This document shows, in pieces, positions 1 to 41,121 of a stretch of 41,121 nt of DNA. The notes beneath the pieces were generated by a model. That model did not search any database. It was not told the DNA's origin and saw nothing but the letters and a program-made list of their open reading frames with translations. The translations under genes and the position numbers were made by a program. Source of the DNA: Actinomycetota bacterium (GTDB taxonomy: Bacteria; Actinomycetota; Aquicultoria; Aquicultorales; Aquicultoraceae). Positions within the stretch are counted from its first letter, which is position 1, and every line of letters starts with the position of its first letter. The DNA lies in contig JACUUO010000007.1 of NCBI GenBank assembly GCA_014859275.1, forward strand, positions 1 to 41,121, written 5' to 3'.

Positions 1-1322
1 TTGGTGCTTATGAGTTTGGCAGCAGTAAGGCTCCTGGAGCTGGAACTAACCCAGGCACTGGAACTAACCCGGGCACTGGGAATAACCCGGATGCTGGGAA
101 TAACCCGGATGCTGGGGGAGACTCAGGCATTGGCACGGACCCAGATACTAATCCTGGTGCAATTCCTCCATCCTCATCTCCATCGCCTAATTATAGCCAA
201 GAGCGCTATGAGCCAGATGATTTAGATGTGGTGGGGGTAAGTGATGATTCCATTACAATACGGTGGAATAAGCCGGCAAGCGGCTCACCAGCTTACTATA
301 AGATTTATGCTTCCGATAAATTAGATAACGGTAGTGAAACCTATGTAACGAGCGTACCAGGTTCACAAACTAGTTTTACTCACTCAAGGCTAGCTAAGTA
401 CACGAGAAAATGGTATAAGGCGAAAGCGGTATATCAAGATGGCGAATCAACGTTCTCTGATGTAGCTATGGGGCAGACTGGTACTACCAGGTATCAAGAA
501 AACCATGCTAATGTGAAGGCGGTCGGTAACTGGATTCGGGTTAACGAGGACGATGCGGCTGGCATGTATTTTCTTCAATCTCGTTCATCCGGTGATTATC
601 TGGATATTACCTTCACAGGCACTAATTTTGCCTTAGTGAACTTCGGCGGCCCAGGAGGCGGTATCGCCAAGATATTTATTGATGGGAAAGCGATTACTGA
701 TGGTAACGCCCTTAATGGCGCAGGGGTGGATATGTATGCAGCTAGCTGGCAGCGCCAAAACATTATATATGAGAAGGCTGGTTTAACCGATACACAACAT
801 ACCGTACGAATTCAGGTATCCGGGCAGAAGAATGCAAGCTCAAGTAATTACCAAGTTACTCTTGATGCAATTGACTTTTACACAGATTCTTTATCGATTC
901 CTATGCCGCCGGAGCTTAGCAGTTCTAATCAGGTTAGCGTTGTATATCCGGCCGGTCTTAATATAGTTGCCGCGCCATCTGGAGATAATATACAGGCCGA
1001 TATCATCTGGGATTACAATACTTCTAACAGCAGCTTCAGCGTTGTAGATTCAATTGGCTTAGGAAAAGGCTACTGGGCTTACTACAAGGAGAGCCGCACG
1101 GTTGACATGCAATTTGAAAATCGTGCAAGCTTTGACGTATCGCTTGTACCTGGCTGGAATGTAATCGGTAACCCCTTCGCAAGAGAGGCTAAATTGCCGG
1201 AAGGTATCAGCGGGTACGCATATAATACAGGGCTCGGCGCGTTTAAAAAAACAACGACCATTCCTGTAGGCTATGGCATCTGGATATATGCCACTTCGGC
1301 AAAGACGATAACTTTAAATTAG
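1..1322 (+). CDS. Secreted modular surface protein, C-terminal part (5' end outside window)
   Basis: The reading frame is open from base 3, so this is the 3' part of a longer gene. The first visible residues, GAYEFGSS, match the end of the beta-helix region of the large protein at 10118-13321 (DIGAYEYG), so the missing N-terminus is probably a parallel beta-helix. Next comes a Gly/Asn/Pro linker built from four 18-bp units (42-113). A fibronectin type III-like domain follows (about 228-480), then a galactose-binding-like beta-sandwich (about 490-880, with YLDITFTG and DAIDFY edges). The last 130 residues form a twin repeat with AGLNIVAAP, GKGYWAYY, PGWNVIGNPF and GYGIWIY. Export is inferred from this architecture. 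The first ATG/GTG-started ORF (228) is not the true start. The gene ends just before a strong terminator. Confidence 0.8.
   Translation, partial: GAYEFGSSKAPGAGTNPGTGTNPGTGNNPDAGNNPDAGGDSGIGTDPDTNPGAIPPSSSPSPNYSQERYEPDDLDVVGVSDDSITIRWNKPASGSPAYYKIYASDKLDNGSETYVTSVPGSQTSFTHSRLAKYTRKWYKAKAVYQDGESTFSDVAMGQTGTTRYQENHANVKAVGNWIRVNEDDAAGMYFLQSRSSGDYLDITFTGTNFALVNFGGPGGGIAKIFIDGKAITDGNALNGAGVDMYAASWQRQNIIYEKAGLTDTQHTVRIQVSGQKNASSSNYQVTLDAIDFYTDSLSIPMPPELSSSNQVSVVYPAGLNIVAAPSGDNIQADIIWDYNTSNSSFSVVDSIGLGKGYWAYYKESRTVDMQFENRASFDVSLVPGWNVIGNPFAREAKLPEGISGYAYNTGLGAFKKTTTIPVGYGIWIYATSAKTITLN
42..113 (+). repeat. 18-bp in-frame tandem repeat, four units
   Basis: Four consecutive 18-bp units at 42-59, 60-77, 78-95 and 96-113 encode GTNPGT, GTNPGT, GNNPDA and GNNPDA. 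Units 1-2 and units 3-4 are near-identical pairs, which indicates recent slippage duplication. The repeat forms the flexible linker after the beta-helix. Confidence 0.85.
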
Positions 1323-1340
1323 AATAAGAGAATATCAAAA

Positions 1341-1379
1341 CAATAAAGGCGGTGTGCAGATACCGCCTTTATTGTTTTT
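1341..1379 (+). terminator. Intrinsic terminator after the surface-protein gene
   Basis: A perfect 13-bp stem (1341-1353 with 1362-1374) with an 8-nt loop is followed by TTTTT at 1375-1379. It starts 19 bases after the stop codon. The A-rich left flank could also end the convergent minus-strand methyltransferase transcript, though it lies about 70 bases past that stop. Confidence 0.9.
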
Positions 1380-1448
1380 AATAGCACTAGCTTCGTTCAA
1401 AGGTATTAATATTACTGGGTCTATAGGTATGGGTTGCATCGAAAGCTT

Positions 1449-2324
1449 TTACGCCACGTTATACAGAGCTTCCCTGACAACCTCTTTTTTAATTTTTTGT
1501 TCAGGTGCCGGTTTTGAGCAGATATATAAATCCTCTTCTTTTAATAGACCATATTTTTGTGTAGTGGAATCGTCAAATTCTTTCGTAAAGCTATAGGTCT
1601 TAATAGAGAATCCAGCCTTCTCAAGCCTATCTTTATAATCTTTAGCATAGATTCTAACATGGTCACTCTGTCCAAACATCTTTTCTCTCTCTTCCGGTGA
1701 TGTAATAGCTGGATCTTCATAGGTCTTATTGAGTGATAGTGAAATAGGAACTTGCAGAATCGCCCAACCCCCAGGCTTTAGCACTCTATATAGCTCCGAC
1801 ATTGCTTTACGATCATTTGGAATGTGCTCCAAGACGTGGTTGCAGATAATAACATCAAACAAGTTATCCGCATGCTTAATATCCGTGATATCCATTTTGA
1901 TCATTGCTCGTGGAGAGTTAAGATCGGCACTTAGATAATCTATGTTGCGATATGTCGTAAGAACTCGGGATAAGCTCTTTTCTGGCGCAATGTGGAGTAA
2001 TTTAAGGTTCTCATGGAATAGGTTGGTATTATCCCTGAGATACAGGTATATAAGGCGTTCTCTCTCGGAAGAATGACAACGGGGGCATAACGTATTTAAG
2101 CGGTAACCCGCACCCACAATATCCTTTTCTTTCAATACCGGAAGATCTAGCCCATTGGGTAGAAATTTTCTAAAACTACTCCCACAAAGCGGACACTCAA
2201 ATTCAGTGCCAATGTATGGGAGGAACAGAAAGAAGAACCTGCAATTATCATTTATACTGGCGAGTTGGAAGCGGTATTTTTCCGGGATGATCCTTTTGAT
2301 TAGCGATTTAACTTTTCGTTTCAC
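1449..2324 (-). CDS. Class I SAM-dependent methyltransferase with N-terminal zinc ribbon
   Basis: The 291-residue protein has two CxxC pairs, C44/C47 (ECPLCG) and C80/C83 (LCPRCH), which form a probable zinc ribbon. A Methyltransf_11-type Rossmann core follows. The SAM-binding motif I is the variant LLHIAPEKSL (109-118) instead of GxGxG, then NHVLEHIPN (162-170) and LKPGGWAILQVP (182-193). The GTG start is preceded by AGGAGA at good spacing. The substrate cannot be read from the sequence; the setting next to polysaccharide genes suggests sugar or glycan methylation, which is inference. It is transcribed in the same direction as the beta-helix gene upstream of it. Confidence 0.85.
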   Translation of the reverse strand: MKRKVKSLIKRIIPEKYRFQLASINDNCRFFFLFLPYIGTEFECPLCGSSFRKFLPNGLDLPVLKEKDIVGAGYRLNTLCPRCHSSERERLIYLYLRDNTNLFHENLKLLHIAPEKSLSRVLTTYRNIDYLSADLNSPRAMIKMDITDIKHADNLFDVIICNHVLEHIPNDRKAMSELYRVLKPGGWAILQVPISLSLNKTYEDPAITSPEEREKMFGQSDHVRIYAKDYKDRLEKAGFSIKTYSFTKEFDDSTTQKYGLLKEEDLYICSKPAPEQKIKKEVVREALYNVA

Positions 2325-2482
2325 ACTGCATCTCTCCTGTCCAGGGCCTTAAAGCCCCATGGTGATTTTTCAGCTATAGGCATGACCAATCTCCTTTTCG
2401 GGGTCTCAATGCCCCAGACTTAGATCCAGTCAATAGCCTATCTACTTTAGGTAGCCTTAACTATACATACGCGATAACTAGC
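2325..2482. other. Gap between two minus-strand genes, short hairpins
   Basis: About 158 bases lie between the beta-helix gene stop and the methyltransferase start. Short dyads are visible: GGGG with CCCC around 2399-2416, GGGC with GCCC near 2344-2356, and a CTATCTA/TAGGTAG pair near 2437-2453. None is followed by a clear T-run on the minus strand, so no terminator is called. Confidence 0.4.
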
Positions 2483-3793
2483 CTATTTCTTAGGCAGATC
2501 GGGATGCCCTGATATCCGTGCTTCAATGCTTCTTTTCTTATCCCGGGCGTTGCCACCTCTTTTATCAAAGCCTATTTGCTGCCACTCAACGATATCTACC
2601 ATCTGCTTGCCAAACCCGGCGATATGATCAGACCCCGCCTTACTTAATAGGTTTTGTTCGCTCGAAAACCCGGCTATGCTATCCTCGTTGATCCCGTAAG
2701 AGGCCCAGCCATTTCCCTCGCCAGCTTCAAAAATAATATTGCCGGTGGACTGGCAATCCGTGCTCTGCTTGTGGATATATAAGCCAGCATAACGCGGGCG
2801 GTAAATTAAATTATCGATAATTTTTGTGCCTGGGCTTGCCTTAATATTTATGCCGTTGTTATTGCTCTTGTAGATAGTATTACCAACAATGCGAACGCCG
2901 CGGTAATTCTCAAGCATGATTGGCATGTTGTGGATACGGTAGAAGGTGTTGCGAGCAATGAGTACCAAGCCATTGACGTCATCCTCATGTTGAAAGAGCT
3001 GGATGCCATCGATATGTGCCGTGGGGTTCGTTGAGTGGAGCTGGTCATGGATGATATTGTTCTCAATTACCCCGCTGTAATCCCCAAAATAAATGCCATC
3101 CTCATCAAGGTTGCGATAGCTCTCATTACTCTTCAAAACGGTATCGATGCCACGTATCGTGCGAATGCCATCTTTTCCGTTATCATGTGTTATGCAACCG
3201 ATAGCGGTTTTCTTCGATCCACCGGCAAAGTAGATGCCATGACCGCCATTACTATATATAATGCAATTTAAAATCTGGATGCTGCTCTGTTCTTCCTTCA
3301 GCATAGCTTCAGCACCGTTTCCGGTAAATCCAGTAACAGTAAAGCCTCGCACTGTAGTATAGCTTCTATTGCTTAAGTCTATGCCTTTTTCCAGCTTTCC
3401 CTGCCCATCAAGTATAACCTTATGCCCAGGGTAGGCTGCGAACTCTAATGGCGCATCTGGCTTGCCTGAATGCTGAGGTTTCAGCGCCTCATGATAGGTG
3501 CCTTGTTTAACGATTACAATAGTGCCTTTACTGATAGGTTCGGTTTTTGATGCCCGGGTTAGGGTCTTCCAGGGATTCTCTTGTATGCCCGGGTTCTCGT
3601 CGTTACCTCGTTTTCCATCGACAAAGAAATAGGTTTTATTGCTATCAAGCCTTAACTTAGGTTTGGTTCTCTCCGGTTGCCTGGTCTTATCCGGTTCCTC
3701 CTGCAAAAATAGGTAGCCCACACCACGTATTGCGCTTATCGTAATGGCAAGTACAGCGATTACCGTGAGGACTATTTTGACCCATTTTTGCAT
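2483..3793 (-). CDS. Membrane-anchored right-handed parallel beta-helix protein
   Basis: The 436-residue protein starts with a lysine-flanked hydrophobic segment (about residues 5-29), a signal anchor or uncleaved signal peptide. A basic Pro/Lys linker follows, then the usual entry to this beta-helix class: FFVDGKRGNDENPG, NPWKTL and GTYHE (compare YYVSPSGNDLNPGT in the 1067-residue protein). The rest is Asn/Gly-rich repeats such as NIIYSNGGHGIYF and NTIYKSNNNGINI, typical of Beta_helix/NosD-like folds that bind or cleave acidic polysaccharides. No catalytic residues can be assigned. The ATG is preceded by GGAGGT at 5-nt spacing. It lacks the C-terminal GWN module of its relatives. Confidence 0.82.
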   Translation of the reverse strand: MQKWVKIVLTVIAVLAITISAIRGVGYLFLQEEPDKTRQPERTKPKLRLDSNKTYFFVDGKRGNDENPGIQENPWKTLTRASKTEPISKGTIVIVKQGTYHEALKPQHSGKPDAPLEFAAYPGHKVILDGQGKLEKGIDLSNRSYTTVRGFTVTGFTGNGAEAMLKEEQSSIQILNCIIYSNGGHGIYFAGGSKKTAIGCITHDNGKDGIRTIRGIDTVLKSNESYRNLDEDGIYFGDYSGVIENNIIHDQLHSTNPTAHIDGIQLFQHEDDVNGLVLIARNTFYRIHNMPIMLENYRGVRIVGNTIYKSNNNGINIKASPGTKIIDNLIYRPRYAGLYIHKQSTDCQSTGNIIFEAGEGNGWASYGINEDSIAGFSSEQNLLSKAGSDHIAGFGKQMVDIVEWQQIGFDKRGGNARDKKRSIEARISGHPDLPKK

Positions 3794-4367
3794 AGTGACC
3801 TCCAGATATTTTTTCTGTATATTCCCCCGAGTAAGGATAGTAAACTGTATAGGGGCTTTTCATGAGCGGGCACCTTTTTCATGACCTAACTGGATGTTTC
3901 AATCGATAGCAATAGTCCATAATTGTTCATGTAGGATGTTCGTATTTACTTAACAGGCATAAGTTTAGGCGGATTATGTAGGTTAACAATGTATTTGGTT
4001 GTTTCGGAATGGAACCACTTATTAAGAGAGGGTTACTAACACGCAAAGAGGTTATTTTCCGGTAATTACAATGTTTTGTTTTATATAAATAGAGTTTTTG
4101 GGGATATATTACCGGAGAATATGCTAGCAGCATTTAAGCAACCATTTATAAAGGCACAGATCTTGAATTTTTGCTAGCTAGCAAAAGACGCCATGAGTTT
4201 TTATCCTAGTAGCTCTAGGTAGTAACCATTAAAGGCTTTGAAACAGTGTTAGCTGAAAAATGGTTCGAACTATTCTTCTGAAGAATTATTGAAAATCTGA
4301 AGAGGCCCGTTCTTAACCGATGAAATGGGATTTTTGAACGAGCACGATCGGAAAGAGGATTGCGCGG
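3794..4367. promoter_or_regulatory. Divergent intergenic region with palindromes
   Basis: This AT-rich stretch of about 570 bases separates the minus-strand beta-helix gene from the plus-strand polysaccharide genes, so promoters for both directions are expected here. Two notable dyads are a perfect 18-bp palindrome at 4169-4186 (TTTTGCTAG and its complement) and ATTCTTC-T-GAAGAAT at 4272-4286, about 80 bases before the start of the next gene. No convincing gene is seen; a 68-codon minus ORF at 3927-4133 has no family features. Confidence 0.5.
4272..4286. promoter_or_regulatory. Possible operator: 7-bp inverted repeat
   Basis: ATTCTTC and GAAGAAT are perfect inverted repeats around a single T. 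The site lies 82 bases upstream of the nucleotidyltransferase start, where a repressor or activator could act on the polysaccharide transcript. The regulator is unknown. Confidence 0.35.
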
Positions 4368-5570
4368 ATGGCAAAAGCGGGCGAAGGCCCTGGTCCAGCA
4401 GAAAGATTCATTATATCGGTTATAAGTTCATTCTATTTTGATAAAGAATTTAGTTGGGTTAGCAACGATACTTACTGGGAAGAAGTACTGGCTAAGGCCT
4501 ACCGACATGGCGTAGCTCCCCTTCTCTATTTCGCATTTAAGTGCGATCCTAAGTTTGCTGCACCAGATTGGGTAGTCAGGCATTTAAAAAACGAATATAT
4601 TGCCTCATTTCTTCAACAGGCTCGTTATCAAACCGAACTTGAAAAGCTATTAACGCACCTTGAGGATAAGGGGGTTGAAGTTATCCCAATGAAGGGGACG
4701 GTGTTGTCCAGACTCATCTATCCGGACCCGGCCCTTAGGCCCTATGGTGATATCGACCTGCTATTTAAGGAGAAGGATTGGGGCGTAATCCGAGCATTCC
4801 TGCTTGAATTAGGGTTTACCCCAGGCAAGGATTTTGAAGTTCTGCCACCGAAACTTACAGATGGGGTGGTTTTCGATCACGACCTTGCTTTTTATAGAGC
4901 AGATGGATTAGAGATGGAATTAAAACTGGACCCATTTGACTTAGGAATAGGTTCAAGCATTATAAATGAAATTTGGGACAAGTCCGTTGTGTACGATTTT
5001 GGCTCCTTTAGATGCCGTTCGTTCTCTCCTGAGCATCAATTGCTTCAGCTTTTAATACACCTTAATCGTCACGGCTTTAAGCAAATCAGGTGGTTTATCG
5101 ACATTGCGTTTATCTTAAAGAACGAACAGAAACTGGATTGGGAATTATTTGCCCGCTCTGCGCGAAGAGACGGCATTCATGCGCCTGTTTATTTTAGCTT
5201 GATATATGTATGCAAGCTATTTGATATAAGACTAAGTGAGGAAATACTAAATAAATTAAAGCCCGGCTATATCAAGCGTATGGTATGGCATTTATTCTGG
5301 CCAGAGAGAGATATCGCTGCATTTAACGGCCTTCATGAGGGAGTTCTAGTCTTTCCAATGAAAGTGTTTTCGAAATGGTTTATTCCCAACATTCTGCTAA
5401 CCGGTAGGACGGTACATAAACTCGGTTACTTTCTCCGCAGGGTGTTTCCGCCAAGCGATTTTATGGAACGCAAATACTCAAACGGGATAAAAAGATCGTA
5501 TGCTTACTATATGGCTAAGCGATATGGAAGCCTATTTAAGCTCTCTAGTAGGACAAAAACAAAGGCATAG
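4368..5570 (+). CDS. Nucleotidyltransferase-fold protein (PF14907-like)
   Basis: The 400-residue protein has the signature of the uncharacterised NTP_transf_5 family: MKGTVLSRLIYPD (about 108-120), then RPYGDIDLLF with the metal-binding D128/D130 pair. A long helical C-terminal region contains LLQLLIHLNRHGFKQ and RWFIDI. Members of this family are often encoded in polysaccharide or peptide-modification loci, and their exact reaction is not established. The ATG follows AAAGAGGA at about 9-nt spacing. The next gene starts 22 bases downstream, so both are probably co-transcribed. A sugar-activating or nucleotidyl-transfer role in polymer synthesis is inference. Confidence 0.78.
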   Translation: MAKAGEGPGPAERFIISVISSFYFDKEFSWVSNDTYWEEVLAKAYRHGVAPLLYFAFKCDPKFAAPDWVVRHLKNEYIASFLQQARYQTELEKLLTHLEDKGVEVIPMKGTVLSRLIYPDPALRPYGDIDLLFKEKDWGVIRAFLLELGFTPGKDFEVLPPKLTDGVVFDHDLAFYRADGLEMELKLDPFDLGIGSSIINEIWDKSVVYDFGSFRCRSFSPEHQLLQLLIHLNRHGFKQIRWFIDIAFILKNEQKLDWELFARSARRDGIHAPVYFSLIYVCKLFDIRLSEEILNKLKPGYIKRMVWHLFWPERDIAAFNGLHEGVLVFPMKVFSKWFIPNILLTGRTVHKLGYFLRRVFPPSDFMERKYSNGIKRSYAYYMAKRYGSLFKLSSRTKTKA

Positions 5571-5592
5571 TATTTTAATCGAAAGGTAGCCA

Positions 5593-6810
5593 ATGAAAAC
5601 TAGGAGAGGCATTCTTGTTATTCTACAAAACGGGCCGATTGAAGATGACCTGCGCGTCCAACGAGAAATCGTCGCACTAAGGGATTCAAATTACCAAGTA
5701 TCTGTAATTTGTCCAGACGTTGATTGTGACAAAAGCAAGCTTGATATTGATGGGATCCATTTTTTTAGATACCCACCGCCTAACCCTGGTAATGATTTTA
5801 AGTCTTATGTAGGCGAGTACCTTTACTCTTGGATTCAAACCACTAAGCTATCTATTAAGGTTTATAAAGAGGTTGGATTTGACGCTATTCATGCATGTAA
5901 TCCGCCTGATATCTTCTTTCCTTTGGGGATCTTTTATAAAGCATTTCGGAGAAAATTTGTTTTTGATCAGCATGACCTTAGTCCAGAGATGTATTTATCG
6001 CGCTTCTCCAATACTGATCCCAAGCTTTATAAAGCTCTACGCTTGTTTGAGTATTTAACCTATAAAATAGCGAACATGGTTATTGTTACCAATGATTCCT
6101 ATAAAAGCATTGCCTCTCAAAGGGGCAAAATTTCGGAAGAACACATATATGTGGTTAGAAACGGCCCTTATCTTAGATTTTCTAAACCAGCGGCATTTAA
6201 CCCCGAATTGAAAATGGGCCATAAGTTTTTAATTTGTTGCATGGGCCAGATAGCTCCGCAGGATGGCGTAGATTACTTAATCAGAGCGGCAGATTACTTA
6301 ATCAATCAAAAAGGAAGGAAAGATACCTGTTTCGCTCTTGTAGGCGATGGTAGCTCAGTTGAAGAGCTGAAGAAAATGACAGAAGAGATGTCAATTGCAG
6401 AACATATCGTTTTTACAGGGTGGATTAGAGATCGTGAACTGCTACGCAGCTACCTGGCGACCGCAGATATCTGCGTTTCACCCGAGCCGAAAAGCACTTT
6501 TAATGAACATTCAACTTTCATAAAGGTCTTGGACTATATGTCGGCTGGAAAGCCAATTATAGCCTTTGATCTACCAGAGACCAGGTTCTCTGCAGGGGAA
6601 GCCGCGCTATATGCAGAACCGAATAGCGAAATTGATCTGGCAGATAAGATCGATGCTTTGCTGTCAAACGAAGAACTAAGGCACAGTATGGGCAAGTATG
6701 GCCAGAAAAGGGTTGAGTCAATGCTTTTATGGGAACATTCAAAGCCAAATCTGATAAAGGCGTATGATAATTTATTTATGAAAGGAAAAACGGTAAAAGT
6801 CGGAACATAG
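5593..6810 (+). CDS. GT4-family glycosyltransferase
   Basis: The 405-residue GT-B enzyme has an N-terminal acceptor domain (MKTRRGILVILQNGPIEDD, AIHACNPPDIFFP) and a C-terminal nucleotide-sugar domain. The latter carries CCMGQIAPQDGVDYLIRA, LVGDGSSVEELK and the GT4 region FNEHSTFIKVLDYMSAGKPI, where the second acidic residue of the usual E-x7-E motif falls on an Asp-containing variant. It likely adds a sugar to the lipid-linked repeat unit at the cytoplasmic face. The start ATG follows GAAAGG. It lies in tandem with the upstream nucleotidyltransferase gene. Donor and acceptor cannot be deduced. Confidence 0.88.
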   Translation: MKTRRGILVILQNGPIEDDLRVQREIVALRDSNYQVSVICPDVDCDKSKLDIDGIHFFRYPPPNPGNDFKSYVGEYLYSWIQTTKLSIKVYKEVGFDAIHACNPPDIFFPLGIFYKAFRRKFVFDQHDLSPEMYLSRFSNTDPKLYKALRLFEYLTYKIANMVIVTNDSYKSIASQRGKISEEHIYVVRNGPYLRFSKPAAFNPELKMGHKFLICCMGQIAPQDGVDYLIRAADYLINQKGRKDTCFALVGDGSSVEELKKMTEEMSIAEHIVFTGWIRDRELLRSYLATADICVSPEPKSTFNEHSTFIKVLDYMSAGKPIIAFDLPETRFSAGEAALYAEPNSEIDLADKIDALLSNEELRHSMGKYGQKRVESMLLWEHSKPNLIKAYDNLFMKGKTVKVGT

Positions 6811-6857
6811 GGTGACTTCCTCAGTGAGGCAATAGGGTGCTACCAAGATCGCTTTGA

Positions 6858-6977
6858 AGAATTTTAAAGGATATGGGATCTGCCTTGCCGCTTAACAAGT
6901 TGCGGGTGTTTTTTCTAAAGCTCTCTGGCCATATAGTTGGCGAGGATGTCTGGATAGGAAAAGGGCTGCTAATCTAA
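6858..6977 (+). pseudogene. Remnant of a hexapeptide-repeat (LbH) acyltransferase
   Basis: Reading frame 6858-6977 gives RILKDMGSALPLNKLRV, then FFLKLSGHIVGEDVWIGKG, then a stop. This matches the N-terminal portion of WbbJ/LpxA-like left-handed beta-helix acyltransferases (LPxNxLRVxLLRLxGxxIGxxVYIG). There is no start codon in place and the preceding codon is TGA. Weaker similarity may continue to about 7040 (a HPK triplet where family members have SHPN). After that a dispersed repeat (7041-7078) begins. The gene was probably a polysaccharide O-acetyltransferase before it decayed. The remaining gap up to 7142 holds nothing else recognisable. Confidence 0.6.
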
Positions 6978-7040
6978 GCAATTCGGTACACGATCGGCCT
7001 TTGCGATTACCACAAAGCTAGTGCCCGGCATCCTAAGCTA

Positions 7041-7078
7041 ATTCTGAGGGAGCGAGTGGCGACCGAAGAATCTCAAAC
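7041..7078. repeat. Degenerate copy of an ATTCTGAGG...GAAGAATCTC repeat
   Basis: ATTCTGAGG, an interrupted middle, then CCGAAGAATCTCAAAC. The same ends occur in a tighter form at 30673-30700 (ATTCTGAGGCGAAGCCGAAG, then AATCTCAAAC) and at 40729-40752. It is a dispersed palindromic intergenic repeat family in this genome. Confidence 0.55.
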
Positions 7079-7142
7079 ACCAGCTTTAGCTCAAGATGCG
7101 AAATTCTAGAAAATACAAGCTATTAGCAAACTAGGGGGTTAT

Positions 7143-8591
7143 ATGCGATACGGAAAAGTTCTTATAGTAAATCCTGAGTCTCACGGAGAGTGGAAGGGCA
7201 TAAGACCTCATATCGGCCTCGGCTACTTGACCCAGGCGCTACAAGATAGGGGCATTGAGTACGATTACCTAGACATGAACCTGGGCCATGGCTATAGGCA
7301 ACTTCAAGAAAAGATCGATAAGTTTAAACCGGATTTAGTCGGCATAAGCCTTCTCTCCATGGAATACAAGAAATTTTATCGCCTGATCGCCCAAATTAAA
7401 TCAGGCAACCCCAGTATCCCGATAGTTGCTGGCGGCCCCCATGTCACCATTCTTAAAGAAAGAGTTCTTGAGGATTGCCCAGCGCTGGATTATGGAGTTG
7501 TTTTCGAGGGAGAGGACGCTCTCTTTGAGCTTTGCCGCGGAGACGAATTAGGCGATATTAAGAACCTGATTTACCGGGCCGATGGGACGATTATACAAAA
7601 CGAGCAGCGCGAGTTTAAGATGAATCTGGACGAGCTATCGTTTCCCCGTTATGAGAAGTTCGAGCTAGAAAAATACGTTCCTGAGATTGATATATATTCA
7701 AGCAGGGGGTGCCCTCATGAGTGTATTTTTTGCCCTAACCGCTTGATAAGCCCCGTTTATAGGGCCAGAAGCCCGCAGCATGTTGTCGACGAGATGGAAT
7801 ACTGGTACGAGAGGGGTCACCGGCAGTTTAATTTTGACGATGATAATTTCAATTACGTGAAAAGCAGGGTTTACGCAATATGCGACGAGATCGAGCGACG
7901 CGGTCTAAAGAATCTCTTCTTGAGATGCTCAAATGGGATACGTGCCGACCGAGTAGATAAAGATATGCTCATCCGCATGAAAGAAGTCGGTTTTAAGTAT
8001 ATAGCCTTCGGCGCCGATGCCGGCAACAACCGCATGCTGGAGATAGTCAAGAAAGGGGAGACGATTGAGGACATCGAGCGGGCTGTCAAGGACGCCTGCG
8101 AGCTTGGTTATGACACGAAGCTTCTCTTCGTGGTCGGGACGCCCCAGGAGACCTGGGAAGACGTTGAAGACAAGGTAAGGCTTAGCAGGAAATATCCGGT
8201 TAAGGACGTCCATTTCTACAACATAATACCTTACCCTGGGACCGAGCTTTTTGACTGGATAAAAGAGAATGGATATTTCTTACGGGGACCCGCTGATTAC
8301 CTGAATGATGTATCTGTTCTTGAGAACACGCCGGTCTTTGAGACGCCCGAGTTGCCCGCTGAGACCAGAATTAAGCTGTTTAAATATTTGGGAAAAGTTC
8401 AAAAAGAAGTTCACCGCAATGCGATCGCCGATATATTTAGCGATTATGGTATGGCCGGTAAAATTGCGGGCAGGGTTTTATCAAATAAATATTTCAAGCA
8501 AATGTTCTATCAAAACTTTGCGGTGAGAAGAATTGCTGAAAGAATTAGATACAAAAAGGCTGTCGAGGCGAGCGGGAAAGATGCAGCTTAA
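7143..8591 (+). CDS. B12-binding-domain radical SAM protein
   Basis: The 482-residue protein has an N-terminal cobalamin-binding-like Rossmann domain (about 1-140, IGLGYLTQALQDRGIEYDYL, GISLLSMEY, VAGGPHVTI, FEGED). The radical SAM core follows with the 4Fe-4S cysteines C190, C194 and C197 (RGCPHECIFC). Downstream are FNFDDDNFNY, GADAGNNRMLEIVKKGET and VVGTPQETWEDV, typical of the BchE/HpnP-like group. The substrate is unknown; such enzymes methylate or rearrange unactivated carbons in lipids, sugars and cofactors. The ATG follows AGGGGG. It stands between two decayed genes inside the polysaccharide locus, and a role in modifying the polymer or its lipid carrier is inference. Confidence 0.9.
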   Translation: MRYGKVLIVNPESHGEWKGIRPHIGLGYLTQALQDRGIEYDYLDMNLGHGYRQLQEKIDKFKPDLVGISLLSMEYKKFYRLIAQIKSGNPSIPIVAGGPHVTILKERVLEDCPALDYGVVFEGEDALFELCRGDELGDIKNLIYRADGTIIQNEQREFKMNLDELSFPRYEKFELEKYVPEIDIYSSRGCPHECIFCPNRLISPVYRARSPQHVVDEMEYWYERGHRQFNFDDDNFNYVKSRVYAICDEIERRGLKNLFLRCSNGIRADRVDKDMLIRMKEVGFKYIAFGADAGNNRMLEIVKKGETIEDIERAVKDACELGYDTKLLFVVGTPQETWEDVEDKVRLSRKYPVKDVHFYNIIPYPGTELFDWIKENGYFLRGPADYLNDVSVLENTPVFETPELPAETRIKLFKYLGKVQKEVHRNAIADIFSDYGMAGKIAGRVLSNKYFKQMFYQNFAVRRIAERIRYKKAVEASGKDAA

Positions 8592-8608
8592 GCAGTATTT
8601 ATGAGACA

Positions 8609-8889
8609 GTAACAATGCAAAGAAGCGGAAGTTCTTCGGCCTGTATCACGATCAAGAATTACCCGAACGAACGACCCATTATAAACGGAAGCAATTCATG
8701 CCCAACGGCATTTAATTTTAACAACCATAGCTAAATTCATGTGAAGGCTTTGAACTTACCAATCATGGCAACAACAGCGTTTCTGACTGAATACATAAAA
8801 TCCTAGCAAAGGCATACGATGCTTCCAGTAATACCGCTTTTGCTGAATTTACGGTTAACGTTAAGAGCCTTGAGGCCCTTTGTAGATAA
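8609..8889 (+). pseudogene. Deletion-fused remnant of a beta-helix/Ig surface protein
   Basis: Frame 8609-8734 reads QRSGSSSACITIKNYPNER, matching QNSGTSTARLVVKNYPNEK of the 1067-residue protein at 10118-13321. After a stop and frame change, 8735-8779 reads NSCEGFELTNHGNNS (compare RFEGFEITNYVGSSS). From 8794 a third frame reads HKILAKAYDASSNTAFAEF, matching HKILAKAYDTSGNTAPAEI of the first Ig-like domain, and ends at TAA 8889. About 540 residues are missing between the two parts. This is a decayed paralog on the opposite strand with a large internal deletion. The rest of the 8592-8999 gap holds no other gene; the last 110 bases carry the next gene's leader. Confidence 0.8.
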
Positions 8890-8999
8890 ACTAAATCCAG
8901 TGAATTACTTTTCGGCTGAACTGTTATAGTTTCATCTACACTGGGTAGCTAATATACAGTCATCTCTATCTAACGAGAGCACGGCAAAAGGAAGTAGGC

Positions 9000-10091
9000 A
9001 TGGAACAGTTTCGTATAATAGCGTGGCCAGCCTTTAGGGATCGCTCATCTAATCCATATAATTGGCTCCTTTATAGCCATATGGAAGACGAAGCTGTACA
9101 AGTAGAGGAGTTTTCGGTTAGCCGGTTATTGTGTAAACAGTATATCGCCTGGCATATTCATTGGCCTGATGCGCCGTTCGGTAAGCCACAACGCGGCAGG
9201 ATGTTACTTGATGCTGCTGGTTTGATCTGCCTCCTGTGCATTGCGAAAATGAAAGGGATTAAAATTGTATGGACTGTACACAATCTAAGGGCGCATGAAA
9301 GGTTTTATCCATTACTAGAGCATTGGTTTTGGATAATTTTTATGCGATTCCTTGATGGTTATATTAGCTTGAGCGAAACTGGTCAGCGATTAGCATTAGA
9401 ACATTTCCCTAAGTTGCGGCGGATCCCAGGTCTTGTTATACCTCACGGACATTATCGCGATGTGTACCCAGCCCATATGACGCAAGAAGAAGCCCGCTGC
9501 CAACTAGGCATATCACCTAAAGCTCGAGTAATTGCATTTATAGGCTATATACGACCTTACAAGAACGTACCTAAGTTGGTTAGGGTTTTTCGTAATATGG
9601 TCGATCCTGAAGCGGTACTTCTAATTGCAGGCAAACCAGGCTTACCAGAGCTTGCTTTAGAGATAGAAACCATAGCAAGCGAGGATCAACGCGTAAAGTT
9701 ATTTCTAAACCTTATCCCAGAAGATGATATGCAACTATATTTGCAGACCGCCAATCTAGTGGTCCTTCCATATGAAGATATTCTTAATTCTGGTGGTGCT
9801 CTATTAGCTCTTTCGTTTGACCGCCCAGTGTTAGTACCCAGGAAGGGCTCTATGAGAGAGCTACAGGCATTTGTCGGAGAAGAGTGGGTTAAAACCTACA
9901 TAGGTGAGCTTACTCCAGAAATAATTCAGGATGCGCTGGAGTGGTCACTAAGCTCTACGCGACCGAAGCGAGTTCCGCTCGACAAGCTAGACTGGGGTAA
10001 TCTAGCCAATATGACGCTGGCGGCATATAAAGAAATATGCCAACATAAAGGTTTAGGGAAAATATCATTAAAAAGAGAGGTGGCTGATTGA
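9000..10091 (+). CDS. GT-B glycosyltransferase (GT4-like)
   Basis: The 363-residue protein has an N-terminal half with HIHWPDAPF and VWTVHNLRAHE and a C-terminal half with VIAFIGYIRPYKNVPKLV, LLIAGKP and LPYEDILNSGGALLALSFDR. The last string replaces the usual E-x7-E motif with the NSGxxLLALSFxRPV form seen in many exopolysaccharide GT4-like enzymes. It lacks a signal peptide and should act at the cytoplasmic membrane face. The ATG follows AAAAGGAAG at 6-7 nt. The 3' end overlaps a terminator hairpin that serves the opposite strand, and the stop codon lies in its loop. Sugar specificity is not deducible. Confidence 0.85.
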   Translation: MEQFRIIAWPAFRDRSSNPYNWLLYSHMEDEAVQVEEFSVSRLLCKQYIAWHIHWPDAPFGKPQRGRMLLDAAGLICLLCIAKMKGIKIVWTVHNLRAHERFYPLLEHWFWIIFMRFLDGYISLSETGQRLALEHFPKLRRIPGLVIPHGHYRDVYPAHMTQEEARCQLGISPKARVIAFIGYIRPYKNVPKLVRVFRNMVDPEAVLLIAGKPGLPELALEIETIASEDQRVKLFLNLIPEDDMQLYLQTANLVVLPYEDILNSGGALLALSFDRPVLVPRKGSMRELQAFVGEEWVKTYIGELTPEIIQDALEWSLSSTRPKRVPLDKLDWGNLANMTLAAYKEICQHKGLGKISLKREVAD

Positions 10092-10101
10092 ATCAGCCAC
10101 C
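10070..10101 (-). terminator. Terminator of the large beta-helix gene, inside the end of the convergent GT gene
   Basis: GGTGGCTGATT (10079-10089) pairs with AATCAGCCACC (10091-10101). Read on the minus strand, the stem is followed by CTCTCTTTTT, so it is a good intrinsic terminator for the 10118-13321 gene. The plus-strand TGA stop of the glycosyltransferase gene (10089-10091) sits at the tip. On the plus strand there is no T-run. Confidence 0.8.
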
Positions 10102-10117
10102 CCCTAAATAATTACAA

Positions 10118-13100
10118 TTATCTGTGAAGTATCAGCACCTGTTGATTTGATACGTAAATCCAGGCGCCGTTTCCCTTCGGAATAATGTTTGTTGTTTCGT
10201 AGCTGCGAGTCTCAGGGTTATATATATAGGCTGTATATCCTTGCGGTAAAGCAACATCGCGATCAAAGGGATTGCTGACCATATTCCAGCCAGATTCAAG
10301 ATTTATGTCAAACTTGTCAATGACATTAAATGTCAGTGAAACTGTTGTTGGCTGGCCGAAATGAGCCCAGTAACCTTCGCCAGTGGTTGGGGAGTCTACT
10401 TTTTTGTAACCGCCGGTTTTCGGATCATAGCTGCCGAAAAGATTGGTGCTTATGTCATTTCCGGTTGGCACTGCGACCAGATTCCATCCAGCGGGATAGG
10501 TGACCGATATACTTACTACATTAGAGCCTTTTAGCTCTATGCTGTCACTTGTCTCATAAACGTTAACTCCGTCTGAGAACTGGCCTTTGACCGTTTTTAC
10601 GCCTAGCCCGCCTGTAAGTGTCAGGGTTTTGCTGGTTGCATAATCTTCCCACGCAGTCCAGGTTGATCCACCATCGACTGAGAATCTCATTTTGGCAGCC
10701 CCGGTTATTGAATTTGTCACGGTAACATTAGTTTCGGTTGTGCTTTCAGCTCCCGAGTTTATAGTGATAGTGCCGCTAGGCGCAATGTTATCAACCTTCA
10801 CTACAACGAAAGCAGTATCTTCAATATTGCCGCTAGTATCTGTTCCACGAGCTTTTATCTTATACACAACACTATCACTTGGAGCTATTTTCCAGCTATA
10901 GCTCCAGGTTAAAGTCTTAGTGCCTGCACCTGATATGACAGTGGTCGGAAGCCAGGTTTCCGAAGTTGACCAACCACTGCCGGTCCAGTAAACACCATCT
11001 TCTCTTTGTACGGCAACCTCGACTTTGCTGACCTCAACGTCATCTGTCGTTGTTCCTTTGATTAGTTTCTCACTACCGCTAAGAGTTTCAGTTCCAGTTG
11101 GATCGGTAATTGTTGTAACCGGAGGAGTCGTATCTTGCGGAGGAGTCGGTATATCAGCCGCATTCTTTACATTAATCGTAATCTCGGCCGGAGCGGTGTT
11201 GCCGGAAGTATCGTATGCCTTCGCAAGAATTTTGTGTGCCCCATCTGGGATGGTTGTGCTATCCCAGGTGTACTCATATGGGCTAGCGGATACGGTTTTC
11301 TTAAGAGCACCGTCTATATAGAACTCGACTTTTTGGATGCCCTTATCGTCGGTTGCTGAAGCTTTAATATATACATTTCCACTAACCGTTGCATTGTTGG
11401 CGGGCTCAGTAATAGCCACCTTTGGCGGAGTTATATCCTGTGGCGCTTCTTGTCCGTAAACCTCAAACTCATACACGCCAAACCCATAGGGGGTGTCGCT
11501 TTTTGCAGTTACGTCAAGCCTTATATATCTACCGGTAGTGTTTTCTGGTATAGCAATTTCTTCCGTGCTTCCCTTGCCTGTCGTGGTGGAATACACCTGC
11601 TTCCAATTAACAGCGTCACTTGAAACGCTTACCTTATAGGCACTTGGGTAGGCGTGGGAGTCCGATATCATGCGGACTTTATTCAGATCGTAGGTTTTGC
11701 CCAGATCGACGTAGAACCACTGGGGCAGACCTTGGGATGCCGAGACGGCCCAGTAGGTTGTTTTATCACCGTCAACCGCTTTGGTAGGTTCACGTGTTTC
11801 CCTTGAGAAGGCCGAGGAATACGCTGGCTTATTTAAAGCTAGATTCGGCTGAGTTGGTGCAGGAGCCGTGTTACTAGCACCGTACTCATAAGCACCGATG
11901 TCAATTATCTTGTTTACTATTCTGGCTTTACCATCCATATCTGTAGCAGGATACGATAGTTTATTGTCAGTGTTTTGATACCCCTTATCTATTGCAGGGC
12001 TTCCTGCTTTCAAGCGATAATCCCTGACAGACGGGTTAACAAATATAGCATTCAAGTCACCGCCTTTGATATTGTTGCCTTCTTGAAAATCCGGATTACC
12101 GCCATCACCATTTATTACTGCTGCACTGGTGCTTGTACCCAAAACAATATTGTTAAAGATACGCACTGATTGAGCCAATCTCTTATCTCCTTCAGGCCAT
12201 CTGGAAACTACAAGACCACCTTTGCCCTCCGTATCAACAACCGTGTTATTGAATACATGGGTATAATCAGTACCCTGTAAACGTAAGGCAACGCCGTATT
12301 GATAGGTAGTGCCACCATAGAATATGTTGTTATATAGCCTAAAGCCACCAGCTCCAGCTAGTATAACCTGGTGGTGACCTGCTCTGCCAAAAAGATTATT
12401 GCGGATAATGATGTTAAGATTTCCCTGCCATGTGCCGCTTGACATTTGAATGTTGTCAACATGGTCGCCATCTATTGGCGTATTGTTGTAGATGTGGTTA
12501 TTCTCAACAATAAGGTTGGACATTTTCCCTGCAAAGTAAATACCATCCCTATTTAACCCAAAGATTTCATTCCCCTTAATTAGGGTATTTGACGTATTAG
12601 TTAGTAGAATACCCCTACCAGGGGTATCAGTAATGCGATTATTTAGTATTTTATGTCCTGTGCCAGAGCCTCCGCTCCATGCACCTGAAATACCAGTTCC
12701 GGAGCTGCCCCTTTGGGTGCGGTGAATATAATTGCCGACTATTTCGATGTCTGTAGCGGAAGATCCTCCCAGCCACAAGGCGCTGCTGCTGCCCACGTAA
12801 TTGGTAATTTCAAACCCTTCAAACCTGATATGGCTTTTACTGTTAAAATCGATAGCCCTGCTTAACATGCCGTTGCCGTTCAGGACAGGTTTTTCGTTTG
12901 GATAATTTTTCACCACTAATCTAGCGGTAGAAGTACCACTGTTCTGGAAAGTGATTGATTCAACATACGTGCCAGCTCTTACTAAAACAGTGTCTCCTGC
13001 CTGGGCGACATTTACACCCTTTTGAATGGTTCTAAAGGGCGAGGATAGAGTTCCTGGGTTGAGATCGTTTCCAGATGGGGATACGTAGTAGGTATTTCCT

Positions 13101-13321
13101 GCTGCTAACGCCAGATGATTAGTCGGATTAAAGCTGATTATAGGCATTGTTAGCTGTGTGATTAGAGCCATCGCAATGGCTAATGCAAGCACCTTAGCGT
13201 TTATTTTTCTTAGTGTATGTTTTGACTTTTTTCTTAATGCATGTTCTGGCTTATAGCTAAAAATTCTCATCACCTTCCCAAATAAGTGTCCTGGTTTTTC
13301 TAGTAGTCTCACTTCTGGCAT
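10118..13321 (-). CDS. Large secreted beta-helix / discoidin / Ig-like surface protein
   Basis: The 1067-residue protein has a long basic N-region and hydrophobic core (about 43-62) with a possible signal-peptidase site near ALALAAG (about 70-75). The parallel beta-helix (about 76-480) opens with YYVSPSGNDLNPGTL and ends with DIGAYEYG. An F5/8 type C (discoidin) domain (about 490-630) and three Ig-like domains (about 632-725, 735-850, 850-935) follow. It ends with a twin GWN module (about 942-1067: AGWNLVAVP, GEGYWAHF, SGWNMVSNPF, GNGAWIYV). I chose ATG 13321 because AGGAG lies 7 nt upstream; the in-frame GTG at 13357 has no such site. It probably binds or processes the extracellular polysaccharide made by the surrounding genes; no catalytic residues are evident. 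Confidence 0.85.
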   Translation of the reverse strand: MPEVRLLEKPGHLFGKVMRIFSYKPEHALRKKSKHTLRKINAKVLALAIAMALITQLTMPIISFNPTNHLALAAGNTYYVSPSGNDLNPGTLSSPFRTIQKGVNVAQAGDTVLVRAGTYVESITFQNSGTSTARLVVKNYPNEKPVLNGNGMLSRAIDFNSKSHIRFEGFEITNYVGSSSALWLGGSSATDIEIVGNYIHRTQRGSSGTGISGAWSGGSGTGHKILNNRITDTPGRGILLTNTSNTLIKGNEIFGLNRDGIYFAGKMSNLIVENNHIYNNTPIDGDHVDNIQMSSGTWQGNLNIIIRNNLFGRAGHHQVILAGAGGFRLYNNIFYGGTTYQYGVALRLQGTDYTHVFNNTVVDTEGKGGLVVSRWPEGDKRLAQSVRIFNNIVLGTSTSAAVINGDGGNPDFQEGNNIKGGDLNAIFVNPSVRDYRLKAGSPAIDKGYQNTDNKLSYPATDMDGKARIVNKIIDIGAYEYGASNTAPAPTQPNLALNKPAYSSAFSRETREPTKAVDGDKTTYWAVSASQGLPQWFYVDLGKTYDLNKVRMISDSHAYPSAYKVSVSSDAVNWKQVYSTTTGKGSTEEIAIPENTTGRYIRLDVTAKSDTPYGFGVYEFEVYGQEAPQDITPPKVAITEPANNATVSGNVYIKASATDDKGIQKVEFYIDGALKKTVSASPYEYTWDSTTIPDGAHKILAKAYDTSGNTAPAEITINVKNAADIPTPPQDTTPPVTTITDPTGTETLSGSEKLIKGTTTDDVEVSKVEVAVQREDGVYWTGSGWSTSETWLPTTVISGAGTKTLTWSYSWKIAPSDSVVYKIKARGTDTSGNIEDTAFVVVKVDNIAPSGTITINSGAESTTETNVTVTNSITGAAKMRFSVDGGSTWTAWEDYATSKTLTLTGGLGVKTVKGQFSDGVNVYETSDSIELKGSNVVSISVTYPAGWNLVAVPTGNDISTNLFGSYDPKTGGYKKVDSPTTGEGYWAHFGQPTTVSLTFNVIDKFDINLESGWNMVSNPFDRDVALPQGYTAYIYNPETRSYETTNIIPKGNGAWIYVSNQQVLILHR

Positions 13322-13351
13322 AGCAATGCTCCTATCCTTGCTTGAAACTAC

Positions 13352-13368
13352 CTGCACTAATAGTGCAG
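13352..13368. promoter_or_regulatory. Perfect 17-bp palindrome upstream of the beta-helix gene
   Basis: CTGCACTA and TAGTGCAG are separated by one A, 31 bases upstream of the chosen start on the minus strand. Size, symmetry and position fit a repressor operator; the regulator is not identified. Confidence 0.5.
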
Positions 13369-14294
13369 TTTTTGAATGCTAGATTTGATCTTTAATTTAG
13401 CTCTTGGCTAGCTTAGATGTATTACCCATACACCTTACCATAGGGGTTATTGATGTCAACGACGAGTGCTTGTTGTATAAGGGATATTTTAGCTTGATTA
13501 TTACTGTACTATCTGTAAAGGTTCTATCGCTTTTCAACTGAGAGCTATTTCTACATACAACCGTGGGATACAAGAGGGTAATTTTATGCAAACGATTTAT
13601 AGCAGACTCATCATTTAATCCTCCTTCAGTGTCTTAACGGTCACATTACATGCATTTAGTTTTTAAAGTATCTGTTATTTAACAGGCCATTCTTAACATA
13701 AAAGTAGTTCTGTCTTGATGATCTTGATATCGGGTTATGGAATAGTCTAACACCTTGTATTCTATTTTACAAGTATTAATTACCTAGACTACCAAATTGT
13801 AATATAGATAACTATTGCTATATTAATGATACCTAGGCATGCGCTAGTTACTAAAATTGCCCAAAAAAAGTGAGGCAAAAATCTCGATAGGCTCACGAGT
13901 AAAGGGGCAAATGAATAGACTAATCCCAGAAACGAGCCTCATTTTACTTAACATTTACACGCTGCTACTACACCATCGCATAGTTTGGTTTTAACAATTG
14001 CTGGTTTTGGTATAAAGTGCTAAGGAAATTAAATTGAGCATAGACTTGCAACCTTGCTAGTCGGTCGAAAATGATTTCGGCACGGAAAAGTTAGCACTTC
14101 CAATTTAATGAATCTCTAACTTTATTGCTAAAGGACTAATTAACTTTTTATACTACATACGGTCAATAGATCAAATAAGCGCTATTAGATATACCTAATG
14201 CAGGAAATCACTAGTCAAGCATAAAAGCATTAAAGTCTTAAAGGAAAAAACAGTCTTCTAAAAATGTAAATAGGATTTAGGATGCGAGGTAGAA
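13369..14294. promoter_or_regulatory. Long AT-rich divergent intergenic region with hairpins
   Basis: More than 900 bases separate the minus-strand surface-protein gene from the plus-strand Wzz/kinase gene. There is no convincing gene. Dyads include CTTGTA/TACAAG (13754-13773) and AATATAG/CTATATT (13801-13824). A compact structured patch at 13857-13945 has TTGCCC/GGGCAA, GTGAG/CTCAC and CTCG/CGAG. At 14015-14109 two inverted pairs interleave like a pseudoknot around a 7-bp hairpin (14064-14081). On the minus strand a strong AAGGAGG precedes a five-codon ORF (MMSLL) at 13597-13614. The length suggests complex control or an untranslated leader. Confidence 0.5.
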
Positions 14295-15659
14295 TTGGAA
14301 GAAAAATTTGAACTACTTCAGTTTATAAAGATAATTAAAGAGCGAAGGATAATAATTATTCTTGGCACGCTCATTTGCCTTTTTCTTGCAAAAGTGGCTA
14401 CCGATTATACATCGCCCGTTTATGAATCATCTGTGCAAATGATGGTATCTCAAGGTCAGGTTACCTCACAGACTCAGCCATTGATCGAATCATATCAGGC
14501 GACACTTTTAAGTGAGCGATTAACGGCGACTTTTAGCCAGATGTTAGCTAGCAGGACTCTTGCTGAAAGAGTGATTGAAAAGCTTGATCTGGCTTTAGCC
14601 CCGGAGAACTTACAGAAGAGAATAAGGGCTGAAGCGGTAAAAGAAACTCAGCTTATACGGTTTACTATTACCGACGCCAACCCAAATTTCACCAAGAAGC
14701 TAGCCGACACCTATGCTTCCGAGTTTGTCAAAATGACGGACGAAGTTATACCCTCATCAGCATTAATAAATGTGCGGGTGGTTGATCAAGCAGCAGTACC
14801 GCGTTTGCCGGTGTGGCCGAAGCCACTGTCGAATTTGATCCAGGCCTTTCTGATAGGCCTTGTGCTAAGCACTGGTTTTGCATTTATTTTAAGTATGCTT
14901 GATGTGACTATAAAAGAAACAGAAGATGTAGAGAAGCTTGTAAGCTTACCGTCATTAGGGCAAATACCAATTTCGAAGAACCCGCTTCTCTTAGGCAATC
15001 ACAACCCTATTGTCGCGGAGGCTTATAGAAGCCTTAGGACCAACCTTCAGTATATTAACTTCGACCAATCAATAAAAAGCCTTATAGTTTCGAGCCCGAG
15101 TTTAAATGAAGGCAAAACTACCATTTCTTTTAATCTGGCCACTGTATTTGCACAAGCGGGTTATAACGTGCTTCTTGTTGATGGTGATCTAAGAAGTCCT
15201 AGATTAGGTAGGTTATTTAACGAGTCAGATGAACGTGGACTCTCAAACGTTTTAGTTAGTGCGGTAGAAGTTGAGTCGGCTATCCAGAAGGCAAGTGAAG
15301 ATAGATTGTATTATATGAAAAGCGGACCAACTCCTCCAAATCCTGCTGATCTGTTAGGTTCTGAGCGGATGACTGAGCTTTTAGGTAAGTTAGAGGAGGA
15401 TTTTAATTTAGTAATTATTGATTGCCCACCTATTCTTGCGGTAGCTGATACTCCTATTGTTGCAGTTAAGGCTGATGCTGTCCTTCTAGTGTCGAGTTTC
15501 GGAAAAACGAAAAAGGGCGAGTTGGTGTCCGCCAAGGATGCACTTAATAAAGTTGGTGCTCGCATTATAGGGTTTGTAGTAAATGGCGTGGAAGCGACTA
15601 GTAGAAGAAAATTCGATTACTATTACCGAAAATCTCACGTCAAGCAAAAGGCTGCATAA
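14295..15659 (+). CDS. Wzz-type co-polymerase fused to BY-kinase (chain-length regulator)
   Basis: The 454-residue protein combines both halves of a polysaccharide co-polymerase/tyrosine autokinase. TM1 is at about 19-36 and an extracytoplasmic Wzz domain follows with VPRLPVWPKPLSN before TM2 (about 181-201). The cytoplasmic ATPase has a Walker A variant (SSPSLNEGKTT, K274), Walker A' (LLVDGDLR, 293-300) and Walker B (LVIIDCPP, 372-379). A tyrosine cluster Y442-Y444 near the C-terminus is the expected autophosphorylation tail. It controls chain length and export in Wzy-dependent systems. The TTG start follows GAGGT. It begins the main plus-strand export/polymer operon. Confidence 0.92.
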   Translation: MEEKFELLQFIKIIKERRIIIILGTLICLFLAKVATDYTSPVYESSVQMMVSQGQVTSQTQPLIESYQATLLSERLTATFSQMLASRTLAERVIEKLDLALAPENLQKRIRAEAVKETQLIRFTITDANPNFTKKLADTYASEFVKMTDEVIPSSALINVRVVDQAAVPRLPVWPKPLSNLIQAFLIGLVLSTGFAFILSMLDVTIKETEDVEKLVSLPSLGQIPISKNPLLLGNHNPIVAEAYRSLRTNLQYINFDQSIKSLIVSSPSLNEGKTTISFNLATVFAQAGYNVLLVDGDLRSPRLGRLFNESDERGLSNVLVSAVEVESAIQKASEDRLYYMKSGPTPPNPADLLGSERMTELLGKLEEDFNLVIIDCPPILAVADTPIVAVKADAVLLVSSFGKTKKGELVSAKDALNKVGARIIGFVVNGVEATSRRKFDYYYRKSHVKQKAA

Positions 15660-15792
15660 GATGATGCGGATGAATATTTTATAAACCCATTTAATGCGAT
15701 TCGTCTTCTAACACCTCTTATGACTGATGATGTGGTATTTGAGTGCTTCCTGTTTGTTTAAAGCTTTTGCGGGAGCGCGATAACAGCATGGT

Positions 15793-17310
15793 ATGAATGA
15801 TCTTAATCGGCATGGGTTAGCGCAAGCGACTTTTTCAGCGTTAAAGTGGGGCTATGTTGGTACGGCTGTTAAAGTCGTAGCTCAGATGCTTATTGGCGTG
15901 GTTCTGGCACGTCTTTTAGGGCCGGAACCCTTTGGCCTGGTTGCCGTGTCTTGGATAGTGATTGGCTTGGGTGGCTTAGTTTCTGATTTTGGTTTTGGGG
16001 CGGCGCTAGTCCAACGCAAAACAATCTCTGAAGTGGAAATACGCTATGTGTTCACAATTCAAGTACTGATTGGGATTGGTTTAACTCTAATCATAGCAAT
16101 TGCGGCTACTCAGATCGCACAGGTATTTAATCAACAGCAGATAATACCGGTTATGCGGGCTCTCTCGCTGATTTTCTTCATACAGGCTTTCAGTCAAACC
16201 GCAGTAAGTCTTTTAAGGAGAAATCTCGATCTCAAGGGTATTCAATTAGCACAAGTAATGTCTTATATACTTTCTTATATAATGCTAGGGATACCTTTAG
16301 CATACTTCGGTTTTGGAGTATGGAGTTTGATATTAGCTCAACTCAGCCAGAGCCTGCTATATACCGCCTTTACTTATTTGCGAGCTAGACATCCGGTCAA
16401 GCCATTATTTAGGACTTCTATCGGCCTGTTTAATTTTGGATCTAAAGTGATGGGGGCCAATATATTTAATTGGTCTATTCAGAATATGGATAACGCATTT
16501 GTAGGTAAATTTTTTGGAGTGGCTAGCCTGGGATTGTATAGCCGGACGTACACGCTCATGATTGTGCCCTTGAACAATGTTGTAACCGTGCTTCAAGGGG
16601 TGTTATTTCCCGCTTATTCCAAGGCCCAGGAAGAGACTGAGATGTTAAAGCGGGTCTACCTGGCATCCGTGGGCGTTATTGCAATGATTGTTCTGCCGCT
16701 ATTTGGCAGTGTGGCTGCCATACCTCACACTGTTATTGAGGGATTGTATGGAGAAAAATGGCTGGGTGCGGTGCCGATCCTTGTTCCAATAGCTTTGGCT
16801 ATGCCATTCCATGCCATAATGTCTCTAGCTGGTCCGCTTATTTGGGGCAAAGGTAAAGTCGGAAAGGAGCTAGTCGTCCAGGCGATAACAGCCGCGCTTT
16901 TCATTTCAGTGCTGCTGGTAACGTCTAAAATCTCTTTAGTAACGCTGGCATGGGGAGTGTTTGGGGTTTATGTAGTTCGATTTTTTCTTATGACGCGGGC
17001 TGTGTTAAGGCTGGTAGACGCTTCCTGGCCTAAGATGCTTATGGCTCTACGTGGAGGAGTATTGATTTTAGCCGGTACAACGTTGGCAGCGAGGGGTATG
17101 GATTCAGCTATACTATCTTATAGTATAGCTTCACCAATTCGATTATTTGGTGATGTTTCTGCTGCTGGAGTAGCGTTATGTTTAATGTTTCTGCTTTTCC
17201 CAAGGTATTTAATCACCGAAGAGATTGCCTGGCTGTTTGGTCGGTTTTCACATAAAATACCACGAATCTTTCGCTCATTTCTGTCCCGAATAAGATTGGT
17301 TGAAACCTAA
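15793..17310 (+). CDS. Wzx-type polysaccharide flippase (MOP superfamily)
   Basis: The 505-residue polytopic protein belongs to the WzxC/TuaB-like polysaccharide transporter group. The N-terminus is amphipathic, then LARLLGPEPFGLVAV and VSDFGFGAALVQRK, which is the standard start of the family, and about 12-14 hydrophobic segments follow. It should flip undecaprenyl-linked repeat units to the outer face of the membrane. No strong Shine-Dalgarno site is seen before the ATG (GGGAG lies about 17 bases away). It sits between the co-polymerase and glycosyltransferases, the expected place for a Wzx. Confidence 0.9.
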   Translation: MNDLNRHGLAQATFSALKWGYVGTAVKVVAQMLIGVVLARLLGPEPFGLVAVSWIVIGLGGLVSDFGFGAALVQRKTISEVEIRYVFTIQVLIGIGLTLIIAIAATQIAQVFNQQQIIPVMRALSLIFFIQAFSQTAVSLLRRNLDLKGIQLAQVMSYILSYIMLGIPLAYFGFGVWSLILAQLSQSLLYTAFTYLRARHPVKPLFRTSIGLFNFGSKVMGANIFNWSIQNMDNAFVGKFFGVASLGLYSRTYTLMIVPLNNVVTVLQGVLFPAYSKAQEETEMLKRVYLASVGVIAMIVLPLFGSVAAIPHTVIEGLYGEKWLGAVPILVPIALAMPFHAIMSLAGPLIWGKGKVGKELVVQAITAALFISVLLVTSKISLVTLAWGVFGVYVVRFFLMTRAVLRLVDASWPKMLMALRGGVLILAGTTLAARGMDSAILSYSIASPIRLFGDVSAAGVALCLMFLLFPRYLITEEIAWLFGRFSHKIPRIFRSFLSRIRLVET

Positions 17311-17401
17311 AAGTTATAGCTCAAGGTTTTATGGGAATAATGATTCAGGTACTTGCAGAAGCATTTAGTAAGCCCATTAACTTACTTATCAAAACTCGAG
17401 G

Positions 17402-18574
17402 ATGGTAACTGTTAAAAGTTTAAGCGTAGCCATAGATGCATTTAGGTTAATATCTGAGCCTTTAACAAGTGGGGCTGTATATGTATCGGAACTCACACAA
17501 GCACTTTCTGGACTACCAGAGATAAAAGAGCTATATTTGTTCGTACCCAGCAAACCGCAGGAAGATTTTACTTACGAAACCCTGCTTCAAAATAAAAAAG
17601 TAAAGTTTATATATCCAGAGACAGAGCGATTTCCAGCACAAAGATTCCGTAAGCAAGTTCACTGGATACAAGTGGAAATCCCGCGACTTATTCGCAACTT
17701 AAATACAAGCATTGACTTTTATATAGCTCCATACCATCATCCTCCAATTCTACTACCAAGAGAAATACGGATCGTCACAGTTATACATGATCTCTGTGGC
17801 CTAGGAGTTGGCTTTCCTAAAACAAAAAAGCCATTCTATCAGCATTTGCTGCTGCTTACTTTATCTAGCCTAAGATCTGATCGCTTAATACCTATTTCAG
17901 ATTTTACGAAGAAGCAACTTGAGGCGCGCTTTCCATATGTCTCTAATCGCATAGCAGGCACCGTTTATAACTCTGTAACCTGCAGACTTGTGGATTCTAA
18001 ACTAGCGGAGGAGGTGTGTCTAAAGTATGGGTTTAAAAAAATGGAGTATTTCTTAGGCTTAGGCATACTTAACGCCCGCAAGGGGCTTGATATCATTCTT
18101 GATTCGTATGGACTTTATGAGGCAAATGGCGGGAAGGCGGCACTTGTGCTGATTGTTGCAGGTCGCCTCCGTGCTGCCATTGAGGAGTTAATAAAAAAAT
18201 TTGATCTGAGCGATGTTTTTTTGGTATCGGATATAGATTTTCTAGAGAGGGACGCGCTTTACCAATGCGCTTTAGCGCTTCTGTTTCCAAGTCGTTGTGA
18301 GGGTTTCGGCTACCCGGTAGTTGAGGCCATGCGTCAAGGTTGTCCACCGATTGCTTGGCAGGGTACCCCGGCAAAGGAGATTGTTGGTGAAACCGTGCCA
18401 TTGCTTAAGTTGCTAGATCCTAAAGAGGTTGCCGATCAAATGCGTGCTTATGAAGATATCACACCGGAAGAAAGAAGAGTAATTGCTGGTAGTCTTACAG
18501 AGCGATCTTTTCTGTTTGATGGAACCACGTTTGGAAGAAACTTTTTTAATGCTATGACAAGGGGTTGGCAATAA
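17402..18574 (+). CDS. GT4-family glycosyltransferase
   Basis: The 390-residue GT-B enzyme carries VIHDLCGLGVGFPK in the middle, ISDFTKKQLEARFPYV before the second domain, then LGLGILNARKGLDIILDSY and the E-x7-E motif in RCEGFGYPVVEAMRQG. This resembles mannosyltransferases of exopolysaccharide loci, but specificity is not readable. The ATG lies directly after GAGG, too close for ideal pairing, so the start is less certain than the frame. The stop codon TAA overlaps the ATG of the next glycosyltransferase by one base, which indicates translational coupling. Confidence 0.88.
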   Translation: MVTVKSLSVAIDAFRLISEPLTSGAVYVSELTQALSGLPEIKELYLFVPSKPQEDFTYETLLQNKKVKFIYPETERFPAQRFRKQVHWIQVEIPRLIRNLNTSIDFYIAPYHHPPILLPREIRIVTVIHDLCGLGVGFPKTKKPFYQHLLLLTLSSLRSDRLIPISDFTKKQLEARFPYVSNRIAGTVYNSVTCRLVDSKLAEEVCLKYGFKKMEYFLGLGILNARKGLDIILDSYGLYEANGGKAALVLIVAGRLRAAIEELIKKFDLSDVFLVSDIDFLERDALYQCALALLFPSRCEGFGYPVVEAMRQGCPPIAWQGTPAKEIVGETVPLLKLLDPKEVADQMRAYEDITPEERRVIAGSLTERSFLFDGTTFGRNFFNAMTRGWQ

Positions 18575-19710
18575 TGCGGGTACTGCATATTCTAAACGAG
18601 CTCAGGCCTTCTGGTTTTGAGGTAATGTTAAAAGTATCTGCGCCTTATTGGCAGAAGATGGATGTCCAGGCTGAACTTCTGGCCACAGGTAAGGATATCG
18701 GCCAATATGCCCAATCTTTAGAGGAGGTGGGCTATAAAACTTACCACTTGCCATTCTCTCGCTCTTACTTACGCGCGCGCTCTTTTTTTGCTTCCCTTTA
18801 TAAGTTCCTACGGTCCAACAAGTATGATGTTGTCCATGCTCATGTAGAGGGGGGCCTTTTTTGGATAATATTAACTGCTAAGCTAGCGGGTGTGCCCCAA
18901 GTGGTAAAGACTATCCATAATGTTTTCCCCTGGAGAGGTTGGCTTGGGTTTAAACGCCGGTTTCAGAAGATGATTTTACGCTTTATGGGTATTCCACACG
19001 TGAGCGTGGGTCCATCTGTAAGAACTACTGAGTGGGAATATTTTCGGAACCCAACTCTATATATCCCAAACTGGTACGACAGCGAAAGGTTTGTTCCGTT
19101 AAACCCTGAATCACGTAATGAAATCAGGGAAAGACTTAACATAGATGAGGATACATTTACTGTTGTTAGCGTAGGCAATTGTTCACGCACCAAAAATCAT
19201 ACCGCACTTCTTGGCGCCCTTGCCAATATATCAGACAAGATAAAGTTTCTATACCTTCATGTCGGCGAGGAAGAACCTGGGCAGCCCGAGCGCCATTTGG
19301 CTGGAGAATTGGGAATAACTAAACAGGTCCATTTTCTGGGGTTTGTTGAAGACATTTCTCCTATTTTGAATGCGGCTGATGTGTACGTAATGCCATCGCT
19401 GCATGAGGGATTTAGTATAGCTGCGATGGAGGCGATGGGAGCTGGCGTTCCTTCGATATTGGCTGACGTACCTGGACTAAGGGATTTTAAAGATATTGCG
19501 GATGGGGTATTCTGGGTTAATCCTGAAGCCGCTTCTCTATCTGAAGCGCTAATTACTATAGCGTCTATGCCGAAAGAAAAGCGCAGGGAGATTGGGTTGG
19601 CCTTGCATCACGCCGTTTACGAAAGATTTAGCATTGAGCAAGGGGTAGGCGCTTATGCTTCTCTTTATGTAAATGATGATTCGGAAGTTGGTTTAGAGTG
19701 GGGTTATTGA
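18574..19710 (+). CDS. GT4-family glycosyltransferase
   Basis: The 378-residue protein begins MRVLHILNELRPSGFEVML, a typical GT4 N-terminus with the G-x-E loop. It contains KTIHNVFPWRG, VGNCSRTKNHTALLGAL and the E-x7-E motif HEGFSIAAMEAMGAGVPSI. I chose ATG 18574 (overlapping the upstream stop by one base) because AAGGGG lies about 10 bases before it; an in-frame TTG at 18565 would add three residues. It works with its neighbours in assembling the repeat unit on the lipid carrier. The donor sugar is unknown. Confidence 0.88.
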   Translation: MRVLHILNELRPSGFEVMLKVSAPYWQKMDVQAELLATGKDIGQYAQSLEEVGYKTYHLPFSRSYLRARSFFASLYKFLRSNKYDVVHAHVEGGLFWIILTAKLAGVPQVVKTIHNVFPWRGWLGFKRRFQKMILRFMGIPHVSVGPSVRTTEWEYFRNPTLYIPNWYDSERFVPLNPESRNEIRERLNIDEDTFTVVSVGNCSRTKNHTALLGALANISDKIKFLYLHVGEEEPGQPERHLAGELGITKQVHFLGFVEDISPILNAADVYVMPSLHEGFSIAAMEAMGAGVPSILADVPGLRDFKDIADGVFWVNPEAASLSEALITIASMPKEKRREIGLALHHAVYERFSIEQGVGAYASLYVNDDSEVGLEWGY

Positions 19711-21020
19711 TTTTTGCAGTGGGTGTGGCAATAGCCGCTCTCGCCCTGGCTGAAATCGCTATATTTACCTCAAGGTTTTCCATTTTGGCGCCATGGCTTA
19801 TTTTGCTGGTCTTCCTATGGCAAGCCTTTACTATGTCGCTAACAAAAGTCAGCTTGGGAATCCTCAACGTGTATCCGCAGGATGCCGTTTTCATCATCCT
19901 GGCCATGGTAGGTATTGTTCGCCTAGTTATGCGTAACAAATTTACTTATGTGCATATACTTTGGCTTTTCCTTGGGTTCCTGATAATGTTTTCATTTGCC
20001 CGGGGTGTCGCGATTCACGGTTTTGAGAGTGCTGGGGTGGAGCTACGGGAGTTTTTTTACTTCTTTGCAGGGGCGCTTTATTTTATGAATTTTCCTACAG
20101 GTTCTCAGCATCTCAAGCGCTTGACTCTAGCGTGGCTTTGTGTTGCCGGCGCATTATTTTTGTTGGCCTTATTTCGCTGGGCAGCCGGTGGACTTAGCCT
20201 AGGCATACCCCAGCCATGGCTGGAAACGGGACATGGAGGTTTGCGCGTGCTTAATGCAGCCCAGGCACTCTTTTTATTTCAGGCGTTCTTGGTAAGCCTT
20301 TTTCTAAAGTTCGTGCCTGATAGCTCTCGCCTCTGGCGTAGCTTTTCCAGCGTATTGTTGCCAGTAGTGGTGTTATTGCAGCACCGGACCGTATGGGTCT
20401 TAGCGCTGGTCGCCACGATGTTAGCTGCTTTTCAGCAGGGAAAAGTAAGACGCCGGGTTGCTTATATTCTCACAAGTGCCGTAGTAGCAGGAGCGATTTT
20501 TGGCCTGGTGGTATTTGGTGAGAACATAAGCAAAATCCCGGATTCTTTAAGCGCTTCTGTAGACGAAGCAATAAATAAGAGTGACAGTACTTTTATATGG
20601 AGGGTTGAGAGTTGGAGCGCGTTACTGGCCGAAAGAAGTTCATTCGGGTACTCGGATTATCTTTTCGGTAAGCCTTTCGGATCGGGCTACGTTCGAAAAG
20701 TCTGGGATTTTGAAAGGACGGAAACCCCGCATAATTACTATATTCAAACCTTCCTGCGGTTAGGTGTATTCGGGTTAATTGCCCTGCTCTGCACTTATGC
20801 GATTTTGATCAGTAGACTCGCGCAATCTGCTTCATATAAAGCCAGTGGGTACTTTGGCGGGCGGCTCGTATATATACTTTTGATGACCCAGCTAATCTTT
20901 TTCATTACATATTCGCCGAGTTATGAGCAGGGAATAGTGCTGGGGCTGGCGATGGCGCTATGTATGAAGCGCGATGAAGATGGAGTCGGAGATCAAGATG
21001 AGCAAGCGAGGATTGCATGA
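19698..21020 (+). CDS. Wzy-like O-antigen polymerase/ligase membrane protein
   Basis: The 440-residue polytopic protein has about 10-12 hydrophobic segments. A large extracytoplasmic loop holds the conserved PHNYY motif (about residue 345), followed by LRLGVFGL, as in Wzy_C/O-antigen ligase proteins. It is expected to polymerise or ligate repeat units outside the membrane. It overlaps the upstream gene by 13 bases with a GTG start; a TTG at 19707 inside the upstream stop is an alternative. Its own stop overlaps the next ATG (ATGA). Polymerase and ligase cannot be told apart from sequence alone, but the adjacent Wzx and Wzz favour polymerase. Confidence 0.82.
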   Translation: MGLLIFAVGVAIAALALAEIAIFTSRFSILAPWLILLVFLWQAFTMSLTKVSLGILNVYPQDAVFIILAMVGIVRLVMRNKFTYVHILWLFLGFLIMFSFARGVAIHGFESAGVELREFFYFFAGALYFMNFPTGSQHLKRLTLAWLCVAGALFLLALFRWAAGGLSLGIPQPWLETGHGGLRVLNAAQALFLFQAFLVSLFLKFVPDSSRLWRSFSSVLLPVVVLLQHRTVWVLALVATMLAAFQQGKVRRRVAYILTSAVVAGAIFGLVVFGENISKIPDSLSASVDEAINKSDSTFIWRVESWSALLAERSSFGYSDYLFGKPFGSGYVRKVWDFERTETPHNYYIQTFLRLGVFGLIALLCTYAILISRLAQSASYKASGYFGGRLVYILLMTQLIFFITYSPSYEQGIVLGLAMALCMKRDEDGVGDQDEQARIA

Positions 21021-21892
21021 AGGATTCAGCAAAGCATATAGCCATCCTAATGACCTGCCACAACCGGCGGGAAGAAACGCTGGGATGTTTGAGGAGGCTA
21101 TTTGAGCAAAAGCTTAACCCAGAGGTAAAGCTGAAGGTTTACTTGGTGGATGATGGAAGCATTGATGCCACTTCGGAGGCTGTGCAAGCCTCCTATCCTG
21201 AAGTGAAAGTGATTAAAGGAGACGGAAGCTTGTATTGGGGTGGTGGCATGCGTCTTGCGTTTGCAGAGGCGCTCAGGAATGATTACGATTATTATCTTTG
21301 GCTGAACGATGACACGATGCTCCAGCCGGGTGCAGTTGGAAGCCTGCTCAGCGCCCATCAAAGCCTTGCCAACCGCGGTAAGTCCAATTCTATCGTTGCT
21401 GGACAAGCACAGGATCCTATCACCGGGGCGCTAACATACGGTGGAGTAATAAGGCCGAGCCGTTGGTGGCCCCTAAAGTTTAGGCCGATAGAGGCTAATG
21501 GAGAGCTTCAAGAATGCGAGACTATGGATGGCAATTGTGTGCTTATCCCTCGTGAAGTGGCCAAGTTGGTGGGCAATCTGGATAAAATCTTTACCCACAG
21601 ATCGGGGGATTGGGACTATGGTCTTAGGGCTCGCATGCTGGGGTGCTCGATATGGGTAATGCCGGGATTTGTAGGCACATGCACCAGGAACCCGGAAAGC
21701 ATCCACTGGATGGGCACAAATCTCCCTCTTATTGAGCGACTTAAGAAGGTAAACCATCCCAAGGGGATTCCTCTTCGAGAGAGGATGGTTTACTCCAAAA
21801 GGCACGCGGGTCCGTTCTGGTATTTATACTGGATGGCGCCGTATGTCTATTTATTTGTAGGTCCGACGCTTAAAAAATTACGTCGCAGATAG
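21017..21892 (+). CDS. GT2-family glycosyltransferase (rhamnosyltransferase-like)
   Basis: The 291-residue GT-A enzyme has ILMTCHNRREETLGCL at the N-terminus, the nucleotide-binding VDDGS (about 43-47) and the metal-binding LNDDT (about 95-99). The acceptor/catalytic region DWDYGLRARMLG resembles the GT2 rhamnosyltransferases. A C-terminal hydrophobic stretch (WYLYWMAPYVYLFVG) may associate with the membrane. ATGA overlap with the Wzy-like gene means translational coupling. Rhamnose as donor is only a family resemblance; no rhamnose biosynthesis genes are in the window. Confidence 0.88.
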   Translation: MKDSAKHIAILMTCHNRREETLGCLRRLFEQKLNPEVKLKVYLVDDGSIDATSEAVQASYPEVKVIKGDGSLYWGGGMRLAFAEALRNDYDYYLWLNDDTMLQPGAVGSLLSAHQSLANRGKSNSIVAGQAQDPITGALTYGGVIRPSRWWPLKFRPIEANGELQECETMDGNCVLIPREVAKLVGNLDKIFTHRSGDWDYGLRARMLGCSIWVMPGFVGTCTRNPESIHWMGTNLPLIERLKKVNHPKGIPLRERMVYSKRHAGPFWYLYWMAPYVYLFVGPTLKKLRRR

Positions 21893-21963
21893 TGCTTTAA
21901 TCAAATATTGCTTTTGCCTCTGTCTGATGCAATTCTCAGTTTTAGTCGCCGGGGTTAATATAG

Positions 21964-23205
21964 ATGATTCATGAAGAAGGGGTCTCCTTCGTGGGAAAGC
22001 AAAAAGTCTATATTGTTACACTATTGGCGCCTCGTGGAGAAACGGGCGTTCAAACTCACTTTAATGCGTTTGCAGATATCGCATGGCTGAATCAGGTAGA
22101 GGTAGATATAATCACCCCCGGTAAAGCAAATATGGTTATGCGAGGAACTCTACGGCGTATTGGAATTTTGCTTGGGTGGTGCAAAAAAGAGTGGGGGATC
22201 TTGTGGACCAGGTGGGTGCAGTACGTACTATTGCTGCAGCTACTATACTTACGACTGAGATGTCACAAGACGTACAAAAAAACTATATATGCCCAAGATC
22301 CTCTCAGCGCTAAAGCCGCTCTTCGCCTTAGGAATGCGGGGCATGCGCTAGAAATTGTGCTTGTCTTACACTTTAATATTTCAGAAGCGCATGAAGTGAT
22401 TGAAAAGGGATATGCCACGAAAGGTAGTTTGCTCTACCGGCATTTCTTAAAGCTTGAAAAGGAAGTTCTTCCAAGGGTTGATCGATTATTATTTGTATCC
22501 GATTTTATGCGACAGCAGGTACAAAGCAGGTTGCCGGAAACTATGAATATTCCTACGCATGTTATTCCTAACTTTGCCTCTATTCCAAATAGCCAAGAAG
22601 CAGATGAGCTTCATAGTGAAAGCCGAGACTTGATTTCTGTTGGCACGCTTGAACCTAGAAAAAACCAAGAGTTTTTACTGCACGTGTTAGTACACGCTCA
22701 CCGACTTGGTTATAGATACCAACTAACGTTAGTTGGCGATGGCCCTAGCAGGAAAAGATTAGAGGATCTAGCAAGCGAGCTAGGTCTTACACAATATGTG
22801 CTTTTCATGGGGTTTCAACAAAATGGCGCCTCTTTAATTGTCCATCACAGGGCATATGCGCATGCTGCACGCATGGAATCTTTCGGTCTGGTGATAACCG
22901 AGGCACTTGCCAGTGGAAAACCGGTTTTTGCCGCACCTGTTGGCGGTATTCCTGAAATATTCAATGATGGGGTAGAGGGTGTGTTCTGGGATTTAGATAA
23001 TCCGCAAAGATCGGCTGAGCTATTAATAGAAGTTTTGGAAGATCAAGACACCTATCGGAATATGTGTCTAGCTGCGAAAGAACGTTACATGAAAAACTTC
23101 TCTCCTGAGGTACTGGGCAGGAAATGGTTAAACGCAGTGGTAGGTAGTTCAGATACAGAGCTTATGGAGCAAACTCTAGCTCAGACGAGAGAATATTGTT
23201 CTTAA
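21964..23205 (+). CDS. GT4-family glycosyltransferase
   Basis: The 413-residue protein contains VYIVTLLAPRGETGVQTHFN at the start, LLFVSDFMRQQV, VGTLEPRKNQEFLLHVL and the E-x7-E motif RMESFGLVITEALASGKPV. The start is uncertain: ATG 21964 has GGGG about 10 bases upstream, while an in-frame GTG at 21991 is preceded by AAGGGG at 8 nt and would remove nine residues before the conserved core. It is separated by 71 bases from the GT2 gene and probably shares its transcript. Confidence 0.87.
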   Translation: MIHEEGVSFVGKQKVYIVTLLAPRGETGVQTHFNAFADIAWLNQVEVDIITPGKANMVMRGTLRRIGILLGWCKKEWGILWTRWVQYVLLLQLLYLRLRCHKTYKKTIYAQDPLSAKAALRLRNAGHALEIVLVLHFNISEAHEVIEKGYATKGSLLYRHFLKLEKEVLPRVDRLLFVSDFMRQQVQSRLPETMNIPTHVIPNFASIPNSQEADELHSESRDLISVGTLEPRKNQEFLLHVLVHAHRLGYRYQLTLVGDGPSRKRLEDLASELGLTQYVLFMGFQQNGASLIVHHRAYAHAARMESFGLVITEALASGKPVFAAPVGGIPEIFNDGVEGVFWDLDNPQRSAELLIEVLEDQDTYRNMCLAAKERYMKNFSPEVLGRKWLNAVVGSSDTELMEQTLAQTREYCS

Positions 23206-23404
23206 TAAGAGAACTTATAGGAATATGTGCAAACCTTTGCGCAGGCACCACTCTTCAACAGCTTTATCTAGAAATACTATCCATTTTCAGCTAAAAGGCT
23301 TGCTGCATGATTTTCATACAACCTAAAAGGGTAAATCATAGCTTAGCTGTTTATATCTAGGATAGCTTTTCGCTGGAGTTGGTGATGCTTGAGAGGTGGT
23401 ATTA

Positions 23405-24460
23405 TTGCACAAACGCAAAGCGCTAATTACTGGAATTACTGGACAAGATGGGGCATATCTTACTGAGCTTCTACTTGCCAAAGGATACGAGGTACATGGG
23501 ATCATCCGTCGGGCATCGACTTTTAACACTGATCGGATCGATCACCTGTATCGAGACCCCCATGATCCCCAAGCGCATGTTCTTCTACATTATGCAGATC
23601 TAACCGATGGTGCTAGTCTACGCAGGGTAATGGAAAAAGTTATGCCGGATGAAGTATACAATTTAGGGGCACAGTCTCATGTAAGAGTCTCCTTTGAGGT
23701 TCCTGAGTTCACGGTGGACACGGTAGTGATGGGGACACTTCGCCTTCTTGAGGCAGTGCGGGAGTACCAACAGCGCACAGGAAAACAGGTGCGGTTTTAC
23801 CAAGCGAGTTCGTCGGAGATGTTTGGCGCAGCCCCGCCACCGCAATCCGAGACGACGCCGTTTTATCCACGTAGCCCTTATGCGTGTGCTAAGGTCTATG
23901 CCTATTGGCAAACAGTAAACTACCGGGAGGCCTATGGAATGTTTGCCTGCAATGGCATTCTCTTTAACCACGAATCCCCCCGCCGGGGAGAAACATTCGT
24001 AACCAAGAAAATTACCCGTGCTGCAGCTAGGATAAAGCTAGGGCTTCAGGATAAGCTCTACCTAGGAAATCTTGATGCCAGGCGAGACTGGGGTTTTGCA
24101 GGGGATTACGTAGAGGCAATGTGGCTTATGCTTCAGCAGGATGAGCCAGATGATTACGCTATTGCTACGGGAGAGTCTCATTCAGTGCGAGAATTCTTAG
24201 ATGAGGCATTTGGTCTTCTGGATTTGGATTGGCAAGAATACGTGGAGATCGATCCTCGCTACTTCCGGCCTACAGAGGTGGACTTTCTCTTAGGAGATGC
24301 CAGCAAAACCCGGCAAAAGCTTAACTGGGCACCTAGAGTTACCTTTAAAGAGCTGGTTAAAATGATGGTGGAGCATGATCTTGAACTCGCACGACAAGAG
24401 AAGACCTTAAAGGATGCGGGCCATGTGATAGCGCTTCGGGGGATTGCCTGTAATGAATAA
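23405..24460 (+). CDS. gmd: GDP-mannose 4,6-dehydratase
   Basis: Converts GDP-D-mannose to GDP-4-keto-6-deoxy-D-mannose, the first step to GDP-L-fucose. The 351-residue extended SDR protein has the NAD(P)-binding [28 protein letters not shown] and the catalytic Y-x3-K in [28 protein letters not shown] is typical of Gmd. I chose TTG 23405 because GAGAGGTGG ends 5 nt before it and because the family starts just before [12 protein letters not shown]; an in-frame GTG at 23396 lies inside that ribosome-binding site. fcl overlaps its 3' end by 8 bases. Confidence 0.95.
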
Positions 24461-25382
24461 AGACGCCAAAATTTATGTGGCAGGGCATAGAGGGCTGGTT
24501 GGCTCAGCCATCGTAAGGAAGCTTAAGACAGAAGGCTATTCTAATTTGTTTACTTATACGCATAATAAGTTGGATCTTACCGATCAACAAGCAGTAGATC
24601 GCTTTTTTGAGACCGAACGCCCTGAATATGTCCTCCTGGCTGCGGCTAAGGTGGGGGGCATTCTAGCCAACAGCACATACCCGGCGGATATTATCCGGGA
24701 CAATTTGCTTATACAAACTAATGTTATTGATGCGGCTTACCGCTACGGGGTTAAAAAGCTTCTATTTTTGGGATCTTCCTGTATTTATCCTAAATTTGCT
24801 CCCCAGCCTATAAAGGAAGATTACCTGCTTAGCAGTGAGTTGGAGCCGACAAACGAGCCTTATGCTGTAGCTAAAATCGCTGGAATAAAGATGTGCCAGT
24901 CATATAACCGTCAGTACGGCGCTAACTTTATCTGTGTAATGCCGACAAACCTTTACGGTCCAAATGATAATTTTGATCTTCAAACTTCCCATGTCCTGCC
25001 GGCATTGATTCGCAAGTTTCACGAGGCAAAGCTTGAGGGCGCCACGCAAGTAGTAGTGTGGGGTACGGGCAAACCGCATCGCGAATTCTTACACGTCGAT
25101 GATCTGGCTGATGCTTGCCTTTTCCTGATGAACAACTATGATAGCCCCGATATCATCAATATTGGAGTTGGCGAAGACCTAACAATTGCAGAATTGGCGC
25201 ATGTAATTAAGGATGTTGTTGGCTATAGCGGTAAGATCGTGTTTGATACCGCCAAGCCGGATGGCACCCCGCGCAAGCTCCTTGATGTCAGTAAATTATT
25301 TAATCTAGGGTGGACGCCTCGTATTGGTCTGGTTGATGGCATCCGATCTACCTACGAGTGGTTTTCTAAGAATAAGATTTAG
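24453..25382 (+). CDS. fcl: GDP-L-fucose synthase
   Basis: A bifunctional epimerase/reductase that turns GDP-4-keto-6-deoxymannose into GDP-L-fucose using NADPH. The 309-residue protein has the nucleotide-binding [12 protein letters not shown], the catalytic [12 protein letters not shown] with GSSC, and YAVAKIAG (Y-x3-K). [10 protein letters not shown] and [15 protein letters not shown] are family hallmarks. ATG 24453 was chosen over the in-frame TTG 24444 because GGGGGA lies about 9 bases upstream. Together with gmd and manC it supplies GDP-fucose, implying fucose or a related deoxysugar in the polymer. Confidence 0.95.
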
Positions 25383-25402
25383 CGGTTCATACTTATTGTA
25401 AT

Positions 25403-26896
25403 TTAGGATGCTTGCCCTTTTATGCTTCGGTAATCTTTAAAGGAATCACTTTCGAGTTTTCTAAAGTAATCATCGTCGGTTCTTACAATATCATCTTCTT
25501 CAAGGTACTCTCCGTTTTGCACTTCGATGATTTTTAATGGAATCATCCCTGGATTCTCCAGGCGATGGATAGTTGACGGTGGGATAAAGGTACTTTCATT
25601 AACATGGACATTGAAAATCTCATTACCCCGTGTTACCCTGGCTGTACCTGAAATTACTACCCAGTGTTCGCTTCTATGGTGATGCAACTGCAGACTTAGA
25701 CGTTCTCCCGGCCTCACCTTGATAACCTTAATTTTAAAGTTAGGGCCACGCTCTAAGAGCGTATAGCATCCCCATGGACGATGAACAGTGCGGTGTACGA
25801 GGTACTCCTCAGCTTCTCTTGCCTTAAGTATATCAACAATCTTTCGCACATCTTGAGCCCTATCTTTTGGGCATACTAAAGTTGCATCATGCGTATCAAT
25901 GACAATCATGTTTTCTAGTCCAAGAGTGGTAACCAAACGTTCATCTCCATAGATGATCGAGTTTTTGGACTCGATATTGATCACATTGCCAATGGTAGCA
26001 TTGATCTGTGCATCCTTTTCAAGAAAATCGCCAAGTGCGGTGAGGCTGCCGACGTCATTCCAATCCAAATCGACCGGAATAACCGCAACTTTATCTGATT
26101 TTTCCATAACACCGTAATCGATGGATATTGCCTCAGCCTTAGAAAAAACGGCTTTTGCCTTCTCTGAGCCCCACTCATCAAGCGAGAAATCTTTAAACTG
26201 TATCAACAAGTAATATAGGTTTGGCATCAATCGCTTGATCTCGCCTAGAATGGTACTTGCTTTAAAAACAAACATCCCACTGTTCCAGTAATAATCACCC
26301 GATTGAATGTAGCTTTTAGCAGTCTCTCTGTCGGGTTTCTCTACAAAGCTTTCCACAATAAAAGAGGGATATGATTTGCCATGATCTTTATGGGGCGCAC
26401 CTGCTTTAATGTAGCCAAAACCCGTCTCAGGTTTACTTGGCTTCAGTCCCAAGGTAACTAGATAATCAGCCTGAGCAAGCTCGGCTGCGTGTTCTAGAAC
26501 GGATAGGAATTCAGATGGATTATTAATGATGTGATCGGATGGGAGGACTACCATCACTGCATCTGGATCTATGCTAGATAGATGCATAACGGCAAGCCCT
26601 ATCGCTGGGGCCGTATTTCTAGCCTGGGGCTCAACTAGATAGCCAACCTTGTCAAAAGAATCTTTTTCTGTAATGAGGGTAGTCCTTATCTCATCGGCAA
26701 GCTTACTGTTTGTGACCACATAGATCTGTTCTTGTGGGATGAGTGGCAATAATCTCTTAATCGTCTGCCAAATTAAACTCTCGGTGCCAAAGACCTTGAG
26801 TAGCTGTTTTGGGCTCATCTCCCGGCTTAAGGGCCAAAACCTTGTCCCAGCACCTCCAGCTAATATAACGCCGTATAAATTTCTCGAATCAACCAA
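25403..26896 (-). CDS. manC: Mannose-1-phosphate guanylyltransferase / mannose-6-phosphate isomerase
   Basis: Type II bifunctional enzyme that makes GDP-mannose from mannose-1-P and GTP and interconverts fructose-6-P and mannose-6-P. The N-terminal pyrophosphorylase domain has the signature GVILAGGAGTRFWPLSRE with PKQLL. The C-terminal cupin carries RPWGCYTLLERG, then LQLHHHRSEHWVVISG with the metal-binding histidines. The open frame runs back to 27082, but the TTG at 26896 has AAGGAG 6 nt upstream and fits the family N-terminus, giving 497 residues; the extra 62 codons look noncoding. It faces gmd/fcl convergently with a 20-base gap and no clear terminator. Confidence 0.93.
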   Translation of the reverse strand: MVDSRNLYGVILAGGAGTRFWPLSREMSPKQLLKVFGTESLIWQTIKRLLPLIPQEQIYVVTNSKLADEIRTTLITEKDSFDKVGYLVEPQARNTAPAIGLAVMHLSSIDPDAVMVVLPSDHIINNPSEFLSVLEHAAELAQADYLVTLGLKPSKPETGFGYIKAGAPHKDHGKSYPSFIVESFVEKPDRETAKSYIQSGDYYWNSGMFVFKASTILGEIKRLMPNLYYLLIQFKDFSLDEWGSEKAKAVFSKAEAISIDYGVMEKSDKVAVIPVDLDWNDVGSLTALGDFLEKDAQINATIGNVINIESKNSIIYGDERLVTTLGLENMIVIDTHDATLVCPKDRAQDVRKIVDILKAREAEEYLVHRTVHRPWGCYTLLERGPNFKIKVIKVRPGERLSLQLHHHRSEHWVVISGTARVTRGNEIFNVHVNESTFIPPSTIHRLENPGMIPLKIIEVQNGEYLEEDDIVRTDDDYFRKLESDSFKDYRSIKGQAS

Positions 26897-27141
26897 TCCA
26901 AACTCCTTATGATGTCTCGGATAACTTACAGGTTCGGCGGCAATTGTCGCCCCCTTCAGATATCCCAGCTTACTAACGCCTATGCAGCTACCATCTAAAC
27001 CATGACCAAAAACCAGTTTTACATTACAAACTGGGACCTTTTTTACCCGATTCTTATAGCTTTTAGACAGATGCAAGGTCACTCAAATATCAGGGCATTA
27101 CTGATTTTCCTTGCTAAAGTGCATTTATTTTGCTAAGCTGA

Positions 27142-27239
27142 ACTTGTTTAGGCAAGTTAAATAGCGCATTAACAGGATGTATATCACCCCTGTCAGGTAA
27201 GCTTGCCTAAACAAGTATATGCGCTTCCTGGCAGGGGTG
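27142..27239. repeat. Interleaved inverted repeats between manC and the ccm genes
   Basis: Three inverted pairs occur in the order X-A-B-X'-A'-B'. X is ACTTGTTTAGGCAAG (27142-27156) with its exact complement at 27202-27216. A is AGCGCAT (27163-27169) with ATGCGCT (27219-27225). B is CACCCCTGTCAGG (27185-27197) with CCTGGCAGGGGTG (27227-27239, one G-U). All three cannot form simple nested hairpins at once. The block lies between divergent genes and ends 7 bases before the next start codon, which uses the AGGGGTG of B' as its likely ribosome-binding site. Confidence 0.75.
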
Positions 27240-27246
27240 TCCCTAT

Positions 27247-27966
27247 TTGGCATCAAAGATGTGGAGTGCTGTAAGTCTTATTATGGAGCTTAATCCGAGA
27301 AGGCGAAGAAAAGTTTTATTAGTAACCTTCGGGCTGATCTTAATAGCCATCATCCTCGCTCTTATTGCCCCGGAAGAAAAAACACTTGGAAGCTATATCA
27401 GGTTAATTTATGTCCATGCAGCGGTTATGTGGGTAGGTATGTTAATGCTTATCCTCTCCGGTTTACTGGCCTTGCTGTCTATAGTGCGTGCTCTCTTATC
27501 AAGAAGACCTAAGAATCCACTGGCTAAGGATGCTTTGGTTGATTGGTCCTCGGCTAGTCAATTGACCGCTATTCACTTCTGGCTGGCAAGTATTTCAATC
27601 GGCTCAATTGCGGCATACCTTACCTGGGGTAGTCATTTTTGGAGCATGGAACCCCGCCTTCATGTCACGCTTTTTATTCTTATCCTGTCGTTTGCCATTC
27701 ATAAGCTTGGTCAGATGGTATCGGATAAGCTAATGCGAGGGGTGCTCAATCTGAGTCTACCGGTTTCTGCCATATTATTGCTTACGGCGACCGGCAAACT
27801 TGTTCACCCAAACAGTGCCTTTGCCAGATCCGATTCTTTTGAGATAAAACTTTTTGCCGGCATAATCACACTGGTGTTTATCATTGTCGCGGTTAGTTCC
27901 ACGATGCTGTTTAGCGCTAAACTGCGGGGTCGCAGGGCTGAAGTGGGAATTGCAGGCCAAGAATGA
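27247..27966 (+). CDS. Divergent CcmC-like membrane protein (haem-handling superfamily)
   Basis: The 239-residue protein has about six hydrophobic segments that align with CcmC at 32672-33385. YVHAAVMWVG (H57) corresponds to YFHVPVAWVS (H50), and KLVHPNSAF (H187) to KPVHPVVFK (H180). The WWD core (WSVWWDWDPRL in CcmC) is replaced by WGSHFWSMEPRL. It therefore keeps both histidines that would ligate haem but not the tryptophan-rich haem-binding loop. A start at TTG 27247 is supported by AGGGGTG 7 nt upstream; ATG 27259 is possible. It precedes ccmE, which suggests a role in haem delivery, but function is inference. Confidence 0.7.
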   Translation: MASKMWSAVSLIMELNPRRRRKVLLVTFGLILIAIILALIAPEEKTLGSYIRLIYVHAAVMWVGMLMLILSGLLALLSIVRALLSRRPKNPLAKDALVDWSSASQLTAIHFWLASISIGSIAAYLTWGSHFWSMEPRLHVTLFILILSFAIHKLGQMVSDKLMRGVLNLSLPVSAILLLTATGKLVHPNSAFARSDSFEIKLFAGIITLVFIIVAVSSTMLFSAKLRGRRAEVGIAGQE

Positions 27967-28014
27967 GCGGGCATTTAATTGCTCCTTGAAGTATTATATA
28001 GTCAGGGTCTGTAG

Positions 28015-28043
28015 TTGACCTGATCAGCTTTTATACTTAGACT
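28015..28043 (+). promoter_or_regulatory. Possible sigma70-type promoter upstream of ccmE
   Basis: TTGACC (28015-28020), a 17-base spacer, and TAGACT (28038-28043). An ACTACA-ACC-TGTAGT dyad (28041-28055) overlaps the -10 region, and another TGTAGT occurs at 28010-28015. The position 74 bases upstream of the ccmE ATG is suitable, but a terminator-like hairpin lies between. Confidence 0.35.
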
Positions 28044-28068
28044 ACAACCTGTAGTAAGAAGTTTAACA

Positions 28069-28089
28069 CGGCCTCTTTGGCCGGTTTTT
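28069..28089 (+). terminator. Terminator or attenuator before ccmE
   Basis: CGGCC-TCTTT-GGCCG (28069-28083) is followed by GTTTTT. It ends the upstream CcmC-like transcript or, if transcription starts at the promoter-like site just upstream, could act as an attenuator for ccmEF. The stem is short (5 bp, GC only). Confidence 0.6.
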
Positions 28090-28116
28090 AAGACATATGA
28101 TTTGAGAGGAGATTAT

Positions 28117-28517
28117 ATGGCGGACAGTAGAAGTAAGAAGCGATTACTGGCGGTTACCGTTGTTCTTCTTGCTATTATCGGCTACATGATTTTTAGTTCC
28201 ACGGCTTCATCAATAGCCCATCATAAATCGGTAGGCGAGGTAATCAGCGATCCATCCCTTATCGGTAAGCCTGTCAAGGTTGGGGGAATGATTGCTGATG
28301 ATTCGGTTGTACGGGATGGCAATACGGCCACCTTTAAGATTTTCGACAAGGATGGTCAGCTCACCGTTGTTTACACCGGTCAGATTCCGAAACAGTTTGG
28401 CGGTGGGATAGAGGCAATCGTCGAAGGAAAGCTGGTATCGAAGGATAGGGTCGAATCAACGAGAATGATGACGAAGTGCCCGTCAAAATATAAAAAAGGA
28501 GTAAGGGAGGGGACTAA

Positions 28518-28521
<4 letters not shown>
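28117..28521 (+). CDS. ccmE: CcmE haem chaperone, CxxxY variant
   Basis: Periplasmic-side haem chaperone of System I cytochrome c maturation. The 134-residue protein has one N-terminal TM anchor (about 9-26) and the OB-fold with [19 protein letters not shown] and AIVEGKL. In the usual position of the haem-binding histidine it has TKCPSKY, so C121 and Y125 form the CxxxY motif known from archaeal, Desulfovibrio and some other CcmE proteins. Start ATG 28117 follows AGAGGAGA at 6 nt; the longer TTG frame at 28102 only includes the ribosome-binding site. The stop overlaps the ccmF start (ATGA). Confidence 0.93.
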
Positions 28522-30548
<2,027 letters not shown>

Positions 30549-31210
30549 ATTAGCTGTCAGCTGTCAGCAGGAAAGATTGATAGAAGAATAAAGATTTCAG
30601 TAATGCTTAATAAAGTAGATACTATGCTAACATTATCTACAAGTACTCTGTCAAACATGCTATGAGTTGTCATTCTGAGGCGAAGCCGAAGAATCTCAAA
30701 CTATGGATAAAGCAACAGTTGAGATTGCCACGTCGCTATCGCTGCTCGCAATGACACAGGGATTTTGCATTTCGATGCTTCGAGCTATTGACAGCTGTCA
30801 TCCTTGGCTTGCTCAGGACAGGTCTGAACAGAGCGTATGCGAAGTGAAGAATCTAAATACTATCGTCACTAATAAGGTGTTAGTTGATACAGAGGCATTC
30901 TAATACTTAAAAATTTAGAAAATACGATTTAGATCCTTCAGAGCCTTCGGCTCTTCAGGATGACAAATGGGAGCCTCCGGCTCTTTAAGGATGACAGATT
31001 GGTGAGTTGCAAAGTCCCGTGTGACAGGTTATAAGGCTTGCAATGACAGCAGTCAATGCAAGGCTGATGGAGTAGTCGAAGCTGGTGGCTATTTCCTGAG
31101 TAATCCCCATGCTATGAAGTAGCATCAGGAATTTAAAGCCATCAGCGGTCGGCGGTCAGCTACGAGCTGACAGCTGAAGGCTGAAGGCTAATTTTATTGG
31201 TGATTAATTA
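30549..31210. repeat. Repeat-filled gap between ccmF and ccmA
   Basis: There is no credible gene here. GCTGTCAGCTGTCAGC lies near 30552. A dispersed repeat ATTCTGAGGCGAAGCCGAAG with AATCTC spans 30673-30697. Segments shared with the far end of the window are at 30774-30801, 30881-30914 and 30931-30965. A hairpin GTCAGCT-ACG-AGCTGAC lies at about 31155-31171, followed by two GCTGAAG repeats. A 66-codon ORF at 30703-30903 consists of repeat sequence and is not a gene. The last bases carry the ccmA leader (GGTGAT before ATG). Confidence 0.75.
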
Positions 31211-31978
31211 ATGATAGAGCAGATAGTTGAGCTTGAAAAAAAAGAGGAGAAAAAGGATGGGCCGGGCGCAGTGCCAGAGATTGAGGTTAAAGGCCTCTCA
31301 AAATACTTCGGTAAGCGAAAGGTGCTCGACAACATCTCTTTTGAACTCAAAAAGGGCGGATTTCTCTCGCTGTTTGGCCCGAACGGGGCTGGCAAGACAA
31401 CCCTTGTAAAGATAATCGCAACCCTTATCGCACCGAGCGATGGTAGTATATCCGTATCGGGCCTAGATCCGGCAAAGGACTCGGCTGCCATAAGATCGAA
31501 GATCGGTCTCATATCTCATAATCCCCTGCTCTACCTGGATTTAAGCGCCGAGGAGAACCTCAAGTTCTATGGCACCATGTACGATGTCGAGTGTCTTGAT
31601 CAGCGGATTGATGAGCTGTTAGAGCGCGTCGAGCTAGATCATCGCCGCTACGACCTGGTGCGCACCTTTTCAAAGGGTATGACCCAGCGTTTAGCCATAG
31701 CACGTGCTCTTCTTCACAAGCCATCGGTGCTTTTCCTGGACGAGCCACACAGTGGCCTTGATCCACATGCGGTCGATATTTTCGAAGGCCTGCTTGATAG
31801 CATCAAAGAGGATCACACCTTCATAATGATCACCCATAACATTGAGCGCGGGATTGCGCTCTGTTCTAAGGCGATGATTTTATACAACGGCCAGATAGTC
31901 TTCTACCAGGATAAGGACGAACTCGATATCAAAATGTTTAAAAGTGTCTACCGCCAGAGGGTCAAGGGTGATTATTAG
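31211..31978 (+). CDS. ccmA: CcmA, ABC ATPase of haem export/maturation
   Basis: The 255-residue ATPase powers release of holo-CcmE from CcmC in System I. It has Walker A GPNGAGKTT (56-64), signature FSKGMTQRLAIARAL (153-157 replacing LSGGQ, typical of CcmA), Walker B VLFLDEP (173-179), D-loop SGLD (181-184) and the H-loop histidine H209 in MITHN. A charged extension of about 20 residues (EKKEEKKDG) precedes the domain. The stop is two bases before the ccmB GTG start, so ccmABCD form one transcript. Confidence 0.93.
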   Translation: MIEQIVELEKKEEKKDGPGAVPEIEVKGLSKYFGKRKVLDNISFELKKGGFLSLFGPNGAGKTTLVKIIATLIAPSDGSISVSGLDPAKDSAAIRSKIGLISHNPLLYLDLSAEENLKFYGTMYDVECLDQRIDELLERVELDHRRYDLVRTFSKGMTQRLAIARALLHKPSVLFLDEPHSGLDPHAVDIFEGLLDSIKEDHTFIMITHNIERGIALCSKAMILYNGQIVFYQDKDELDIKMFKSVYRQRVKGDY

Positions 31979-31980
31979 AA

Positions 31981-32667
31981 GTGTCGGGCGGTAAGCAGAT
32001 ACTGGCAATAATAAAGAAGGATATCATAGCGGAGCTTAGGACGAAGGAGATGGTTATCTCCATGCTCATCTTCGTCATCCTTGCCATGATTATTTTTAGC
32101 CAGGCTTTTAACGCTGCCGAAAAAAGCCTGGTGGAATTCGGCGGCGGTCTTCTGTGGGTAGCGTTTCTTTTTACCTCTATGCTTGGCCTAAACCGCTCTT
32201 TCGTGCATGAGAAAGATGAGGGCTGCCTCGAAGGATTACTCATGTCGCCGGTTGACCGCCCGCTCATCTTTTTCGGTAAGATGCTTGGCAACCTGATATT
32301 TCTAATGGTAGTTGAGGTTATCGCCATTCCGATATTTTTAGTTCTATTTGGGCTTAATATTGGCGCCAGCCTGATTGGTCCATTTGTGGCTGCTATTCTA
32401 TTGGGCAACATCGGCATATCAAGCGTCGGAACGCTTCTATCGACGATCTCAATAAACACGAAGACACGAGACTTAATGTTGCCGATCCTATTTCTTCCGA
32501 TCATCATCCCCCTCCTGATTGCTGCAGTCGGCGCAACGGGGGGCATCATATCAGGTGATAGAGAGCAGCTAGTATCAGCCTATGCAGCAATGCGGTTTAT
32601 GGCTGTCTATGATATAATATTCTTGCTGGTAGCGTATGCTCTCTACGATTTTGTTATAGGAGAGTGA
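31981..32667 (+). CDS. ccmB: CcmB, haem exporter membrane subunit
   Basis: The 228-residue protein has six hydrophobic segments, the standard layout of CcmB. Conserved parts include an N-terminal IIKKDIIAELRTKEM, then SFVHEKDEGCLEGLLMSPVD and the central PIFLVLFGL. It forms the ABC complex with CcmA, CcmC and CcmD in the cytoplasmic membrane. The GTG start is two bases after the ccmA stop, with GGGTGAT upstream. Length and gene order match System I operons. Confidence 0.92.
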   Translation: MSGGKQILAIIKKDIIAELRTKEMVISMLIFVILAMIIFSQAFNAAEKSLVEFGGGLLWVAFLFTSMLGLNRSFVHEKDEGCLEGLLMSPVDRPLIFFGKMLGNLIFLMVVEVIAIPIFLVLFGLNIGASLIGPFVAAILLGNIGISSVGTLLSTISINTKTRDLMLPILFLPIIIPLLIAAVGATGGIISGDREQLVSAYAAMRFMAVYDIIFLLVAYALYDFVIGE

Positions 32668-32671
32668 TTAT

Positions 32672-33385
32672 GTGAGAAAATCATCACTAATTCTGGCAAG
32701 CATCGGCACATTACTTCTTTTGACCGGTATATACCTTGCCTTTTTCGTTACGCCCGAGATAGTAGTAAGGATCGAGGGCGAGGAAGTGGCGCAGTTCAGC
32801 CAGAAGATCTTCTATTTCCATGTGCCGGTTGCTTGGGTATCCCTCTTATTCTTTATAATCGGTGGCATATTCGGCATAATGTTTCTAATAAAGTTTCTAA
32901 TAAAGAGAGAGCAGTCCTACGATCAAAAGGGTTATGCTGCCGTAGAAATCGGTTTTCTATTCGGCATACTTGTGATGATTACCGGAGTTTTGTGGACGAG
33001 GGCCGATTGGTCTGTATGGTGGGATTGGGATCCGAGACTGACGACCTATTTAATTCTCATGCTTGTATATGCCGGCTATTTCGCTCTTCGCTCGTCAGTT
33101 CAGGAAGATAGTACAAAAGCCCGCTTTAGCGCCGTATATGCAATAATCGCCGCAATCAATGTCCCGCTGACGTTTTGGGCTGGCAGGCTTGAGGCGCTAA
33201 AGCCGGTCCATCCTGTCGTTTTTAAAATTAGCGGTGCGTCTATGGAGGGGCCGATGCTGGCGGCGTTTTTGGTGTCAATGCTCGGCATGACGCTGTTTGC
33301 ATTCTCGCTGTTTCTAATGAGATTGGATTTGTTGCGGGCCAGTGAAGAGCTCGATTATCTGAAAGAACAGGTGGAGGTAGTATAA
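32672..33385 (+). CDS. ccmC: CcmC, haem-loading protein for CcmE
   Basis: The 237-residue protein has six TM segments and loads haem onto CcmE. The WWD motif is complete: ADWSVWWDWDPRLT (111-124). The two haem-ligand histidines are in YFHVPVAW (H50) and KPVHP (H180). GTG start follows GGAGAG four bases after ccmB. ccmD begins directly after its stop with no gap. This is the intact counterpart of the eroded paralog at 27247-27966. Confidence 0.95.
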   Translation: MRKSSLILASIGTLLLLTGIYLAFFVTPEIVVRIEGEEVAQFSQKIFYFHVPVAWVSLLFFIIGGIFGIMFLIKFLIKREQSYDQKGYAAVEIGFLFGILVMITGVLWTRADWSVWWDWDPRLTTYLILMLVYAGYFALRSSVQEDSTKARFSAVYAIIAAINVPLTFWAGRLEALKPVHPVVFKISGASMEGPMLAAFLVSMLGMTLFAFSLFLMRLDLLRASEELDYLKEQVEVV

Positions 33386-33544
33386 ATGGAGTTTAAAGAG
33401 GCCTGGCCGTTCGTTATCGGCGTATATATGGGTATCTGGGTGGTTCTCCTTATTTACGTAGTGATGGTGCAGAATAAGCTTTCTGGTGTTAAGAGAGAGC
33501 TTACCTTACTCGTTAAAGCATTGGAGAAAAGGGCAGGAAGTTAG
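33386..33544 (+). CDS. ccmD: CcmD-like small membrane protein
   Basis: A 52-codon gene begins on the base after the ccmC stop (TAAATG), and ccmC ends with GGAGGTAG, a good ribosome-binding site. The product MEFKEAWPFVIGVYMGIW continues into one hydrophobic segment (about 8-28) and a basic C-terminal helix (VKRELTLLVKALEKR). Size, topology (one TM, cytoplasmic coiled tail) and position directly after ccmC are those of CcmD, which stabilises CcmC-CcmE interaction. Too short for most ORF filters. Sequence conservation in this family is low, so the call rests on context and layout. Confidence 0.82.
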   Translation: MEFKEAWPFVIGVYMGIWVVLLIYVVMVQNKLSGVKRELTLLVKALEKRAGS

Positions 33545-33582
33545 ATGATTAACCCATTTGCCTCTGGCAGGGAGCGATTGGT

Positions 33583-34467
33583 TTGGAAAAATTAACCATC
33601 GTAATTTTTTGGTTGGCACTGGCGTGCGGCGTCGTTAGCAGCCTCGCGTATATTGGAAGCTTCGCGGCAAGGGCCGAGCGCCGGGTGCATACCTATACTG
33701 CACTTGGAGCGGCGCTCGGGTCCTTTGTTCTATTACTGGCGGTTATATTTATACGGGCCGGGAGCTTGGGAATCGCACAAACAGCGGGCCCGTTCACGAT
33801 GAGGGTAATTTTTGCGGCATTTCCCATAGGCGTCTTTCTCTTGATCGAATCGGTATATGCAGGAAGAAGTCCGAAGGTTAAAACGCTTGGCATGTTCGTT
33901 ATGCCGGTATCGGTATTATTGCAATTTTTAGCTTGGCACTCTTACAGCCTAACCGAGCCGCTTACAGAGCAGCTTAGGCATTACTGGGTCGGTATACACG
34001 TAACCTTTGCCGTCCTGGGCTACTCCTCGATGACCGTTGCGCTTGCGATAGCGATAGCGTATCTGCTTCAGGAAAGGCAGCTACGGGGGATGCGCAAAAA
34101 GAAGCTCGGAAAGATCTTTCGCAAACTCCCGTCACTCGAGACAGCCGATGTACTCTGCCATAGATCTATCACTTTTAGCTTTACCTTTTTAACCCTGGTT
34201 ATCGCAACTGGTGCTATCAGGGCTGAAATGCTGCCTGAATGGTCGCAATGGTACATGGATCCTAAGATACTGATGGCAGCAGCCACGTGGATAGTTTATG
34301 GATCCTACCTCTTTGCATGGTCAACTCTAGGGTGGCGGGGAAAGAGGGCCAATATCTTCGCAGTTCTTGGGTTTGCGGTAGCCGTTGCTACCTACTTAAT
34401 AGGAAATATCGGCTTTATAACTGAAATTATCCCGAGCATGCACAGGTATGGTGGGGGTCTTGGTTAA
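33583..34467 (+). CDS. hemX: HemX/CcsA-like membrane protein
   Basis: The 294-residue protein has eight or so hydrophobic segments and belongs to the cytochrome c assembly (CcsA/HemX) superfamily. The CcsA-type WWD motif is eroded to EWSQWYMDPK (219-228), keeping the W-x-x-W-x-x-DPK frame. H139 (GIHVTFAVLGY) remains as a candidate haem ligand. In Bacillus HemX sits in the hemAXCDBL operon and lowers the level of glutamyl-tRNA reductase; here it directly precedes the siroheme gene and hemA. The TTG start follows GGGAG at 8 nt. A true CcsA role seems unlikely because no CcsB is present. Confidence 0.78.
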   Translation: MEKLTIVIFWLALACGVVSSLAYIGSFAARAERRVHTYTALGAALGSFVLLLAVIFIRAGSLGIAQTAGPFTMRVIFAAFPIGVFLLIESVYAGRSPKVKTLGMFVMPVSVLLQFLAWHSYSLTEPLTEQLRHYWVGIHVTFAVLGYSSMTVALAIAIAYLLQERQLRGMRKKKLGKIFRKLPSLETADVLCHRSITFSFTFLTLVIATGAIRAEMLPEWSQWYMDPKILMAAATWIVYGSYLFAWSTLGWRGKRANIFAVLGFAVAVATYLIGNIGFITEIIPSMHRYGGGLG

Positions 34468-34470
34468 ATA

Positions 34471-35094
34471 ATGGCTTTTTATCCGCTCTATATGGATTTG
34501 GAGGGCAAGAAGTGTGTTGTAATCGGCGGTGGAGAAGTCGCCGAGAGAAAGGTCGCCTCGCTTTTGGAGTGTGGGGCGGATGTTGAAGTAATAAGCCAGG
34601 AGTTCACGCCGGGATTGATAAAGCTTGCCACGGAGGGCAAGTTGAAAATCAAAAACCGGGCGTATGGACCCGGCGACCTTAAAGGTGCGACTCTAGCCAT
34701 AGTTGCGACCGATAATAGTGCGGTAAACAAGGAAGCTTACCACGAGGCTAATGAAAACCAAATACCGGTCAATGTTGTAGATATGCCCGAGTTCTGCTCC
34801 TTCATCGTACCCTCGATTATTCGTCGAGGCGATCTCATTATCAGTATCTCAACAAGTGGAAGTTGCCCTGCCCTTGCAAAAAGCATTCGTAAGCAATTAC
34901 AACAAATATTTGGAGAGGAATATGCAGATTATTGTGAAGTTTTAAGGAAATTTCGCAGAGAAGTTGTCGATAAATATGATGAACCAGAGGAAAGAAGGAG
35001 GGCTTTAGATAGATTAATCAAGTCGGATGCCATTGATTTGGTAAGAGCACGTAAGGTTCAGGAGTTAGAGGAAAGAGTAATATCATGCATGTAA
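34471..35094 (+). CDS. Precorrin-2 dehydrogenase (CysG N-domain/SirC type)
   Basis: The 207-residue protein oxidises precorrin-2 to sirohydrochlorin with NAD+ and may chelate iron. The Rossmann loop is VVIGGGEVAERKVASLL (17-33). VATDNSAVN (78-86) and NVVDMPEFCSF (101-111) contain D104, at the position of the catalytic aspartate of CysG, and STSGSCPALAKSIR (128-141) follows. The methyltransferase needed upstream of it is supplied by the cobA-hemD fusion further down. It starts three bases after hemX and overlaps hemA by 10 bases, so hemX-sirC-hemA are translationally linked. Confidence 0.92.
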   Translation: MAFYPLYMDLEGKKCVVIGGGEVAERKVASLLECGADVEVISQEFTPGLIKLATEGKLKIKNRAYGPGDLKGATLAIVATDNSAVNKEAYHEANENQIPVNVVDMPEFCSFIVPSIIRRGDLIISISTSGSCPALAKSIRKQLQQIFGEEYADYCEVLRKFRREVVDKYDEPEERRRALDRLIKSDAIDLVRARKVQELEERVISCM

Positions 35095-36422
35095 TTGTCG
35101 CCGGGCTTAGTCACAAGACGGCCCCAGTTGAGATTAGGGAAAAGGTTACTTTTCCCGAGCAGGCATTGTCAGATTCCCTTCATGCGTTGATTGGATATCC
35201 CTACACTAATGAGGCGGTTATTCTATCCACCTGTAATCGGATGGAAATATACGTGGTCGCAAGCGACCCTGATAATGGGAGGGATAATATAATTCAATTT
35301 ATCAGCGATTACCATCAGCTAAACCGGAATGAGCTGGTAAACTACCTCTATTTTCATGAGGGTACAAGTGCAATCCATCATCTTTTCAGGGTTTCCTCAA
35401 GCCTTGATTCGATGGTTATTGGTGAAGCGCAGATACTTGGTCAGGTGAAGAACGCATATAATGCGGCCTTTGAATCTGACACCACCGCAACCATATTGAA
35501 CCGTCTCTTTCGCCATGCTCTGCTTGTTGGTAAAAGGGTTAGAACCGAGACAGAGATCGGCGAGAGCGCCGTCTCTATAAGCTACGCGGCGGTTGAGCTC
35601 GCCAAGAAAGTATTTGAGACGCTTAGCGGCCGAACGGTCATGTTGATTGGAGCTGGTGAGATGATAGAGCTCACCGCAACCCATCTTGTAAGTAATGGCG
35701 TTAATAAGGTCATTGTAACCAATAGAACTTTTGAGCGAGCTGAAGCCCTGGCGCAGAAGTTTAATGGCATGGCTGTTAGATTTAATGATTTTATCGACCA
35801 CATGGTTCATGCCGATATCATTATCAGTTCGACTGGTGCTCCACATCAGGTCGTTAGCAAAAGTCAAGTTACCCACGTTATGCATAAGAGGAGAAATAGG
35901 CCGATTTTCTTCATCGATATCGCGGTGCCGAGGGATATCGATCCCGACGTTGCAAACCTCTATAACGTATTCGCCTACGATATCGACGACCTTGATTCCG
36001 TTGTCCAGACCAACCTGGAAGAAAGGAAAAAGGCCGCCGAAATCGCTGAGGAGATAGTTGAAAATGAGGTTTATAGCTTCAGCTCGTGGCTTAGCTGTCT
36101 TGAGATTACGCCGACTATCGCCAGCTTGAAGCGCCGGGCTGAACAGATTAGAAAACAGGAACTGGAGAAGCACCTGCGAAAGCTTCCGAACTTGACGGAA
36201 TCCGAAATGAACACACTTAACTCGCTAACAAACGCAATTATAAATAAAATACTCCACAAGCCCATCATAAAAGCCAAGGAATGTGTGAATCGCAAAGATG
36301 GCTATCTTTATGTAGAATCATTAAGAGTGCTTTTTGGGCTCGAGGACGACGATAGACAGGCCGAAGATGCCCCCGGTTTCGTCACAAATCCTGAGCTTAA
36401 ATCAAAATTAATAGGTGATTGA
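35085..36422 (+). CDS. hemA: Glutamyl-tRNA reductase
   Basis: First committed enzyme of the C5 route: reduces glutamyl-tRNA(Glu) to glutamate-1-semialdehyde with NADPH. The 445-residue protein has VAGLSHKTAPVEIREK (5-20), the nucleophile C50 in ILSTCNRMEIY, SSLDSMVIGEAQILGQVKNA, and the NADPH-binding MLIGAGEMIELTATHL. The C-terminal dimerisation domain is present. The start ATG overlaps the upstream gene and follows GAGGAAAGAG. No hemL (the next enzyme) is in the window. A repeat-containing gap follows before hemC. Confidence 0.95.
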   Translation: MHVIVAGLSHKTAPVEIREKVTFPEQALSDSLHALIGYPYTNEAVILSTCNRMEIYVVASDPDNGRDNIIQFISDYHQLNRNELVNYLYFHEGTSAIHHLFRVSSSLDSMVIGEAQILGQVKNAYNAAFESDTTATILNRLFRHALLVGKRVRTETEIGESAVSISYAAVELAKKVFETLSGRTVMLIGAGEMIELTATHLVSNGVNKVIVTNRTFERAEALAQKFNGMAVRFNDFIDHMVHADIIISSTGAPHQVVSKSQVTHVMHKRRNRPIFFIDIAVPRDIDPDVANLYNVFAYDIDDLDSVVQTNLEERKKAAEIAEEIVENEVYSFSSWLSCLEITPTIASLKRRAEQIRKQELEKHLRKLPNLTESEMNTLNSLTNAIINKILHKPIIKAKECVNRKDGYLYVESLRVLFGLEDDDRQAEDAPGFVTNPELKSKLIGD

Positions 36423-36453
36423 TTTAAGGGAATGAGGGTGTTACACAATTACC

Positions 36454-36530
36454 TGTAGTTGCCCCATTTATGGGGCGCTCTTTAAGGACAAACGTTATGA
36501 TAAGCCCGCCCGATGAATCGGGCAACTGCA
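36454..36530. repeat. REP/MITE-like element between hemA and hemC
   Basis: A 77-bp element with near-perfect 10-bp terminal inverted repeats (TGTAGTTGCC and GGCAACTGCA) contains two hairpins: GCCCC-ATTTAT-GGGGC (36461-36476) and GCCCGA-TGAA-TCGGGC (36508-36523). No coding capacity. It looks like a bipartite REP-type element inserted in the hem operon leader. Confidence 0.7.
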
Positions 36531-36677
36531 CCTTATAAGGGAATCCTTAGGCTAGAAAATTATGCACCATTATAAATGAACATGGAAGTCAGGACATAAA
36601 TCAGCCATTAGCAAGAGATTACTCTAATATGCAAGCTGACTGCTGATAGCTAAATAGCTTTAATTAAAGGTGATTAA

Positions 36678-37643
36678 ATGGTAAGAAAGGCGAAATTTAT
36701 TCTTGGAACCCGTGGGAGCAAGCTGGCTCTCTGGCAATCGAATCACATAGCCTCAATACTGACGGAAAAGGCTGGCGTAGAAGTTGAGCTAAAGATCATT
36801 AAAACCCAAGGGGATAAAATTCTGGATGCGCCCCTGTCTAAAATTGGTGATAAAGGCCTTTTTGTGAAGGAAATCGAGACCGCCTTAATCGAGGGCGAGG
36901 CTGATCTTGCTGTCCACAGTAGCAAGGACGTTCCTACTGCGATTCCCGAGCAGCTCATGCTCGGCGCTTTTTTAGAGAGAGCCGATGCGCGTGATGTACT
37001 TATATCAAAGAGCGGCAAGAATCTCCTTAATCTTCCTGAAGGAGCGGTTATCGGAACGAGTAGTCTAAGAAGAAGGGCTCAGATACTTAATCGCAGGCCC
37101 GACTTGAAGATTGAAGATGTGAGGGGGAACCTTGATACGAGGCTTCGCAAGATGGATGAAGGCCTTTTTGATGCGATCATCCTTGCCGCGGCAGGCTTAG
37201 ATCGGATGGGGTGGAATGAAGGGATAACTGAGCGTATATCACCCGACGTCATGCTCTCCGCCGTTGGCCAAGGGGCAATCGCCGTTGAGATAAGAAAGAA
37301 TGATAAGGAGATGCTCGATCTTATGAAGCATCTCGAAGATCCCGTAACGAGAGCGGCCGTCACAGCTGAGAGGGCGCTACTAAGAGAGCTTGAAGGCGGA
37401 TGCCAGATCCCGATCGGCGCGTTCGGCGTAGTTGAAGACGGCAAGCTAAAGCTCGACGGCATGGTTGCAGGCCTGGATGGCAAAAAGTTGGTACGGGGTA
37501 TTATAATCGGCGATCCGCAAGAGGCCGAAGAGCTCGGCGTGCAGCTTGCGGATAAATTGAGAGATATCGGCGCGGATGAGATCCTCGCTGAAGTTAGGGC
37601 CGAAGCACAGATGGTGCCAAAACCAATCCACACGAATGGGTAG
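36678..37643 (+). CDS. hemC: Porphobilinogen deaminase (hydroxymethylbilane synthase)
   Basis: Condenses four porphobilinogens into hydroxymethylbilane. The 321-residue protein has ILGTRGSKLALWQS (8-21), KIGDKGLFVKEIE, AVHSSKDVPT, GTSSLRRRAQ and the dipyrromethane cofactor-binding C242 in GGCQIPIGAFG. Domain 3 is complete. The ATG follows AAAGGTGAT. It is followed 22 bases later by the cobA-hemD fusion, and both are likely on one transcript. Confidence 0.96.
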   Translation: MVRKAKFILGTRGSKLALWQSNHIASILTEKAGVEVELKIIKTQGDKILDAPLSKIGDKGLFVKEIETALIEGEADLAVHSSKDVPTAIPEQLMLGAFLERADARDVLISKSGKNLLNLPEGAVIGTSSLRRRAQILNRRPDLKIEDVRGNLDTRLRKMDEGLFDAIILAAAGLDRMGWNEGITERISPDVMLSAVGQGAIAVEIRKNDKEMLDLMKHLEDPVTRAAVTAERALLRELEGGCQIPIGAFGVVEDGKLKLDGMVAGLDGKKLVRGIIIGDPQEAEELGVQLADKLRDIGADEILAEVRAEAQMVPKPIHTNG

Positions 37644-37665
37644 TAAATTAGGGTGAAAATAAAGG

Positions 37666-39231
37666 ATGACTAGTAAGGTATATCTCGTCGGGGCAGGTCC
37701 TGGCGATCCGAAACTAATAACTTTAAGAGGACTCGAGTGCATCGCACAAGCCGATGTTATAATTTACGATCGCTTGGCTACCAACCTACTGTTCGAGCAT
37801 GCTAAGCCGGAGGTCGAGCTTATCTATGTTGGAAAAGCCGAGGGAAAGCACTCCGTAAAGCAGGAGGACATAAACCGATTGCTAGTTGAAAAGGCCAAGA
37901 TGGGGAAGGTCGTCACGCGCCTGAAGGGCGGGGACCCGCTCATTTTCGGCCGGGGTGGCGAAGAGGCGCTTATCCTCGTTGAGAACGGCATAGAGTTTGA
38001 ATTCGTGCCGGGGGTCTCCTCTGGAAATGCTGTACCGGCATATGCCGGTATACCGGTTACCCATCGCGGCACGACATCAACGGTCGCTTATGTGACCGGC
38101 CATGAAGACCCGTCAAAGCCCAACACAGATATCGATTGGCAGAGCCTAGTCGGCATCGGCACCATCATTTTTTACATGGGGATGAGAAATCTCCCATCGA
38201 TTGTTGACCAGCTGGTAACGCGCGGTCGCGCGAAAGACACGCCGGTGGCCATCATCAGGTGGGGAACGACGCCGCAGCAACAGACGGTTATAGGAACGCT
38301 CTCCGATATAGTGGATAAGGTCGTCAAAGCAGAGTTAAAAGCGCCGTGCATAATCATCGTCGGTGATGTGGTAAAGCTGCGGGAGAAGCTCTGCTGGTAT
38401 GAGAAGAAACCACTTTTCGGTAAGCGAATTCTTATCACCAGGGCAAAGGAGCAGGCAGGCCTGTTCACGGATCTTTTGGCTGACCTCGGCGGGCAGTCCA
38501 TAGAGGTGCCGACTATAAAGATTACCGACCCGGATAGCTTTGAGAACATAGACAGGGCAATCGACCGTCTAGAAAATGGCCCCGGGTACGATTGGATCAT
38601 CTTTACCAGCGCAAACGGTGTTCGTCACTTCGTCAGGCGAATAAGGGCCCTTGAGAAGGACATCAGGATACTTGCAGGTTCCAAGATCGCTGTTATTGGC
38701 CCGGCAACGGCCAAGGCGGTGAAGAAACTGTTGATGAATATAGATCTGACCCCCAGGGCGTTCGTTGCGGAAGGACTTATTGAGGAATTTACGCGCATCG
38801 GGGTAAGCGGCAATAGTTTTCTCATCCCGAGGGCAAAGATCGCGCGGGATGTGCTGCCGGAGACGCTTCGTACGATGGGGGGCAAGGTCGATGTTGCAGA
38901 GGTCTACCAGACGGTTCTCGATGAGGCGGCCGGATTGCGAATAAAGGAGCTCCTCTCAGAGGGGGGCATCGATATAGCGACCTTCACCAGTCCATCGACT
39001 ATTAACAATTTTGCGAAGCTCATCGGTCCTGAACTGAAGGACCTCATGGAGGACGTATCGGTTGCTGCTATAGGCCCAGTGACCGCCGATGCGATCAGTA
39101 AGCTTGGCCTTACGGTTGATATCATCGCCGAAGAATACACGATTCCTGGCCTGGTCGATGCGATACTGGAAAGGATCCAGAGGCCAGGGTCTGGGGTCCA
39201 GGGGAAAACTGAAGAACCGGTTATCGGATAA
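37666..39231 (+). CDS. cobA-hemD: Uroporphyrinogen-III C-methyltransferase / uroporphyrinogen-III synthase fusion
   Basis: The 521-residue two-domain protein. Residues about 1-245 are a SAM-dependent uroporphyrinogen-III methyltransferase (VGAGPGDPKLITLRG, RLKGGDPLIFGRGGEE, VPGVSSGNAVPAYAGIPVTH, VAIIRWGTTPQQ). Residues about 255-505 are uroporphyrinogen-III synthase (GKRILITRAKEQAG, WIIFTSANGVRHF, ATFTSPSTINNF). The synthase cyclises hydroxymethylbilane, and the methyltransferase then makes precorrin-2 for sirohaem or cobalamin. This fusion is known in several Gram-positive groups. A short variable tail (EERIQRPGSG-like region) ends the protein before a repeat-rich gap. Confidence 0.95.
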   Translation: MTSKVYLVGAGPGDPKLITLRGLECIAQADVIIYDRLATNLLFEHAKPEVELIYVGKAEGKHSVKQEDINRLLVEKAKMGKVVTRLKGGDPLIFGRGGEEALILVENGIEFEFVPGVSSGNAVPAYAGIPVTHRGTTSTVAYVTGHEDPSKPNTDIDWQSLVGIGTIIFYMGMRNLPSIVDQLVTRGRAKDTPVAIIRWGTTPQQQTVIGTLSDIVDKVVKAELKAPCIIIVGDVVKLREKLCWYEKKPLFGKRILITRAKEQAGLFTDLLADLGGQSIEVPTIKITDPDSFENIDRAIDRLENGPGYDWIIFTSANGVRHFVRRIRALEKDIRILAGSKIAVIGPATAKAVKKLLMNIDLTPRAFVAEGLIEEFTRIGVSGNSFLIPRAKIARDVLPETLRTMGGKVDVAEVYQTVLDEAAGLRIKELLSEGGIDIATFTSPSTINNFAKLIGPELKDLMEDVSVAAIGPVTADAISKLGLTVDIIAEEYTIPGLVDAILERIQRPGSGVQGKTEEPVIG

Positions 39232-39249
39232 GTAATTCGCGGAAGTAAA

Positions 39250-39585
39250 ATGTAGCTCAGGGCTTTAGCCCTGATAATTCTCTCCCCCTCAAGGGGGCAA
39301 GGGCGTTAGCCCGCAAGGGAGACTTATTCATGGGGAAGGATTTCCCCATGATCAAACATATACGTAGGGGCGGACCCTGTGTCCGCCCTAATAAAAAGGG
39401 TCGAGACAGGCTCGGGGCCCCTACTGGCGGGGAAACTGTGAGTTTCCTTAGACCAGGGAGGCCCATGATGGGCTGACGGGTAAGGTGGGGGGTGAAATTA
39501 CTCACAGAGATTTGTAGTGCAGCCCTTCAGGGCCGCTATGAAACTTCTGATGCTATGTAGCAGGGCTAAAGCCCCGCGCTACAGG
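39250..39585. repeat. Mosaic of REP-like palindromes between cobA-hemD and hemB
   Basis: At least eight short GC-rich dyads lie head to tail: TCAGGGCT/AGCCCTGA (39257-39274), CCCCC/GGGGG (39284-39297), GGGC/GCCC (39301-39312), CATGGGGAA/TTCCCCATG (39329-39350), GGGCGGAC/GTCCGCCC (about 39366-39389), GGAAAC/GTTTCC (39431-39447), GCCCA/TGGGC (39461-39473), and GTAGC/GCTAC around GGGCT/GCCC (about 39558-39583). Each starts with or lies near GTAG. No gene is present in 39232-39667. It separates hemB from the rest of the hem operon. Confidence 0.75.
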
Positions 39586-39667
39586 AAGAGAGACGTAATA
39601 CCAGATCGTCATGGTTGCGCCGGGCGATTTTAACTAAAACTTATATAAGTAAAGGAACTGATGGAAC

Positions 39668-40645
39668 ATGTACTTCCCAGCCCACAGACTGCGCAGATTG
39701 CGCAAGAACGAGAACTTTAGAAGGATGGTAAGAGAGGCCACTCTGAGCGTTGATGATCTTATTTATCCGCTATTTGCCGCTCCAGGTGAGGACCTTAAAA
39801 AAGAGATATCATCCATGCCCGGCAACTATCAGCTCTCTATCGATCTTATAGTCGAGGAGGCAAAAGAGGTAAAAGGTCTGGGTATCCCGGCCGTCCTATT
39901 ATTTGGGATACCGGAGACTAAGGACGAGGCCGGTTCAGGGGCATATGATGAAGAAGGGATAGTCCAGAGGGCGATACGGGCGATAAAAAAAGAAGTTCCG
40001 GGTTTGCTTGTAGTAACGGATGTCTGCCTGTGTGAGTACACCAGCCATGGCCATTGCGGTATAGTTCGGGACGGTGAGGTATTAAATGATATTACACTGG
40101 AACTCCTGGCGAAATCGGCCATATCGCATGCTGAGGCCGGGGCCGATATGGTAGCGCCATCGGATATGATGGATGGTCGCGTCGCCGCAATCAGGTCCGG
40201 TCTTGATGAGAACGGTTTTCAGCAAATCCCGATAATGGCCTATTCCGCAAAACAGGCATCGGCCCTTTATGGGCCGTTTAGGGAGGCAGCCGAATCAACC
40301 CCGCAGTTTGGCGATCGCAGGTCGTATCAGATGGATGCTGCAAATGGTCTGGAAGCAATCCGCGAGACCGCATTGGATATCGAAGAGGGCGCGGATATAG
40401 TTATGGTCAAGCCAGCCTTAAGCTGTCTTGATCTCATCTATGCTATCAAGAGAGAGTTTGGCTATCCAACGGCGGCCTATAGTGTTAGCGGTGAGTTTTC
40501 GATGATTAAGGCCGCGGCTGAGAAGGGCTGGATAGATGAGAAAAGGGTTGTCCTTGAGGCACTCACCGGTATCAAGCGGGCTGGTGCTGATATCATCATC
40601 ACCTATCACGCAAAAGATGCCGCCAGGTGGCTAAGCGAAGCGTAG
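39668..40645 (+). CDS. hemB: Porphobilinogen synthase (delta-aminolevulinate dehydratase)
   Basis: Joins two 5-aminolevulinates into porphobilinogen. The 325-residue protein has the Schiff-base lysines K195 ([14 protein letters not shown]) and K248 ([10 protein letters not shown]) and the zinc-binding cysteine cluster C120, C122 and C130 ([13 protein letters not shown]), so it is the zinc-dependent type. The ATG at 39668 lies about 11 bases after AAAGGA. An 8-bp hairpin (40634-40652) overlaps the stop codon. It completes the set hemA, hemC, hemD, hemB in this window. Confidence 0.96.
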
Positions 40646-40652
40646 CTTCGCT
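40634..40652. other. Hairpin overlapping the hemB stop codon
   Basis: AGCGAAGC-GTA-GCTTCGCT, an 8-bp perfect stem with a 3-nt loop, spans the TAG stop at 40643-40645. There is no T-run after it, so it may stabilise the 3' end rather than act as a classical terminator. Confidence 0.55.
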
Positions 40653-41121
40653 AGAGAATCGAAAATAGAAAATAGATTGAATTACTGTGGGATAGATTTG
40701 AAAGGCAAGGCCCGATAGGGCCGCAGTCCTGAGGCGAAGCCGAAGGATCTCGACAAAGCATCATCCATTTTCGATTCGGTCTATTCTCTATTATCTATTT
40801 TCTCACATTAAGAATAGGTCTACTTGGGGAACCGAGGGATGTTGCAGGGACTTTACAACTTGATGCTTCGAGCTGTTGACAGCTGTCATTTATAGGATGT
40901 AGTTGATACAGAGGCATTCTTATACTTAAAAATAGAGAACACACAATTGAGATCCTTCAGAGCCTCTGGCTCTTCAGGATGACAGAGTGTGGATTGCAAG
41001 CAAAGATGTCATTCTTAAACAGAGCACAAGCAAAGATGTCATTCTTAAACAGAGCACAAGCAAAGATGTCATTCTTATAGGAGATACTGGTTACAACCAG
41101 GAAGTATAATATAAGAGTTAG
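40653..41121. repeat. Repeat-filled region after hemB
   Basis: No gene is visible up to the window edge. AATCGAAAAT near 40656 and ATTTTCGATT near 40769 form a 10-bp inverted pair about 115 bases apart. TGAGGCGAAGCCGAAGGATC lies at 40730-40749. Three segments match the ccmF-ccmA gap: 40862-40889 (27 of 28 identical to 30774-30801), 40900-40933 (33 of 34 to 30881-30914) and 40950-40984 (about 33 of 35 to 30931-30965). A 30-bp tandem repeat follows. Confidence 0.75.
40997..41077. repeat. 30-bp tandem repeat, 2.7 copies
   Basis: The unit starts CAAGCAAAGATGTCATTCTT and ends AAACAGAGCA. Two full copies are at 40997-41026 and 41027-41056 and a truncated copy is at 41057-41077. The units appear identical, indicating recent expansion. 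The embedded GTCATTCT resembles the start of the dispersed repeat at 30669. Confidence 0.85.

Follow-up and report, generated by a model that had tools for sequence, protein, structure and literature searches.

The window analyzed here, a whole stretch of DNA of 41,121 bases that forms the entire contig C191 of a 2.83 Mb genome, encodes two copies of a protein module that we call twin GWN. This module is an unnamed accessory domain of secreted proteins, for which the searched copies of Pfam, NCBIfam, and PHROGs hold no entry, and it is a movable extracytoplasmic domain rather than an address label at the end of proteins. The best explanation, to which we assign a probability of about one-half, is that twin GWN is a mobile domain of about 130 residues carried, in this Actinomycetota family, by secreted beta-helix proteins encoded beside exopolysaccharide (EPS) clusters, with the beta-helix working on the EPS and the module binding a glycan or surface partner.

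Two homologous modules with an internal duplication

Module 1 (930-1319, plus strand) corresponds to residues 310-439 of the open frame 3-1319 (plus strand) and forms the C-terminal end of the secreted left-edge protein. Module 2 (10121-10513, minus strand) comprises the C-terminal 131 residues of the second carrier protein. The two align without gaps, with 49 of 129 positions identical (38%) and 60% similar (BLASTP, E 2e-36), and a search of the source genome found exactly two copies, the partner being retrieved at E 1e-30. The homology proposed in a preliminary description of this DNA is thus confirmed. Its coordinates were exact for module 1, but the boundary given for module 2 (10515) lies two bases off the frame.

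Each module had also been described as an internal duplication, which was borne out both in sequence comparisons and in the predicted structure. The halves of module 1 lie at about 930-1121 and 1125-1319 (plus strand). When the alignment of 32 members was cut at its middle and the halves were compared profile against profile, they matched with 97.9% probability (E 3.1e-13, 59 columns), and the six compact members alone gave 97.5% (E 8e-12). The line common to the halves is G-W-N-[MLV]-[VI]-x-x-P ... Y-[DN] ... Y ... G-x-G-Y-W-x-Y, and the two tandem halves have the early G-[WL]-N and the late G-x-G-x-W, or a close variant, by which we define a twin GWN. As the duplication is common to distant relatives that match over the full length, it is real and old.

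Predicted fold and library searches

AlphaFold2 predicted an all-beta structure for the translation of 930-1319 with 32 relatives (mean pLDDT 94.4, pTM 0.86). According to DSSP, the predicted strands comprise residues 2-6, 9-14, 25-30, 35-38, 46-52, and 56-60 in the first half and 68-72, 75-80, 95-99, 104-108, 115-121, and 125-129 in the second half. The same six elements therefore occur twice, those of the second half being shifted by 66-70 residues but in register with the first, and the halves are predicted to form two equal folds, as the preliminary description had asked. The model of a distant member from KSB1 (L022, pLDDT 87.7) has a strand series that is compatible with the module 1 model. 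The most conserved residues, GWN, NPF, and GYW, may serve the fold core instead of a binding site.

A Foldseek search of the PDB with both models gave no match with an E-value below 0.1, and a search for solved homologues by sequence gave nothing beyond chance matches at E 0.8. When the 32 members were scanned against Pfam (2025 copy), NCBIfam (June 2026), and PHROGs, no model covered the module consistently, and the isolated weak matches each occurred in one member. A match to TIGR02597 in L013 was rejected as the identity of the module, as it covers residues 244-312 and lies away from the module. A named domain with a non-anchoring role, which would have spoken against the preliminary description, was hence not found over the module in these three libraries; other domain libraries may already contain it. 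There was likewise no match to a carbohydrate-binding module (CBM) family in Pfam and no CBM-like fold among the Foldseek PDB results. The one good fold match came from BFVD (A0A8D9C8P8, TM 0.74, E 2e-4); this protein, which has 587 residues and comes from an uncultured marine phage, is predicted to contain the twin GWN fold. The name of this protein, "putative hemin binding protein", was not adopted for the function of twin GWN. A tblastn search of phage records with a distant module found nothing, and searched viral contigs and plasmids held no close relatives of the module. Literature searches with the motif strings returned no paper, and accounts in other wording may exist.

Spread across bacteria

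About ten lineages at phylum level carry the twin module. When GTDB species genomes were scanned from seed patterns, 31 loci were obtained, in records labelled Actinomycetota, Chloroflexi, 'Proteobacteria', WS1, Armatimonadota/Fimbriimonadales, Calditrichota, KSB1, Neomarinimicrobiota, Eisenbacteria, Lindowbacteria, Bacteroidota, and Balneolaceae; the relatives of the 'Proteobacteria'-labelled MAG include the Chloroflexi one. After profile extension, the loci match one profile, mostly over the full length. A search of 21 of the source genomes found 148 matches, each genome having between 1 and 28, and the open frames concerned reach 9,114 residues. About 131 of these matches span at least 110 of the 166 model positions, a proportion that does not establish that the module is always twin, as the seed patterns and the twin-built profile favor full twins. 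In the window's own family, 3 of 11 genomes carry the module, and in a sample of the phylum, 5 of 396 genomes had a match, one of which was rejected: the L043 match in G253 (E 6e-4) is ABC-transporter/FtsX-like by sequence and was judged to be due to chance.

The module thus occurs in many copies per genome in little-cultured phyla, yet we found neither a Pfam, NCBIfam, or PHROGs entry nor a solved structure. As the domain is unnamed in these libraries, many giant surface proteins are annotated with a blank at this place, and naming it would improve annotation. A tentative broader reading is that twin GWN is an unrecognised fold, namely a pseudo-twofold 12-strand domain without a solved relative that serves as a general surface-protein module in about ten bacterial lineages; some members, such as the standalone secreted pairs and the carriers at EPS clusters, might then be matrix lectins.

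Carrier proteins in the window and their leader

The left-edge protein is a fragment of 439 residues (3-1319, plus strand), the 5' end of which is cut by the contig start. It consists of a GAYEFG tail, a Gly/Asn/Pro linker, an FN3 domain (E 8e-06), a jelly-roll-like region without a Pfam match, and the twin GWN module. The second carrier (1079 residues; 10121-13357, minus strand) was assigned by profile matches and contains a long leader or signal peptide, a right-handed beta-helix (PF13229, E 6e-13), a choice-of-anchor Q region (choice_anch_Q, 40.9 bits vs a cut-off of 25), an F5/8 type C domain, an Ig domain (Big_7), and the twin GWN module. It combines a Beta_helix profile match with a location at the EPS cluster. 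By eye, the GAYEFG with which the left fragment starts resembles the GAYEYG where the choice-of-anchor Q region of the second carrier ends. On the strength of this likeness, which comprises six residues and is a lead, the left fragment could be the tail of a second beta-helix protein and apparently ends a beta-helix. The earlier contrast between the upstream domains of the two proteins missed the beta-helix at the start of the second carrier and the apparent beta-helix end in the left fragment.

The leader of the second carrier is an extended signal peptide (YKPxH ... TQLTxPI; 13094-13270, minus strand) that is conserved in the other GWN proteins of the family. The leader is unusual: its long n-region is basic and includes Y-[KT]-P-x-H, and its hydrophobic core ends with TQL[TS][FM]P. 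It also occurs at the N-termini of L005 and L008. Apart from these twin GWN proteins, the 11 family genomes encode no protein with this leader; a match on a cytochrome-like protein (E 0.007) was disregarded. The leader is possibly a dedicated export signal of the family's twin GWN proteins. In sequence searches, the beta-helix of the G001 protein and that of the window protein fail to retrieve each other, while leader and module are common to both, and it looks as if domains were shuffled around a constant leader-GWN pair.

The window also contains a decayed relic of a gene similar to that of the second carrier (8549-8865, plus strand). Its beta-helix piece is 35% identical to residues 111-184 of that protein, and the Big_7 piece that follows is 67% identical to residues 702-731; stops and a deletion separate the two pieces. 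A third beta-helix protein is encoded at 2483-3793 on the minus strand (PF13229, E 2e-20); it starts with a membrane anchor or signal and lacks the twin GWN module.

The exopolysaccharide neighbourhood

A Wzx/Wzy-type EPS cluster lies to the right of the second carrier and extends to about 27082. Its first gene (14295-15659, plus strand) encodes a Wzz/Wzc-type polysaccharide co-polymerase and kinase, and it further contains genes for a flippase, several glycosyltransferases, a Wzy-like ligase, a GDP-mannose dehydratase, an epimerase, and ManC. Three family genomes have a twin GWN gene, and in each of them this gene is 0.4-4 kb away from a Wzc-like kinase gene, of which each of the three genomes has one to three homologues. 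A rough product gave 3e-7 for the chance of such proximity, a value to be read as an order of magnitude because the sample comprises three genomes, with the distances set post hoc.

Genes of the ccm type adjoin the EPS cluster in the window (27247 onward). In G001, a decayed twin GWN fragment (L050 2894-3106, minus strand; contig C25) lies between ccmC and a DegT-type aminotransferase gene. As the ccm genes beside the cluster of the window are homologous to those beside this fragment, the arrangement suggests that an EPS cluster was lost or relocated in G001.

Position of the module and alternative roles

Both window proteins terminate within the module itself (...WIYATSAKTITLN and ...WIYVSNQQVLILHR), and inspection of their C-termini revealed no LPXTG-like motif, hydrophobic stretch, or basic tail. 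Two other genomes of this family, G001 (L005) and G003 (L004), have the module near the N-terminus (residues 93-225 and 106-235), directly behind the signal peptide, and the order is leader, module, linker, and a beta-helix-type domain beginning with AADYGAKGDG; a contig end truncates the G003 frame. In Chloroflexota, tandem frames of 174 and 263 residues (L010) contain the compact form alone, and other sites are N-terminal positions in proteins of about 290 residues and the extreme C-terminus of a 1,575-residue protein. In the distant phyla, 242-288 residues lie beyond the module in 36 of 51 distinct carriers, close paralogs being counted in. Eight carriers, including both window proteins, have 0-12 residues after the module, and some Armatimonadota proteins also end with it. 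The proposal that the module moves independently is supported, as it can be N-terminal, C-terminal, or alone, with differing partners; on the question raised earlier of whether it is always C-terminal, the answer is no, within the family itself and in Chloroflexota.

That the carriers are secreted, as had been proposed, is supported by signal peptides, which were recognized by eye in 10 of 11 further carriers with a complete 5' end as well as in the compact proteins. Among the matches listed (25 of 55 families), the Pfam partners of 17 carriers are of extracellular type and include FlgD_ig, Por_Secre_tail, LamG, Ig, subtilase, VWA, and beta-helix domains. With such signal peptides and partners, these carriers do not present the module in internal positions of cytoplasmic proteins, the finding that would have contradicted the preliminary description. 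In the distant phyla, many unrelated proteins carry it (subtilases, VWA and LamG proteins, giant proteins), and a role in EPS is not evident there.

In the distant phyla, the stretch beyond the module contains another domain, followed by FlgD_ig in 7 and Por_Secre_tail in 4 of the 17 carriers scanned. In L074-L103 and L011-L038, the last 250-270 residues comprise twin GWN, then a domain of roughly 150 residues that has no evident name, and often a FlgD_ig or type IX secretion system (T9SS) tail. This middle domain of the distant-phylum carriers may be unnamed as well. The sorting tail of L012 (1622-1702) is separate from the module (about 1283-1436), and none of the 32 aligned members matched TIGR04183, PF18962, or PF13860.

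The main rival to the EPS-accessory reading is that the module is a structural part without a ligand of its own, a rigid spacer or cap that keeps the working domains off the surface or stabilizes the chain end. The near-constant distance of the module from the C-terminus in the 36 carriers, with a further domain and, where tested, often a T9SS- or FlgD-type tail behind it, agrees with such a role, as do the functional diversity of the carriers and the structural, core-like appearance of the conserved residues. However, a pure spacer does not explain the tandem proteins of L010 that consist of a signal peptide and one twin module, nor does it fit well with a module that is terminal on either side of the chain, and we consider this alternative possible but doubtful. 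It is less probable still that the module mediates protein-protein docking and brings several carriers, such as the two window proteins, together on a common scaffold. The presence of two carriers in one cluster, the tandem standalone modules of L010, and a pseudo-twofold domain that could bind a symmetric partner would suit this role, but no co-occurring partner or complementary domain was seen, and genomes with a single carrier exist (G003, G396). A C-terminal sorting or surface-retention signal, as initially envisaged, would suit the module at the end of both window proteins, some Armatimonadota proteins, and the long Chloroflexota protein, but it is very improbable, as G001 and G003 have the module at the N-terminus, standalone secreted forms exist, the tail of T9SS-tailed proteins is a different domain downstream, and neither window protein has an LPXTG motif or a C-terminal hydrophobic stretch.

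In the EPS-accessory reading, which we prefer, the beta-helix part would cleave, modify, or bind nascent EPS, and twin GWN, at either end of the chain, would be a non-catalytic part that might hold its carrier in the matrix by binding either this glycan or a partner on the surface. We infer that the module probably binds a glycan, which is consistent with the EPS neighbourhood. Points against this reading are that the module resembles no CBM by sequence or fold in the searches made, that its most conserved residues may belong to the fold core, that the carriers in the distant phyla are so varied, and that the EPS neighbourhood comes from three genomes. With about 130-150 residues, the compact standalone form is small enough for a direct test of structure and ligand.

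Comparison with known systems

The type A T9SS (TIGR04183/Por_Secre_tail) and FlgD_ig sorting domains resemble twin GWN in being found towards the C-terminus of multi-domain secreted proteins, and one polypeptide often has both. However, twin GWN differs from them in sequence, lies about 250 residues before the tail, is found in Actinomycetota and Chloroflexota without such tails, and gives no score with either model. With CBMs, twin GWN shares the small size, the predicted all-beta structure, the conserved aromatic residues, the terminal position on either side, and the presence on secreted, putatively glycan-active proteins. Unlike CBMs, it has no CBM family match and no PDB fold match, and its glycan binding is putative.

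A precedent for the beta-helix part is WceF of Pantoea stewartii, a beta-helix EPS glycosidase encoded in an EPS cluster, for which the abstract describes hydrolysis and lectin-like agglutination of its glycan (PMC7949094). Like the second carrier, WceF is a right-handed beta-helix protein from an EPS synthesis cluster, and it acts on EPS, a precedent from which we infer that the beta-helix part of the carriers may act on EPS as well. WceF differs in being a trimer of beta-helices, and its abstract does not mention an accessory module (PMC7949094). RapD and the other Rap/CHDL proteins of Rhizobium are extracellular EPS-binding accessory proteins that affect polysaccharide processing (PMC9298526). 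They have a cadherin-like calcium-binding domain and are exported by type I secretion (PMC9298526), in which they differ from the twin GWN proteins; what they would have in common with twin GWN is the extracellular, EPS-binding accessory role.
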